The notes under the pieces are model-generated. The model searched no databases. It saw only the letters and a list, made by a program, of their open reading frames with translations, and was not told where the DNA came from. Made by a program: the position numbers and the translations under genes. From Neoarius graeffei (lineage: Eukaryota; Chordata; Actinopteri; Siluriformes; Ariidae), in contig NC_083583.1 of assembly GCF_027579695.1 (NCBI RefSeq), positions 26,827,599 through 26,891,598 of the forward strand: a stretch of DNA of 64,000 bases. Reading direction: 5' to 3'. Below, piece after piece: positions 1-64,000 of the stretch; positions within the stretch are counted from its first letter, which is position 1, and the number at the start of each line of letters is the position of its first letter.

Positions 1-760
1 GAATAAGGTAATTCCAAATCGTCCGTGTTGTTTACATGGATCTGGCGTTGGAGAGGTAGAGGCTTGGCAGTGGAGGTTTGAGTAGCTGTTTTCTGAGCTT
101 AGTCAACAGGCCGGCTCTGCCTGTAGCCTCGCTTTTGCTTCCACTCCCGGCGCCGCCTCCTTCGCTTTGCTTCCAATAACAATCCACGGAGACCCCGCTG
201 GTCTCGCCATCTCGTCCGGAATGTTTTTTTTTTTTTTTCTCTCGTCCAGAATGTTGTGCATGCGATGGAAATCGCTACAAACCGTCATTTTCTGCTGGAA
301 ACCAATGTCCAGTAAGTCCATACGGTTGTAGTGGATATTGAAGTCCGGTACAGACGAACAACACGCAAAAATACACACAAAAAACATAAACATGCACAGG
401 TAGGGAGAGCTTGTAGCCACAGCCGTTGTAGTAGAATTGTATATAGTAGGGTTTTCCAGAAGAAAAGGTAGAAGTAAAAGCAGAAGTAGAACCAGAAGTA
501 GAAGGCGGAATATGGCGTTTGACCGACACGATGGCGTCTGTCACAATCTGGATCGGCTGTGACATCACATGCAAGTGCTCCGTAGGTAAGAAGCTGAGGG
601 TTATCGAAATGGAGATTGGCGCCGCACCCATATGCCTTGGAGTTGGTTAGTACTGGGACAGGAGACTGCCTGGGAAGACCAGATTCTGGCGCGAGAGGGA
701 CTTTGACTTTTTTGGACTTCACTCTGTGTACATTAACAAATGGACTTAACACCACCTGAT
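1..760 (-). mobile_element. LINE fragment, 5' end of ORF2 (endonuclease start), cut by window edge
   Basis: Read on the - strand, about 250 to 50 gives an open stretch ending in a proline-leucine-rich segment (PPLPSLYLSNARSM), after which a stop and a frame change lead to NTDDLEL-like residues. This resembles the start of the apurinic-type endonuclease of CR1/Rex1-like non-LTR retrotransposons, where a PLPS.xL.NARS..NK.D(E)L segment is common. Upstream of it (about 285-755, - strand) is a 156-codon open frame that I could not identify. The reading frame is broken and the rest of the element would lie left of position 1. The clade is inferred from memory of the motif only. Confidence 0.5.
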
Positions 761-2193
761 CAGTATCAACTATTCAACAGCTTGGGTTATAAGTGTGTGT
801 GGGGTGGTATGTTTGGTACATCCCTAACTTCTCATCTGTTTTTCCTCAGAACGTACAATAATTGTGCAATTTTGTCATTGTTATAAACCAAAGTGCTATT
901 GCTTGCTGTAGGCCTCCCTCTGTGACTTGGTGTTCTGGTTCCATAAATATTGGCTGAAGCGTTCGTGAGTTTACTGTTGTTTAAGGTCAGCATCTTGGCA
1001 GGAATTGCTAATCTTAAGCAAGCACAAGGGGTGTTGTCTACACAGCACTCATTATGCTATAGTGGAGCCCATTAAACAGGCATTTTTCAATTAACTTGCC
1101 TGAATGGCAGCGATGGGGTGGGTTTTTTTTGTTTTGTTTTTTTTTCCCCTTTCTGTATTAGATAAAACGTGGTTCATCGCCTCAGTGTTTTTGACCTTCA
1201 GGCTGATGTACAACGCCACAGCGCTGCTGAAGGACCACTTTTGACACAGCCCTGCCTGTTGCTGAGTGCTGACTTTATTACAGCCTTGTGCATGCACTGA
1301 AATAGCATACACGAGGTTTAACATGTGCATCTAAAACGCAGCATGTAGCAAGCCTGAACAGAGAATTATAGCTTACACATGAACATAATTTGGAGAAAAG
1401 TGAATATACATAATAATGGGGGGGTTTTCAACAAGAAGCTCTTTCAAGTATTTAATTTTTTATGGGTTCTTTTGATGTTTGTACTTTCCAACCAAAGGAG
1501 GGAGAAGTAAAGCAAATCAGCTTTGTCTGGTGAACATGCATGCTGATGACTGGGACTATTGTCTTGCCTAAATTTGTTGACACTAACTTGTAATAGCTGG
1601 AGGACTGCAGTGTCTCATCAGGAAGGACTGTTACTTTGAAACTATATTTCTTATTGAATTAATCACTTGCATGCCATGTAAAGTTAGTTAGCGTGTTAAA
1701 TTTCCGCAAAATCTAGTTCATACATGTTGCCATCACCGAGCCAGTTACAGGGTTTGGAATATGAGGTCTTTGTGTTGTAAACTCGGTCTAGTGCTATTGT
1801 TAATGTGGCATTACAACAGTACAGTCTTCTGAATAGTAAAATGCATTGAAATGCTCGTGCAGATTAGATAACTGGTTGTTCAAGTCTTTACAAGTGTGTT
1901 GAGCAGAAAAGCATCTGGGGAAAGTGCAGTGTTCTGACTCTTGAGCTGGATCGGCTACAACTGCAGGAGACCATCTCAGGTTCCTCTCCGGTCAGCCAAA
2001 CACGAATCGGAGGCTACCTGTGCCCACTGTAGCCTCAGATCCCCGTTCTTGTTTTGTACACGTGCTTTTGAGAGATTTTTCTCTTCTCCACAGTTGTAGC
2101 TATTTGAGTTACTGTAGACTTTCAGTCTGGCCATTGTCCCCTGACCTGTTTTCATCGTTGAGGCTTTTTCCACCTGCACAATTGCTGCTGCAC

Positions 2194-2194
<1 letters not shown>

Positions 2195-2238
<44 letters not shown>

Positions 2239-2250
2239 ACACATATATAT
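2195..2250. repeat. Poly(C)30 followed by (AC)n and (AT)n microsatellite
   Basis: Thirty C residues run from 2195 to 2224, then AC dinucleotides and a short AT tract. A second pure C tract of 22 bases lies at 2365-2386. Such long C tracts are unusual and are prone to length errors in sequencing. Confidence 0.95.
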
Positions 2251-2364
2251 ATTGTGGGGAAACACACAAGACTGTGTCAAAATCCCAGATCATTTGGTTT
2301 CTGAAATTCTCAAACCATTTGACACCAACAGCCATGCCATGGTCCAAGTCTTCGAGATCATTCT

Positions 2365-2386
2365 CCCCCCCCCCCCCCCCCCCCCC
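2365..2386. repeat. Poly(C)22 tract
   Basis: Twenty-two consecutive C residues, 140 bases from the longer C tract at 2195-2224. Confidence 0.95.
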
Positions 2387-2555
2387 ATTTTTGTGAGTGT
2401 TTGTTTACTTGAGTGTTTGACCTGTATCTCTGATTGTATGTATTATACTGCTGCTGCATGATTTGGCTGTGTGGATACTTGCTTGGATGAGCAGGGGTCC
2501 TGGTGATCCTATTAAAATGGCTAGTGAGTGTATTAGACTTTCCCACATTTTGAGA

Positions 2556-3347
2556 CAGGCTTGTAGTAGTCGAGTCCAGGACTCTGACTCAAGTCTGTCT
2601 CCTGCCCTAATTTTAAGGACTCGTGGCTCGACTTGGGCTTGAGCACTGATGACTCGGTCTCGTGCTTTAACTGCATTCAGACTTGTAAATTGGAGACTAG
2701 GACTTTGTTTTATTTATTTATTTTTTTTTGGTAACATGCCATAATAATTTGGCATAAGAGATTTATCAACATATTAATTTTTGTACTAATTTCATGCAAG
2801 AGTGTCGCACCTGTGCACTTCGGCGCATGCATCAGAGACTCTCGGGCGGACTCTTGCGTACGTGCCGTAAATGACCCGCACCTGCACAGGATTAAGATGT
2901 GATCAGCTCGGCTATATTTAAAAACTGTGAAAACGCACTTTGCGAAGTATTGAGTTGCGTTGATGTATTACTGAGCCTTGTTTCCTAATCCTTGATTTCC
3001 TGTTTCTCGTTTTTGATTCTGCTTGTTTGTGCCTCACTCGACCTGTTGCCTGTTTTCAGTTTTACGATTTTGCCTGCTGTTCTGGATTGTTTACCTGTCT
3101 TCACTTGTATTAATAAACACACCTTCTGCATTTACATCGGTCTCCCAACCATCTCTGACAGAATACTTTGCAGTCCCTGACAGAGAGAATGCACACTGAT
3201 CTGTTCATATGTCATGTCCAGGAACCAGCTAATGTTATTGGCGCTACAATGGCCACCGTCAAATGGTGCAGTTGGAGTTTTGTTCTTGGACTTGACTCTG
3301 ACTTGAACACTGGGGACTCGAGGTTTAGTGACTCGACTACAACATTG
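2556..3347 (-). mobile_element. Non-autonomous hAT element with GAGTC-rich ends
   Basis: The element is bounded by perfect 8-bp target duplications TTTTGAGA at 2548-2555 and 3348-3355, the hallmark of hAT transposons. The ends are CAGGCTTGTAGTAGTCGAGTC and, inverted, CAATGTTGTAGTCGAGTC. Both ends are packed with GAGTC/GACTC words as subterminal repeats. No transposase frame is visible. The interior (about 2780-3180) contains sequence shared with 54050-54545. It is the same family as 56774-58856, in the opposite orientation. Confidence 0.85.
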
Positions 3348-3678
3348 TTTTGAGAATACACTGAGTAGGTCAAACGTAAGGAAATTATTTACCCGTGTGT
3401 GGTGTAAGTAGTAAAAATGTTCATTTTAGTAAAAATTGTTGGTATTGGCTGTAGTGGTTACTAAGGCTTAACATTTACCTCAATAAATCTGGAAGGAAAT
3501 GAACGACTACTGCAAATGAATTCCTTTTCTGTGTTCCCATGCTCTGTCTTATTTTACCAAAATGCCTTATTCAACTGGCACGTTATAGTTAGCTTAGCTT
3601 CTTTGCTGCTTTAGATAAGGATAATACAACAGAACCTGAACGACTTCCTCCCTGCCTGAACCCTAACCTGGACCACAT

Positions 3679-3716
<38 letters not shown>

Positions 3717-4083
3717 TCATTTGCAGAACTTCAGCCATTTTGAGTTTGGATGCGGCCATTATCGGACCAAAACCCATCAGCAAAAAGAACAAGATGTTCT
3801 GGAGGAGTCTAAATTCTCTTCAGAAAATCTGTCTTAAAAGATGCCAACATCTCCTGCTGCAAAAGCCTGAAGTAAACAGAGGAATAAAACGACCTTTTAT
3901 AACCCACTTTATCAGGTTGCTGTGCCAAAGTGTACAGATTTACCCAGTAAATTACTTCATATTCCAATTAAAGATTGTGTGTGTTTTGAAAATATTGCTG
4001 ATACTTTGGCATCTTTCCTTGGCTTCTGTGTCAATAAACTGAAAGACTCTAATGCAGCGTAACGCGGCCTAAAAGACTAATGC

Positions 4084-4120
4084 TGTGTGTGTGTGTGTGT
4101 GTGTGTGTCGTCGTCGTCGT
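4084..4120. repeat. (TG)n then (TCG)n microsatellite
   Basis: Perfect TG dinucleotides pass into TCG trinucleotides and a short C run. Confidence 0.9.
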
Positions 4121-4499
4121 CCCCCCCGCCCAGTGATTTTTCACTTCATCTGTGGCGATTAAATGGCTTTGTCTAGCTGTAATATATTATGTTAGGCCCA
4201 GGGATATTTATTGCTGATGTTATTGAAGTGCCTGTGAATTAATTCTCTTCTGATGAAAAGCAATTTTACAGCCTTCCATTACATCATTGTTTTTCATTGC
4301 AGGGACATGTCTGCTGTCTAAAGGTGACAGTTTAAATATTTTCATAAAACGGTTATGGTGACCATAGGATTCCTAAGTATTAAAGTATCAAAAAGGATCC
4401 AAATTCAAGCAAAGGTATTACATTACGAGTACACATGGGTACATCGTTAAATGCTGTGATGTAAATAATGTGTGCATGCATGCATACACCTACCTCTCT

Positions 4500-5690
4500 C
4501 TCACTCTGTGCGGTGTGTCGTCTTCAAGCTGAGATCCGGGAGTTTAAGGGTTCTGTGCAGCATCTTGGCTGTTTGTAGGACTGCAGTCGTCTTGGACAGT
4601 GACCTTTTGGATGTTGTATCTGGAATCTGTTGGAGCCACTTTCCCAGTTTAGGGGTCACAGCCCGTAATGTTCCGATCACCACTAGGACCACTTCGGACT
4701 TTCTGTTCCAGTTATTCTTTCAGTCCCTGGTACTTCTCAATCTTCTTGTGCTGCTAGTGTCATTTGGGGTTGCTACATCCATCACAGCTCCACTCTTCTG
4801 CTCCTTTCTACCACTACTATATCTTTGTTGGTTAGCCAGTGCCTGCGGGTCAGTCTGGAACATCAAGTCCCACAGGATCTTTTGTTGCTCTGTTCTCAAC
4901 CACTTTTGATGGTATGTTCTGTAGGCACTTGGGGACTTCTAGTCCATACTCAGCACAGATGTTCCTGTACGCTGTCCCAGCCACTTGGTTATGCCTCTCT
5001 GTGTATGCTGTCCCAGTTTGCATCTTGCACCCTGCATCTATGTGCTGGACTGTCTTGGGGGCATGTTTGCACATCCTGCACCTTGGGTTCTGTCTACTGT
5101 GGTGGACATGGGTCTCTATGGACCTCATTTTTGGGGCCTGTTCTTGTGCTGCCCTGATCAAAACCTGTGCTGTTCTTCAGTCCAGCCTTCTCTAGCCACT
5201 GGTAGGACTTCTTGATGTCACCCATTTTGTCTATCTGCTGGTGATGCATCCCATGGAGGGGCTTAGTCTTCTATGATTTTTATTTATTTATTACCCTCTG
5301 TCTTCTGCTGCCTGAGGCACACTTACTGGTTCATCCTGGGGGGCCATCTTTCTGATGCATTTGTGGATGCTCATTGTTTCCTTGTGGTTCTGATCCTCGC
5401 CCTTCCGTTTCCATGGCTTGTAGAGTCTTTGGGTGCTGGACTTCAGGTGGAACCCTCCATGCATTGTAAGGACTTTTCATGTCTTGATAAAAGCCATCTC
5501 TATCTCCTCCTCTTGTGGCCAGCTAACTATTCCAGCTGGGTATCTGATGACTGGTAGGGCATGTGTGTTGATGGCTTGGACATCATGTGTACAAAGATGC
5601 ATATGCATGCATGTGTGGTGGTGGTTTTGGTTCTTGTCAATATTGATGCCAAAAAACGTTAGCATAAAGCAATTTATGGACATCACAACA
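4500..5690 (-). pseudogene. Decayed LINE ORF, C-terminal half (zinc knuckle, likely restriction-like endonuclease type)
   Basis: The - strand translates, across several frames, into the C-terminal part of a non-LTR retrotransposon polyprotein. In order it shows DVQAINTHALPVIRYPAGIV (about 5590-5530), a GGFHP-type segment followed by a broken stretch, then a CCHC knuckle (CRMC...H...GC, about 5080-5030) with TAYTERHNQVAG, AEYGLEVP and, nearer the end, VVIGTLRAVTPKLGKWLQQIP (about 4690-4630) and TLKLPDLS. Knuckle-then-endonuclease order is typical of R2/R4-type LINEs; the clade is inference. At least two frame changes and stops break it, so it is a relic. It lies antisense within the CHSY1 intron. 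Confidence 0.75.
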
Positions 5691-6944
5691 CCTTTGTATT
5701 TGGCTCCATGTTTCTCTGGTTTCCATAGTGGCCATGGAAGGTGTTTATGCTATTAGACTTGTATACTGGCTGATAATCAAGAACCTACTCTGTAAGAGCT
5801 GTTAGTTTCACATACCCAGCTCTTACTATTTGACTTTTTGGTGAACAATGGGGGGGGGATCAGAAGCCAGCATTTGTTGCAGCATTGTGCTGCAAGCAGA
5901 GAATTCCTCATGCTGCGTTTTCTATTTAAGATGTTTTATTAGGTTACTTGTAGGAAGATGCTGTGGTTCCTCCCTTTTAATATTTTTGCAGAGCACAGTC
6001 ACACTGGTCTCAGCCTTTCATTCGGTTTTGTCTGTTAATTTATGCTTCAAAGTACAGTAGGCTTATGCCACGTAGTATTGCATGATTGTTGGCTGTAGGT
6101 ATTAGAACATTTTTGAGTAAATAAGCTTAATATTGGAAAGTTACCCAATCCCTCATATCTGCATTCATGCAGGTCAATTATGAGCCATGTCACAGTAATT
6201 AAGGAAGCAACCAGAGAGGTCGGTTAATTGGAGGGCCTCCCATTGCCTCCCAGTAGCATGAGCCAGATTGCTATTACCTGCTGCTCAGGGTCCCAGTTGG
6301 AGGCCTTTGACCTAGCGTTCTGGCGCCGTTTAGCTTAAAGCTTGATCCCTTTCTGGCATAGTCAGTAGGCATTGGATTTGAGAGCACCGCTGGAGTCCGC
6401 GCTTCCCTTTCTTTTACAGATTGTGCTGTAACTTTCTTCAGGAGACACTGATGAAACTGGTTCAGTGTGGAGGGGGGGAGCAGTAGCCCTTTTGTGTTAT
6501 ATAAAGCTCCAGACTTTTCTGAAGATTAAGATTTCACATGGAGCATTTTAATTAGGATGGTGAATTGTCAGTTTCAGACTTGGAGTCTGGTGATGTCCAA
6601 GTCTTTGTTTAATGGAGTTTCATGTATTTTAGGAGTAATTGGTGGAGTATGACTGAGCTTTATTTTTATTGATTGTGACGCAATTTGTCACATTTCATCA
6701 AAAGTCTTTTTCACAATCACATTGGAGATTTACTCCTTTTCCTACAGACCTTTTGTTCTTATTTGAGCTTTTTTTTTTTGCAGCTAAGTTCCATTTGTTT
6801 TCCACCACTAATTACTTCCAGCAGTGACTTTTTTTTTTCCTTTGTATTTGATGGATAAATTAATTCAGGAATAACAGCCATTCAATTAAATAAGACATGA
6901 CCTTTATTTATTTATTTATTTATTTTTAAGCATATGTTGAACTA

Positions 6945-6967
6945 ATAATTTTTTTCTTCTTTTTCAG
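6945..6967 (+). promoter_or_regulatory. CHSY1: Splice acceptor of CHSY1 last exon
   Basis: A pyrimidine tract (TTTTTTTCTTCTTTTTCAG) ends in AG at 6966-6967. Protein similarity to CHSY1 begins immediately after it. Confidence 0.85.
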
Positions 6968-8563
6968 ATGCAGCAGCTGTTTTATGAAAACTACGAGCCA
7001 AATAAAAAGGGCTACATCCGGGATTTGCACAACAGTAAGATCCACAGAGCCATCACACTCCATCCCAACAAGAACCCACCTTATCAGTATCGGTTGCACA
7101 GCTACATGCTGAGCCGCAAAATTGCTGAACTTCGCCACCGCACCATTCAGCTTCACCGCGAGATTGTGCAGATGAGCCGATATGGCAACACGGAAGTGCA
7201 CAAGGAGGACATGCAGCTTGGTATACCTCCGTCGTTCATGCGGTTTCACCCACGCCAGCGGGAAGAGGTGCTCGAGTGGGAGTTCCTTACTGGGAAGTAC
7301 ATTTTCTCTGCCTTGGATGGGCAGCCCCCACGTCGTGGCATGGACTCCTCCCAGAAAATGGCACTGGACGACATCATCATGCAGGTTATGGAAATGATTA
7401 ATGCCAATGCGAAGACACGAGGGAGAGTCATCGACTTCAAAGAGGTTCAGTATGGCTACCGGAGGGTTAACCCGATGTATGGAGCTGAATATGTGCTTGA
7501 CCTGTTGCTACTTTACAAAAAGCACAAAGGGAAGACCATGACAGTACCTGTCAGGAGACACGCTTATCTTCAGCAGACCTTCAGTAAGATCCACTTCTTG
7601 GAAGAGGACGAGATGGATGCTCAAGCACTGGCTGCGAGGATCAACCAGGGATCGGACTCGCTGTCTTTCCTCTCCAGCTCCCTGAAGAAGTTTGTGCCTT
7701 TCAAGCTTAGCGGCTCCGGCTCAGACAAGCAAGAACCCAAAGAGAAGAAGGTCAACATCCTCGTGCCGCTGGCGGGACGTTACGAGATATTTGTACGCTT
7801 TATGGCCAACTTTGAGAAGATCTGCCTCATTCCAAACCAGAACGTCCGCCTGCTGATTCTTCTCTTTAACACCGACAACAACACTGAGCGTGTGAAGCAG
7901 ATCGAGCTGATGCGAGAGTATCGTTTGAAGTATCCCAAAGCAGACATGGAGATCGAGCCCGTATCCGGCCCCTTCTCCCGCGCCCTTGCCCTGGAGGTCG
8001 GCTCCGCCCATTTCAGCAACGACTCTTTGCTCTTCTACTGTGACGTGGACTTGCTATTCACAGCCGAATTCCTCAAGCGTTGTCGTGCAAATACCATATT
8101 CGGGGAACAGACCTACTTTCCGATCATCTTTAGCCAATATGATCCAAAGGTTGTCTATGCGGGAAAAGTACCGAGCAACAACCACTATGTGTTCACGTCC
8201 AAAACAGGCTTGTGGAGACACTTTGGCTTCGGCATCGTCTGCGTGTACAAAGGTGACCTGGTTAAAGCGGGTGGCTTTGACGTCTCCATCCAAGGGTGGG
8301 GAATGGAAGATGTGGACCTCTTTAACAAATTTGTCCAGTCAGGGATTAAACTGTTCAGGAGCACAGACACTGGCATAGTGCATGTACATCACCCTGTCAT
8401 ATGTGACCCCAACTTGGATCCCAAACAGTACAAGATGTGCCTGGGTTCCAAAGCCTCATCCCATGGTTCAACACAGCAGCTGGCTGAACTGTGGCTGGAG
8501 AAGAATGACCATGGCTTCCGAAGGATCTCTAGTTCAAACAATGGCTCAATGAGGACAGCATAG
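6968..8563 (+). CDS. CHSY1: Chondroitin sulfate synthase 1, last coding exon (partial)
   Basis: CHSY1 is a Golgi type II membrane enzyme that polymerises chondroitin by alternately adding glucuronic acid and N-acetylgalactosamine. This exon supplies the C-terminal 531 residues of a protein that is about 800 residues in other vertebrates, corresponding to roughly residue 272 onward. The ATG at 6968 is an internal codon placed just after the acceptor, not the start of translation. It contains the conserved linker (KGYIRDLHNSKIH, PRRGMDS, YGYRRVNPMYGAEY) and the C-terminal GalNAc-transferase domain with its metal-binding DVD (exon residues 359-361, FYCDVDLLF) and the GWGMEDVDLF acceptor-site motif near residue 443. 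The end NNGSMRTA matches the CHSY1 C-terminus and separates it from CHSY3. The frame is intact with no stop or frameshift. The membrane anchor and glucuronyltransferase domain are encoded by exons outside the window. Confidence 0.96.
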   Translation: MQQLFYENYEPNKKGYIRDLHNSKIHRAITLHPNKNPPYQYRLHSYMLSRKIAELRHRTIQLHREIVQMSRYGNTEVHKEDMQLGIPPSFMRFHPRQREEVLEWEFLTGKYIFSALDGQPPRRGMDSSQKMALDDIIMQVMEMINANAKTRGRVIDFKEVQYGYRRVNPMYGAEYVLDLLLLYKKHKGKTMTVPVRRHAYLQQTFSKIHFLEEDEMDAQALAARINQGSDSLSFLSSSLKKFVPFKLSGSGSDKQEPKEKKVNILVPLAGRYEIFVRFMANFEKICLIPNQNVRLLILLFNTDNNTERVKQIELMREYRLKYPKADMEIEPVSGPFSRALALEVGSAHFSNDSLLFYCDVDLLFTAEFLKRCRANTIFGEQTYFPIIFSQYDPKVVYAGKVPSNNHYVFTSKTGLWRHFGFGIVCVYKGDLVKAGGFDVSIQGWGMEDVDLFNKFVQSGIKLFRSTDTGIVHVHHPVICDPNLDPKQYKMCLGSKASSHGSTQQLAELWLEKNDHGFRRISSSNNGSMRTA

Positions 8564-8861
8564 GCCCTGCAAGCAAGGACCTCGACCTGCCTGTCTTCCT
8601 CTTTATGGTGTTTTCAGCTACCTAATTTATTTTTTCATAAAAAGGACTTCTGTGGTTATATTTTGAAATAACTCTTTATAAAAAAGTATACAAAAAAAAG
8701 AACAAGGACCTTAACAGTGCCAGAAATTGGTTATAAAACGGACCCCCAACTGTTGGAACACTTTAACGTGTTTTGTTTCACAAACCCCAAAAAACAGCAT
8801 TGTATTTATGGCACCTCATGTGAGGACGCCAAGTGTACTGTGTACCTCAGTGATGTGCACA

Positions 8862-8862
<1 letters not shown>

Positions 8863-8895
<33 letters not shown>
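8863..8895. repeat. (TG)n microsatellite in CHSY1 3' UTR
   Basis: About 16 perfect TG units followed by GAGAGCGAGCGAG. Confidence 0.9.
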
Positions 8896-8897
<2 letters not shown>

Positions 8898-9819
8898 AGC
8901 GAGCGAGTGGAGAGACTCTTTCATGAGGGTCTGACTTCAGATGTGCAAACGTGGTGTTGAGGAACAATTTAATGTATTATTTGTGAATGTTTACAGGAAG
9001 CCTCACAAACCCGTTTGTCAGAAAAGCTGACAAAATAACTAAATTATTGCAATTAAGGGCCATAAAACCTGTCTGCATTTCTGTTGATCCCGATATTTTT
9101 TTTTTTTTCTGTAATGACACTGTTCTGTTTTGTTTATTTCATGAATTTTGACTTGTGTGAATAGAACTGCTGGATCTAGGTTTTGACTTCCAACTCATTC
9201 CCGCTGTCTAATTTATTGATTCATGCAGTCTTTTGTAGCGTTATCAGACTGCTGTTGTGTTAGATTGTATTCGATCGATCCAGCCTGATCATCGAGTTGT
9301 TTTTGTTACTCCATTAATTTGGTTACCAAAGATTTTTTTTTTTTTTTGCACAGTTGCTGTAGGTGTTTGTGTGTGGGTGTACACGTGTGGGTGTGTATGC
9401 AGGCGGTAGCACAGTCATGAACATTAGGAATGAGGTACTGACAGTTGGATTATTTACAATGCTCCTGCAACTTATGACCTTTTATGTAGGAAAAAAAAAA
9501 TCAGATTTGGTGTTTGTTTGTTTTTTTTTTTTTTTTATTTCTACGAAACGTCTTACCAAATCTGTGCAGCTTTTTTTGTTTGTTTTTTACTTTTTTCTCT
9601 TGTTACACCTTTAACATTGTAAAGCAATTTGCAGGACCTTGATCAATCATTTCTCCATGGTGGAGCTATGCTGTGTGGAGGTGGGGGATGTTGCCAACCA
9701 CCTCACCTATGGGACACATGGACTGCTCTTCCTCACTGTTTGACACACCATCTTTCTGGGGGTTATTTTGTACTTCTGTTTGTTTAGCCTCACATCCCAC
9801 TGGGAAAAGGTTATATATT

Positions 9820-9825
9820 AATAAA
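9820..9825 (+). terminator. CHSY1: Candidate polyadenylation signal of CHSY1
   Basis: AATAAA is followed by GGGG and an A run. It is the best canonical signal between the stop codon and the first transposon at about 10.06 kb. Confidence 0.45.
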
Positions 9826-10057
9826 TGGGGAAAAAAAAAGTTTGTTAAATGTTGTCTTTGTGCTTTGTTTAAAACCTATGTAACGGTGTGTCAGGTGTAT
9901 ACAGCTTTTAAAGTAATATTTTTCAGGGATGGAAAATTCAATAGCTCAAGGGCCTGGAGCAAGTAGATATCGGCTGGTGGGGGGGTTGCACATGCTTATC
10001 TGCTGAGCAACTATAAACTCAACAACCTGTCTTCGCAAAACAAATTTTTCATTTGGT

Positions 10058-10764
10058 ACATTTTATATGGCAATTTTGTGGACACCTGACCATCACACCC
10101 ATGTGCTTGTTGAATATCCCATTCCAGCTGTGGTCCTCCTCTGCTGTTTATTACAACAGCCGCTCTTCTGGGAAGGCAAGAAGATTTTGGACCATGACGG
10201 TGGAGATTTGTCCATTTAGGCCAGGGGTGTCCAAACTGATCCATAAAGGGCCGTGTGGCTGCAGGTTTTCGTTCCAGCCATGCAGCAGCACACCTGATTT
10301 GGCTCATTCAATCAACTGACACACCCACCCTTTAATCAAGGGTGGGTGTGGCTGCAAGTATTTGACTGTGTGGAGACAGTTCAGTTGATTGAATGAGCCA
10401 AGTCAGGTGTGCTGCTGCATGGCTGGAATGAAAACCTGCAGCCACACGGCCCTTTATGGATCAGTTTGGACACCCCTGATTTAGGCCACAAAGGCATTAG
10501 TGATGTCGGGCAACGAGTCAGAACTTGCAAGCTTCTGCTCTAGATTTAGCAAGCCATATCTTCATGGAGCTTGCTTTGTGCACAGGGGCATTGTCATGCT
10601 GGAATATGTTTGGGCCCTTTAGTTCCAGTGAAGGAAATTTGGTAGACTGTAGCATCAGACGTCTTGTACAGTCGTGTGCTTCCAACTTTGTAGCAACAGT
10701 TTAGGGAAGAACTACACATGGATGGATGTGATGGTTAGGTGTCTGAAAACCTTTGGCCGTAGTG
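10058..10764. mobile_element. Tc1-like non-autonomous element, interrupted by a MITE
   Basis: The left end reads ATATGGCAATTTTGTGGACACC followed by TGACCATCACACC. The right end, inverted, reads CACTACGGCCAAAGGTTTTC then AGACACCTAACCATCACA. These are diverged copies of the common fish Tc1-type end that reads approximately tatGGCCAAAAGTATGTGGACACC. No transposase is visible. Without the inserted MITE (10222-10478) it is about 440 bp. Confidence 0.65.
10222..10478. mobile_element. Foldback hAT MITE
   Basis: Perfect 8-bp duplications ATTTAGGC (10214-10221 and 10479-10486) flank a 257-bp element that is almost wholly an inverted repeat. The ends are CAGGGGTGTCCAAACTGATCC and its complement, with arms of about 110 bases around a short centre. 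It sits inside the Tc1-like element at 10058-10764 and so is younger. Confidence 0.9.
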
Positions 10765-11048
10765 TTATGTAGGCTATGATTAAGCAAAATGCCCTTCACA
10801 ATGGTGCGACACGCCTTAGGTGCTGTTTGTTGTTGAGGTGGCGCACATATCACATGGTTATCAGAAACTTTCTTTGAAAATGTCAATCATAGAATTGTTT
10901 TCCCCTGGTTCGTTAATGCACGTGATTTTAGAAAACTAGCTCCATGTTATTATGTTAACTGCAGCTTTTAGGCTAAATGGATGAACAAAACGAGAGACTG
11001 AGCAGCACACTGAAGCATTTTTGTCCAATGCGTGAGCTAATACACTTT

Positions 11049-11409
11049 CTCATCTCATTATCTGTAGCCGCTTTATCCTGTTCTACAGGGTCGCAGGCAA
11101 GCTGGAGCCTATCCCAGCTGACTACGGGCGAAAGGCGGGGTACACCCTGGACAAGTCACCAGGTCATCACAGGGCTGACACATAGACAACCATTCACATT
11201 CACACCTATGGTCAATTTAGTCACCAGTTAACCTAACCTGCATGTCTTTGGACTGTGGGGGAAACCGGAGCACCCGGAGGAAACCCACGTGGACACGGGG
11301 AGAACATACAAACTCCACACAGAAAGACCCTCGCCGGCCACGGGGCTCGAACCCAGGACCTTCTTGCTGTGAGGCGACAGTGCTAACCACTACACCACCG
11401 TGCCGCCCC
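11049..11409 (-). mobile_element. tRNA-headed SINE (family A), full length
   Basis: The - strand begins GGGCGGCACGGTGGTGTAGT, contains an A-box-like TGGTGTAGTGGTTAGC and a B-box-like GGGTTCGAGCCC, followed by a body of about 290 bp ending GAGATAATGAGATG-like. Duplications AATACACTTT at 11039-11048 and 11410-11419 show target-primed insertion. About twenty copies of this family occur in the window. The family name is not certain to me. Confidence 0.9.
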
Positions 11410-11420
11410 AATACACTTTA

Positions 11421-12975
11421 CACGGAGTGCAGAATTATTAGGCAAGTTGTATTTTTGAGGATTAGTTTTATTATTGAACAACAACTATGTTCTCAATCAA
11501 ACAAAAAGACTCATAAATATCAAAGCTGAATATGTATGGAAGTTAGAGTGGGGCGTTTTTAGTTTTGGCCATTTTAGGAGAATATGTATGTGTTCAGGTA
11601 ACTTTCACTGTGCAGAATTATTAGGCAACTTAATAAAAAACAAATATGTAGCCATTTCACTTATTTTCACCAGGTACACTGATATGACAACTCCAGATTT
11701 GCAAATAAACATATCTGACATTCAAACACAAAACAAAAAACAAATCAGTGACCAATATAGCCACCCTTCTTCATGAGGACACTCAAAAGCCTTCCATCCA
11801 TAGATTGTCAATTTCTTTATCTGTTCACGACCAACATTGTGTGCAGCAGCAACCACGGCCTCCCAGACGCTGTTCAGAGAGGCGTACTGTTTTCCCTCTT
11901 TGTAGACCTCACGTTTTATAATGGACCACAGGTTCTCTATGGGGTTTAGGTCAAGTGAACAAGGGGGCCATGTCATTATTTTTTCACCTTTCAGACCTTT
12001 ACTGGCTAGCCACGCAGTGGAGTATTTGGACGCATGAGATGGAGCGTTATCCTGCATGAAAATCATGTTCTTGAAAGATGCTGACTTTTTCCTATACCAC
12101 TGCTTGAAGAAGGTTTCTTCCAGGAACTGGCAGTAGGTCTGGGAGTTGAGTTTGGGTCCATCCTCAACTCGAAAAGGTCCAACAAGCTTGTCTTTGATGA
12201 TACCAGCCCATAGCAGTACTCCACCTCCACCTTGCTGGCGTCTGAGTCGGAGTGGAGCTCTGTGCCCATTACTGATCCAGCCACAGGCCCATCCATCTGG
12301 CCCATCAAGAGTCACTCTCATCTCATCAGACCACAGCACCTTAGAAAAATCAGTCTTAAGATATTTCTTGGCCCAGTCTTGACGTTTTATCTTGTGTGCC
12401 TTACTCAGTGGTGGTCGTTTTTCAGCCTTCCTTACCTTGGCCATGTCCCTCAGTATTGCACACCTTGTACTCTTTGACACTCCAGGAATGTTGCAACTCT
12501 GGAATGTGGCAGAACTGGATGCTAATGGCTGCTTGTTAGCTTCACGCTTGATTTTCCGCAGATCATGTGCAGTTATTTTGCGCCTTTTTTTTCCCCACAC
12601 GCTTCTTTCGACCCTGTTGACTATTTGCAATGAAACGCTTGATTGTTCGGTGATCACGTTTCAACATCTTCACAATTTCAAGAGTGCTGCATCCGTCTGC
12701 AAGACATCTCACAATTTTAGACTTTTCAAAGTCTGTCAGATCTCTCTTCTGACCCATTTTGCCAGAGGAAAAGAGGTTGCCTAATAATTATGCACACCTG
12801 ATATAGGGTGTTGATGTCATTAGACCACACCCCCTCTCATTACACAGATGCACAGCACCTGATATACTTAATTGGTAGTAGGCTTTCAAGCCTAAACAGC
12901 TTGGAGTGGGACAACATGCATTAAAAGGATGTTGTGGTCAAAATACTCACTTGCCTAATAATTCTGCACTCAGTG
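11421..12975 (-). mobile_element. Nearly complete Tc1/mariner transposon, DD37E type, with IR/DR ends
   Basis: The element lies between TA dinucleotides (11419-11420, 12976-12977). The terminal repeats CACGGAGTGCAGAATTATTA and the inverted CACTGAGTGCAGAATTATTA differ by one base in 26. A second copy of the repeat core lies about 190 bp inside each end (about 11608-11630 and 12778-12800), an IR/DR arrangement. It encodes a Tc1-type transposase on the - strand. It inserted at the edge of the target duplication of the neighbouring SINE, so it postdates that SINE. Confidence 0.92.
11722..12757 (-). pseudogene. Tc1/mariner transposase, single frameshift
   Basis: The protein moves the transposon by cutting at its ends and inserting at TA. 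Residues from 12757 (MGQKRDLTDFEKSKIV...) form the N-terminal helix-turn-helix. The frame then changes at an 8-T run (12585-12592) and continues in a second open frame (12657-11722). That second part carries the catalytic triad: D in LWSDEMRVTLDG, D in FMQDNAPSHAS and E in LNPIENLW. There are 37 residues between the second and third, giving DD37E instead of the DD34E of classical Tc1. A GGGGVLLWAG motif lies between. Apart from the homopolymer slip no stop or frameshift was seen, and total length is near 340 residues, normal for the family. The slip could be a true mutation or a sequencing error. Confidence 0.88.
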
Positions 12976-12977
12976 TA

Positions 12978-13767
12978 TTTTATATATAAAATTAACTGAT
13001 TAGTTATACCCAATCAGTCGAGACTTTGTTTTAGTCTGCTTCAGTGAACATAATGTTTAACTGTAGGCTAAGCTTTTCTAACTTGTTCCCCAAATTAGCC
13101 TTGAGCTCAAGTCAGGACTAAAGCTAACTTCAGGCACCATGTTTTGGCTCTTTTTACTAAAATTAGGCTTAGAGAATTTTGTGTGTAAACTTATTTTTGC
13201 AGGAGTCGTTCTTTTAAATTGTACGTCTGTTCAAATCTTTCAGACCCTGCTGTCTGAGATCTAGCTCAGTAATGACAGCGCGAGATTCCTGTAAAAAGCC
13301 CGTTACATGAAGAGAATTGACCAAGGGATTCTTGATCAAGAGCCCTAATTAGATGATTTCACAGGGCTTGCACTTTTAAACGACTGCCAACAAGGAACAC
13401 TTGCCAGTAGCCTGTTAGAAAGGCAGTGCTAAGCAGCAAGCATGCCAAGCAAATAGGAAAAAGGGTTCTTTAATGTGTGACAATCCTCATTTTCACAAAA
13501 CCTTCAATCTCTCTTCATAGGCTTGGAGTTGGCCATAATTTGCACGCTTCAGATTTGGAAACGGTCTGGAAGAATGGTGAAATTTCTCCATTCAGCGTGG
13601 TTTGCATATAAAATGTTTCAAATGTGGAAAATCGTGTGGCAGTGTTGAACAATACACTGCCTCGATTTATACCGCATGACAGACTTCTGATTAGTCAGAT
13701 GCTGTTGATTTAATGTTCTATCACAGCAGCTCTGATAGTAGTTCTTGATGAAAATGTCATTTCTAGA
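12978..13767. other. Intergenic sequence, no gene seen
   Basis: No open frame or clear transposon boundary. A fragment near 13685-13745 (TGATTAGTCAG...CAGCAGCTCTGA) resembles the ends at 31868 and 48550 and is probably an old MITE end. Confidence 0.5.
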
Positions 13768-13771
13768 TTAA

Positions 13772-13997
13772 CCCTTTGGTGACTGACCCCTTGAAAATGG
13801 TTCCTCCAGGAACGATGACGTTTCAGTTGTCAAGACAACGGAAAAACTAAAATACAAAAACAGAAAGATACGTCACAATGCTCTTGTGCACAAAACAAAA
13901 TGCTCTTGTATTTGTATTTTAGTTTTTCCATTGTCTTGACAACTGAAACGTCATGGTTCCTGGAGGAACCATTTTCAAGGGGTCAGTCACCAAAGGG
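13772..13997. mobile_element. piggyBac-like MITE (TTAA target)
   Basis: TTAA at 13768-13771 and 13998-14001 flanks a 226-bp foldback. The ends are CCCTTTGGTGACTGACCCC and its exact complement, and the arms extend about 95 bases (through TTTCAGTTGTCAAGACAA). TTAA target plus a CCCTTT-like end is typical of piggyBac-derived MITEs. Confidence 0.88.
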
Positions 13998-14021
13998 TTA
14001 ACAGCTTAAGTTATGTACTTG

Positions 14022-14387
14022 GGCGGCACGGTGGTGTAGTGGTTAGTGCTGTCGCCTCACAGCAAGAAGGTCCAGGTTCGAGCCCCATAGCCGGCGAGGG
14101 CCTTTCTGTGTGGAGTTTGCATGTTCTCCCCGTGTCTGCGTGGGTTTCCTCCGGGTGCTCCGGTTTCCCCCACAGTCCAAAGACATGCAGGTTAGGTTAA
14201 CTGGTGACTCTAAATTGACCGTAGGTGTGAGTGTGAATGGTTGTCTTTGTCTATGTGTCAGCCCTGTGATGACCTGGCGACTTGTCCAGGGTGTACCCCG
14301 CCTTTCGCCCATAGTCAGCTGGGATAGGCTCCAGCTTGCCTGCGACCCTGTAGAACAGGATAAAGCAGCTACAGATAATGAGATGAG
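14022..14387 (+). mobile_element. SINE family A, full length
   Basis: Head, boxes and body as in the copy at 11049-11409. A 14-bp duplication AAGTTATGTACTTG occurs at 14008-14021 and 14388-14401. Confidence 0.92.
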
Positions 14388-14874
14388 AAGTTATGTACTT
14401 GAGCTGTTAATCTAGAAAGTTTTATGTACTTTTATGACCAATAAATTTCCCCCCCCCCAAAAAAAAAAAAAGTGTAATTGATTATGAACGTTTTCTAGGA
14501 AAAGAAGCTTAACGTTTCTGAAAGGAGAACCCAGTGCCATCGCTTTGTAACGGTCTTTAGGCAAAATCCTTCAGGAGGCAGAGCTTTGTGCTTAATTTCT
14601 GAGAAACAGGACAAGTTGGTGTTTTTTGTGTTTGTTTATTTGAAGAGACGAAAAGAGAGGTTTATGAAGAATTAACTGTTTAGCTGCTAGAATAAAAGTC
14701 CCAACTTGAGCTAACTTGCTTTCATGAACTTTCATAACATTTTTAATGAAACTCAACATTAAATCTAATCAGCAACCTGTTGTATTGAATGAAAATTTTG
14801 GTTTTGCAATAAACATTTTAGTAAGATTATGAATGGATAATAGTACAGTGCATTTCTTTAATTAAACAAATTAA

Positions 14875-14995
14875 TTTATTTTATTTGCATAGCGCTTAAC
14901 AGACATAGTCATGAAGCAGCTTTACAGAAAAATAAAGACTTTAAACATGAGCTAATTTTATCCTAATAAATTATTCATCCCTGGTGGTGATGAAT
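14875..14995 (-). repeat. LINE-type 3' tail fragment
   Basis: On the - strand it reads TCTGTAAAGCTGCTTCATGA and GTTAAGCGCTATGCAAATAA, the same tail found at 24400-24476 and 46150-46232. The parent element is not identified. Confidence 0.6.
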
Positions 14996-16264
14996 TCATC
15001 ACTGCCAAATTTGTGGTATAAACCATAATGGAGAGTGCTGTAATAAGAAAATCAGCATATCCTTCAGGCATGGGAACATTCAGACATTTCATAACTGGTT
15101 CTAGTTATCTAATTTTCTTTGGTGCCAAACCGCTTTATAAAATCCTTATGGCTTCAGAATTATTCCACCATTTTATCTTTATGTAGTTAATAAAAAAGTA
15201 CTGTTTTGGACGATCCCATCCTTTGAAACTGTCACTGCTTGGATTGTCTTTCAGTCACAGTTAGTTATTACGCAACAGCTTTGTGGTGGTGTGAAATATG
15301 GTGACTTGTTGCTGATTTGGCTACTCCTTTTATTTAAAATATTTTTATTTATTTATTAATTAGCCAGCTTCATTGTGAGCAGAATGAAGAGTAGAGAATC
15401 TGTGGTGTTGATTCTCGTCCCATGGTTCTACTTTCCTGATGTATTACTTGTTCAAGTTCGAAACCAAGAACATGACATGCTGGAAATGACATCAGTGGAC
15501 TGGCAGTGGGAGTGTGTGCACCGTTCAGGGCAGTATCATGTTTGAGAATCCCATCAAAGCCTGGAAAATCTGTTTTTGTTTGGATTTGGTAAACTGCTGT
15601 ATTGTTTAATTTCCACCACTTCATAATATGATCTTAAGAGTTTGCAAATCATAAAATATGTCAGCCTGAGCTGTTGATTTTTGGGTTTGGCTTTTTTTTT
15701 TTTTGGTCAGAGCCCATGCTGGTGCTTTTGTCCTTTCATAAACGGTTGCCACCCTCCTTTCATTTGTCTGGGTTTGTTTTGCTGTTAATAGTAGAGTTGG
15801 AGCATTCATGGAAAACTGAACAGAAAACCCATTATTATTCTACCGAGAACCTTTGGAGTCTGAGTATAGAGGCATACTGAAGCAACTTCAAGCTGCTAGG
15901 TTGAACCAGACGGTAAAATGGTGCACAGAGGAGGGTGTTGTAGTTTTTGGCAATGCTGTGGTTTAAAGTCCATCTTCTGGTCTACAGTCCAGAACCTTCA
16001 CTACTTGCTTAGTACTCCAAATTATTTAAGGGTAGAGTCCCTAGTTTGATTCTTTTCAGGTTAAGATCAGTGTGGGTTTCCTCCGGGTTCTCTGGTCTCC
16101 TCCTACTTCCCAGAAAACATACCAGGAGGTGGCTTGGCAGCTCTAAATTGCTCCTAGGTGAGTGACGGGAGGTCAACCCCAAGTTTGACGGGGCGCCTGC
16201 AGGCCCGTGGCCGAGGTCAACCAAGTGATTTTATAACAGTAAAGGGGGACTACATCTGGAATAG

Positions 16265-16330
16265 GATGTTCAAAAAGCATTTACTGGTGTGATGGTCAGG
16301 TGTCCACATGCTTTTGGCTACAGTGTATAT
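16265..16330. repeat. Isolated Tc1-like end
   Basis: GTGATGGTCAGGTGTCCACA followed by TGCTTTTGGCTACAGTG matches the right end of the element at 10058-10764. No partner end was found nearby. Confidence 0.55.
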
Positions 16331-17014
16331 TAAAGCTATGAGTTAAGATTCTCAAGATCTGTTTCAGGGTTGAAGTACTTGTGGTATTTTAAAATGAGAG
16401 AAAAATGGAGAAATCAACTGCCGTAAACCACTGTGGCCACAGGAAACTAAGCAGGGATATAACTGATGATATACTTGCATGCATAAAGGCATGCTGGAGC
16501 CACTGATGTAACATGGATCGTCCATTAAGCAAATTCTCAGTGAAGCTCTGTATAAATGTCCGATTTGACTGACTTTATATATACACCATCCTAGCATTTC
16601 ATCTCGCAGTTTAAGTCCTGACATTTTAAATTGAATTCAGGTGGGGGGCATTGTATTCAGTTGACCTAAATATATTCCATTGGTTTGGCATACAACCGTT
16701 TTGCCTTGCTACTTGCCTCCACACCTAATTTTTGATTGTCTTGATCTAAGTCAGCTTCAATGTTAATAATAATAATAATAATGTTGATGGTATTTTAGAA
16801 AAGAAAATCCAGTTGGTCATTTTCCAGAAAACCATAAACTCCTGTCTTGAATACTTTCCTGTGTCTGAAAACTTAATGTTAAAGCTTTACCTTTGACTAT
16901 TACAAAGCTTTGACACTGGAGAATGTCTTCACAGAAAAGTCGACCATATCAATGATTGTCTGTACTATTGAAATGTATTCTACTGATTTGTGTTCATATA
17001 TAATATAAAGTATG

Positions 17015-17250
17015 TAACCCTGATTCCAGAAAAAGTTGGGACACCTGCCTGCCTTTCATTGAAAATGTGTACGGTATTATGAAGTGCTAAATACAATAAA
17101 GTAGACCCCAGACTGTTGAGCAACTGAAATCGTATATCAAACAAGAATGGGAAGAATTGCATGTTCAAAATTCACATCCTCAGTTCCCAGAAGCTTACTC
17201 AGTGTTGCTAAAATAAAAGGTGACGTAACGCAGTTGTAAGCATGTCCCTG
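17015..17250 (+). pseudogene. IS630/Tc1/mariner-type transposon relic
   Basis: It opens with CCTGATTCCAGAAAAAGTTGGGAC, a common end of a fish DNA transposon. About 17095-17235 gives broken coding remains of the VEQLKSYIKQEWEELH type, resembling the transposase C-terminus. Both ends and most of the gene are missing. Confidence 0.45.
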
Positions 17251-17832
17251 TCACAACATGTGTAGCGAAAAACAAAGTTGATCAGTTTGAACACTAAGTA
17301 TCTTGTCTTTGTACTGTATTCAGTTGAATATAGGTCAAAAAGAAATTACAGATCGTTGCATTCTGATATAATTAAAGTAATTTATCATTTGGATCCAATC
17401 AGGATCAAATAGTAAGATTGCATGGTACACTGTATATCATACTCGTATAAAAAGTACACCCAATGGCATTATTTAACTTTTCCAGTGTTCTTGTAGTGGA
17501 GCTGCTGATACTAGATGTCATGAACGGAACTGTTGGCCCTGCAGAGATGAACTATTCCCCCATGTCGTCGTCTGAACATGGAGTGTAGCTCTTCGAGCCT
17601 GGCACTGCTCTTCCTGTGCTGTTTCAGGACGTATACTCTGTGGATCATATTATGGGAACAAATTAGTCAGTGTTTAACTCACTGAAGTGTGAACCCCAGT
17701 TTAAAACCCTGCTTACAGGAATGTTTTCAGCATTCCTAGAAATCATTTTGGAAAAAAAAAAAGCCCTGAGCACTCATATTTAAATGTTAGACAGAAATGG
17801 CTTATATATTAAAATAAATTATATATACACAC

Positions 17833-18493
17833 AGTGGTGCTTGAAAGTTTGTGAACCCTTTATAATTTTCTATATTTCTGCATAAATGTGACCTAAAACA
17901 ACATCAGATTTTCACACAAGTCCTAAAAGTAGATAAGGAGAACCCAGTTAAACAAATGAGACAAAAAATATTATACTTGATCATTTATTTATTGAGGAAA
18001 ATGATCCAATATTACAAATCTGTGAGTGGCAAAAGTATGTGAACCTTTGCTTTCAGTATCTGGTGTGAGCCCCTTGTGCAGCAATAACTGCAACTAAACG
18101 TTTGCGGTAACTGTTGATCAGTCCTGCACACCGGCTTGGAGGAATTTTAGCCCATTCCTCCGTACAGAACAGCTTCAACTCTGGGATGTTGGTGGGTTTC
18201 CTCACATGAACTGCTCACTTCACTTCAGGTCCTTCCACAACATTTCGACTGGATTCAGGTCAGGACTTTAACTTGGCCATTCCAAAATATTAACTTTATT
18301 CTTCTTTAACCATTCTTTGGTAGAACGACTTGTGACCAATAAATGACCAAGTATAATATTTTTGTCTCGTTTGTTTAACTGGGTTCTCTTTATCTACTTT
18401 TAGGACTTGTGTGAAAATCTGATGATGTTTTAGGTCATATTTATGCAGAAATATAGAAAATTCTAAAGGGTTCACAAACTTTCAAGCACCACT
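17833..18493 (-). mobile_element. Tc1-like element, internally deleted
   Basis: Both ends carry the approximately 200-bp inverted repeat that starts CAGTGGTGCTTGAAAGTTTG and runs through TTCTATATTTCTGCATAAAT. Between them only the C-terminal part of a Tc1 transposase remains on the - strand (GGAATGGCCAAG-like through the KRLVAV-like end), with a large deletion and scars. It is the same family as 22729-24748. Confidence 0.88.
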
Positions 18494-18594
18494 TTGTGTG
18501 TTTATATACTTACAATGTCAACTTGCAAGTATGGCAAAATTCCTTTGGTAATTCTTTACCAAAAAGGTTTCCATAACTAATATTTCTTACTGTG

Positions 18595-18939
18595 GGCGGC
18601 ACGGTGGTGTAGTGGTTAGCGCTGTCGCCTCACAGCAAGAAGGTCCGGGTTCGAGCCCCGTGGCCGGCGAGGGCCTTTCTGTGCAGAGTTTGCATGTTCT
18701 CCCCGTGTCCGCGTGGGTTTCCTCCGGGTGCTCCGGTTTCCCCCACAGTCCAAAGACAAACTGGTGACTCTAAATTGACCGTAGGTGTGAGTGTGAATGG
18801 TTGTCTGTGTCGCCCTGTGATGACCTGGCGACTTGTCCAGGGTGTACCCTGCCTTTCGCCCGTAGTCAGCTGGGATAGGCTCCAGCTTGCCTGCGACCCT
18901 GTAGAACAGGATAAAGCGGCTAGAGATAATGAGATGAGA
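18595..18939 (+). mobile_element. SINE family A, with small internal deletions
   Basis: A complete head (GGGCGGCACGGTGGTGTAGT) and 3' end (GAGATAATGAGATGAG). A segment of about 20 bases (ATGCAGGTTAGGTTA region) and part of the TCTATGTGTCAG stretch are missing. I could not define a target duplication with confidence. Confidence 0.9.
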
Positions 18940-19107
18940 CAAATGCTGAAACATGATTTGCCCATGTTACCTAATGCCATTTAAGGGAACTTTAATGTAA
19001 ATTATCATTCAATTCAATCACTTTAAAAGGTAGCAGTGATAAAAGTTTTGCTTAAGGTACCGGCTGAAGCTCTCTGGTCCATTACAGACCCTTAAAAGCT
19101 GAAGTTC

Positions 19108-19287
19108 TAGGGGCGTCGTGGCTCAGGTGGATAAGCCACCATACCATAAATCCGGGGACCCGGGTTCGATTCCGAGGTCATTTCCCGATCCCTCCCCATC
19201 TCTCTCTCCCACTCATTTCCTGTCTCTATGCTGTCCTATCCAATAAAAGTGAAAAAAGCCCAAAAAAAATCTTAAAAAAAAAAAAAA
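19108..19287 (+). mobile_element. Second tRNA-headed SINE family (B), poly(A)-tailed
   Basis: The head GGGGCGTCGTGGCTCAGGTG has an A box (TGGCTCAGGTGG) and a B box (GGGTTCGATTCC). The body contains CATTTCCCGATCCCTCCCCA and ends with AATAAAAGTGAAAAAAG and a long A run. A 14-bp duplication AAAAGCTGAAGTTC lies at 19094-19107 and 19288-19301. Confidence 0.9.
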
Positions 19288-19445
19288 AAAAGCTGAAGTT
19301 CCCTGGCTTATGATAAGCTTAAAAAAAAGAAAAGGGGCTTTGCTGCATTACAATATTACCCATTAGTCTCAATTCAAAATTAAAGAAATATTTATCCTTT
19401 ATGTATGTTTTCCACACTCATAAACTCATTTTAAAATAGTTTTAA

Positions 19446-19917
19446 AGGTGACCTCCTATAACCCTTTTCCATCTGTTGACACAGTTCCTGGAGGGCTTAA
19501 TCAATTATCTGACACGCTTCAGTCAAAATTCCACAAGAATAAAGCCCTATAACATACTTCTGACACCGTTTCAAAATGGCTGATTTGAGTACCTGTTCCT
19601 TTAAATGATGAGTCACTGCTCACCCCACCCCTTTCTTCAACCGGCCAATCAGGTAGCACTTTCCTCATGAGTGTTCGCTTGTAAGGGGAGTTCTCAAGCC
19701 ATGAGGGGGTGGGATAATTCTAATGAGCTCCTCTTGTGACATAGAAAGAGGAGGCAAATCTGAACGGCTTGTTGACGCTCATATTTTCTGAAATAGGTGA
19801 CCCAAAAGAAACTGACTGGGTGTCTTATTTCAGAGTTTGTGGGTTGAAAGGCACACCAGATACTCAAATGTATGTGCACTACCACTGAAAAAGGGACTTT
19901 TGTATAATGTGTCCTCA
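19446..19917. mobile_element. TTAA-flanked non-autonomous DNA element (1)
   Basis: TTAA at 19442-19445 and 19918-19921. The left end AGGTGACCTCCTATAACCC and the inverted right end TGAGGACACATTATACAAAA are related but diverged. It resembles a common teleost 'AAAGGTGACCTATTAT' element. No coding remains. Confidence 0.65.
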
Positions 19918-19921
19918 TTAA

Positions 19922-20586
19922 AGGAGAACTGAAGGCAAATTTTTTTAATCAAAATTCTATTTATCTCATTTTATTAAATATAGGAATGCATTTTTGATAG
20001 CTATTTTGTCACTGCTGTAGCAAGTTATGAGTGTTTGAAATACGCTATGTAATATATCAGTCCATATGTCAAAGCAAAGGCCGTAAACGAGATTCGTTGA
20101 GACCTGTGTGAGACATCGTAGGACGGAAGTAAAACGTACAGCGGAAATCAAAGTGACCAACATCTGCCAACGTTGTCAAAAGACACGCGCGCCCTCTTTC
20201 GAATGCTGATGTAATCAAGCCAGTAGTTTTGTTTGTTTTGATAGCAATCAGGAAAGTTTGAAAAAAGTAGGCAGTAATCGTCATTTAAACTCGTTTTTAT
20301 GCAATATTTCATTTGGAAAACAGTTTTCAAAATGGCGGTGCTGACACTTGACGTGTCGAAGTCTCACACAAGTCTCGTGAAGATCGTGTGGATAAGCGAC
20401 GCCTGCTGTGGACCAAACAAACTAAATTCAACATAGCTAAAAACCGAATCAGCTGATAAGTATAATATTTAATTGCAATTAGTTGCCAATACGAGTCATG
20501 ATATAAGGTTACTAAAACCGAAAACGTAATTGAATAACACGTTAATTAAGAAATAAAGCAAGTTTAAAAATGACTTCAGTTCTCCT
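19922..20586. mobile_element. TTAA-flanked non-autonomous DNA element (2)
   Basis: It shares the TTAA at 19918-19921 with the previous element and has TTAA at 20587-20590 on the right. The ends AGGAGAACTGAAGGCA and the inverted AGGAGAACTGAAGTCA are nearly perfect inverted repeats. The interior has CpG-rich patches (GACACGCGCGCCC) but no gene. Confidence 0.82.
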
Positions 20587-20590
20587 TTAA

Positions 20591-22728
20591 GAAATACATA
20601 AGTTATGTTAAATCACCTCTCTATTACCGTCATGTTATCTGAACCATTATCCTGATTAAGTGGTGCTGCAACACTCCCAATCCAACATGGCTGACGGTAA
20701 CAGATCTTGGCACATATCTTGGCAATATATAAATGAATGGACATTTTTAATCATTTATGGCATTTAAAAACTGAGACCTAAAAAATTCATATTTTTTCCC
20801 AGGTATTTTTAGAAATAATTATTAAACCATATTTTTGTTATTCAGTAGCTGCTAGCTTTTGCTTTTTAATGTACAAGTTTGAGAAAAAGTCAGCATTTAT
20901 TTAAACTGACCTGCCATTTCTTGTCATAAAAACATATAAAAGTCTTTGTTTTAGAATTATTTATGCATGAAAGGCTTAAACACCAAACATATCAATTGGG
21001 ATAAATAGGAACATTACGTAAATACTCGTATCTACAAGCTGACTCTTGCAAATTCTTATAAAATGTTCTGTTTCGTAATTGTGTGGGTTTGTATTTCATT
21101 TTCTTGGACACAGTGTTTAATTTCAAAAGACATGTTGTAACCTCTGTCAGTCCACATGAGTCATGGATGTTATTCATCAAGTTAACTTTGGTAATTGCAC
21201 TGACATGCAGTTCCAGGTAAAACTTCCATGCCTTCTTTAGAAATGCATATGACAAGAACACAAACCAGACAATTCTCAAATCCTGAAGTGGAAATCAGCA
21301 CTAAACCAACATCCGGAATAATTTAACCAAATCGGTGACACTGATAACGCTACGTGCCAAAGCACAGGAAGTGAGAAGCTACTACTGCTACAGGGAAAAT
21401 TTGTTTGAACACAAGTGCTGTTAAAGAGAATTACTCAAGAATAAGGAACAGAAGTTGTTTGTTATTGAAGTAGCCATATAACAATTTTAGCTTTACTCGT
21501 CTGTGTGTATATTCACCTCACTTGTGACCTCAAATATCTGAAAAACATTCTCGTGTTGACACGACATTGACATGTCCACATTGTTCTCAGAATGGATAAA
21601 AAGGCTGCATTGTAGGACGTCGTACATGTTTTAAAGTGTAATTGCTTCCACATATTTTAACAGTATGGGGTTTTCTTACATCTCACCATTTAATAGGTTG
21701 AAAATGTTCAATGTTGAATCTGAACATTTTTGAGAAAGTAATATTATAATGAATCGGACAGGTACAGTATAGATTAGGTTCTTAGGAAAGGATTAGGATT
21801 ATAGTTTTTTCACATTCACAAATAACAATAGCAAAAAGTACAAGAAAATAAAATTTAAGACATTTTCACATAATATGCATGAATCAGATTATTAATTCAT
21901 AAAATTGCTACGGTTAGCTGTGACTGGCCCTCATCTATATGTCAAATAGTGTATCTGTACTGCTTTTCTTGGGCTGTATTCTGATGGTTTATAATGCAAT
22001 GTGTGCTTAGAAACGGAGCAAAATCTATCTCCATTATAATGTGTTTTTCTGCCAATGGCTTCAGCAAAGGACATGCTGGCTTTGGTTATTGGCAAACACG
22101 CACCATGTGTACAGAACTGTGGAAAACCGAAATGTTTCCACACTGGCACAAGTTTATTGCCGTCACTATGATTTCTTTAATTATCTGCTTAACGTTTATA
22201 TCAAAATAGAGGTGCAGACCATGACTGGGATCCATTTAGACCCAACAAAAAAAGTCAAACATTTTAACTCTCATGTGGGCAGGTTGTGGCCAGATGCTGA
22301 ACGTATATACTGTACATACTGTACTTATGCATATTGAAGTCTCGGTCTGCCTGAAGGGTCCCAACTCCCATTTAGTTTCTCCAGGAGGGCTATTGTCTAT
22401 TAAATATTGTTTAATCTCATCTTGCTGGAAAACAGTACAGGTCTTGTTCCATTTGGTTCCCTGTCCAGTAACAACACAGGAACTTTGAAATAGGGTCAGA
22501 ACTGACAGCTGGTCTATTATGCTCGTTTGTGTCTGGATGGGCCTGCTTTCTGTCATTTTAAAGATACTATATGGGCCACCTACAATCCTGCAGCGGAGCT
22601 TCGTTAACATGAGCAGGAATCATTCAAATGTTGAACCCACCTAACGATTAGAGATCTAATATTGAAAGGAATAGACTATAAACTAATCTTACCTAATGCA
22701 CCTTTAATGAGGTGAGCTAACGTAGATA
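20591..22728. other. Intergenic sequence, nothing recognised
   Basis: AT-rich sequence without a supported gene or clear transposon boundary. Open frames here are short and without recognisable motifs. Confidence 0.5.
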
Positions 22729-23095
22729 CAGTGGTGCTTGAATGTTTGTGAACCCTTTAGAATTTTCTATATTTCTGCATAAATATGACCTAAAACAACA
22801 TCAGATTTTCACACAAGTCCTAAAAGTAGGTAAAGAGAACCCAGTTAAACAAATAAGACAAAAATATTATACTTGGTCATTTATTTATTGAGGAAAATGA
22901 TCCAATATTACATATCTGTGAGTGGCAAAAGTATGTGAACCTCTAGGATTAGCAGTTAATTTGAAGGTGAAATTAGAGTCAGGTGTTTTCAATCAAAGGG
23001 ATGACAATCAGGTGTGAGTGGGCACCCTGTTTTATTTAAAGAACAGGGATCTATCAAAGTCTGATCTTCACAACACATGTTTGTAGAAGTGTATC

Positions 23096-24535
23096 ATGGC
23101 AGGAACAAAGGAGATTTCTGAGGACCTCAGAAAAAGCATTGTTGATGCTCATCAGGCTGGAAAAGGTTACAGAACCATCTGTAAAGAGTTTGGACTCCAC
23201 TAATCCACAGTCAGACAGATTGTGTACAAATGGAGGAAATTCAAGACCATTGTTACCCTCCCCGGGGTGGTCGACCAACAAAGATTACTCCAAGAGCAAG
23301 GCGTGTAATAGTCAGTGAGGTCACAAAGGACCCCAGGGTAACTTCTAAGCAACTGAAGGCCTCGCTCACATTGGCTAATGTTCATGAGTCCACCATCAGG
23401 AGAACACTGAACAACAATGGTGTGCATGGCAGGGTTGCAAGGAGAAAGCCACTGCTCTCCAAAAAGAACATTGCTGCTCATCTGCAGTTTGCTAAAGATC
23501 ACGTGGACAAGCCAGAAGGTTATTGGAAAAATGTTTTGTGGATGGATGAGACCAAAATAGAAATTTTTGGTTTAAATGAGAAGCATTATGTTTCAAGAAA
23601 GGAAAAGACTGCATTCCAGCATAAGAACCTTGTCCCATCTGTGAAACATGGTGGTAGTATCATGGTTTGGGCCTGTTTTGCTGCATCTGGGCCAGGACGA
23701 CTTGCCGTCATTGATGAAACAATGAATTCTGAAGGAAAATGTCAGGACATCTGTCTATGAACTGAATTTCAAGAGAAGGTGGGTCATGCAGCAAGACAAC
23801 GACCCTAAGCACACAAGTCGTTCTACCAAAGAATGGTTAAAAAAGAATAAAGTTAATGTTTTGGAATGGCCAAGTCAAAGTCCTGACCTTAATCCAATCG
23901 AAATGTTGTGGAAGGACCTGAAGTGAGCAGTTCATGTTAGGAAACCCACCAACATCTCAGAGTTGAAGCTGTTTTGTATGGAGGAATGGGCTAAAATTCC
24001 TCCAAGCCGGTGTGCAGGACTGATCAACAGTTACCTGGAGGACACTCTGGACTCTTGCAGTGGTGCTTTTGTGGCTGGGGATTGTAGTTGACTTGCTGAC
24101 TCTAGGACTGCAGTTGACTTGCTGACTTTGGGACTGCGGTTGTTGTGAACGGTTTTGCGCTCGGGTTTCTGTCGGTGGGGGGTTTATAGCATCAACGAAG
24201 CTGACTTTATGTTAGGACTGCTAATGTTATAGTCATGTTGTCTGTTGTTGCCCAGATGGAGATGGGTTCCCTTTTGAGTCTGGTTCCTCTCGAGGTTTCT
24301 TCCTCATGTCGTCTGAGGGAGTTTTTCCTTGCCACCATTGCCACAGGCTTGCTCATTGGGGATAGATTAGGGATAAAATTAGCTTATATTTTAAGTCATT
24401 AAAATTCTGTAAAGCTGCTTTGCGACAATGTTTATTGTTAAAAGCGCTATACAAATAAGCTTGACTTGACTTACTGGAAACGTTTAGTTGCAATTATTGC
24501 TGCACAAGAGAGTCACACCAGATACTGAAAGCAAA
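23096..24535 (+). pseudogene. Tc1 transposase pseudogene
   Basis: The frame starts at ATG 23096 (MAGTKEISEDLRKSIVDAHQ), the N-terminal DNA-binding region, and soon meets a TAA after FGLH. A frame change near the CCCTCCCC at about 23260 leads into the long frame 23230-23760 (GRPTKITPRARR, first catalytic D in WMDETKIEIFG). That frame stops at 23760, and the core resumes with [20 protein letters not shown] (34 residues between D and E) and a TGA after KDLK. The C-terminus is split by the insertion at about 24037-24473. With several stops and frameshifts it is dead. Confidence 0.92.
24037..24473 (+). mobile_element. Non-LTR-type insertion with conserved 3' tail
   Basis: It interrupts the Tc1 transposase C-terminus between GTTAC and TGGAAACG, with TTAC probably duplicated. 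It contains TTTTGAGTCTGGTTCCTCTC, GGGAGTTTTTCCTTGCCACC and the tail TGTAAAGCTGCTTTGCGACA then GCGCTATACAAATAA and (CTTGA)n. The same sequence occurs at 46010-46232. It has no coding capacity here; clade not certain. Confidence 0.75.
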
Positions 24536-24961
24536 GGTTCACATACTTTTGCCACTCACAGATATGTAATATTGGATCATTTTCCTCAATAAATAAATGA
24601 CCAAGTATAATATTTTTGTCTCATTTGTTTAACTGGGTTCTTTTTATTTACTTTTAGGACTTGTGTGAAAATCTGATGATGTTTTAGGTCATATTTATGC
24701 AGAAATATAGAAAATTCTAAAGGGTTCACAAACTTTCAAGCACCACTGTAAGTTGTGTACGTGGCTGTAGTTCAGTGTTATTATACGAGGTACTCAAGGT
24801 CATTTGTAAAGATGGGTTGTTGTATGGTCTTATGGCATAAATGGGACATTATATTGCCTTTTGTTACTATGATGTGCTGTCGCTGGACAGTAAGTTGAAA
24901 ATGTTGATTAGTCTGATCTCCCTGAGTTCTCACCCCATGATTGCAACTCTTGGGAGAGACT

Positions 24962-25925
24962 AAGGCCCTGTCCACACGGCAACGGATTCAGGTGAATCCG
25001 ATAAAATTGTTTATCGTTTCGGCCTGGCGTCCACACGGCACCGGCGTTTTGGGTGCCCCAAAACGCAATCTTTTGAGAACGGGTTCCAGAGTGGAAAGAT
25101 CTGGCAACGTTGCCGTTGCGAAGTCGTCTGGATGAGTAGAACGGATTTGTTTACGATGACATCACAACCACATGACTGTGAGTGCTTCACGCCGGGTAGA
25201 AGTGTAATGAACTCGATGCGAGTTGTCAACAAATCCTATAACTTGGTTCATGAAACGCGCTTACAAAATATTTTCACTGTGAGTATTTATTGTGTAATGG
25301 TGCAAAGTGAGAGAGAGAGAGTGAGAGACTCTGCCCTTAGGGCAGAGTCAATCCCGCCAGCAAAAATAGGGAAAAAAAGGAGCGATCTCACCTCTTCAGA
25401 TGTTGGCTTAAGTCCTACAATACATTCCTCAAAAAGGGCGTAGAAGAACAAATTAATCCATCAACGTGTAGCATTCAATTTATTCCGGACCATTAAAGAC
25501 GCCGCCTTCCACGTAGAATCATACGTCATCCTCGCCGCCATATTGGATGGGTCAAAGCGGAGAATAAAGATGCCTCATTCATGTGCTGCGTTTAACTGTA
25601 CCAACAGGTTTGCCATCCAAACGAGATCACATGGGATTACCTTTCACAGGTGAGACTGGAAAAATACTTTTCATTGTATTTGGTCATTATAACGTAATTT
25701 TATGAACAGATTTTTCTGACTTTGTGGCTAATATGAAGTCTCACGCATAATAGTTTATGCGCATGCGTCCTTACTTCTATTGTTCTGGTGTCTCCGAAGG
25801 GACCATCTTACAGCGCCCCTAGAGGTGTGGCATGTGTATTGCATCATTTTCAGCAAGCGTTGCGTTGCCATATGGACCTGATATTTTACTGATCGTTGCC
25901 CATGTGGACGCGATATAAGAGAACT
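24962..25925 (+). mobile_element. THAP-type DNA transposon, 5' portion
   Basis: It starts AAGGCCCTGTCCACACGGCAACG and repeats the word CCACACGGCA at 25031-25041. The right end has GTTGCCATATGGACCTGATA and GTTGCCCATGTGGACGCGAT, which read as diverged inverted versions. Inside is a first coding exon with a THAP N-terminus (25570-25649). P-element-like and Kolobok transposons carry such domains; which one this is was not resolved. I found no sure target duplication. Confidence 0.55.
25570..25649 (+). CDS. THAP-domain first coding exon (transposon-derived, partial)
   Basis: The ATG at 25570 opens a 26-residue segment with CAAFNC (first zinc-ligand pair of the THAP C2CH fold) and GITFHR, the usual third element. 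It ends at a good splice donor, CAG|GTGAGA at 25650. The upstream CCGCCATATTGGATG context is common to teleost THAP genes and transposons. The rest of the zinc finger (C..H, AVPTF) is not found in the following 280 bases before the element ends, so this copy cannot make a whole protein here. Confidence 0.6.
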
Positions 25926-26065
25926 ATCTTAGCTCATGGGAGACCAAGGTATGGTTCCATCTATCTCTGATGCCCTTCAGTCAGTTGCTTTGCAAACTTC
26001 TTTTTACCTTCAAATTAATTCTTGTATCTATTTTTACATTACATGGCATTATATTACATTACATT

Positions 26066-26300
26066 GGCGGCACAGTGGTGTAGTGGTTAGCATTGTCACC
26101 TCACAACAAGAAGGTTCTGGGTTTGAGCCTAATGGCCAACGGGGGCCATTCTGTGTGGAGTTTGCATGTTCTCCCTGTGTCTGTGTGGGTTTCCTCCAGG
26201 TGCTCTGGGTTCCTCTACAGTCCAAAAGACATACAGTTAGGCTAACTGGCCAATCTAAATTGCCCATAGGTGTGAATGTGTGTGTGAATGTGCAGAAAGG
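26066..26300 (+). mobile_element. SINE family A, old 5' fragment
   Basis: Begins GGCGGCACAGTGGTGTAGTG and matches the first 230 bases of the family with many substitutions. The 3' part (TGACCTGGCGACTTGTCCAG onward) is absent. Confidence 0.85.
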
Positions 26301-26374
26301 AAACCACCCTACTCCTGCAATTCTGCCCAAATCAACCAAACATGGTTCGCCTCAAGCCTGGATCAGATGCATCA

Positions 26375-26525
26375 GTGACCACGACATTACGTTAACGGTG
26401 TTTAGCAGACACTCTTACCCAGAGCAACATACAACATACCTAGGGCAGCCTGGGGAGCAGGTGAGGGTTAGGTTCCTTGCTCAAGGGCACTTCAGCCATT
26501 CCTGCTGGTCCAGGGAATCGAACCA
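26375..26525 (+). repeat. Fragment of another dispersed teleost repeat
   Basis: TTTAGCAGACACTCTTACCC then AGAGCAACATACAACATACC and GGTTCCTTGCTCAAGGGCAC are standard words of a common fish interspersed repeat. A tRNA-like end may lie in GTCCAGGGAATCGAACC on the - strand. Confidence 0.6.
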
Positions 26526-26969
26526 TAAAATTCCTTTTATTTAGCCCATATAATAAACTTATTTAACCAATTTTCTTCTTAAGCCATCAGTTCTTTAGGT
26601 ATAATGTTCTACTGGACATGATGAAATAAACTTAACAAGCAAATATAAAGGCTTCAGCTTACATGATTAAAAGAAACTGCTGAGGTAGGAGAGAAACTGT
26701 TCCTTTTGACACATGCTTAAATATGAATAAAGGCCTCTGAGACCATTGCATCACATTCTCGTGAAAAGATTTATACTGTATTATAAAGCCGGGCACATAT
26801 TAGAAGTCGAGCACAGAACAGAAAATTACCTACATTTTAAGTAAATGTTTATTAAGTGATTTAAATTAAGCTTATATATTGGAGTCTGGTAATGCAGTTA
26901 ACTACAAATATAAATTTTGTTGATATAATTTTGTCAATGTAAATTATGAAATGTATGTCAGAAATTATG

Positions 26970-27341
26970 GGCGGCATGGTGGTGTAGTGGTTAGCGCTGT
27001 CACTTCACAGCAAGAAGGTCCGGGTTCGAGCCCCGTGGCCGGCGAGGGCCTTTCTGTGTGGAGTTTGCATGTTCTCCCCGTGTCCGCGTGGGTTTCCTCC
27101 GGGTGCTCCGGTTTCCCCCACAGTCCAAAGACATGCAGGTTAGGTTAACTGGTGACTCTAAATTGACCGTAGGTGTGAATGTGAGTGTGAATGGTTGTCT
27201 GTGTCTATGTGTCAGCCCTGTGATGACCTGGCGACTTGTCCAGGGTGTACCCCGCCTTTTGCCTGTAGTCAGCTGGGATAGGCTCCAGCTTGCCTGCGAC
27301 CCTGTCGAACAGGATAAAGCGGCTAGAGATAATGAGATAAG
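26970..27341 (+). mobile_element. SINE family A, full length
   Basis: Duplication ATGTCAGAAATTA at 26955-26967 and 27342-27354. Nearly identical to the youngest copies. Confidence 0.92.
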
Positions 27342-27354
27342 ATGTCAGAAATTA

Positions 27355-28499
27355 ATGCACACATTTTACCTTCACCTACGTTTATTTCTGCCATTTGTTC
27401 TTCCATTGGCTGTCAGGATTAAGTCCTATAGCTTATAGGATTAAGTCCTATAGCTTCTTCTAAGGACACATTCTCCTCAGCAATCCCTCAATGATGATAT
27501 AAAGGGTGATGGTGGGTTTCAGACAGTGGGGCTGTTTTTTTCTTTCTTTCTTTTTTGCAACAGCTGCTGCTTAATGAGCAAAAGAAGCAGTATCTGCATA
27601 TGGACCAAACACAAAACACCCCAGAACAACCGAGCCATTGTTCTGGAAATGCTGAGCACATATATTTAGAGCCCCTTGTGAATTACTCGGTGCTGCTGTT
27701 TAATCTCTCTGTTTTGCATTTATGGTCATAATTACACCTAAATTGCATCACTTAATAGTAACTGGTACATATTGACAACTAATGTCACTGTAAAAATGAC
27801 TGTTAAATACACCAGGTGTTATATAATATATTCAACATTGAAAAGACCAGATTTTCTCTGCAATCTGGTTCAAAACCAGCAGTATTAGTTGGACCCAGAT
27901 GTGCAAAAAGGGGGGGAAAGGGATGTGTGCCAGACCAGCTGATGACAGGTCAGTCTCATTTTTGTTGTATGCCCCTGTCAAATAATACTTTCTAAAACTA
28001 CATTGAGCTTCTTCTTATTGTTCCAGTATATTACAGTCTGAGTTATATGCAACATAATAGCACAGGGGAGATGGATTCTCTCACAGAACATGATTATGAA
28101 CAGTCAGGTCTGCTCCTGATTACATGCTTTTCATTCTTATTTATTGTGCTGTGCTTTCTACAATCTGCTGGGACAAGATGTGATATGAGAGCTTTCATGA
28201 AACTCACTTATTTAATACCTTCTTCAGTTTTTGTGTTATTGATGAGGAATTTTGCCAGTCGCCTGCAGGTTTTGATTGCAGCCCAAATAATGAAACACAT
28301 TTATACGGTTTTGTTTACACAGTTTTACTCTTCAATAGCTTTCTTTGTGTGTGAGTCCTTGTGGGAAACAGATATGGAGAGCGGCTCTGTTTACATGGAC
28401 ACAATAGCCCAAATAAGTTCTTAGGTCATCTAAGAGACAACGCCAAACTATTTGCATGAGCTGTATTTAAGAAAAGTATTTAAAAAAAAAAAAGTCCCT
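27355..28499. other. Intergenic sequence, no gene supported
   Basis: A 22-bp unit (AGGATTAAGTCCTATAGCTT) occurs twice at 27417-27459. A 125-codon frame at 28047-28424 has no recognisable motif and unremarkable composition; I do not call it a gene. Confidence 0.45.
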
Positions 28500-28812
28500 A
28501 TCACACCAGAATCTGGTTTTCCCAGGTAGTCTCCTGTCCCAGTACTAACCAACTCTTTAAGGTGTATGGGTGCAGCACCAGTCTCTGTTTCCATACTGTA
28601 GCCCTCTGCCTCTTGCCTATACAGCTAGGGTTATAGTGGGGGGCCAGTCCTCTGGTAACCAGAAGAGTTTGACTTCCCTACTTGCATCTGTATTGCCAGA
28701 CATTTGTAGGTACCATTTTTATGATGGTCTTTGGTATGACCCAACCGCAAGTAGAACTCATGATCTCCTGGTTGAGAGGCGGACACGCTAACCACTAGGC
28801 CAACTTGTGGTT
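28500..28812 (-). mobile_element. Old tRNA-headed SINE (family C)
   Basis: On the - strand it starts GTTGGCCTAGTGGTTAGCGT, an A-box-like head, followed by CCGCCTCTCAACCAGGAGAT and a decayed B box (ATGAGTTCTACTTG). The body differs from families A and B. The 3' end near 28500 is approximate. Confidence 0.6.
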
Positions 28813-29262
28813 GTATTTAAGAAAAGTAGATTATATATTGCCCTGCTTGCACACTTCAGTCTAATGTGATTCGAATACAGTTTGAAATGTGCCCATCTCC
28901 GAGATTCACCTATAATAAGGAAGTAACTGAATATGAATAAATTGTGTTCATACATTCAATGCACATGAAAAGGAGGTTCACTTTATTTTTAAAAGAAGCT
29001 TGCCAGAAGGTTTTCACAGGGCATCTGATTGAGAGGTGTGCATGAAGCTTGCAGGCCACATGTGATGATCATTCATTCATTCATTCATCTTTAGTAACTG
29101 CCTGGTCAGGCTTGCGGTGGAATAAATTAGACTAGTAGGTAATTCGTTATGGCAATTATCATGGCCAGGTAGAAACAAAAATAATAACTGTTCAAGCAGG
29201 GTTTAAAAAAATAACAATAATACACAGTCCTAACTCTAGACGATAGGAGCTAAAGTGATATA

Positions 29263-30838
29263 CAGTGCCTTGAAAAAGTATTCATCCCCCTTGGTGTTTG
29301 TCCTGTTTTGTTGCATTACAAGCTGGAATTAAAATGGATTTTTGGGGGGTTAGCACCATTTGATTTACACAACATGTCTACCACTTTAAAGGTGCACATT
29401 GTTTTTTTTATTGTGATACAAACAATAATTAAGATGAAAAAAAACAGAAATCTGGAGTGTGCATAAGTATCCCCCCCCCCGTCAGTACTTTATAGAGCCA
29501 ACTTTTGCTACAATTACAGCTGCAAGTCTCTTGGAGTATGTCTCTATTAGCTTAGCACATCTAGCCACTGGGATTTTTGCCCATTCCTCAAGGTAGAACT
29601 GTTCCAACTCCTTCAAGTTAGATGGGTTGTGTTGGTGTACAGCAATCTTCAAGTTATGCCACAGATTCTCAATTGGATTGAGGTCTGGGCTTTGATTAGG
29701 CCATTCCAAGACATTTAAATGTTTCCCTTTAAACCTCTCCAGTGTAGCTTTAGCAGTATGTTTAGGGTCATTGTCCTGCTAGACCATGAACCTTTGTCCC
29801 AGTCTCAAACATCTGGCTGACTCAAACAGGTTTTCCTCCAGAATTACCCTGTATTTCCATCTTTCCTTCAATCCTGACCAGCTTTCCTGTCCCTGCAGAT
29901 GAAAAACATCCCCACAGCATGATGCTGCCACCACCATGCTTCACTGTAGGGATGGTGTTCTGAGGGTGTTGGGTTTACGCCACACATGGCATTTCCCATG
30001 ATGGCCAAAAAGTTCAATTTTTGTCTCATTTGACCAGAGAATCTTCTTCCATGTGTTTGGGGAGTCTGCCACATGCTGTTGGGCAAACTCCAAATGTGAT
30101 TTTTTAAGCAATGACTTTTTTCTAGCCACTCTTCCATAAAGCCCCACTCTGTGGAGTGTACAGCTTAAAGTGGTCCTCTGGACAGATAGTCCCATCTCCT
30201 TTGTGGATCTTTGCAGGTCCCTCAGCATTATCATTGGTGTCTTTTTTGCATCTCTGATTAATGCCCTCCTTGCCCGGTCTGTGAGTTTTGGTGGACGGCC
30301 TTTTCTTGTCAGGTTTGTAGTGGTGCCATATTCTTTCCATTTTGCTATAATGGATTTAATGGTGCTTTGTGGGATATTCAAAGTGTGGGATATTTTTTAT
30401 AACCCAACCCTGATCTATACTTCTCCACAACTTCGTCTCTGACCTGTTTGGAGGCTCCTTGGTTTTCATGTTGCTTGCTGCAGAGTCAGGGTCCTTCCAG
30501 AACAGGTTGATTTATACAGACATCATGTGACACTTTGATTGCACACAGGTGGATCTTAATCAACTAATTATGTAAGTTATGAAGTGAATTGGTTGGACCA
30601 GCTTTTATTTTAGGGGTTTCAAATGAAAGGGGGTGAAAACTTATGCACACTCCAGATTTCTGTTTTTTCATCTTAATTGTTGTGTCACATTAAAAAAAAA
30701 AATGTGCACCTTTAAAGTGGTAGACATGTGGTGTAAATCAAATGGTGCTAACTCTCCAAAAATCCATTTTAATTCCAGCTTGTAATGCAACCAAACAGGA
30801 CAAACACCAAGGGGGATGAATACTTTTGCAAGGCACTG
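29263..30838 (-). mobile_element. Full-length Tc1-like transposon, inactivated
   Basis: TA flanks at 29261-29262 and 30839-30840; ends CAGTGCCTTGAAAAAGTATT and inverted CAGTGCCTTGCAAAAGTATT; length 1576 bp. The inverted repeats run about 200 bp. It is a different family from 22729-24748. Confidence 0.93.
29482..30470 (-). pseudogene. Tc1 transposase pseudogene with altered first catalytic residue
   Basis: The - strand frame 30381-29941 gives the DNA-binding region (GRPPKLTDRARRALIRDA) and the start of the catalytic core, where WSNETKIELFG has N in place of the first catalytic D. After a stop and a lost stretch, a TAG precedes QDNDP (about 29795) and the C-terminus resumes at 29709 ([11 protein letters not shown] to AKVGSIKY). 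Multiple stops plus the D-to-N change make it non-functional. Confidence 0.92.
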
Positions 30839-31232
30839 TAGCTGAGGTTGAGGAACTGTCAGGGCAAGAATGAACAAACCATACTGACAGTGTTGGCTTT
30901 TCTAACTCTGTTTTATTGCCAGTGTTTTCACAGACACAGCAATAGGCTTTATTACAAACAAACAAACAATGTTCCCATTTAGGCCACAGCCAATTCAGTT
31001 TAAATCCAAATACAGATATAGATTAATAAGATACTAAACAGATACAGGAAGTGGAATTACACCCTTAACCTACTGTACATGCCTACGAGTTCCTTTAGAG
31101 AACACCTGAAATATTCTGGAGTTGAAAGTATGCGGTTCATGCCTTACTCTCTTACTGAAGTAATAATTGAAAATTATTGAAAAAGTAAACCTCTAGAAAA
31201 CAGACTGTGCAATTATAACATTTACAAAATAT

Positions 31233-31602
31233 CTCATCTCATCTCATTATCTCTAGCCGCTTTATCCTTCTACAGGGTCGCAGGCAAGCTGGAGCCTATC
31301 CCAGCTGACTACGGGCGAAAGGCGGGGTACACCCTGGACAAGTCGCCAGGTCATCACAGGGCTGACACATAGACACAGACAACCATTCACACTCACATTC
31401 ACACCTACGGTCAATTTAGAGTCACCAGTCAACCTAACCTGCATGTCTTTGGACTGTGGGGGAAACCGGAGCACCCGGAGGAAACCCACACGGACAGAAC
31501 ATGCAAACTCCACACAGAAAGGCCCTCGCCGGCCCCGGGGCTCGAACCCAGGACCTTCTTGCTGTGAGGCGACAGCGCTAACCACTACACCACCGTGCCG
31601 CC
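31233..31602 (-). mobile_element. SINE family A, full length
   Basis: Duplication CATTTACAAAATAT at 31219-31232 and 31603-31616. A short deletion removes part of the GGACACGGGGAG region. Confidence 0.93.
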
Positions 31603-32045
31603 CATTTACAAAATATGCTTATTATTAATTTCTAACAAAATGGTAGTCTCATTCTCTTCATAAATATGTGGGCCATTGCTTCTAACCTGCATTTTGCTTA
31701 ATGAAACCACGTGTCATTAACTATCATAACTGGGTAAATGCATACTTTATATGAATTATAGAAATTAATTTTTTTTAAATTCATAATTGGTCATTGAAAA
31801 AATCAGTATATAAATTAGATCCAAACAAACTGGAGACAAGTAATTTTTGTTTATAACACCAGTGTTAAATTCTTGAATCTGATTGGTGTGAAGGTATTGA
31901 ACAGTTTTCTATAACAGCAGCTCTGGTAGTAATGCTATCTGCAAACAAATCATTTATATGAATGTGATCATGAGAATCCATTATCATTTCTATAAAAAAC
32001 AACTCATTCACAGGAACATGTATGGTGGACATTCCATGTAATCCA

Positions 32046-32421
32046 TCCATCCATTATCCCTAACTGCTTATCCTGTACGGGGTCACAGGCAAGCTGGAGC
32101 CTATCCTAGCTGACTATGGGTGAGAGGCGGGGTACACCCTGGACAAGTCGCCAGGTTATCGTAGGGCCGACACATAGACACAGACAACCATTCACACTCA
32201 TAATCACACCTACGGTCAATTTAGAGCCACCAATTAGCCTAACATGCATGTCTTTGGACTGTGGGGGAAACCAGAGCACCCGGAGGAAACCCACACAGAC
32301 ATGGGGAGAACATGCAAACTCCACACAGAAAGGCAGAAAGGCCCCCATTGGCCACTGAGCTTGAACCCAGAACCTTCTTGTTGTGAGGCAACGGTGCTAA
32401 CCACTACACCACTGTGCCACC
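32046..32421 (-). mobile_element. SINE family A, older copy
   Basis: Duplication TCCATGTAATCCA at 32033-32045 and 32422-32434. About 10 percent diverged from the young copies by eye; ends in (CCAT)n. Confidence 0.9.
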
Positions 32422-33147
32422 TCCATGTAATCCAAGACTAATAAATAACAGATAAAAAGTGCCATTTCACAAACTGATAACATGAAGCTTTCTGTAAAGA
32501 TCAGTGGCGGCTGGTAGTCTTTCAAACAGGTGAGGCTGGTCGGTCACGATATTTCCAGATTTTAAAAGAAAAAAGAAAAAACACATCAATTTTGCCCATT
32601 CTCTTGCCTCTGATCTGGCTGATTGTTGGCAGGGTCACAAACTGTGAAATAACAGGTTCTTTTGGCTCATTAGCCTACTGTCCAATATACATGATGGTGG
32701 TGTTGGGTGTGTGTGTATATTTTAACATTTTATATTTTAAAATTGTGGCATGTTGTTTAAAAATTGATCATTATTGAAAGTAGTTCTTTGTCAGGAACCT
32801 CAGCAGTAACAGCAGAGTGTTCTGGAATAGGCACAAGCACTGACCTTGGGGAGCCAAACATAGAGCTGGGTGCCACACATTTCATTCAATAGCACTTTCC
32901 CTATATTTTACTTATTTTGACTGAGAAATGTTTTATTGACAATTTTGATAACCCTTCACTTTTAATCCAGGTCTGTAATGTGAAATGTTCTCGGCTGTGT
33001 TTTTGTTTAAAAATGTTTTCCAAATTGTAGCTGTGTTTAATTCATATCCAGAAAAATATATATTCCAATATAATATACTCAGCATAAACATTTTAAATAG
33101 ATTCTATATTTTTGGTCTATCCATGACATATTACTAAAGTAGCCTAT

Positions 33148-33351
33148 TTACTGTTGTTGATGTGGGTCACTTGCTGTTAGCCAATTCACTTTCTCGTACC
33201 AGGAGAGCTGAAAGGAACGAGTATTATTCCCTACCTTTTTCACCAAGTCAATTTGAGGCGTTGGTCTACCCTGCTCTTTAATTTTAATTTTTTCCTCGAA
33301 AGGGAGACTGGCAAATGGCTTCGCCAAAATTAAATCAGCAATGCTTGGCAT
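33148..33351 (-). pseudogene. hAT transposase N-terminal exon (TTF zinc-finger region)
   Basis: The 67-codon frame starts MPSIADLILAKPFASLPFEE and continues with GRPTPQIDLV and SFQLSWYEKVNWLTAS. The SFQ.SWY.K..WL pattern is the opening of the TTF-type zinc finger found in ZMYM/hAT-like transposases. The cysteine-rich remainder and the catalytic domain are absent from this element. Confidence 0.7.
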
Positions 33352-33469
33352 CCGTGCGCAGCTTTCTTGCTAGCTGACTAGCCCCCTCAAGTTCAAGTTC
33401 AGTCACTGAAATAAACGAAATTTCTGGAACTAAGATAGCAAACTTGACAACACTATATTTACACTTTAT

Positions 33470-33846
33470 CTCATCTCATTCTCATTATCTCTAGCCGCTT
33501 TATCCTTCTACAGGGTCGCAGGCAAGCTGGAGCCTATCCCAGCTGACTACGGGCGAGAGGCGGGGTACACCCTGGACAAGTCGCCAGGTCATCACAGGGC
33601 TGACACATAGACAAAGACAACCATTCACACTCACATTCACACCTACGGTCAATTTAGAGTCACCAGTTAACCTAACCTGCATGTCTTTGGACTGTGGGGG
33701 AAACCGGAGCACCCGGAGGAAACCCACGCGGACACGGGGAGAACATGCAAACTCCGCACAGAAAGGCCCTCGCCGGCCCCGGGGCTCGAACCCAGGACCT
33801 TCTTGCTGTGAGGCGACAGCGCTAACCACTACACCACCGTGCCGCC
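33470..33846 (-). mobile_element. SINE family A inside hAT
   Basis: A 17-bp duplication CTATATTTACACTTTAT at 33453-33469 and 33847-33863. Near-consensus sequence. Confidence 0.94.
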
Positions 33847-34469
33847 CTATATTTACACTTTATTTACAATGAAAATATATACAAACTAAAAAAGCTGGTA
33901 GAAACCGTATGTAATGAATGAAATCGAAATGTAAGCTGATCTCTTACAATACACCACAGCACTTGTGAATCCGCATGGGATTGAACTGAGATTCACCGCT
34001 GCCTGTCTATAGTTGAAACGAGCTGTCAATCAAAGAAAATATCCGGCCGCTTTCACCAATCACCAGTCTCCTCGCGGAAACTGCCATGTCCCTCCCACTG
34101 TGAGGCTCGGAGTCCGGTGGGCGGGCGTTTTCGCAGTATTTGTCCAATAACCGTCTTGCATTTTGAGATTGAAAAGCGCAGAGCTCCCAAATGCCATTGA
34201 AGTCCACTGAGGCTGGGCTGCATCGCGCTCTCACGAAGGGGAAAAACTCACGTACACATTAGGTGAACTGGGGAAAGTTATAACGGAATGATTTCACACT
34301 GTAGTTGGGTTGAGCACATATATTTCTATGATTCTGGATCTGAAATAGCAATGTTATAAGGTCGGCTATAACATAAGCCTAGCGCAATTCATCCTACACG
34401 ATGTTTGTCATTTTTAGAGGAGGCTGAGCCTCCCTTGTTGTCTTAGAGCAATCGCCCGTGGTAAAGATG

Positions 34470-35745
34470 TACTTATTTAACATTTATGGAAGGAGGAAGA
34501 GTCTTTAAGTTTTCCGCCACAGGAGGAAAACTTTCTGGACAAAAGACTTTGTACTTTTCAGTTACTCCCCAATATAATGAGAGAAAAACAAAGAGGCTGG
34601 TGAGGAATGCAAGTGATAGCAGGAACTTGTTCCACAAAATGAGTCTATAAACTGATTTTAAAAAGTATGATGTGTTTTTCTTGAATAACAAATCTAACTT
34701 TTGGTAAATTGTTTAAGGGGAATAAAACACCTCAGGACATGCTGTTATAGGAAAATATTCAGTTTGGCATGGTAGCAGTAACTCTGCTTTGCGTCAGGCC
34801 ACACAATACAACCCTGTTTTTGATTGATTTCCTATAACAAACCTCCCATTGAGGTTTCTGATACATTTACATTCAGGATATAGCTACATTTTGATTTCAT
34901 GTAGGGTTTTTTTTGTCCATCTCTGACTGCAGCAGGTGGAAAAAATATCAAGATTCAGTAAAATGATTCAAAAGTTTATTTAATTTTAATAGTCTAGACA
35001 ATATCCACCTATGCTAAGCCAAACTGTGGCATACGTTTTTATATATTACCATATAAGACCACTGGTGTGCAAGGAAATATCTTGTTATTGGAATGCAGAG
35101 GCTTGCCCATATGTGAGTATGCTTAAGTCTGGTGTTGTGTCGGAGAGAACCATGGAATAGAGATGTGTATATGTGTGAGATCAGTAAGGGAAGCAGAAGA
35201 GAGAATTGCTACTTGGCTAGTGTGAAGCCTGAAACATGACAGTACTCAGAGAGGAACAAGTCTTGCTATGTTTTTTTTTTTCCTGCTGTTTGGGAGCTAC
35301 TGCGTCTTCACGCCCCAGATGGACATGAAGGACAGTTTACACAAACAGAGCCAGCTGGATCAAACTAGACCAAAAGCATTTTCTTGCCTGACACCACAGC
35401 TCTGTTCCCCAGTCCTGTTCCTGCAGTGTGGGAGGGTGTCTTCCTTCACATATGTGAGGCAATCTGGGAAAACCCAGCAGATATCTCTGTGGCTGACCTC
35501 TGGCCAACAGTCAAAAATTATTGTTCTAGCCAAAATCGGGGTTTTCTGCTGATAAAATACGTTGACGCTATTTTCAATATTTACAAAATGGCTGTCCTCA
35601 GTTGAAGAACTGTACAAAGCAAATGGTGGATTGAAATGATTTGCAGTGGGAGATGGGGGTAACCTATATGAACCAGTTTGTTGTTTTGATAGGCAAATCT
35701 ATCTATCTGGCATATCATTGCAGTGACGTGGCCACTCTGACAGCT
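34470..35745. other. Intergenic sequence, no gene supported
   Basis: 34480-34700 resembles 49040-49210 (AAAGAGGCTGGTGAGGAA in both), probably parts of one old dispersed repeat. A 94-codon frame at 35268-35552 shows no recognised domain. Confidence 0.45.
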
Positions 35746-35749
35746 TCAG

Positions 35750-36042
35750 CCATCAAAGTCTTTAGGGAAGAATTACAGTAGTGGTTTCCCATTGCCTTCT
35801 ACTTGATTATTATAGAGGTTTTCCCCTCTCAGTGATTCTCACACACAATTTAGAGTAGCCAGTTAACCTAACCGTGTGTCTTTGGACTGTGGGAGAAACC
35901 AGAGCACCCAGAGGAAACCCACACAGACACAGGGAGAACATGTAAACTCCACACAGAAAGGCCCCCATCAGCCACTAGGCTTGAACCCAGAACCTTCTTG
36001 CTGTGAGGCAACAGTGCTAACCAACTGCACCACCATACTGCC
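35750..36042 (-). mobile_element. SINE family A, variant 3' body
   Basis: The tRNA head is on the right (TGGTGCAGTTGGTTAGCACT on the - strand). The distal body differs from the common form: it carries GAGGGGAAAACCTC and a stretch ending AGTGGTTTCC..CAT..., also seen at 40265-40395. This defines a second sub-family. Confidence 0.75.
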
Positions 36043-37110
36043 CAATAGGCAAATAAACAAATTAAATAGTCTAATTAATGCAACATAGGGTCTCTCTCTC
36101 TCTAGTTGTCAGAAGTTTAGATGCACTCATCATGGCCATGAAATGTCATGGCAAAATTGGGCTTTCAATAATTTCTTTTAACTGTTCTTTTTCTGGGGAA
36201 GAATGATTTGTACAAAACACATTTAATAGATAAAAGCAAGAATTTGTTACAAGAATTTGGTTTTTAATTTATTTGGGATTTATGAAATCAACACAAGCTC
36301 AAAATAATATATACAGGGTCAAAAATATCCATACAGCACACCTAGTTAAATGCCCCTTAGCAAGTTACACCTTGACCAGCTTCAACAAGCTTCTGGCAGA
36401 ATTCTGGTTGGATGTTTGATCACTCTTCTTGCCACAATTAGTAGAATTCAATAAATTTGTTGGTTTCCTACACCGACCACAATTTTTGATAGGGTTGCGG
36501 TCAGAACTTTTGGGAAGGCCATTCAAAAAACTTAATGTTAGCCTACATTATCCATTCCATAACCAGGAAGCGTATGTTTGGGTTCACTGTCCTGTTGGAA
36601 CACCCAATTGAATCCAAGTTTCAACAGTCTAGGTGATGGTTTGAGGTTATGCAGAACAATTCTAAACTAGTCATCTTTCTTCAAAGATGCGTCTTTGTCC
36701 ATGTGGTCAGTTGAAAACTTTAGTTGAACTTGAAGGTATCAATTTTGGAACAGGGACTTCTTTCTTGGGTGGCACGGTGGTGTAGTGGTTAGCACTGTCA
36801 TCTTACAGCAAGAAGATTCTGGGTTTGAGCCCAGTGGCCGACAGGGGCCTTTCTGTGTGGAGTTTGCATGTTCTCCCCGTGTCTACGTGGGTTTCCTCTG
36901 GGTGCTCTGGTTTCCCCCACAGTCCAAAGACATGCAGGTTAGGCTAATTGGTGGCTCTAAATTGACTGTAGGTGAGAGTGTGAATGGTTGTTTGTCTCTA
37001 TGTGTCAGCCCTGTGATGATCTGGAGACTTGTCCAGGGTGTACCCTGCCCAGGGGCGCAGATAGGATTTTTGAACTGGGGGGGACTGAGCTGTCAGCAAA
37101 TGATTCCATT

Positions 37111-37111
37111 T

Positions 37112-37171
<60 letters not shown>
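37111..37171. repeat. (AT)n/(AC)n microsatellite
   Basis: About 24 AT units pass into AC units, adjoining the left end of the MITE at 37172. Confidence 0.93.
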
Positions 37172-37176
<5 letters not shown>

Positions 37177-37699
37177 CCGTTCAAAAGTTTGGGGTCACTT
37201 TGAAATGTCCTTATTTTTGAAAGAAAAGCACTGTTCTTTTCAATGAAGATCACTTTAAACTAATCAGAAATCCACTCTATACATTGCTAATGTGGTAAAT
37301 GACTATTCTAGCTGCAAATGTCTGGTTTTTGGTGCAATATCTCTATAGGTGTATAGAGGCCCATTTCCAGCAACTATCACTCCAGTGTTCTAATGGTACA
37401 ATGTGTTTGCTCATTGCCTCAGAAGGCTAATGGATGATTAGAAAACCCTTGTACAATCATGTTAGCACAGCTGAAAACAGTTTAGCTCTTTAGAGAAGCT
37501 ATAAAACTGACCTTCCTTTGAGCAGATTGAGTTTCTGGAGCATCACATTTGTGGGGTCGATTAAATGCTCAAAATGGCCAGAAAAATGTCTTGACTATAT
37601 TTCCTATTCATTTTACAACTTATGGTGGTAAATAAAAGTGTGCCTTTTCATGGAAAACACAAAATTGTCTGGGTGACCCCAAACTTGTGAACGGTAGTG
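37172..37699. mobile_element. Tc1-type MITE inside the hAT
   Basis: The ends CACTACCGTTCAAAAGTTTG and, inverted, CACTACCGTTCACAAGTTTG are followed on both sides by GGGTCAC. 528 bp without coding sequence. It probably inserted into the AT microsatellite. Confidence 0.88.
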
Positions 37700-38689
37700 T
37701 GTATACATGTTATTTCACCTCCCTCACTGCCATCACCAGGAACTACCTGCAGGCCAGGACAATGATAACATTTTAACATAGCCTATGGAAATCCAAAGTT
37801 TACACATTATCATCACGCACAGAAATTGCAAAACTACTAAACTAGTTTTAAAACCGCTAAGTTCCAACTGTTAAACATAGCGAGAGGCTGGGCTACGTGT
37901 GTGTGTGTAAAGTGTAAACCAGTGCATCCTGACTTTCTAACTATGCTTGTGTGTTGCGTGAGCGGCAGTCAGTCAACAACTCTTCGCAAAGTTTTCTTAT
38001 GAAACAATATGCTCGCTGAAATTATGGCAGGGAACGCCAGATTAAACATTAAAACTGCCTTCTGAGCACTGTATCTACAGGCTACCACTGAAAGAAGGAG
38101 GCTACCAGAAAGGCATCTCTACTCCGTACGATTTTACTTTCACTACGACATTACTTTGAACAGACTATCAAAAAATTGCAAGGTGATATGATAAAGTAAG
38201 GCACAGTTTACTTGCAGTCGTTTTTTTTTTTAAATGATGCAATCATTTTCTGCCTTTTGGCACCCTTCATCATGCCGTGTTGGGGTCCTGAACTAGGAGG
38301 AGCTGTCCCCGATATGCCTGTCAAACTTGTTGTGGGTAACCATAGCAACCAAGCTCGAGCTCGCAACCCGTGCAGTCTGCGCAGTTGCAACTATGTATGT
38401 ACTGCTGTGCACCTCAATAAACCGAATGGTAATTAGTCTTTTGATTTTTCCGTGAGGTTTGCCTTATGCAAAGAAAGACAGCATAGGCGTTTTTTCCTCC
38501 CTATAAGTGGGGGGGACCGAATGAGGTGAATTTAAATCTGGGTGGGACGAATCCCCCCCGTCCCCCCCTCTATCTGCGCCCGTGACCCTGCCTCTGACCC
38601 ATAGTCAGCTAGGATAGGCTCCAGCTCAACCATGACCCTCTACAGGATAAGCGGCTACAGATAATGGATGGATTCTTTCTTGGATGGTA

Positions 38690-38908
38690 GCCTCTCAGTC
38701 CATGGTGATATAAAATTTGCTTGGCTGTAGACAGTGACACTGGTGTTCCAGCAGCTTCCAGTTCTTGGCAGGTCTGTGCCTTGGTAGTTCCTGGGTTGTT
38801 CTTGACAATCTGAACCAATTTCCTCTCAGCTGAAGGTGACACTTTGGATCTTCTTTCAGACTTTTGCAAAGTGGCTGCACCTCCCAATAATTTGTACTTG
38901 TCAAACAA
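38690..38908 (-). pseudogene. Tc1 transposase N-terminal domain, cut by SINE
   Basis: The - strand reads KVSPSAERKLVQIVKNNPGT and AGTPVSLSTAKQILYHHGLR, the second half of a Tc1 DNA-binding region. The frame runs straight into SINE sequence at 38683. Further decayed transposase sequence continues on the far side of the SINE (36757 down to about 36360), with stops. Confidence 0.85.
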
Positions 38909-39270
38909 ACCCTTTTTCTGTTCGCACAGAGAAGTTACCAGCTGTAGTCAATCATGATCACTAACAGGAGGTTACGAGGCCTTGGACTTGGCAAGTCAGA
39001 AGGTATTTTGGAGCTTTCAGCACCACTGAATTAATAGTCTAAGTGGAGGTATGTATATTCTTGACCCTGTATTTATAATTTTGGCCCTGTGTTGATTAAA
39101 AAAAAAACAAAGTAAAAATTGTACACCAAATTATTATTTTTTTCTATTACAGATGTATATTGTACAATCATTCTTCCCCAGAAAACAAGCAGTTCAACAA
39201 AATCATTGCCCAATATTGCTATAACTTTCATGTCCATGATGAGTGTATGTAAACTTCTGAGCACTACTGT

Positions 39271-40083
39271 GTATATATAATATATCTACATTTGTATACA
39301 CTGCCTGACCCGGCCAAAAAAAAAAAAAACCTAGTAGGGGCTTTTTGCGATAACAGTAAGACGCACGAGTGACACACGGTCATTGTACTCCACACTTGCT
39401 ATTTGTGTGGCCCCCAAGACAGAAGTACATCTCACTTTCTATCCCTATGTATGGCGTGCACACAGCGCACGCAACACACATGTGACACGCAGGGCAAGAC
39501 TCTGGGTATATATATTCGCAAGGAACCGATCATGTAAGTGTAGCATGGTAGAAGGGAAGAAGATGGCTGTTGCCATACCGCCGCAACGACTGAGGGAGTT
39601 GGACCCTTATAGGCAGATGATAGAAGCTGAGGAGCAGCACAAAGCGATATTGTTCTTCAGCCGAAAGACAGATGCAGAATGATGCAGACACACTGGTTTT
39701 ATACCCACTCCTGGCTTGCATCACACGCAAGTCATGAGTGATTGTCACGTGCTAATCACGTGCGTCACACATGCTTCACAAGTGCGGCCCGTACTCCTAG
39801 CGCAGGAAACTGGTAAAATGTAAGTCACACGCACTCCACACTCATTCAACACGCACTGATCACATGTGTCAGACCTACGCTTTCCACGGGCTAACGGGAC
39901 AATTTTTCCCACGCCTCGAGGAAGTCAGGCGTGCAACCTGTACTTGACAAGTACTTTGCCTGTACTCCTCCCCAAAACTTTCCCCTGGGTTCACCGCGAC
40001 CCTGCGGCACAGCTGCAAGCTACCAAACCCTGTGACCTGTGCGTGTCCAAAACACTTACAGCGGGTTGTGAGTGTGGTGTTAA
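39271..40083. other. Unclassified GC-richer block with many CAC/GTG words
   Basis: 39296-39330 looks like a Tc1-type end followed by an A run. From 39360 to 39880 the words CACACG, CACGTG and CACGC recur. A frame ending at 39682 includes MAVAIPPQRLRELDPYRQMI and EEQHKAILFFSRK; I do not recognise it. It could be an unfamiliar DNA transposon. Confidence 0.35.
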
Positions 40084-40395
40084 GCTAACCACATTTCTTT
40101 GAACTGTGGGAGGAAACCCACGCAGACATGGGGGGGCCTTTCTGTGTGGAGTTTGCATGTTCTCCCCGTGTCTGCGTGGGTTTCCTCCAGGCGCTCTGGT
40201 TTCCCCCACAGTCCAAAGACATGCGGTTAGGTTAACTGGCTACTCTAAATTGTCCATAGGTGTGAATGGTTGAGAGGAGAAAACCTCTATGATGATCTAG
40301 TAGACGGCAATGGGAAACCACTACTGTAATGCTCCCTAGAAACTCTGTGATGGATGTCGGAGCTGGACCTGCCATCAGGCAGAACACTAAAGAAG
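40084..40395 (+). mobile_element. SINE family A, variant sub-family, with inverted 5' segment
   Basis: From 40131 it reads as + strand SINE (CCTTTCTGTGTGGAGTTTGC on) and ends in the variant body (GAGGAGAAAACCTCTATGAT). From 40090 to 40130 it reads as the - strand of the same SINE (GGAGGAAACCCACGCAGACA), replacing the head. Confidence 0.78.
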
Positions 40396-40408
40396 AAGAT
40401 ACAAGATA

Positions 40409-40959
40409 CAGTACCAGTCAAGTGTTTGGACACACCATCTAATTCAATGTTTTTTTTCTTTATTTTTATTAATTAATAGATGATTCATGTCTTAAAGTAA
40501 TGGTGGATGTCGTTTCTCTTTACTTAGTTGAGTTGCTCTTGACATAATGTGGATTGCTACAGTTGTGGAATCGGGCTATTTACTGTATTTTTATCATTTA
40601 TTATTTACTGTTTGATCTCAAATGCATTAAGAAGGCAAGAAATTGCACTAATTAACTTTTGACGAGGCACACCTGTTAATTGAAAAGCATTCCAAGTGAC
40701 GACCTCATGAAGCTGGTTAAGATAATGCCAATAGTGTACAAAGCATCATCAAGGTAAATGCTGGCTACTTTGAAGAATCTAAAATATCAAACACATTTTG
40801 TTTTTTAACACTTTTTTGTTTACCACATAATTCCATATATGTTCCATGTGTTATTTCATAGTTTTGCTATCTTCAGTATTGTTCTGCAATGTAGAAAATA
40901 GTTAAAATACAGAAAAGCTTATGAATGAGTAGGGGTGTCTAAACTTTTGACTGATACTG
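40409..40959. mobile_element. Tc1-type MITE
   Basis: TA at 40407-40408 and 40960-40961. The ends are CAGTACCAGTCAAGTGTTTG and, inverted, CAGTATCAGTCAAAAGTTTA. 551 bp; no transposase. Confidence 0.88.
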
Positions 40960-41327
40960 TACATGGACAATCGCAAAATAAACTCCTGATCAATGGTATT
41001 TTCAATCCTCAACCTGCATATTCAGCTAGAAGCTAGACATCTAACTACATACGGCACTGTATGTCATAATGAACTCTTATATGTCTCCTATATACAGAGG
41101 GTAATATGGGCCCTACTTCTGAGCCCTGGAGCAGCGTCCTAGAGAACTCTCAATCATCTGAAGCTGACAGTCCTTAGGACTGAATGTTGGGGTGAAAACT
41201 TCAGTTAACACTCATTCATTTGCTGAGGTGGTCTAAACAGCATTCCTTGAGGGCCTCTGAGCAGAGGTTTCTGTCTCAGCTCACTTGTAGATTGAACAAG
41301 AGTGCTCTGAGAGCACAATATCCCTCT

Positions 41328-42427
41328 CTGGCAACTATGCCATAACTCTGGTAAAATGCGACTGAATTGAATGAAATTGTAATGTGTGTATTAACGACAT
41401 ATGACAAAGAATCCTGCCAAGTTTTGTGAAATTCCTCCAAAAATTGTGAGAGGAGTTGATTTCAGAAGGTGAGTACCCTTCCCAGGACGGATGGATGGAT
41501 GGATGGACGGACGGACGGACATCGCCATGACATAATCCCCCTTCAGGCCTTTCGGCCAGCGGGGAATAAAAACTTTTTGCCAAATTACATGAAATTCCTC
41601 CAAAAATTGTGAGGGAAGTTGATTTCAGAAAGCAAGCACACCTTGATGAAATTGCCAAAGTACAAGTTTGTGAATAATCAAGGGCATAACTGGTAAAATT
41701 TACCCAAATTAAATGAAATTTCAATATGAGTATAACTGTCATATAACAAAGCCTTTTGCCAAATTTGGTGAAATTCCTCCACAAATTGTGAGAGGAGTTG
41801 ATTTCAGAAGAACATACACCCTCATGAAATTGTCAAAGTACAAGTTATTTAACCAAGGGTCAAAACTCTGGTAAAATTTTCACAAACGAAATTAAACCAC
41901 AATATGCGTATTACCGTCATATAACAAGGCCTTTTGCTAAGCTTCGAGAAATTCCTCCAAAAATTGTGAGAGGAGTCGATGTCAGAAGGCAAACACATCT
42001 TCATGAAATTGTAAAAGTACAAGGTTGTTAATCAAGGGCCACAACTCTGGTAAAATGCGACTTAATTGAGCAAAATAACAACATGCGTATTACCGACATA
42101 TAACAATGCCTTTTGCCAAGTTTGGTGAAATTCCTCCAAAAATTGTGAGGAGTTGATTTCAGAAGGAAAACACACTCTCATGAAATTGTCAAAGTATAAT
42201 TTTGTTAATCAAGGGCTGTAACTCTGGTAAAATGTGACCAAATTTAACAAAATTACAACGTGTAGTACCGACATACAACAAAGAATCCTGCCAAGTTTTG
42301 TGAAATTCCTCCCAAAATTGTGAGCGGAGTTGATTTCAGAAGGTGAGTACCCTTCCCGGGACGGACGGACGGAAATCGCCACGATGTAATCCCCCTTTGG
42401 GCCTTTCGGCCAGCGGGGGATAAAAAC
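41328..42427. repeat. Tandem array, about 180-bp unit
   Basis: The phrase CTGGTAAAAT recurs at about 41348, 41689, 41868, 42048 and 42226, a spacing of 178-180 bases (341 across the first gap, which holds a tail and a partial unit). GAAATTCCTCCAAAAATTGTG is shared by nearly every unit. Two copies end in the same tail: GGTGAGTACCCTTCCC, (GGAC/GGAT)n, ATCCCCCTT..GGCCTTTCGGCC..GGGGATAAAA, which can fold into a hairpin. Confidence 0.88.
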
Positions 42428-43033
42428 GTAAGCAGGCTCATCAGTTATCTCATCTTTTCTAAAAAAAATAGAATAGAATGAAATAGAAAATAGAAATAAT
42501 TCAATGACTACTGTATTTTCTGTACTCAGACATTTTTGTGTTCTACTGTACACTGTGACCTATACAGAAAATCAACCTAATTTTGGCTTTGTCCTAATTG
42601 TTATGCATCCATTTGTTGGTGTAGTCAGAGTGCTAACACAGCAGTTACAGTATCTTGCTGCTCCATGTGATGAATTAACACTGCCATTAGCTTTTTTCCT
42701 CCTAAATTACTTAGGAAATGTAATATATTTACAAATTACTTAAGAATACTCATCAATTTAGTTTTGTGTACTTGGTGTTATCTAATATAATTACTAGCAA
42801 AATGACAAATAACCAATATAATTTTGTACTTTTGAAAACTACAGGCGGAACTGAAATATGTTTGTGTTTAGCACACATACTGTACCAACCGGATTTCAAG
42901 TTTTAGGATTTTAAAATCTAATTACCTCCAAAAGAGAAAAGGGAGCCATATTTGTTTAACTGTCTCCTTATCTACATGCATATCTCTGTGGAAAGACTAA
43001 TTTTAGAAAGTTAATAAAAATATTTCTAATTTC

Positions 43034-44913
43034 CAGAGGTGGGCAAAGTACCAAAGTTCATTACTTAAGTCAAAGTTCAGATCCCACTGGTCAAACGTTA
43101 CTCCGATACAAGTGAAAGTTGTCCAGTCAAAATTTTTACTTAAGTTAAAGTGCTGAAGTAATTGCTTTTAAAAATACTTAAATATTAAAAGTACATTTTC
43201 TGTCAACGCATTGTATTATTGCCACAACGCTGACAAAACCTAATGCCTCTGAAGCAACCTACTAGATTTACTGACTAACTTGTAGAACCTGTAGAATAAA
43301 CACCTGGTAGAATGTTACGAAATGAATCAACTGAATTGACAAAAAAGATCCATTGCGATTTTTATTTTTATTTTTTTATTTTAACACTCTTACCCACCCC
43401 CATAAAGCAGCATGGTAGTGTTCTGACACAGCTCTGGCAGTGTCAGAATCATCAATGCTAGCTAGTTTTTTCCTCTTTGGCTACTGGTAAAAAATGCGTC
43501 ATAGCTATAGTAATTATGCAAGGTCACAAAAGCTACAATGTTAACATTACCAAAGACAGAAATGTGAATTCACAAAATGAACACATGCTGTGCCATCATG
43601 GTGGTTTAATGTTAAGCTAGCTAGTCAGTGAAACTCCTGACATGCTAGCAAACTCTTCATCTCATCTCATTATCTCTAGCCGCTTTATCCTTCTACAGGG
43701 TCGCAGGCAAGCTGGAGCCTATCCCAGCTGACTACGGGCGAAAGGCGGGGTACACCCTGGACAAGTCGCCAGGTCATCACAGGGCTGACACACAGACACA
43801 GACAACCATTCACACTCACATTCACACCTACGGTCAATTTAGAGTCACCAGTTAACCTAACCTGCATGTCTTTGGACTGTGGGGGAAACCGGAGCACCCG
43901 GAGGAAACCCACGCGGACACGGGGAGAACATGCAAACTCCACACAGAAAGGCCCTCGCCGGCCCCGGGGCTCGAACCCAGGACCTTCTTGCTGTGAGGCG
44001 ACAGCGCTAACCACTACACCACTGTGCCGCCCGCTAGCAAACTCTTTTCAAACTCAAAATCATATTGGGTAGCTAACGTTACTAGAAAAGAAAGATTTCT
44101 ACATTTTGTTTATTTGGCAAGATTATGCTAAAACATATTTCTGAAAGGACTTCAGATAAGTTAAATGTTATTCATGTTAGCATAACTCCGTTTTTACATG
44201 CTAACTAACAGTGTCCAAGTTAACTAGCTGTGTGTTAACATTAGCCGTGGACAAGGCTACAGCAACTTGGCGGGCAAATCCATAGAAAGTCATTTGACTA
44301 ACCAGACTGTGTAGCTATTGCAACGTTATCACTAGCTCTAAAAGCACAGACAACTTTATTGCAAGCTTTCTCTTGGAATAAAATGTTTATATACGTCAAT
44401 ATGCGTCCACAGGTTGGACGGCGGGTTTTTATAGGCTGTGATGTGGTTCGTTTTCGGCAAACAAAGCAAACATTTAAAATGAAACAAATCTTTATTTCTT
44501 TCAGAAAACTGAAACATGGGTTCTAGGGATAGCCATGAGTGCGTGCATTCCCCATTCTGCCATCAACTGATCGTGTTAAATTACGCTGCGGAGAAATCAC
44601 TGAACTTGATTTTATCCAGTCTATGGACGTGATGTGACCCTAGTGATTACTGATCGGCTGTCTCAGTGTCACTGGCGAAAAAAACAATCATGTTTAAAAA
44701 AAGAAAAAAACATTCACTTTCAAAGCTGCTTCATAGTAACAAGTAACGAGGGCCTTGATAGAAATGTAGTGGAGTGAAAAGTACGATATTTGTCTTTCAA
44801 ATGTAGTGAAGTTAAAGTCATAAGTTTCCAAAATAATACTCAAGTACAGATACTCAAAAAGTGTACTTAAGTACAGTACTCAAGTAAATATACTTTGTTA
44901 CTGTCCACCTTTG
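43034..44913. mobile_element. hAT element containing a SINE
   Basis: Perfect 8-bp duplication CTAATTTC (43026-43033, 44914-44921). The ends CAGAGGTGGGCAAAGTACCA and, inverted, CAAAGGTGGACAGTAACAAA are typical of a widespread fish hAT, with AAGTAC-rich subterminal repeats. No transposase frame. About 1.49 kb without the SINE. Confidence 0.9.
43658..44032 (-). mobile_element. SINE family A inside hAT
   Basis: A 14-bp duplication GCTAGCAAACTCTT at 43644-43657 and 44033-44046. Near-consensus. Confidence 0.94.
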
Positions 44914-45029
44914 CTAATTTCTAATGTACTGTGTCAGTATGTGTCATGTCTACATTCAAAACCTGATTTTCAGAATCTGGACACAGCAACATCCATCACA
45001 TAATTTTATCTAACATTACCATCATGATC

Positions 45030-45373
45030 GGGCGGCGTAGTGGTTAGCACTGTCGCCTCACAGCAAGAAGGTCCTGGGTTTGAGCCCAGCTGCCGGTGAG
45101 GGCCTTTCTGTGTGAAGTTTGCATGTTCTCCCCATGTCTGTGTGGGTTTCCTCCCACAGTCCAAAGATATGCAGGTTAATTGGTGGCTCTAAATTGACCG
45201 TGAGTGTGAATGGTTGTTTGTTTCTCTATATGTGTGTGTGTCAGCCCTGTGATGAGTTTGTCCAGGGTGTACCCTGCCTCTCGCCCATGGTCAGCTGGGA
45301 TAGGCTCCAGCTTGCCCCCTGTGACCCTGCACGGGATAAGCGGTTACAGATAAAACAAACAAACAAACAAACA
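45030..45373 (+). mobile_element. SINE family A with (AAAC)n tail
   Basis: Duplication ACCATCATGATC at 45018-45029 and 45374-45385. It lacks part of the head and has several internal gaps; the tail is an AAAC/ACAA repeat. Confidence 0.92.
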
Positions 45374-46009
45374 AACCATCATGATCAACTATTTACAATG
45401 AGCTGGAATTACTAGAGATGCATTGTAAGAAGAGCCTACCATGGAAGAGCTTACAACACAAGACATCAATCCAACAAGGTATGTAAATTAGAGCTTTCTT
45501 TGTCATAGTGACAACTGTTAGAGTTTACATTTAGATAAAAGGTTATTAATGGCAAAAATGTTATCAAGCAATCCAGAAAAAGTAACCTGGTTATGGATAT
45601 TTTTTAAAACTTTTTTTAACATTACTACCCAACATGGTCACATAGACTTACTGTATATCATCAGTGTAGTGGCCAGGATTAGCAGCCAGTCCAACAGAAG
45701 TAAAAAGTTCATTAAATATTGCTAAAATTACTTCTTTAGAAGGGTGAAAGTAAGGGAGTAAACTCAGGAACCAGTACAGACTACACTAGAAAGGGATATG
45801 AAGGGCTGTTTTAGAGGCTGTACAAACAAGGCTGGATGGTATAAATCGGCACGCAGTGACACACCAGTCTCCATCAATGAACAGTTGATAACTTCAACAA
45901 AATGGACTTCATGCTAAAACTATAATGAATTTCCTGGTTGCACAGTTGTACTTTGTGACTATACAGGACACAGTTGTAGAAGGAAGTCATTTATAATCAC
46001 ACTATCTGT

Positions 46010-46232
46010 TATCACCCAGATGAGGATGGGTTCCCTTTTGAGTCTGGTTCCTCTCAAGGTTTCTTCCTCGTGTTGTCTGAGGGAGTTTTTCCTTGCCACC
46101 GTTGCCTCAGGCTTGCTCATCAGGCATTAGGGATAAAATGAGCTCATATGTTTAAAGTCTTTATTTTTCTGTAAAGCTGTTTTGCGACAGTGTCTGTTGT
46201 TAAAAGTGCTATACAAATAAACTGACTTGACA
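46010..46232 (+). mobile_element. Non-LTR-type 3' tail fragment
   Basis: It matches the insertion at 24037-24473 through GGTTCCCTTTTGAGTCTGGT, CCTTGCCACCGTTGCC, and the tail TCTGTAAAGCTGTTTTGCGA and GCTATACAAATAAACTGACT. Confidence 0.8.
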
Positions 46233-46423
46233 ACATACCAGCAGTGATTAACTGAAAAGGTGCATGTGAAATGAACATGAACAATGTAATGAACATGTTT
46301 GGAGGAAACACAGTAGAGCATTACGGACTTAGAGCATTAAAAAAAGAAATGATTGAGCCTATCTGTCTTTAAATGAGTGTGAGATCATTTGCCCCACATT
46401 CTTATTATGCCATCAGTGAAACC

Positions 46424-46792
46424 CATCCATTATCTGTAGCCGCTTATCCTGTCCTACAGGGTCACAGGCAAGCTGGAGCCTATCCCAGCTGGCTATGGGT
46501 GAGAGGCAGGGTACACCCTAGACAAGTCGCTAGGTCATCACAGGGCTGACACATAGACACAGACAACCATTCACACTCACATTCACACCTACGGTCAATT
46601 TAGAGCCACCAATTAGCCTAACCTGCATGTCTTTGGACTGTAGGGGAAACCGGAGCACCCGGAGGAAACCCACGCAGACATGGGGAGAACATGCAAACTC
46701 CGCACAGAAAGACCCTCGCCGGCCCCGGGGCTCGAACCCAGGACCTTCTTGCTGTGAGGCGACAGTGCTAATCACTACGCCACCGGGCCGCC
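46424..46792 (-). mobile_element. SINE family A, full length
   Basis: Duplication CCATCAGTGAAACC at 46410-46423 and 46793-46806. Confidence 0.92.
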
Positions 46793-46978
46793 CCATCAGT
46801 GAAACCTCATGATATAATGCAATGCTCATGTCTTATAGTTTAGTTGTCAAGATATTTAACAGTTATTCAACAATTATTCCACGAAATTGAGTCGTACATG
46901 AGGTGATGGCTGACGAGGCGTGTAGAACTGAATTGGCTATAAGCTATGTACGACAAGATTGAGTGGAATAATTGTTTT

Positions 46979-47376
46979 ATTCTATCCACATTCACTGGAT
47001 TTTGAGAAACGGAGCATTTTTATTTTTACTTTTTGCAAATTTGATAAATAAAAACTTTATCCAAAACGTCTGACAAAATCATTTCTGCTTAGAATGTGAA
47101 CAAACCGGTGAAATGACAGTAGCAAGTTGTGAAATAGCGAAAATAATAATTCTTGAAAAATAAAAAAGAAACATTCTTACCATCAAATACTTTGTCCATA
47201 TTTTGTTGCTTTTTTTTGTATTTTTGGTTTTGAGTAGAGTTTTTATTTTGCCCTTGGTTGGTTCAGCAACACGCGCCGCCATTTTGTTTTTCTCTACTCA
47301 TGGTATATGAGCTGATATCCTTGTAGCCAATCAGAGCACACGATTACTCATATCCAGTGAATGTGGATAGAATAAT
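46979..47376. mobile_element. MITE with 22-bp terminal inverted repeats
   Basis: TTATTCTATCCACATTCACT plus GGAT at the left is matched exactly by the inverted right end (ATCCAGTGAATGTGGATAGA). Length about 400 bp, with CCGCCATTTTG near the right. A second inverted pair (AACAATTATTCCAC at 46867 and its complement ending at 46976) adjoins it on the left. Confidence 0.75.
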
Positions 47377-47379
47377 GAT

Positions 47380-48605
47380 GGATAGTACATTTTAGCGATC
47401 CCATTTAATATTGTGACCTGCAGTCACTGAGTACATACATAGTAAAATAAAATATGACTTACACTATGAAACAATGTGTACTGTACATTAATGAAAAAAG
47501 ATATAGATGCAGTTGAGGTGCTACTCCAGACTGCCGAGAAAGTACTGTTTCTGGATCCTCTAAATATTCACATTTTAAACCACAGTGTGCGCGCGTGCGT
47601 GTGTGTACACATGTACCTGCCTGGTTGTTCATCCATCCACTCGTTTGCTTTATCAACCCCTCCCTCGCTTTCCAAACATTTCTCCCAGTGATCAGGTTGA
47701 CCAATGGTGTATCTGTTTTTGGATAAGCCTCAAGAGCTAAATCCTGAAGATTATATTTGACTAATTCATGTCATGCAAAACAAACAGGAGTTTCTGTGCT
47801 GTACAGAGGCACATTCATGAAGCTGTTTGCAGGCCACCATGTCCAGTGTTGAGCAAACTTTTGGCATCCATTCCATCGGCCTGTTTTACAAGGAATCAGC
47901 AGCTTTTTTTCCCATAGAATTGGCTGATCGGACATGAGTTCATTTTTTAGAATGCGTTTATTTATTTATTTTTAATATCCTCATGAGATTAGCATACTCC
48001 TGTAGTATTTTTCCTTGTAACTGAGCTTGAATAACAGGCCACAGGAAAAATAAATTTGGTAAATTTATATCAAGTGATGACAGAGAGTAGCATTGAGACA
48101 CAACGTTAGTTGGTGTGTGTTGTGATTGTATGAGCTCTCCGAGTTCTATGAGTGCAGTATTATCAGAAGAGGTGTGTCATGGTGTTGAGGTATTCCTGAC
48201 AGGTGTGTATGTCTGAGCACATCATCAGCTTTCCAGGGTAATCAATCATGCTGCATCTGTGAAAGGAATGAGGGTGCTTGTTTGTGTGGCTTGTCAGACA
48301 GCTCATGTGAATGTGTGACAGTAATGAGGTTGTGCGTGTGTGAAATTGAGCACATGCAGCCCTGGGTGTGTGTTTAAACTGGATGAAAGATAGCTACAGC
48401 TCTTCACATGTGCTAGGACACGGCCCTGGTTTTACAGGCAGAGGGGAGATGCGTTTCAAAATAAACACAATATTAACCTAATATGCAAGACATCTAATAA
48501 CATGCTTTACTTATTAACACTCATGTTCATTTCTTTTATACTAAAGCGTTGGTGAATGCTTGATTGTGATTGGTCAGTTGATGAATTTTCTAGAACAGCA
48601 GCACA
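47380..48605. other. Intergenic sequence, no gene supported
   Basis: Short CA/TG runs (47588-47612) and AT-rich sequence only. Near 48548-48605 an old MITE end (GATTGTGATTGGTCAGTTGA, CTAGAACAGCAGC) begins; its possible partner lies near 50370. Confidence 0.45.
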
Positions 48606-48620
48606 GGCAGTAGCTCCATC

Positions 48621-48967
48621 CATCCATTATCTCTAGCCGCTTTATCCTTCTACAGGGTCGCAGGCAAGCTGGAGCCTATCCCAGCTGACTATGGGCGAAA
48701 GGCGGGGTACACCCTGGACGAGTCGCCAGGTCATCACAGGGCTGACACATAGACACAGACAACCATTCACACTCACAATTTAGAGCCATCAATCAACCTA
48801 ACCTGCTTTGGACTGTAGGGTAAACCAGAGCACCCGGAGGAAACCCACACAGACATGGGGAGAACATGCAAACTCCACACAGAAAGGCTCTCGCTGGCTG
48901 CTGGGCTCGAACCCAGGACCTTCTTGCTGTGAGGCAACAGTGCTAACCACTACACCACCATGCCACT
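48621..48967 (-). mobile_element. SINE family A
   Basis: Duplication CAGTAGCTCCATC at 48608-48620 and 48968-48980. A small gap removes ATTCACACCTACGGTC-type sequence. Confidence 0.92.
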
Positions 48968-49400
48968 CAGTAGCTCCATCTGCAAGGCTTATATTAATGT
49001 GCTTGTGTGCATGAGAGCTTTTGAACATGCAGAGGTAAAGCTGTACCTTTAAATTTTCTGATTCAGATGGAGGGCTTTGAGTTTTCTCAGTAACTCGGAC
49101 AAGCTGCACTCTTTTGTCTTGTTCACTTCATCAGGGGACAGAATAAAGAGGCTGGTGAGGAAATGCCTTATATTTGTTACAGGAACTTTTGTAAAAAACT
49201 GAGAAATGATTAAAACTGACATAAAATACATACATGCATACATACATACATATAGGCAATTAATCAATCCGTTAATTAATTAAGATTGTAATCACTGACA
49301 AGTTGCTGTGGTATAAAATCACTCATACATTCACTTTAGGATGTGCTCCTACCAGGGAAGAATCTACTTTAATAATAATAATAATAATAATAATAAATTT

Positions 49401-49777
49401 GGGCGGCACGGTGGTGTAGTGGTTAGCGCTGTCGCCTCACAGCAAGAAGGTCCTGGGTTCGAGCCCCGTGGCCGGCGAGGGCCTTTCTGTGCGGAGTTTG
49501 CATGTTCTCCCCGTGTCCGCGTGGGTTTCCTCCGGGTGCTCCGGTTTCCCCCACAGTCCAAAGACATGCAGGTTAGGTTAACTGGTGACTCTAAATTGAC
49601 CGTAGGTGTGAATGTGAGTGTGAATGGTTGTCTGTGTCTATGTGTCAGCCCTGTGATGACCTGGCGACTTGTCCAGGGTGTACCCCGCCTTTCGCCCGTA
49701 GTCAGCTGGGATAGGCTCCAGCTTGCCTGCGACCCTGTAGAAGGATAAAGCGGCTAGAGATAATGAGATGAGATGAG
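49401..49777 (+). mobile_element. SINE family A, full length
   Basis: Inserted into an (AAT)n run; duplication ATAATAAATTT at 49390-49400 and 49778-49788. It is among the most consensus-like copies. Confidence 0.92.
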
Positions 49778-50439
49778 ATAATAAATTTTAAACTTCAAAA
49801 GCATCATGCAAATGTAACAAAGGCGTGTCTCAGACTTGTGTACATAGGTACATTAATAATCTAAAATTTGGCTGGATATACAGTATATACACAAAACTAT
49901 ATAGAAATACGAAATTTTGTGAAAAAAAATCTGAATATGTAAACATAAAAAAAAATTAATAATAATAATGCCTTTATTCAATAAATTCCACTGGGTGGCT
50001 CTTCTTCTACTGAATATTCTGTCTAAACTACTATCTACAGTAAAATTACAACAAATAGAGACCAGGAAAAAATTAAATGATGCATATATAAAACCGATCA
50101 TATTAACAATACAGGAGAAAAAAAAATAGTAGTTACAAACTTAAGTAAATCATCAACTGCAAAACTTTGGAAACCATAAAAAAACCCCAAATACTTATGA
50201 AAGTGTAATGTAGTAATTGTACGACACTGCTACTTTGAAAAACTTACGAAATCATAAAGCTTTGGAAAGAATAATTTGCATCGTAGTTATAACACTACAT
50301 AAGTAGCTTAAGATATTATACAATTTCAAAATCTACTTCACATCATATCACTCAGGCTTTGATTATTTTCCTATAACAGTCTGCCATGTAGTATTCTGTT
50401 CCTTAAATGTTTAAAGTAGTAGTTTACACTAATCTGCAC

Positions 50440-50795
50440 TACATGGTGGTGTAGTGGTTATCACTGTCGCCTCACAGCAAGAAGGTTCTGGGTTGGAACC
50501 CAGCAGCCGACGGGGGCCTCTCTGTGTGGAGTTTGCATGTTCTCTCCTCCACAGTCCAAAGACATGCAGTTAGATTAACATGGGGCGGCCTTGGGCGGAA
50601 GTGCCCTTGAGCAAGGTACCTAACCCCTAACTGCTCCCCAGGCGCTGTAGTATGGCTGCCTACTGCTCTGGGTGTGTGTGTGTGCTCACTTGTGTGCACG
50701 CATGTGTTCACTGCTTCAGATGGGTTAAATGCAGAGGATGAATTTCACTGTGCTTGAGTGTGCATGTGACAAATAAAGGCTTCTTCTTCTTACAC
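50440..50795 (+). mobile_element. Chimeric SINE: family A head, family D tail
   Basis: The first part (ATGGTGGTGTAGTGGTTATC to ACAGTCCAAAGACATGCAGT, about 50442-50570) is family A. From about 50585 it changes to GAAGTGCCCTTGAGCAAGGT and runs to GACAAATAAAGGCTTCTTCT, which is the body and tail of the SINE at 51376-51717. Confidence 0.85.
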
Positions 50796-50942
50796 CACAC
50801 ACTGGAGCTTTGTTGTATGTTTGTACATGCAACACACAATGTACGTCTTGTGTTATGTAAGCTTATATCAGTTACTGAATGTTCGAGAAATTTGATTAAT
50901 AATTCAAGAATGCAACAAAAGCCTGATAGGAGTCAGCTCGGT

Positions 50943-50948
50943 TTTATT
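50943..50948 (-). terminator. LRRK1: Candidate polyadenylation signal for LRRK1
   Basis: TTTATT on the + strand reads AATAAA on the - strand, about 1.84 kb after the stop codon. Confidence 0.35.
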
Positions 50949-51375
50949 CAAATTTACAATACAGTAACAATCTATTTACACATGCAGATGTATAGACCAT
51001 AATAAATACCATACAGTCAATTGTTTACAAAAATTCTGTTACATATTTACAATAGTAAAAGCTAACATGCTGGTATTTCTGCTAGTGTAGAGGTATTCAA
51101 AGAATGATTTCACAAAAGAATGTATGTGATTTTCTAATCCAAATGTAGTAAATCAGTTAAGTCATGTTTAGGGTTCAACATCTGCTTTTTTTTTTTTTCA
51201 GTTTTGCACTGGAGCTCTAATATAGCTATCGTTTCTGTAACATGTGCACCATGTCCAGAGCTTTGCTTCAAAAACTGTGACATTGTTACGATACATAATC
51301 TCACTTTTGAATAAAAGATTTTGTAAAATAACATTTACAAACTGATAATTTGTCACCAGTGTGTATATATTATCA

Positions 51376-51717
51376 TGGGGGCAGCCATGGCCTGAAGATT
51401 AGCGAAGCAGCCTTGGACCCAAAGGGTCGCCAGTTTGATTCCCGGAACCAGCAGGAAAAATGTGAAGGGAGTTGAGTAAATGAACAGCACTTACTCTTTC
51501 CTCTGTATAATGGCTGAAGTGCCTTTGAGCAAGGCACCTAACCCCCAACTGATCCCTGGGTGCTGTAGCATAGCTGCCTACTGCTCGGGGTATGTGTGTG
51601 CGCTCATTGCTCACTTGTGTGTGTGTGTGTGTGTTTACTGTTTCAGATGGGTTAAATGTAGAGGAGGAATTTTGCTGTGCTTGTGTACATGTGACAAATA
51701 AAGGCTTCTTCTTGATC
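51376..51717 (+). mobile_element. tRNA-headed SINE, family D
   Basis: The head GGGGGCAGCCATGGCCTGAA has an A-box-like TGGCCTGAAGATTAG and a B-box-like AGTTTGATTCCC. The body has AAGTGCCTTTGAGCAAGGCA and the tail is GACAAATAAAGGCTTCTTCT. Confidence 0.85.
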
Positions 51718-52785
51718 ACGAACTTTCCAGAACAATTGCACTTTCAAACCCTGGAAGGCTGGGCCTTACGATTTTAATCGTAAACCTTACGAATTTAAAT
51801 AGTACCAAATTGCACCAAGTGCAACCCTGATTGCCTTGGATGAAAGTTGTATTGTGTCCCAAACTACGTTCAAAAGTCTCTGTGATTTCCCTAAGAGCTG
51901 CATGTGGTTTGATGGATGCTGCAAATATTTACTTTGTAAAAAGATTTTGGGCAAGATAGATTTTATTACTTCTTACCTCCAATAGCCTCATTGCTCCTGT
52001 GCAAAACTAAAAAAGAAAATGTCGGACACTAATCATGGCTTGGACGATCGATTATATTCGCGATAAGAAGAAAAACCTGCAAAGGTCATTTTCCACCAAA
52101 TCATTCTAAAATCTGTGAACTCACTTCGAGTTCAGATTAAATCCCATAGTCCATTACTACTGGCTAGCCGCTGGCCACTAGCTTGGCTTCAGTGTATAAA
52201 GAAGTTGCTCTGGGGAAGACAAGGTTAAATCAGGACTGCTTATTGCTGGTCATAATTTGAAGTACAAATACTAACTTGGCCCTCAGTCAGAGACACATCC
52301 AATACAGCTGAGCTGCTGTTAAAGGAGCGCTCTAGTCTCAGGTCTCTTGGTTTGCTGATTAATTTGCTGTGCTACACACACACACACACACACTCCCAGT
52401 GCTGGCGTTAATGTAGCTTCCCTGTCATGAACATAGCACTGATGTCAGTTCTCTTCACTAATGTCTCTGATTCCGCCAGTATAATGGTGTGTGTGTGTGT
52501 TTGGAGATACAGTCCAAAAATGTATAGACGATGTGTATGTAAGCTCATATGGCAACTGTGTATGTTGTGTCTGTTTGCATATCGAGGCCTCCGAATCCAT
52601 GTCTCCAGTATATCCTCTCAATCCGAGGCTTGTGTACGTGTGTAGTATCTAGTGCACAGGTCCACTCATTGCCCATAGTTGAGTCCTTTTACCTTTACAT
52701 ATGTGTGTATTCCCTAAAGTCAGCTTTAACCACACAGTGCTGCGATTCTGCTCTGCAGTGCACACACGCTCACGCTTACACACAG

Positions 52786-52963
52786 CTACCTTCTTTTCCT
52801 CATGTTGGTCTCCAAACGGCCAAGCTCCTCATAGGACTGGTAGAAGAGCTCGAGCTCGTGGCCTCCCCAGCCCCTCCAGACAGCCAGGCACCAGGCCATG
52901 TTTTCATTACGAAAGCCACATACAACAGTGTCCTTTGCAACCAGCGCAGCTTCCACCAGGGCC
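52786..52963 (-). CDS. LRRK1: LRRK1 terminal coding exon (partial)
   Basis: LRRK1 is a large ROCO-family kinase with ankyrin, leucine-rich, ROC-COR, kinase and C-terminal propeller-like regions. This exon gives its last 58 or so residues: [20 protein letters not shown], then [12 protein letters not shown] and [19 protein letters not shown] followed by TAG. The acceptor reads CCTTCACTCAG and the exon starts at 52963 with one base completing a split codon. Codon content and the preserved frame look like real host coding sequence, unlike the surrounding repeats. I assign LRRK1 from memory of the YEELGRLE...RKRR ending and from position: in other vertebrates LRRK1 lies tail to tail with CHSY1. 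The earlier exons are not visible up to 64000, so the last intron would exceed 11 kb. Confidence 0.68.
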
Positions 52964-54350
52964 CTGAGTGAAGGAGAGAGGGGGGAGAAAGGGGAGAGAG
53001 GGTACACAAGACAGAGAGAGAGAGACAGAGATGAGGGGATGTGTATAAATGTTCTTGAAAATGCTCGAAATAAATATTGTGGACTCTTCCTAGAAATACA
53101 AGACGCTCTTTTCTGGGAAGCTGGTGAAAAGCGAAGGCCAATTGCCACGCTCTTGGAGATCATCCTTCCTTTGGAATTAGCTCCAAACCATAATCAGGCA
53201 CATGTGATTTAGCTTATAAGGGCCTTCTGAAGCATCGTACTATTACATCGAGGTGGGTGAATCAGGGCTTTTAGATTAGTTGGTCCTGTAACAAAGGGTA
53301 GTGTGATCAGGCTGCTATGACGTGCTGCTTCTTTATTGGCTTTATTGGTTTAGCGCTGCAGTCCATTTGAAAGTGATCACGACTATGCCCTGCTTCTTGC
53401 ACAGGGATCAACCATCTGCTGGTGTTAATTTTGACGACAGTTTCCCCCAGCTGTGTGAAATCAGATTTTCCTCTCGACTTTCCCACTCCTGCATACAATT
53501 TACTATTATTAAATGAATCACTACTATGATTTGTACTTAATGCAACGTTGATGCTGCCAATCTCAGGAGCAACATGTCCACCGTCGATAATGACTACTGA
53601 ATTAAGTGGAGTTTTTTTTGCAACACTTCAATCTACAGTACATTCACATTCATTGCAGTGAAGCAAAATGATTCCTTTGTGAGCTTTTGCTGTCTTTTTA
53701 GGGGTGTCACTAAAATCCAAGCATGTTTAGTTGTTGCTGAGGTGTCGTTTTGAAAAGGCTAGCTATACTATATATATGTTTTTGGACATCTTTGTTCATG
53801 TTTCTTAAATTTAATCCAATTCCAGACACATTTATGTTCCACTGAATGCTCATACACATTTCAACTAATATTTATCTCCCATTCAATGCACTTTAGAGTA
53901 TTTTAGTAGCAAAGTTAAGTTTCATCCAATGCAGTTATTTCCTGATTCTTTTAGATGTCTTTTTTGGGGGGTATGTAGGACCACATAAAGTCACTTTCTG
54001 TGGGGATGAGGACACTTCGTCCAATAGTTGAGACATTTTGTCCAAAGCCTTTTTCATACATACTATCAATTATTTTATACGTGCGATAAGATGGAGATAT
54101 AAACACACCATAATTCATTTAAGAGAATGCATTAAGCTCTATCAAAAAAACACAGGCAAACAATCCAAAACGGCAGGCAATTTCGTAAATGTGAAACTAT
54201 CAAAAGGTCAGGCGAGGAACAAATGGGCTAAATCAGGCAAAGACAAAAACAGAAACTAAGAACTGTAAACAGGATCGGAAACCCAGGGAATCTACACGGG
54301 AAAATTAGGCTCAGTAATGCGTACTGATGTGGTGTAATACTTCACACTGA

Positions 54351-54563
54351 ATGTGCATTTTCTCATTCTTCAAATAGGCACACTGATGCCTCTTGATCAT
54401 GTGCAGGCGAGCCTCATTAACAGCGCACGTGCGAGAGTCCGCTCGGGTGCACTCCGGACTGCGCGCACGCTGAGCGGACTCTCACACTCGTGCTGTTAAT
54501 GAGGCTCGCCTGCACATGATCAAGAGGCATCAGTGTGCCTATATGAAGACTGAAAAAATGCAT
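54351..54563. repeat. Long near-perfect palindrome
   Basis: The arms 54377-54444 and 54472-54539 pair over 68 bases, perfect for the outer 48 and inner 12, with a 27-base GC-rich loop. With a few mismatches the pairing extends to 54351 and 54563. Confidence 0.93.
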
Positions 54564-54745
54564 GTTTTCTCATATTTGGATATCATATCTCACACTTGCC
54601 AAGGATATCTGGCAAGTGCGGGTATAGATTTTCTATGTAATTTAGTCTAATAAAAACGATCTCTCCCCACAAGCAGCCCTAGTCGAACGCGCCTGAAGTT
54701 GACACTCGCTGATTCCCATCATTTCCAGTTTTGTTTTCCATCTAT

Positions 54746-55102
54746 CCATCCATTATCTGTAACCGCTTATCCTGTGCAGGGTTGCGGGCAAGCTGGAGCC
54801 TCTCCCTGCTGACTATGGGTGAGAGGCGGGGTATACCCTGGACAAGTCGCCAGGTCATCGCAGGGCTGACACATAGAGACAAACAACCATTCACACCTAC
54901 AGTCAATTTAGAGCCATCAATTAGCCTAACCTGCATGTCTTTGGACTGTGGGGGAAACCAGAGCATCCGGAGGAAACCCATGCAGACACGGGGAGAACAT
55001 GCTAACTCCATACAGAAAGGCCTACGTAGGCCGTTGGGCTCAAACCCAGAACCTTCTTGCTGTGAGGCAACAGTGCTAACCACTACACCACCGTGCCACC
55101 TC
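54746..55102 (-). mobile_element. SINE family A, older copy
   Basis: The full range from (CCAT)n and ATTATCTGTAACCGC to the head complement CACTACACCACCGTGCCACC. About ten percent diverged; a short weak duplication (TTTCGTTT/TTTTGTTT) may flank it. Confidence 0.88.
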
Positions 55103-55624
55103 GGTTTCGTTTACATTTTGCAAAAATATATTTTACTTCGGTCAAATTCCATTGAGAATTCCTACTTTTTTCGAACAAACAAATACCTGAAATATAAAAT
55201 TACTGATAGTGCATATGAAAAAGGCTTTGGATGAAATGCCTTAACTATTGGACAAAATGACCTGTATCCTTTCTGTGTGACCATGGGCATGACGCATAAT
55301 GAGACCCATGCCACATGAAACACCAGATTGATTTAATTTGCATAAAGTTAGTGGAGATTGTGTTGGTGATGTGGTCTAGGAAAACCTAGAACATACTGCT
55401 ATGGCTGCATTTTGGCCAATAGACCAAAATTGTGTTTTTTTTTGGCCTATAACTTCATCACAACATGAAGTAACCATAAATTCCACCAGAACAGAAATAT
55501 TTTTACTGATTTCTAAACTTATCTCGGTTTCCTGCAAAGATCATGGTAGGTAGGTTGGTATAAAGATAGCTATAATTTTCAGTAATATTTATTACTTTTA
55601 TGTTTTATTGATTAAGCGTATTGC

Positions 55625-55915
55625 TGCCTCATAACTCCCAAGTTCCGGATTGAACCTGGGACCCTGGGGTTACTGTCTATGTGAGGTTTTGCACATTCTC
55701 TCTTGTGTGTGCTTGGATTTCCTCCAGGTTCGCCGGTTTCCTCCCACCTCCTAAAAAACATGCAAGGTTGGCTGAAACTAAATTACTCTTAGTTCTAAAT
55801 GAGTTGTGAATGGCACCCCATTTAGGGTGAACTCTCTGAGCTTATGCCCAGTGTTTTCGGGACAGGCTCCAGATCCACTGCAAACCTGATCAGGTTAAAA
55901 ACCTAAAGATCATTG
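55625..55915 (+). mobile_element. Old SINE-like repeat related to family A
   Basis: GGATTTCCTCCAGGTTCGCC then GGTTTCCTCCCACCTCC, CACCCCATTTAGGGTGAACT and GGACAGGCTCCAGATCCACT are words of a common fish SINE body. The head is decayed (GATTGAACCTGGGACC). Confidence 0.65.
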
Positions 55916-56773
55916 AATGAATGATCACATTAACTTAATGCAAAAGAAATTAATCCATAGGTTGTGTTGGTGTGTTTGTCAGCGCTGTTGGAATGAAATG
56001 TTTCTTCCTTTTCACTTGGGGGCAATGAACGTTAAAAATGCTCTAACTTTACTGTTATTTAAGACACATGCAGAAAGAAAAACTAAAAGATATTTTAGTT
56101 CAGGAAAGCCTGTAGTTTTCACACTGTATATAGTGTATCTTTATATAAACTGCAACTTTAATATAGTAGAAAAATCAGTCACTGAATTGTATTTATGTCA
56201 AGCGTGATAATCGCTGTGTCCGAAATCACTCACTATATAGTGAGTTCGTCATTTTGTAGTGCTGTCTGAATGCATAGTGAGAATTATTACAGTACACCCT
56301 ATATAATGGACTCATAGTATCCCACAATGCACCATGAGAAGTAGTGTCCAACCAATGGTCACAATATACATCATCATGCATTGCGGTTGCGCTGAAAGAA
56401 AAATGACAGACGACAGAATAAAAGTTACAGTGCAAAGCGAGGAATTAATCAAAAGCCTCAAGTTTGATTTAATAAAAGGCAGCAGCAAAGAAGAAAGTAT
56501 TCAGCTTTGATTTAAAAGAACTGAAAGATGCAGCAGACACAAAGTACTTTGTACTGATTAATGTGGGAAATACGCTCAGTATAATATGGATTTATCACAG
56601 AAATACATGCATGTATTTATTATTTTGAAAACCCACCAGCCGACTGATCTGGCACGTTTTAATTGTGCGAAAGCAATGATGTAAATAACGGCGCAGCGGA
56701 GTAGTGTCCGAAAGTATTTTTTCATTTTACCAATGAGCTCACTATAGTCCTCTATATAGAATTCTCTAGATAG

Positions 56774-58856
56774 CAGTGTTGTAGTCGAGTCACTAAACCT
56801 CGAGCCCGAGTCCAGTCTCAAGTCCCCAGTGTTCAAGTCCGAGTCAAGTGCAAGTCATTCAAGAAAATTTCGAGTCGAGTCCGAGAACAAGACTCCAACT
56901 GCATCATTTGATGGTGGCTGTTGTTGCCTTTATGTGAAAGCGTCTCTGCTACTGTGTCGGACTAACGTTACTGCTCGACCGCCCCATTTTAGTTAACAGG
57001 CTACAGATAAAAAGCTTGTTCATCGGTCAGCAAGCCCCGCCCACTATCAACAGGGCAAATAACATGAGAGAGGGTTAACACTAGCTAGTTCATCGCTCAG
57101 CAAGCCCCGCTATCAAGAGAGCAATGAACATAGCGTGTCACTTCCTTCTCTGAGTGGAGTCTTGCCAAATGATGATTGAAGTTCGAGGTTGTCCCCGTCA
57201 TCTCCTCGATAGTTCTTCTACATATGGAACACAGAGCAGTGCATTTTTTCCCACTGCACGAGAAGTCTGTATAAGCTAAGCGGATGATCCCAGGGGTGTT
57301 CTCTCCAGGCTGTACTCGAGTTGAGGGGGGATGGGGGGGATGCCATCCCCCCTGGAATAAAAAATGGTCAAAATCATCCCCCTTCTAAAACGGGCATCCC
57401 CCCTCCCTTCCCTTGAGCAATTTTATCAATAAATGTGGACATTACTTCTATTTAACGTTGGAATTAGAAATGCCATTCCACGTAGCTTTGCTGAAACTGA
57501 GCATACAATAAGCTACCGCGAGAGATGGCACGCGCAAGCGAAGCGTTTGAGGAGGTGACATTCAGTTGGGGTTCCGTTATTTTTTATTTCATTCGGCGTC
57601 GGTGACAGCAGCGGATTGCAGCATCATGGCCAAGCGGAGTGGACAGCAAGACCTAAGCAAGTTCGGATTTAAGATCGCAAGAAAAAACATTTCAGGAGGT
57701 AAGTCAAGAGTTATGAATATCAGTCACAGTTTCTGTGAGCCCACTATCATGCTGTAAAGTTCCCGATATGGAGCCTGATTTGTGGGCGGCGGATAACAAC
57801 ACAGCTATCATAATGAATGTTAGTTTGGAGTCTAGCCAGCTATCGATAGCTTACTCAGGTTCATGTTAGCTTTGATTTCTTGTATAAGGCCATTAATTTA
57901 ATCAGCCTGGACGTTCGATTGTTATTCTTCAGGCAACAGAAAGTGTTATTCAAGACAGGAAGGCTAAAATAAACGACACTAGCAGTTTTGAAGGCTTCAT
58001 TGCCTCATTAGAGAGCCGGTCACAACATGTAAGGCTGATTTACAATGTACTGTTGCTTGTTTTAGCTTATTGGTTCCCTACCTACCTCTGTATTTAACTC
58101 AATGTTCCCAATGTTCAGCTTTGAATAAAAATTCTATTGACTTGATATGAAAAGATTCAGTTGTTCATTTACATTGCCTGCTGAGGTTTTAATAAATTAT
58201 TTACCAAACGATTTAAAAGGAGCCTACCATATAAAGTTACACTTCAAATTTGTCATCTGCATTTCACTCTAATATGGAGAATGTGGTATGTCAGCCAGGA
58301 GACTGACTAAATATGACACATGACATCCACACTGTGCATGTTTTACAGTAAAATAGCAGTGTATTATGTTTTTTACAACAATAAAAAGGGTACACAGTGT
58401 GTACTACACACTTTATCAGCACAAAATACTGTATCTCTGGTAAATGAACAAGGTCCACAGACCTACGTTGTGTGCAAACCCTCCTAAAAGCAAACCAGTT
58501 TCCCACCAACGGACCGACTGATGGGTCGACACACGACTAAAAATGTCACCATCCCCCCGGTTTGATTTTACAATTCGACCACTGTCTCCAGGCATTTTAG
58601 CGCCATTAACGTTAGTCTGTTCCTGAACAGGATGTATGAACAGGTGAATGTGCATTCTGTTGCAGGAAGTTAGGATAAAAATTAATGTAGATATAAATAT
58701 CTTATGCCAAATTATTAAGACGTTATAAAAAATAAAGAAAAAATCAGAGTCTTCATCTCCAATTTACGAGTCCGAATGCAGTTAATGCACAAGTCCAAGT
58801 CAAGTAACGAGTCCTTAAGATTAGGGCATGAGTCAGACTCAAGTACGACAAGCCTG
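56774..58856 (+). mobile_element. hAT element with GAGTC-rich ends, larger copy
   Basis: Perfect 8-bp duplication CTAGATAG (56766-56773, 58857-58864). The ends CAGTGTTGTAGTCGAGTC and the inverted CAGGCTTGTCGTACTTGAGTC match the element at 2556-3347. The interior holds a possible transposase first exon (57626-57698) and a block rich in CATCCCCCC. Confidence 0.88.
57626..57698 (+). CDS. Short first coding exon, probably of a hAT-type transposase (partial)
   Basis: ATG at 57626 opens MAKRSGQQDLSKFGFKIARK and runs to a strong splice donor, GGAG|GTAAGT at 57699. A short basic N-terminus with ..QQ.L..F.. before a zinc finger is common in ZMYM/hAT-like proteins of fish. No second exon was found in the element, so the call rests on the donor and context. 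Confidence 0.4.
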
Positions 58857-60575
58857 CTAGATAGTGAGTAGGGAGTAGTGAATGAGTAAGGGATTTCGGA
58901 CACAGGGCATGACTTTGCAAGCATTTGCTGAATATTTTAATATCAGTGTAGAATAAGCATTATGCTTGTTCCATTTGCCTCTTGAACGTATTGTATTTAA
59001 ATGCTTAAGATGATGCTCCATTTTCCCCCTAAGTCATTTTTAATTAATACATTAAAATGTCATTTGTTTTTCTATAGATTAAAAAAAAAAAAATCACAGT
59101 CTTAAATAAGTTTTCCTGTGGGTTGAGAAATAATGTGTTCTACTTACTGAATCTCATCAGTTGGGCCTTTAGGGAGCCACGAATGCTTGATATAAGCTTT
59201 TCAATGGATTGTTTAATGTAGGATTAAGCTCTTTGCTGCTGGCTTGGTTCTTCACTGATTGACCTGAACTTAGCCTTGGGCACAACATGACCTCTTAAAT
59301 CACATTCATAAAGGAGGCATGATGTGCTGATAGAAATCAGACATCTTAAAACGATGTGTATTACAAGCGCACAGATAGTACATATGTGGTTGCGCAATCA
59401 CTTTAATGATTCAAAAGGATCCATCAGTAGAGACATGTCCCACTGTCCATTCGCCCTTATAACTCATTTCTGAGAAAGTACATCAAAGTGTGCCGTTCTT
59501 TAATGAAATTCTACAACCAAGTGATGAATCACTGATACGCCTTAACCACTGACATTGTATTGGCACGACTTCTCATTCGGTTCTCTAGCAAAACTTTTCA
59601 AGTGTGTGAGAAAGATGAGCCATTACATAATCATACGTGGGCGTTCCACAATACGGCTTTACTTACAACTGTGGCAGATCACATCCTTGCATGCCATTTC
59701 TTGTCCTAATGTTGTATTTTTACTAATCCCCCAAACATCCCTGACTATTCACCATCTGAGAACCAGTGCTGTTTGGGATTAAGCAGTAGCACTCCTGTAC
59801 AGCAAAGAATGAATGAACTAAAGTTCTGCCCATTGCAAAATTGGAGTGTGGTCCTAAAAAAAAGTGAGAGAGAGAGTAGTCACCCACTCCTACACCAGCA
59901 CTGACAACATCTCAGTGGAAAAACACCTTGGTGTGTGTGCGTTGTATCCTTTCAGCACTTAATCTGGTGGAAAACTATAACTCCCATTCACTATTTTGCA
60001 TGATCCAAGGTAACCTACGTGCCAGCATGAAGTTATTACTACAGGCCTTGTACTTGGTTCATTCACAGCTTTAAGGAATGCAAAAGAACCTCGACGTGAC
60101 TTTGCATCCATACTTCTGTTCAGAGGACACGACTGTTAGGATTCTAGCCAGTGTCTTGCTGACCAAGATGTTCTGAACTAGTATCCAAGGCAGAAAGCTT
60201 GGGAAATTATGGTGCTAGTTGCTAGTTACATTATGGAGCAACTGGGAAAACGGTTGCATGGTCATTGCCCAATTTTCAACTGTCCTATTTCTGTGAGCTT
60301 GTGCCTTCCTGTACTTGGCTGGTAGGAGTGAAATCAGATATGGGCTTCTGCTGTTGGAGTCTATCTGCTCAAGTTTCAGTGTGCTGTAAGGTATGAAATA
60401 CTTTTCTGCTCACTATGGTTGCAAAGAGTTGTTATAAGTTACCATAACCTTCCTGTCAGCTCGAACCAGTCAGCTGCCTGCTGAACTACTGCTCACTGGA
60501 TGTTTTTTTATACCACTCTGTGACTGTTATAATTGAATCCCAGGAGATAAGCAATTTCTGAAATGCTACTACTAC

Positions 60576-61009
60576 TTTTTTTTTTTTTTTTACAGCTTTA
60601 TTGGCCTTCAAACAACAAAACTACAAATTTAGAAGACATGCAAATGAAAAGAAACCATGAAAAAAAAAAAACGGTCCAAAAGGAATAGGAGCGAACAGGA
60701 CCTAGAGTCCCATGCAAGGCACCTCCCTACTAAAACGTTAAAAATCTCGAAGGACTTGCGCAAAAGATAAACACAAGGAAACTGTTGCCAATGGCAACCA
60801 CAATTACAACAGAGAATCCACGAGCAAGGCCTGCCAATATCAAAAACATTAATTAACTGATTCTTGTACACATTAGTAACAAAAACCTTGAAAGACTTTA
60901 AACTTAGGAAATTACTAGGTGTAGCTAATTTGCATATGAGGTTCCGGACTTTAGCACCACGATTGAAAAAAAGAGGACTGAAAAGTAGCGGTTTTACAAA
61001 AATGTGTTT
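60576..61009 (-). pseudogene. Poly(A)-tailed retrosequence with 126-codon open frame, unidentified
   Basis: On the - strand a frame open from 61009 to the stop at 60629 reads PLLFSPLFFNRGAKVRNLIC, LATPSNFLSLKSFKVF, and DIGRPCSWILCCNCGCHW, ending HLHVF. Thirty bases later come AATAAA (complement of 60597-60602) and a 16-base A run, as in a reverse-transcribed mRNA or poly(A)-tailed LINE. I do not recognise the protein. The 5' end was not determined. Confidence 0.5.
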
Positions 61010-61290
61010 CTAAGTACTGAAAGCATATACGCAGAGCCATGGCCTCACTTTCGTTTATAATTGCCTTGAGACCTCAAGAATGGCACAGGGATAGTTTTAA
61101 GTGTTAACAGTAAATCTAATATAGTCATTTTTATGAATAAAGTGATTCATATAGGTAGTGGTCTGAGTGAATGACCTTGATGTCCGTAACGTCACAACAG
61201 GAAGTCTATCGGTCTCATCGCCATTTCCGCTATACTCAAACACAGAGCTGACTGCAACTCCGAGCCTCCATTTTGAGCCAATTTATCGCC

Positions 61291-61581
61291 ATGCCACGTA
61301 GATGTGTTGCTGGAGGGTGCAGCAACACGACAGACGGTGGATTCATGTTGCATTCAGGGCCCAAGAATGCTCAAACTGCAAAGATTTGGACGTGCTTTGT
61401 GAGAAGTTTACGGGCACATTGGGCAGCTACGAAGTGGTCTCTCCTCTGCTCTGCACATTTTACTGAAGACTCGTACAAGACCTCTGATGTGTTGAGAAGC
61501 GGTGGCTATAAGCCCGTATTGAAAGAGGGTGCAGTACCAACAATTAAAGAAAAAAAAACAAGTATTTATTTTATTTTTTAA
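61291..61581 (+). CDS. THAP zinc-finger domain protein (partial or transposon-derived)
   Basis: THAP domains are DNA-binding C2CH zinc fingers found in host regulators and in P-element-type transposases. Starting at the internal ATG 61291 (preferred because MPRRC is the usual THAP start), the frame shows CVAGGC for the first ligand pair, a W (IWTCF), CSAHF for the second pair, and GGYKPVLKEGAVPTI, the closing AVPT motif. The expected FP after the first strand is HSGPK. It then runs into KEKKTSIYFIF and stops at 61581, four bases short of a SINE target duplication. The full finger is present but nothing follows, so the rest may be on another exon or lost. Confidence 0.72.
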   Translation: MPRRCVAGGCSNTTDGGFMLHSGPKNAQTAKIWTCFVRSLRAHWAATKWSLLCSAHFTEDSYKTSDVLRSGGYKPVLKEGAVPTIKEKKTSIYFIF

Positions 61582-61595
61582 AGTGAGTTCAGTTG

Positions 61596-61965
61596 TGGGC
61601 GACACGGTGGTGTAGTGGTTAGCGCTGTCGCCTCACAGCAAGAAGGTCCTGGGTTTGAGCCCCGTGGCCGGCGAGGGCCTTTCTGTGTGGAGTTTGCATG
61701 TTCTCCCCGTGTCCGCGTGGGTTTCCTCCGGGTGCTCCGGTTTCCCCCACAGTCCAAAGACATGCAGGTTAGGTTAACTGGCGACTCTAAATTGACCGTA
61801 GGTGTGAATGTGAGTGTGAATGGTTGTCTATGTGTCAGCCCTGTGATGACCTGGCGACTTGTCCAGGGTGTACCCCGCCTTTCGCCCATAGTCAGCTGGG
61901 ATAGGCTCCAGCTTGCCTGCGACCCTGCAGAACAGGATAAAGCGGCTAGAGATGATGATATGAGA
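61596..61965 (+). mobile_element. SINE family A, full length
   Basis: Duplication TGAGTTCAGTTG at 61584-61595 and 61966-61977. Near-consensus; inserted directly after the THAP frame. Confidence 0.93.
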
Positions 61966-62934
61966 TGAGTTCAGTTGCACCAGTTCTCCCGGAGTGTGAG
62001 CCGAGGGTTGTTGGTAAAAACCGGGACGGAACATATCGCTTAGGCAGTGACCTCCCCGCGGTTGTTGCTAAAACCAGTGACATCTCGTTCCATCCCGGGT
62101 TTTAGTAATTGCCTGAGCCGAGCAGTAATGGCAGAGTAGTCAGCAGGAGAGAATGGAGAATGAGTGGAGCAGCCGCCTGATTTCTAAACTGGATATTGCT
62201 GCCATCTCGCCCTTACGTGGAAGAAGCGAAAGAACGGAGAACTGAACAAACAACTGAAAGCCAGATTGTTTCAAAACAATCGGCCACAAGATAGGCCTTC
62301 AAGAAACGAGAACACAGACGGGTAAGCTTTGACTCTCATTTGGATACAAAACAACAAAAACAACACTCGTTGTTTACCTGAATTTAGATTAATACATGTA
62401 ACTTGTATTGTGCGTTTAAGTTACCGGTATAAGATTATTTAATTTGCTTCAGAATGTGAATGTCTCAGTTCATCTGATTTATTTAATTAGCCTTTTACGT
62501 TTTATCAGTGAAAATGCATGCATGTACATGTCTGTTGCACAAGTTATAACACCTATCCTGTTTTAATGAGAGTCAACCCCCAATCAATGAAGTCAAATCA
62601 GTCTTAGTTGAGCAAGTCGGTAACGGTACTTCTTACATTCACCATAAATTTTTATTTATATGACTTTGGTCTATAGCTGTCAAAGGTTTTGGCCTTAAAA
62701 CCGGTTACCGCTGTGACGTCACACACTCAGGGCTGGCTGGCTCAGCGGTGCAGCCCAAATGCCAACTTTGTGGTCGATTTTAACTCTCAAAAATATATTT
62801 TTTTATTCCCATTTATGTAGCATACAAGAGTCAAGGATGGAGATATTATCCACTCAGAAATTTATTTAAAAATAAAGGTTCTGCGTATATCCTTTAATTT
62901 CACTAGACTGGGATCGTCGTGTGCGAACATGACT

Positions 62935-63300
62935 TACATATTTTAAGAAACTAGTATCAGTGTCAGCATGTCCGTATAAAGAAAAACTAAGTCCTTGACT
63001 TCACGGTCATAGGTAAGAGGTAACAGATCCAGTTGAATAAGTCTTTCTTTATAGGACAGTTCTCCTTGCTTGACTTGTAGGATCCAACATGTAGCTCTTC
63101 TCTGTATCCTTTCAGCTTTCTGTTTCAAATGTGCAACGCCAGGGGACCACACTTCAGTGGTGTAGCACATCTGAGATTTCACCAGGGAAGATATAACGTT
63201 CTCCTTACTTTCACATCAGTCAGCATAGGACAAGTGTGTCGTTATAAGCCAAGTAATTTGTTTGCTTTGGCAGTGACTGCATGCAGATAAGAGTTCCCAT
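62935..63300 (-). pseudogene. LINE reverse transcriptase C-terminal remnant
   Basis: The - strand gives HAVTAKANKLLGL, a stop, then SLVKSQMCYTTEVWSPGVAH, ERIQRRATCWILQ and LSYKERLIQLDLLPLTYDRE. The Y..EVWSP...I..IQRRAT.....Y..RL..L.LLPL..RE pattern is the thumb/C-terminal region of jockey/CR1-type non-LTR reverse transcriptases. It is broken and truncated on both sides. Confidence 0.8.
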
Positions 63301-63774
63301 GTCATTTTGTTTGTTATGCTTACCTAGGTCTTTCTCCTTTTTCACTTTTAATAGTTTCACATGTCTTAGATGACTCAAACCAGCCTGTCAGGCACCAGCA
63401 ATCAGGCCATGTTCAAAGTCACCAAGATCACTTTTTTTTTTTTTAAACCCATTCTGATGTTTGATGTGAACGTTAATTAAAGCTGGACAGTGAGTGTGTA
63501 CAACAAGAGAAAAAAAAATGATAAGTTTTCTGGCAGTTTAAGTGGAATCAGAAGGTTGGGGGTAAAGTACATAAGGATGACATCTTATTTTATCCACTTT
63601 TGCAAAGTACTATTTATTCTCTTCCAAATTACAGTGAGGAATTTTAGTTATCTTTCACCTCTAGTTAGGTTTGTGTTGTGCAGAAAGACAGAACTTTGGG
63701 CCCAAATTTGCCCACAGCAGGAGAAAAATTACATGAACAAAACAATAGGATAATGACTGAATTTGATAATAATC

Positions 63775-63900
63775 ATAGAACAGAATGTCTTTATTGTCAC
63801 TGCACAAATGTACAACGAAATTTAGCTTATCATAGGAGAGCAAAGCCGCTGCATACTTGTGCGCCACCACTCTTGGGCACTTCAGCCCAAGGCCGTCTCA
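63775..63900. repeat. Dispersed repeat fragment
   Basis: CAGAATGTCTTTATTGTCAC then TGCACAAATGTACAACGAAA is a common word in fish interspersed repeats. CTTGGGCACTTCAGCCCAAGG forms a small hairpin. Confidence 0.5.
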
Positions 63901-63901
63901 T

Positions 63902-64000
63902 GGTAACCTAACTGCATGTCTTTGATCTGTGGGGGAAACCGGAGCACCCGGAGGAAACCCACGCAGACAACATGCAAACTCCACACACCCACCTTGTTGG
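63902..64000 (-). mobile_element. SINE family A fragment at window edge
   Basis: GTAACCTAACTGCATGTCTT through GGAAACCCACGCAGACA and CATGCAAACTCCACACA match the - strand of the family, with a small deletion. The head, if present, lies past 64000. Confidence 0.85.

Follow-up and report, generated by a model that had tools for sequence, protein, structure and literature searches.

At positions 36102-39269 of the stretch of DNA analysed here (64,000 nt, C15:26827599-26891598 of a 2.34-Gb genome of 38 contigs; termed the window), a Tc1-like relic is interrupted by a SINE, the SINE is interrupted by a hAT-like element, and the hAT-like element holds a Tc1-type MITE beside a tract of TA repeats (Table 1). 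Elsewhere in the window lie a coding stretch of the chondroitin N-acetylgalactosaminyltransferase family (PF05679, 601.5 bits) and, at 41575-42343, a 179-bp unit in 4.3 tandem copies (80% matches). Together with the kinds of element present, the coding stretch would point to a ray-finned fish. Pattern scans of viral contigs and prokaryote genome contigs, and searches of phages and plasmids with the MITE, gave no matches, as is expected for vertebrate-like sequence. A first-pass annotation of the locus had described a four-level nest with exact boundaries, from which the order of activity Tc1, SINE, hAT, MITE could be read.

Table 1. Elements and duplications that make up the nest, in window positions
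Feature	Position	Strand	Evidence or remark
Tc1-like relic, outermost layer	36102..39269	-	transposase remnants; inverted terminal repeats of ~220-230 nt
Internal deletion in the focal Tc1, approximate site	36683..36692		part of the catalytic domain missing
Left SINE target duplication, TTCTTTCTTGG	36758..36768		sequence
SINE interrupting the Tc1	36769-38672 (hAT included)	+	between copies of the 11-bp duplication
SINE 5' part, older subfamily	36769..37049	+	alignment with 13 other window copies
Left hAT target duplication, ACCCTGCC, within the SINE	37042..37049		sequence, scan, alignment
Non-autonomous hAT-like element with MITE	37050..38584		tips, duplication; a young, high-copy family
(TA)23 tract	37118..37163		separates the hAT left end from the MITE; length differs among copies
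Tc1-type MITE, internal hAT cargo	37172..37699		in 36/36 hAT copies, same orientation; free copies TA-flanked
Right hAT target duplication, ACCCTGCC	38585..38592		sequence, scan, alignment
SINE 3' part, tail GATAATGGATGGA	38593..38672	+	alignment with window copies
Right SINE target duplication, TTCTTTCTTGG	38673..38683		sequence

A decayed Tc1-like element forms the outer layer

The outermost layer is bounded by inverted arms (36103-36334 and 39049-39266) that share 75.8% identity by BLAST; with some flank included, 179 of 246 aligned columns match. Six-frame reading revealed transposase remnants on the minus strand, in a frame broken by stops, and the relic matches the Sleeping Beauty structures 5unk and 5cr4 (5cr4 E 2.1e-10). 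Like Sleeping Beauty-type Tc1 elements, it retains DNA-binding and catalytic transposase pieces and long inverted repeats; unlike them, it is a decayed relic, internally deleted and with stops. Searches with the two halves each yielded 39 other scored genomic places, from about 5,000 and 4,500 first-look candidates. At the approximate deletion site, the focal copy has 4-60 nt versus 129-226 nt (one 754) in all 21 measurable other Tc1 loci, a net shortfall of 69-204 nt (one 739), and the alignment to 5cr4 skips from residue 36 to residue 110, matching the deleted part.

Of 30 tip rows from other loci, 15 show TACAGTTG as the family tip. For the focal copy, the alignment gives CTCT|C(T)AGTTG---TCAGAAG at the left end and, on the reverse strand, TATACA|CAGTAGTGCTCAGAAG at the right. 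No TA target duplication adjoins either tip, the nearest on the right side being a TA two bases farther out, and the outer boundary is therefore not exact. We take the missing TA as decay; the relic is assigned to Tc1/mariner because of its transposase and family copies, not a TA at its tips. At 29261-30840 of the window, inverted repeats (218 nt, 91.7%) surround about 1.6 kb, a Tc1-like size.

Removal of the SINE makes the Tc1-like element continuous

On its own, the right-half transposase piece matches PF01498 with 36.3 bits over profile positions 2-51; joined across the SINE site, the match rises to 46.5 bits over positions 2-72 of 72 (cut-off 31.5). The transposase domain is thereby completed. 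The Sleeping Beauty alignment runs in frame across the same site, over a stretch that is weak by itself (i-Evalue 0.039).

The relic was compared at this site with 26 other Tc1 loci, of which seven had been selected via the left half and 19 via the right half. A single alignment spans the SINE site in 25 of them, the remaining locus (L006) matching one side only, and 24 of the 25 have 30-40 nt or more aligned per side. Within 12 nt of the SINE duplication, a gap is absent from 19 spanning loci and present in six. The word TTCTTTCTTGG is found at the aligned Tc1 place with 11 of 11 letters in 14 of the 25 loci and with 7-10 of 11 in the other 11. The Tc1-like element was thus split by the SINE, as first annotated: the 11-bp duplication is present, and the element is continuous with other copies once the SINE is taken out.

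The focal SINE differs by 8.9% from the majority of four older near full-length copies in the window, and nine younger window copies differ by 0.3-2.5% from their own majority. These values come from an alignment of 13 of the 14 other near full-length window copies, leaving out the copy at 45031 and six shorter pieces. Classification as a SINE draws on this dispersal (14 other near full-length copies in the window) together with the 11-bp duplication; 12 of the 14 are themselves flanked by a shared word of at least 12 letters, one mismatch allowed. ARAGORN found no tRNA in the window, and Rfam, searched with 36700-37060 at an E-value limit of 5, returned nothing. By eye, the SINE contains candidate tRNA-like promoter words. 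A reverse-oriented SINE part also lies immediately left of the nest, at 35846-36034 of the window.

A young hAT-like family interrupts the SINE

The SINE is in turn split by the hAT-like element, again as first annotated, with an 8-bp duplication taken from SINE sequence; when the hAT is removed, the junction is gapless against 13 of 13 window copies. Tips of hAT elements begin with CAG. The focal tips, CAGGGGCGCAGATAG and CACGGGCGCAGATAG, match at 14 of 15 positions and have the same form in other copies. A scan for hAT-type ends, defined as an 8-bp direct repeat around inverted tips of 12 bp with at most one mismatch, returned three pairs in the window, the focal hAT among them, against a chance level of two pairs in total across 20 first-order random sequences. 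Apart from the MITE, six-frame reading of the element revealed no long frame that could encode a hAT transposase; it is therefore non-autonomous, and its assignment to hAT follows from its tips and duplication. A palindromic hAT-like element with tips CAGGGGTGTCCA and duplication ATTTAGGC lies at 10222-10478 of the window.

A search with the hAT right part (879 nt) gave 1,732 first-look candidates, which are unconfirmed, and 39 scored places besides the focal one, all 96-98% identical to it; the family is young. Thirty loci, the focal one included, were fetched by this right part, and the ends were recognised in all except L037, L039, L047, L049 and L056. Exact 8-bp duplications flank 24 of the 25 loci with both ends recognised (the exception being L050), and these 24 duplications are 24 different words. 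By eye, the hAT in L049 has CTGTGATG on both sides. In L040 and L045, on different contigs, the duplications CCCGCTGA and CCGCTGAC overlap by seven letters, perhaps through insertion into different copies of a repeat. Six further loci (L059-L064) contain TGTATACATGT left of the tract, near the hAT left end, having been picked with a query that contained this word; the focal copy is without it on the left. Most hAT copies have TGTATACATG right of the MITE, which together with TGTATACATGT forms a direct repeat around tract and MITE.

These junctions also bear on whether the layers arrived one by one. The Tc1 could have moved here ready-made with its SINE, or the SINE with its hAT, for which MER6, a Tc1/mariner MITE containing a V-SINE, offers a precedent (PMC6887750). 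We regard such a composite arrival as very improbable: of 40 scored places, the focal locus alone spans the junction between Tc1 and SINE, and for the junction between SINE and hAT the corresponding count is two of 40, the second being L069. L069 resembles the focal junction but is a different site: its hAT end lies seven bases farther along, its SINE fragment is another one, and its surroundings differ. Separate arrival of Tc1-like element, SINE and hAT remains our reading. We do not claim that hAT insertions cluster within the SINE, as there are three such cases, one of which the query had been designed to find.

The MITE is most likely cargo of the hAT family

Inside the hAT, the MITE has tips CACTACCGTTC... 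and lies next to the TA tract, where the first-pass annotation had placed it; its left edge is blurred by a TA/CA microsatellite. Every one of the 30 hAT loci fetched via the right part has it, the focal locus among them (L039 and L049 partial). Since these 30 had been required to contain the right part, a query lacking the MITE was used to pick six more loci via the left end, and all six contain it (L059 partial, with a deletion across the right edge). Among the 35 copies other than the focal one, the MITE is full in 32 and partial in these three. All 36 copies have it in one orientation, and in 35 of them it leads straight into the hAT right part, L059 being the exception through its deletion. 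Single-letter changes occur in the flank next to the MITE in some hAT copies. Median divergence from the majority is 0.76% for the MITE (33 copies, three of the 36 being too short) and 1.14% for the hAT (34 copies, two being too short). These values are biased low, as the 30 right-selected loci rank high in similarity to the focal copy, whose own divergence is 0.76% in the MITE and 1.25% in the hAT. Because the MITE is in all sampled hAT copies, with similar divergence, we conclude that it arrived at this locus with the hAT.

The alternative that four separate insertions took place here, with the MITE as the final arrival in a hAT that already lay in the SINE, draws on the position of the MITE within the hAT and on its well-matched tips. 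All 35 other hATs, mostly with target duplications of their own, nevertheless contain the MITE in the same orientation, and with a MITE-less query none of 40 scored places (613 at first look) aligns across the join, although strongly diverged copies would escape this search. A fourth insertion at the locus is therefore extremely improbable. The first-pass annotation had proposed that each layer, when removed, should leave flanks that match uninterrupted copies elsewhere in the genome; this held for the Tc1, SINE and hAT layers and failed for the MITE. The nesting it described is genuine, and the coordinates it gave hold up well, but the locus holds three layers of insertion, the MITE having come with the hAT. 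Of its exact boundaries, those of the SINE and the hAT (two of four layers) stand, while the outer Tc1 tips and the left edge of the MITE do not.

Could the MITE-like part be an old, integral piece of the hAT that was never separately mobile? Its presence in 36 of 36 hAT copies and a divergence resembling that of the hAT would fit, but the element also occurs by itself. The TA-flanked MITE tip has 8,065 exact matches in the genome, an unspecified share of them within hATs, versus none for a reversed control. Nine of ten MITE loci chosen by pattern lie outside this hAT context (L071 lies inside the hAT); the stretch around L075, one of the nine, includes a separate hAT piece. As the search pattern itself demanded TA at one tip, the second tip is the informative one: seven of the nine free loci show it, and six of these seven have TA there (the tip of L076 is changed, and in L075 and L080 one tip is seen). 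Identity to the focal MITE is 94.7-98.5% for six free MITEs: five that align over the whole length in one piece and keep both tips, and L076, with its one changed tip. An integral origin is accordingly most unlikely, and we treat the element as a mobile one. With its TA duplication, inverted tips and high copy number it has the features of a Tc1-type MITE; its tie to Tc1 is presumed from the TA and from the tip sequence.

Free and hAT-borne MITEs (6 and 34 copies) have no near-diagnostic column between them, and an unresolved tree has the free copies scattered among the hAT-borne. As the two are inseparable, sequence does not prove one capture, and site and orientation carry most of the weight. 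The same inseparability would suit repeated, independent jumps of MITEs into one TA tract in different hAT copies, as would the targeting of TA by Tc1-type elements and a tract full of TAs. Such jumps are hard to reconcile with the single orientation, with a hAT right part that resumes directly after the MITE wherever L059's deletion does not intervene, and with the lack of any empty hAT among the 40 scored places; we give them very little credence. Most likely, the MITE entered a hAT ancestor once and has travelled as cargo since. We infer the capture itself, since no MITE-less hAT parent was found among the scored places, a set that older MITE-less branches could escape. The capture and both expansions may have been close in time, as the similarity of the copies suggests.

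Order of insertion and family activity

Taken as a whole, the locus very probably records three successive insertions: the Tc1-like element, then the SINE, then a hAT already carrying a MITE that an ancestor had captured once. Divergence agrees with this local order (Tc1 arms 24-27%, SINE 8.9%, hAT about 1.2%). The sequence of events first proposed thus holds here from Tc1 through SINE to MITE-bearing hAT; it does not extend to the MITE as the last arrival, nor to the order in which the families were active.

Evidence on family activity comes from other hAT copies. In four of 36 (L032, L034, L043 and L044), a young SINE lies inside the hAT TA tract, in both orientations and with differing junctions, and these are therefore four independent SINE insertions. 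Conversely, the hAT in L049 lies within a young SINE. Since both arrangements, SINE in hAT and hAT in young SINE, exist in the genome, the nest cannot give the order of family activity: the SINE came first at this locus, and the SINE and hAT families overlapped in time.

A fifth SINE in a hAT TA tract was found at L069:912-1285. It belongs to a composite (L069:804-3094) in which two hAT left ends, a SINE and a SINE fragment are combined with a single right end. The 8-bp word AATCAGGG flanks this composite on either side; aberrant repair, or transposition of a rearranged element, may have produced it. The TA tract is possibly a hot spot for SINE insertion; in none of the 36 copies was a SINE seen in the adjoining MITE or in the left end, and the right part, required intact in 30 of them, is uninformative in this respect.

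Discussion

We propose that a Tc1-like transposon inserted first, later decaying and losing an internal piece. A SINE of the older subfamily then entered its transposase region, presumably by target-primed reverse transcription, with the 11-bp duplication as its trace. Finally, a non-autonomous hAT of ~1.5 kb entered the SINE, presumably by cut-and-paste, leaving the 8-bp duplication. Before this, the MITE would have jumped once into an ancestor of the hAT, after which the hAT machinery could have spread hAT and MITE as a single unit, with transposase probably supplied by an autonomous hAT elsewhere.

Reading the order of insertion from which element interrupts which is established, as in REANNOTATE (PMC2672092) and TinT (PMC3014933), and the same logic is applied here. 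Those methods are whole-genome, and TinT is frequency-based, whereas we consider one locus in which inherited cargo is innermost. A plain nesting rule would count the cargo MITE as the latest insertion. The nest is mostly ordinary stratigraphy, with one useful correction: the insertions had been overcounted by one.

MER6/MER6A, a Tc1/mariner MITE that took up a V-SINE and spread with it (PMC6887750), is similar in that a non-autonomous DNA transposon spreads as a unit with an acquired mobile element. The two differ in that MER6/MER6A has a Tc1/mariner carrier and a SINE as cargo, while in the present case a hAT-like element carries a Tc1-type MITE that is also abundant alone. Titles and abstract openings in the literature on fish nested elements, SINEs, insertion order and composite MITEs, which are weak evidence, gave no description of a hAT/MITE composite, and those on SINEs in TA repeats gave none either.

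We suggest, tentatively and with some doubt, that the hAT family may act as a two-way vehicle, in which the MITE rides the hAT, free MITEs use TA and the microsatellite serves as a landing pad for SINEs, so that three systems feed one spreading composite. For transposon stratigraphy, the locus carries a warning that the deepest layer of a nest may be imported cargo and not the youngest event. That SINE and hAT families interrupt each other in both directions within one genome means that a single nest cannot date families. The hAT/MITE composite also provides a tractable case in which to ask if a non-autonomous element spreads differently when it holds cargo or a microsatellite.
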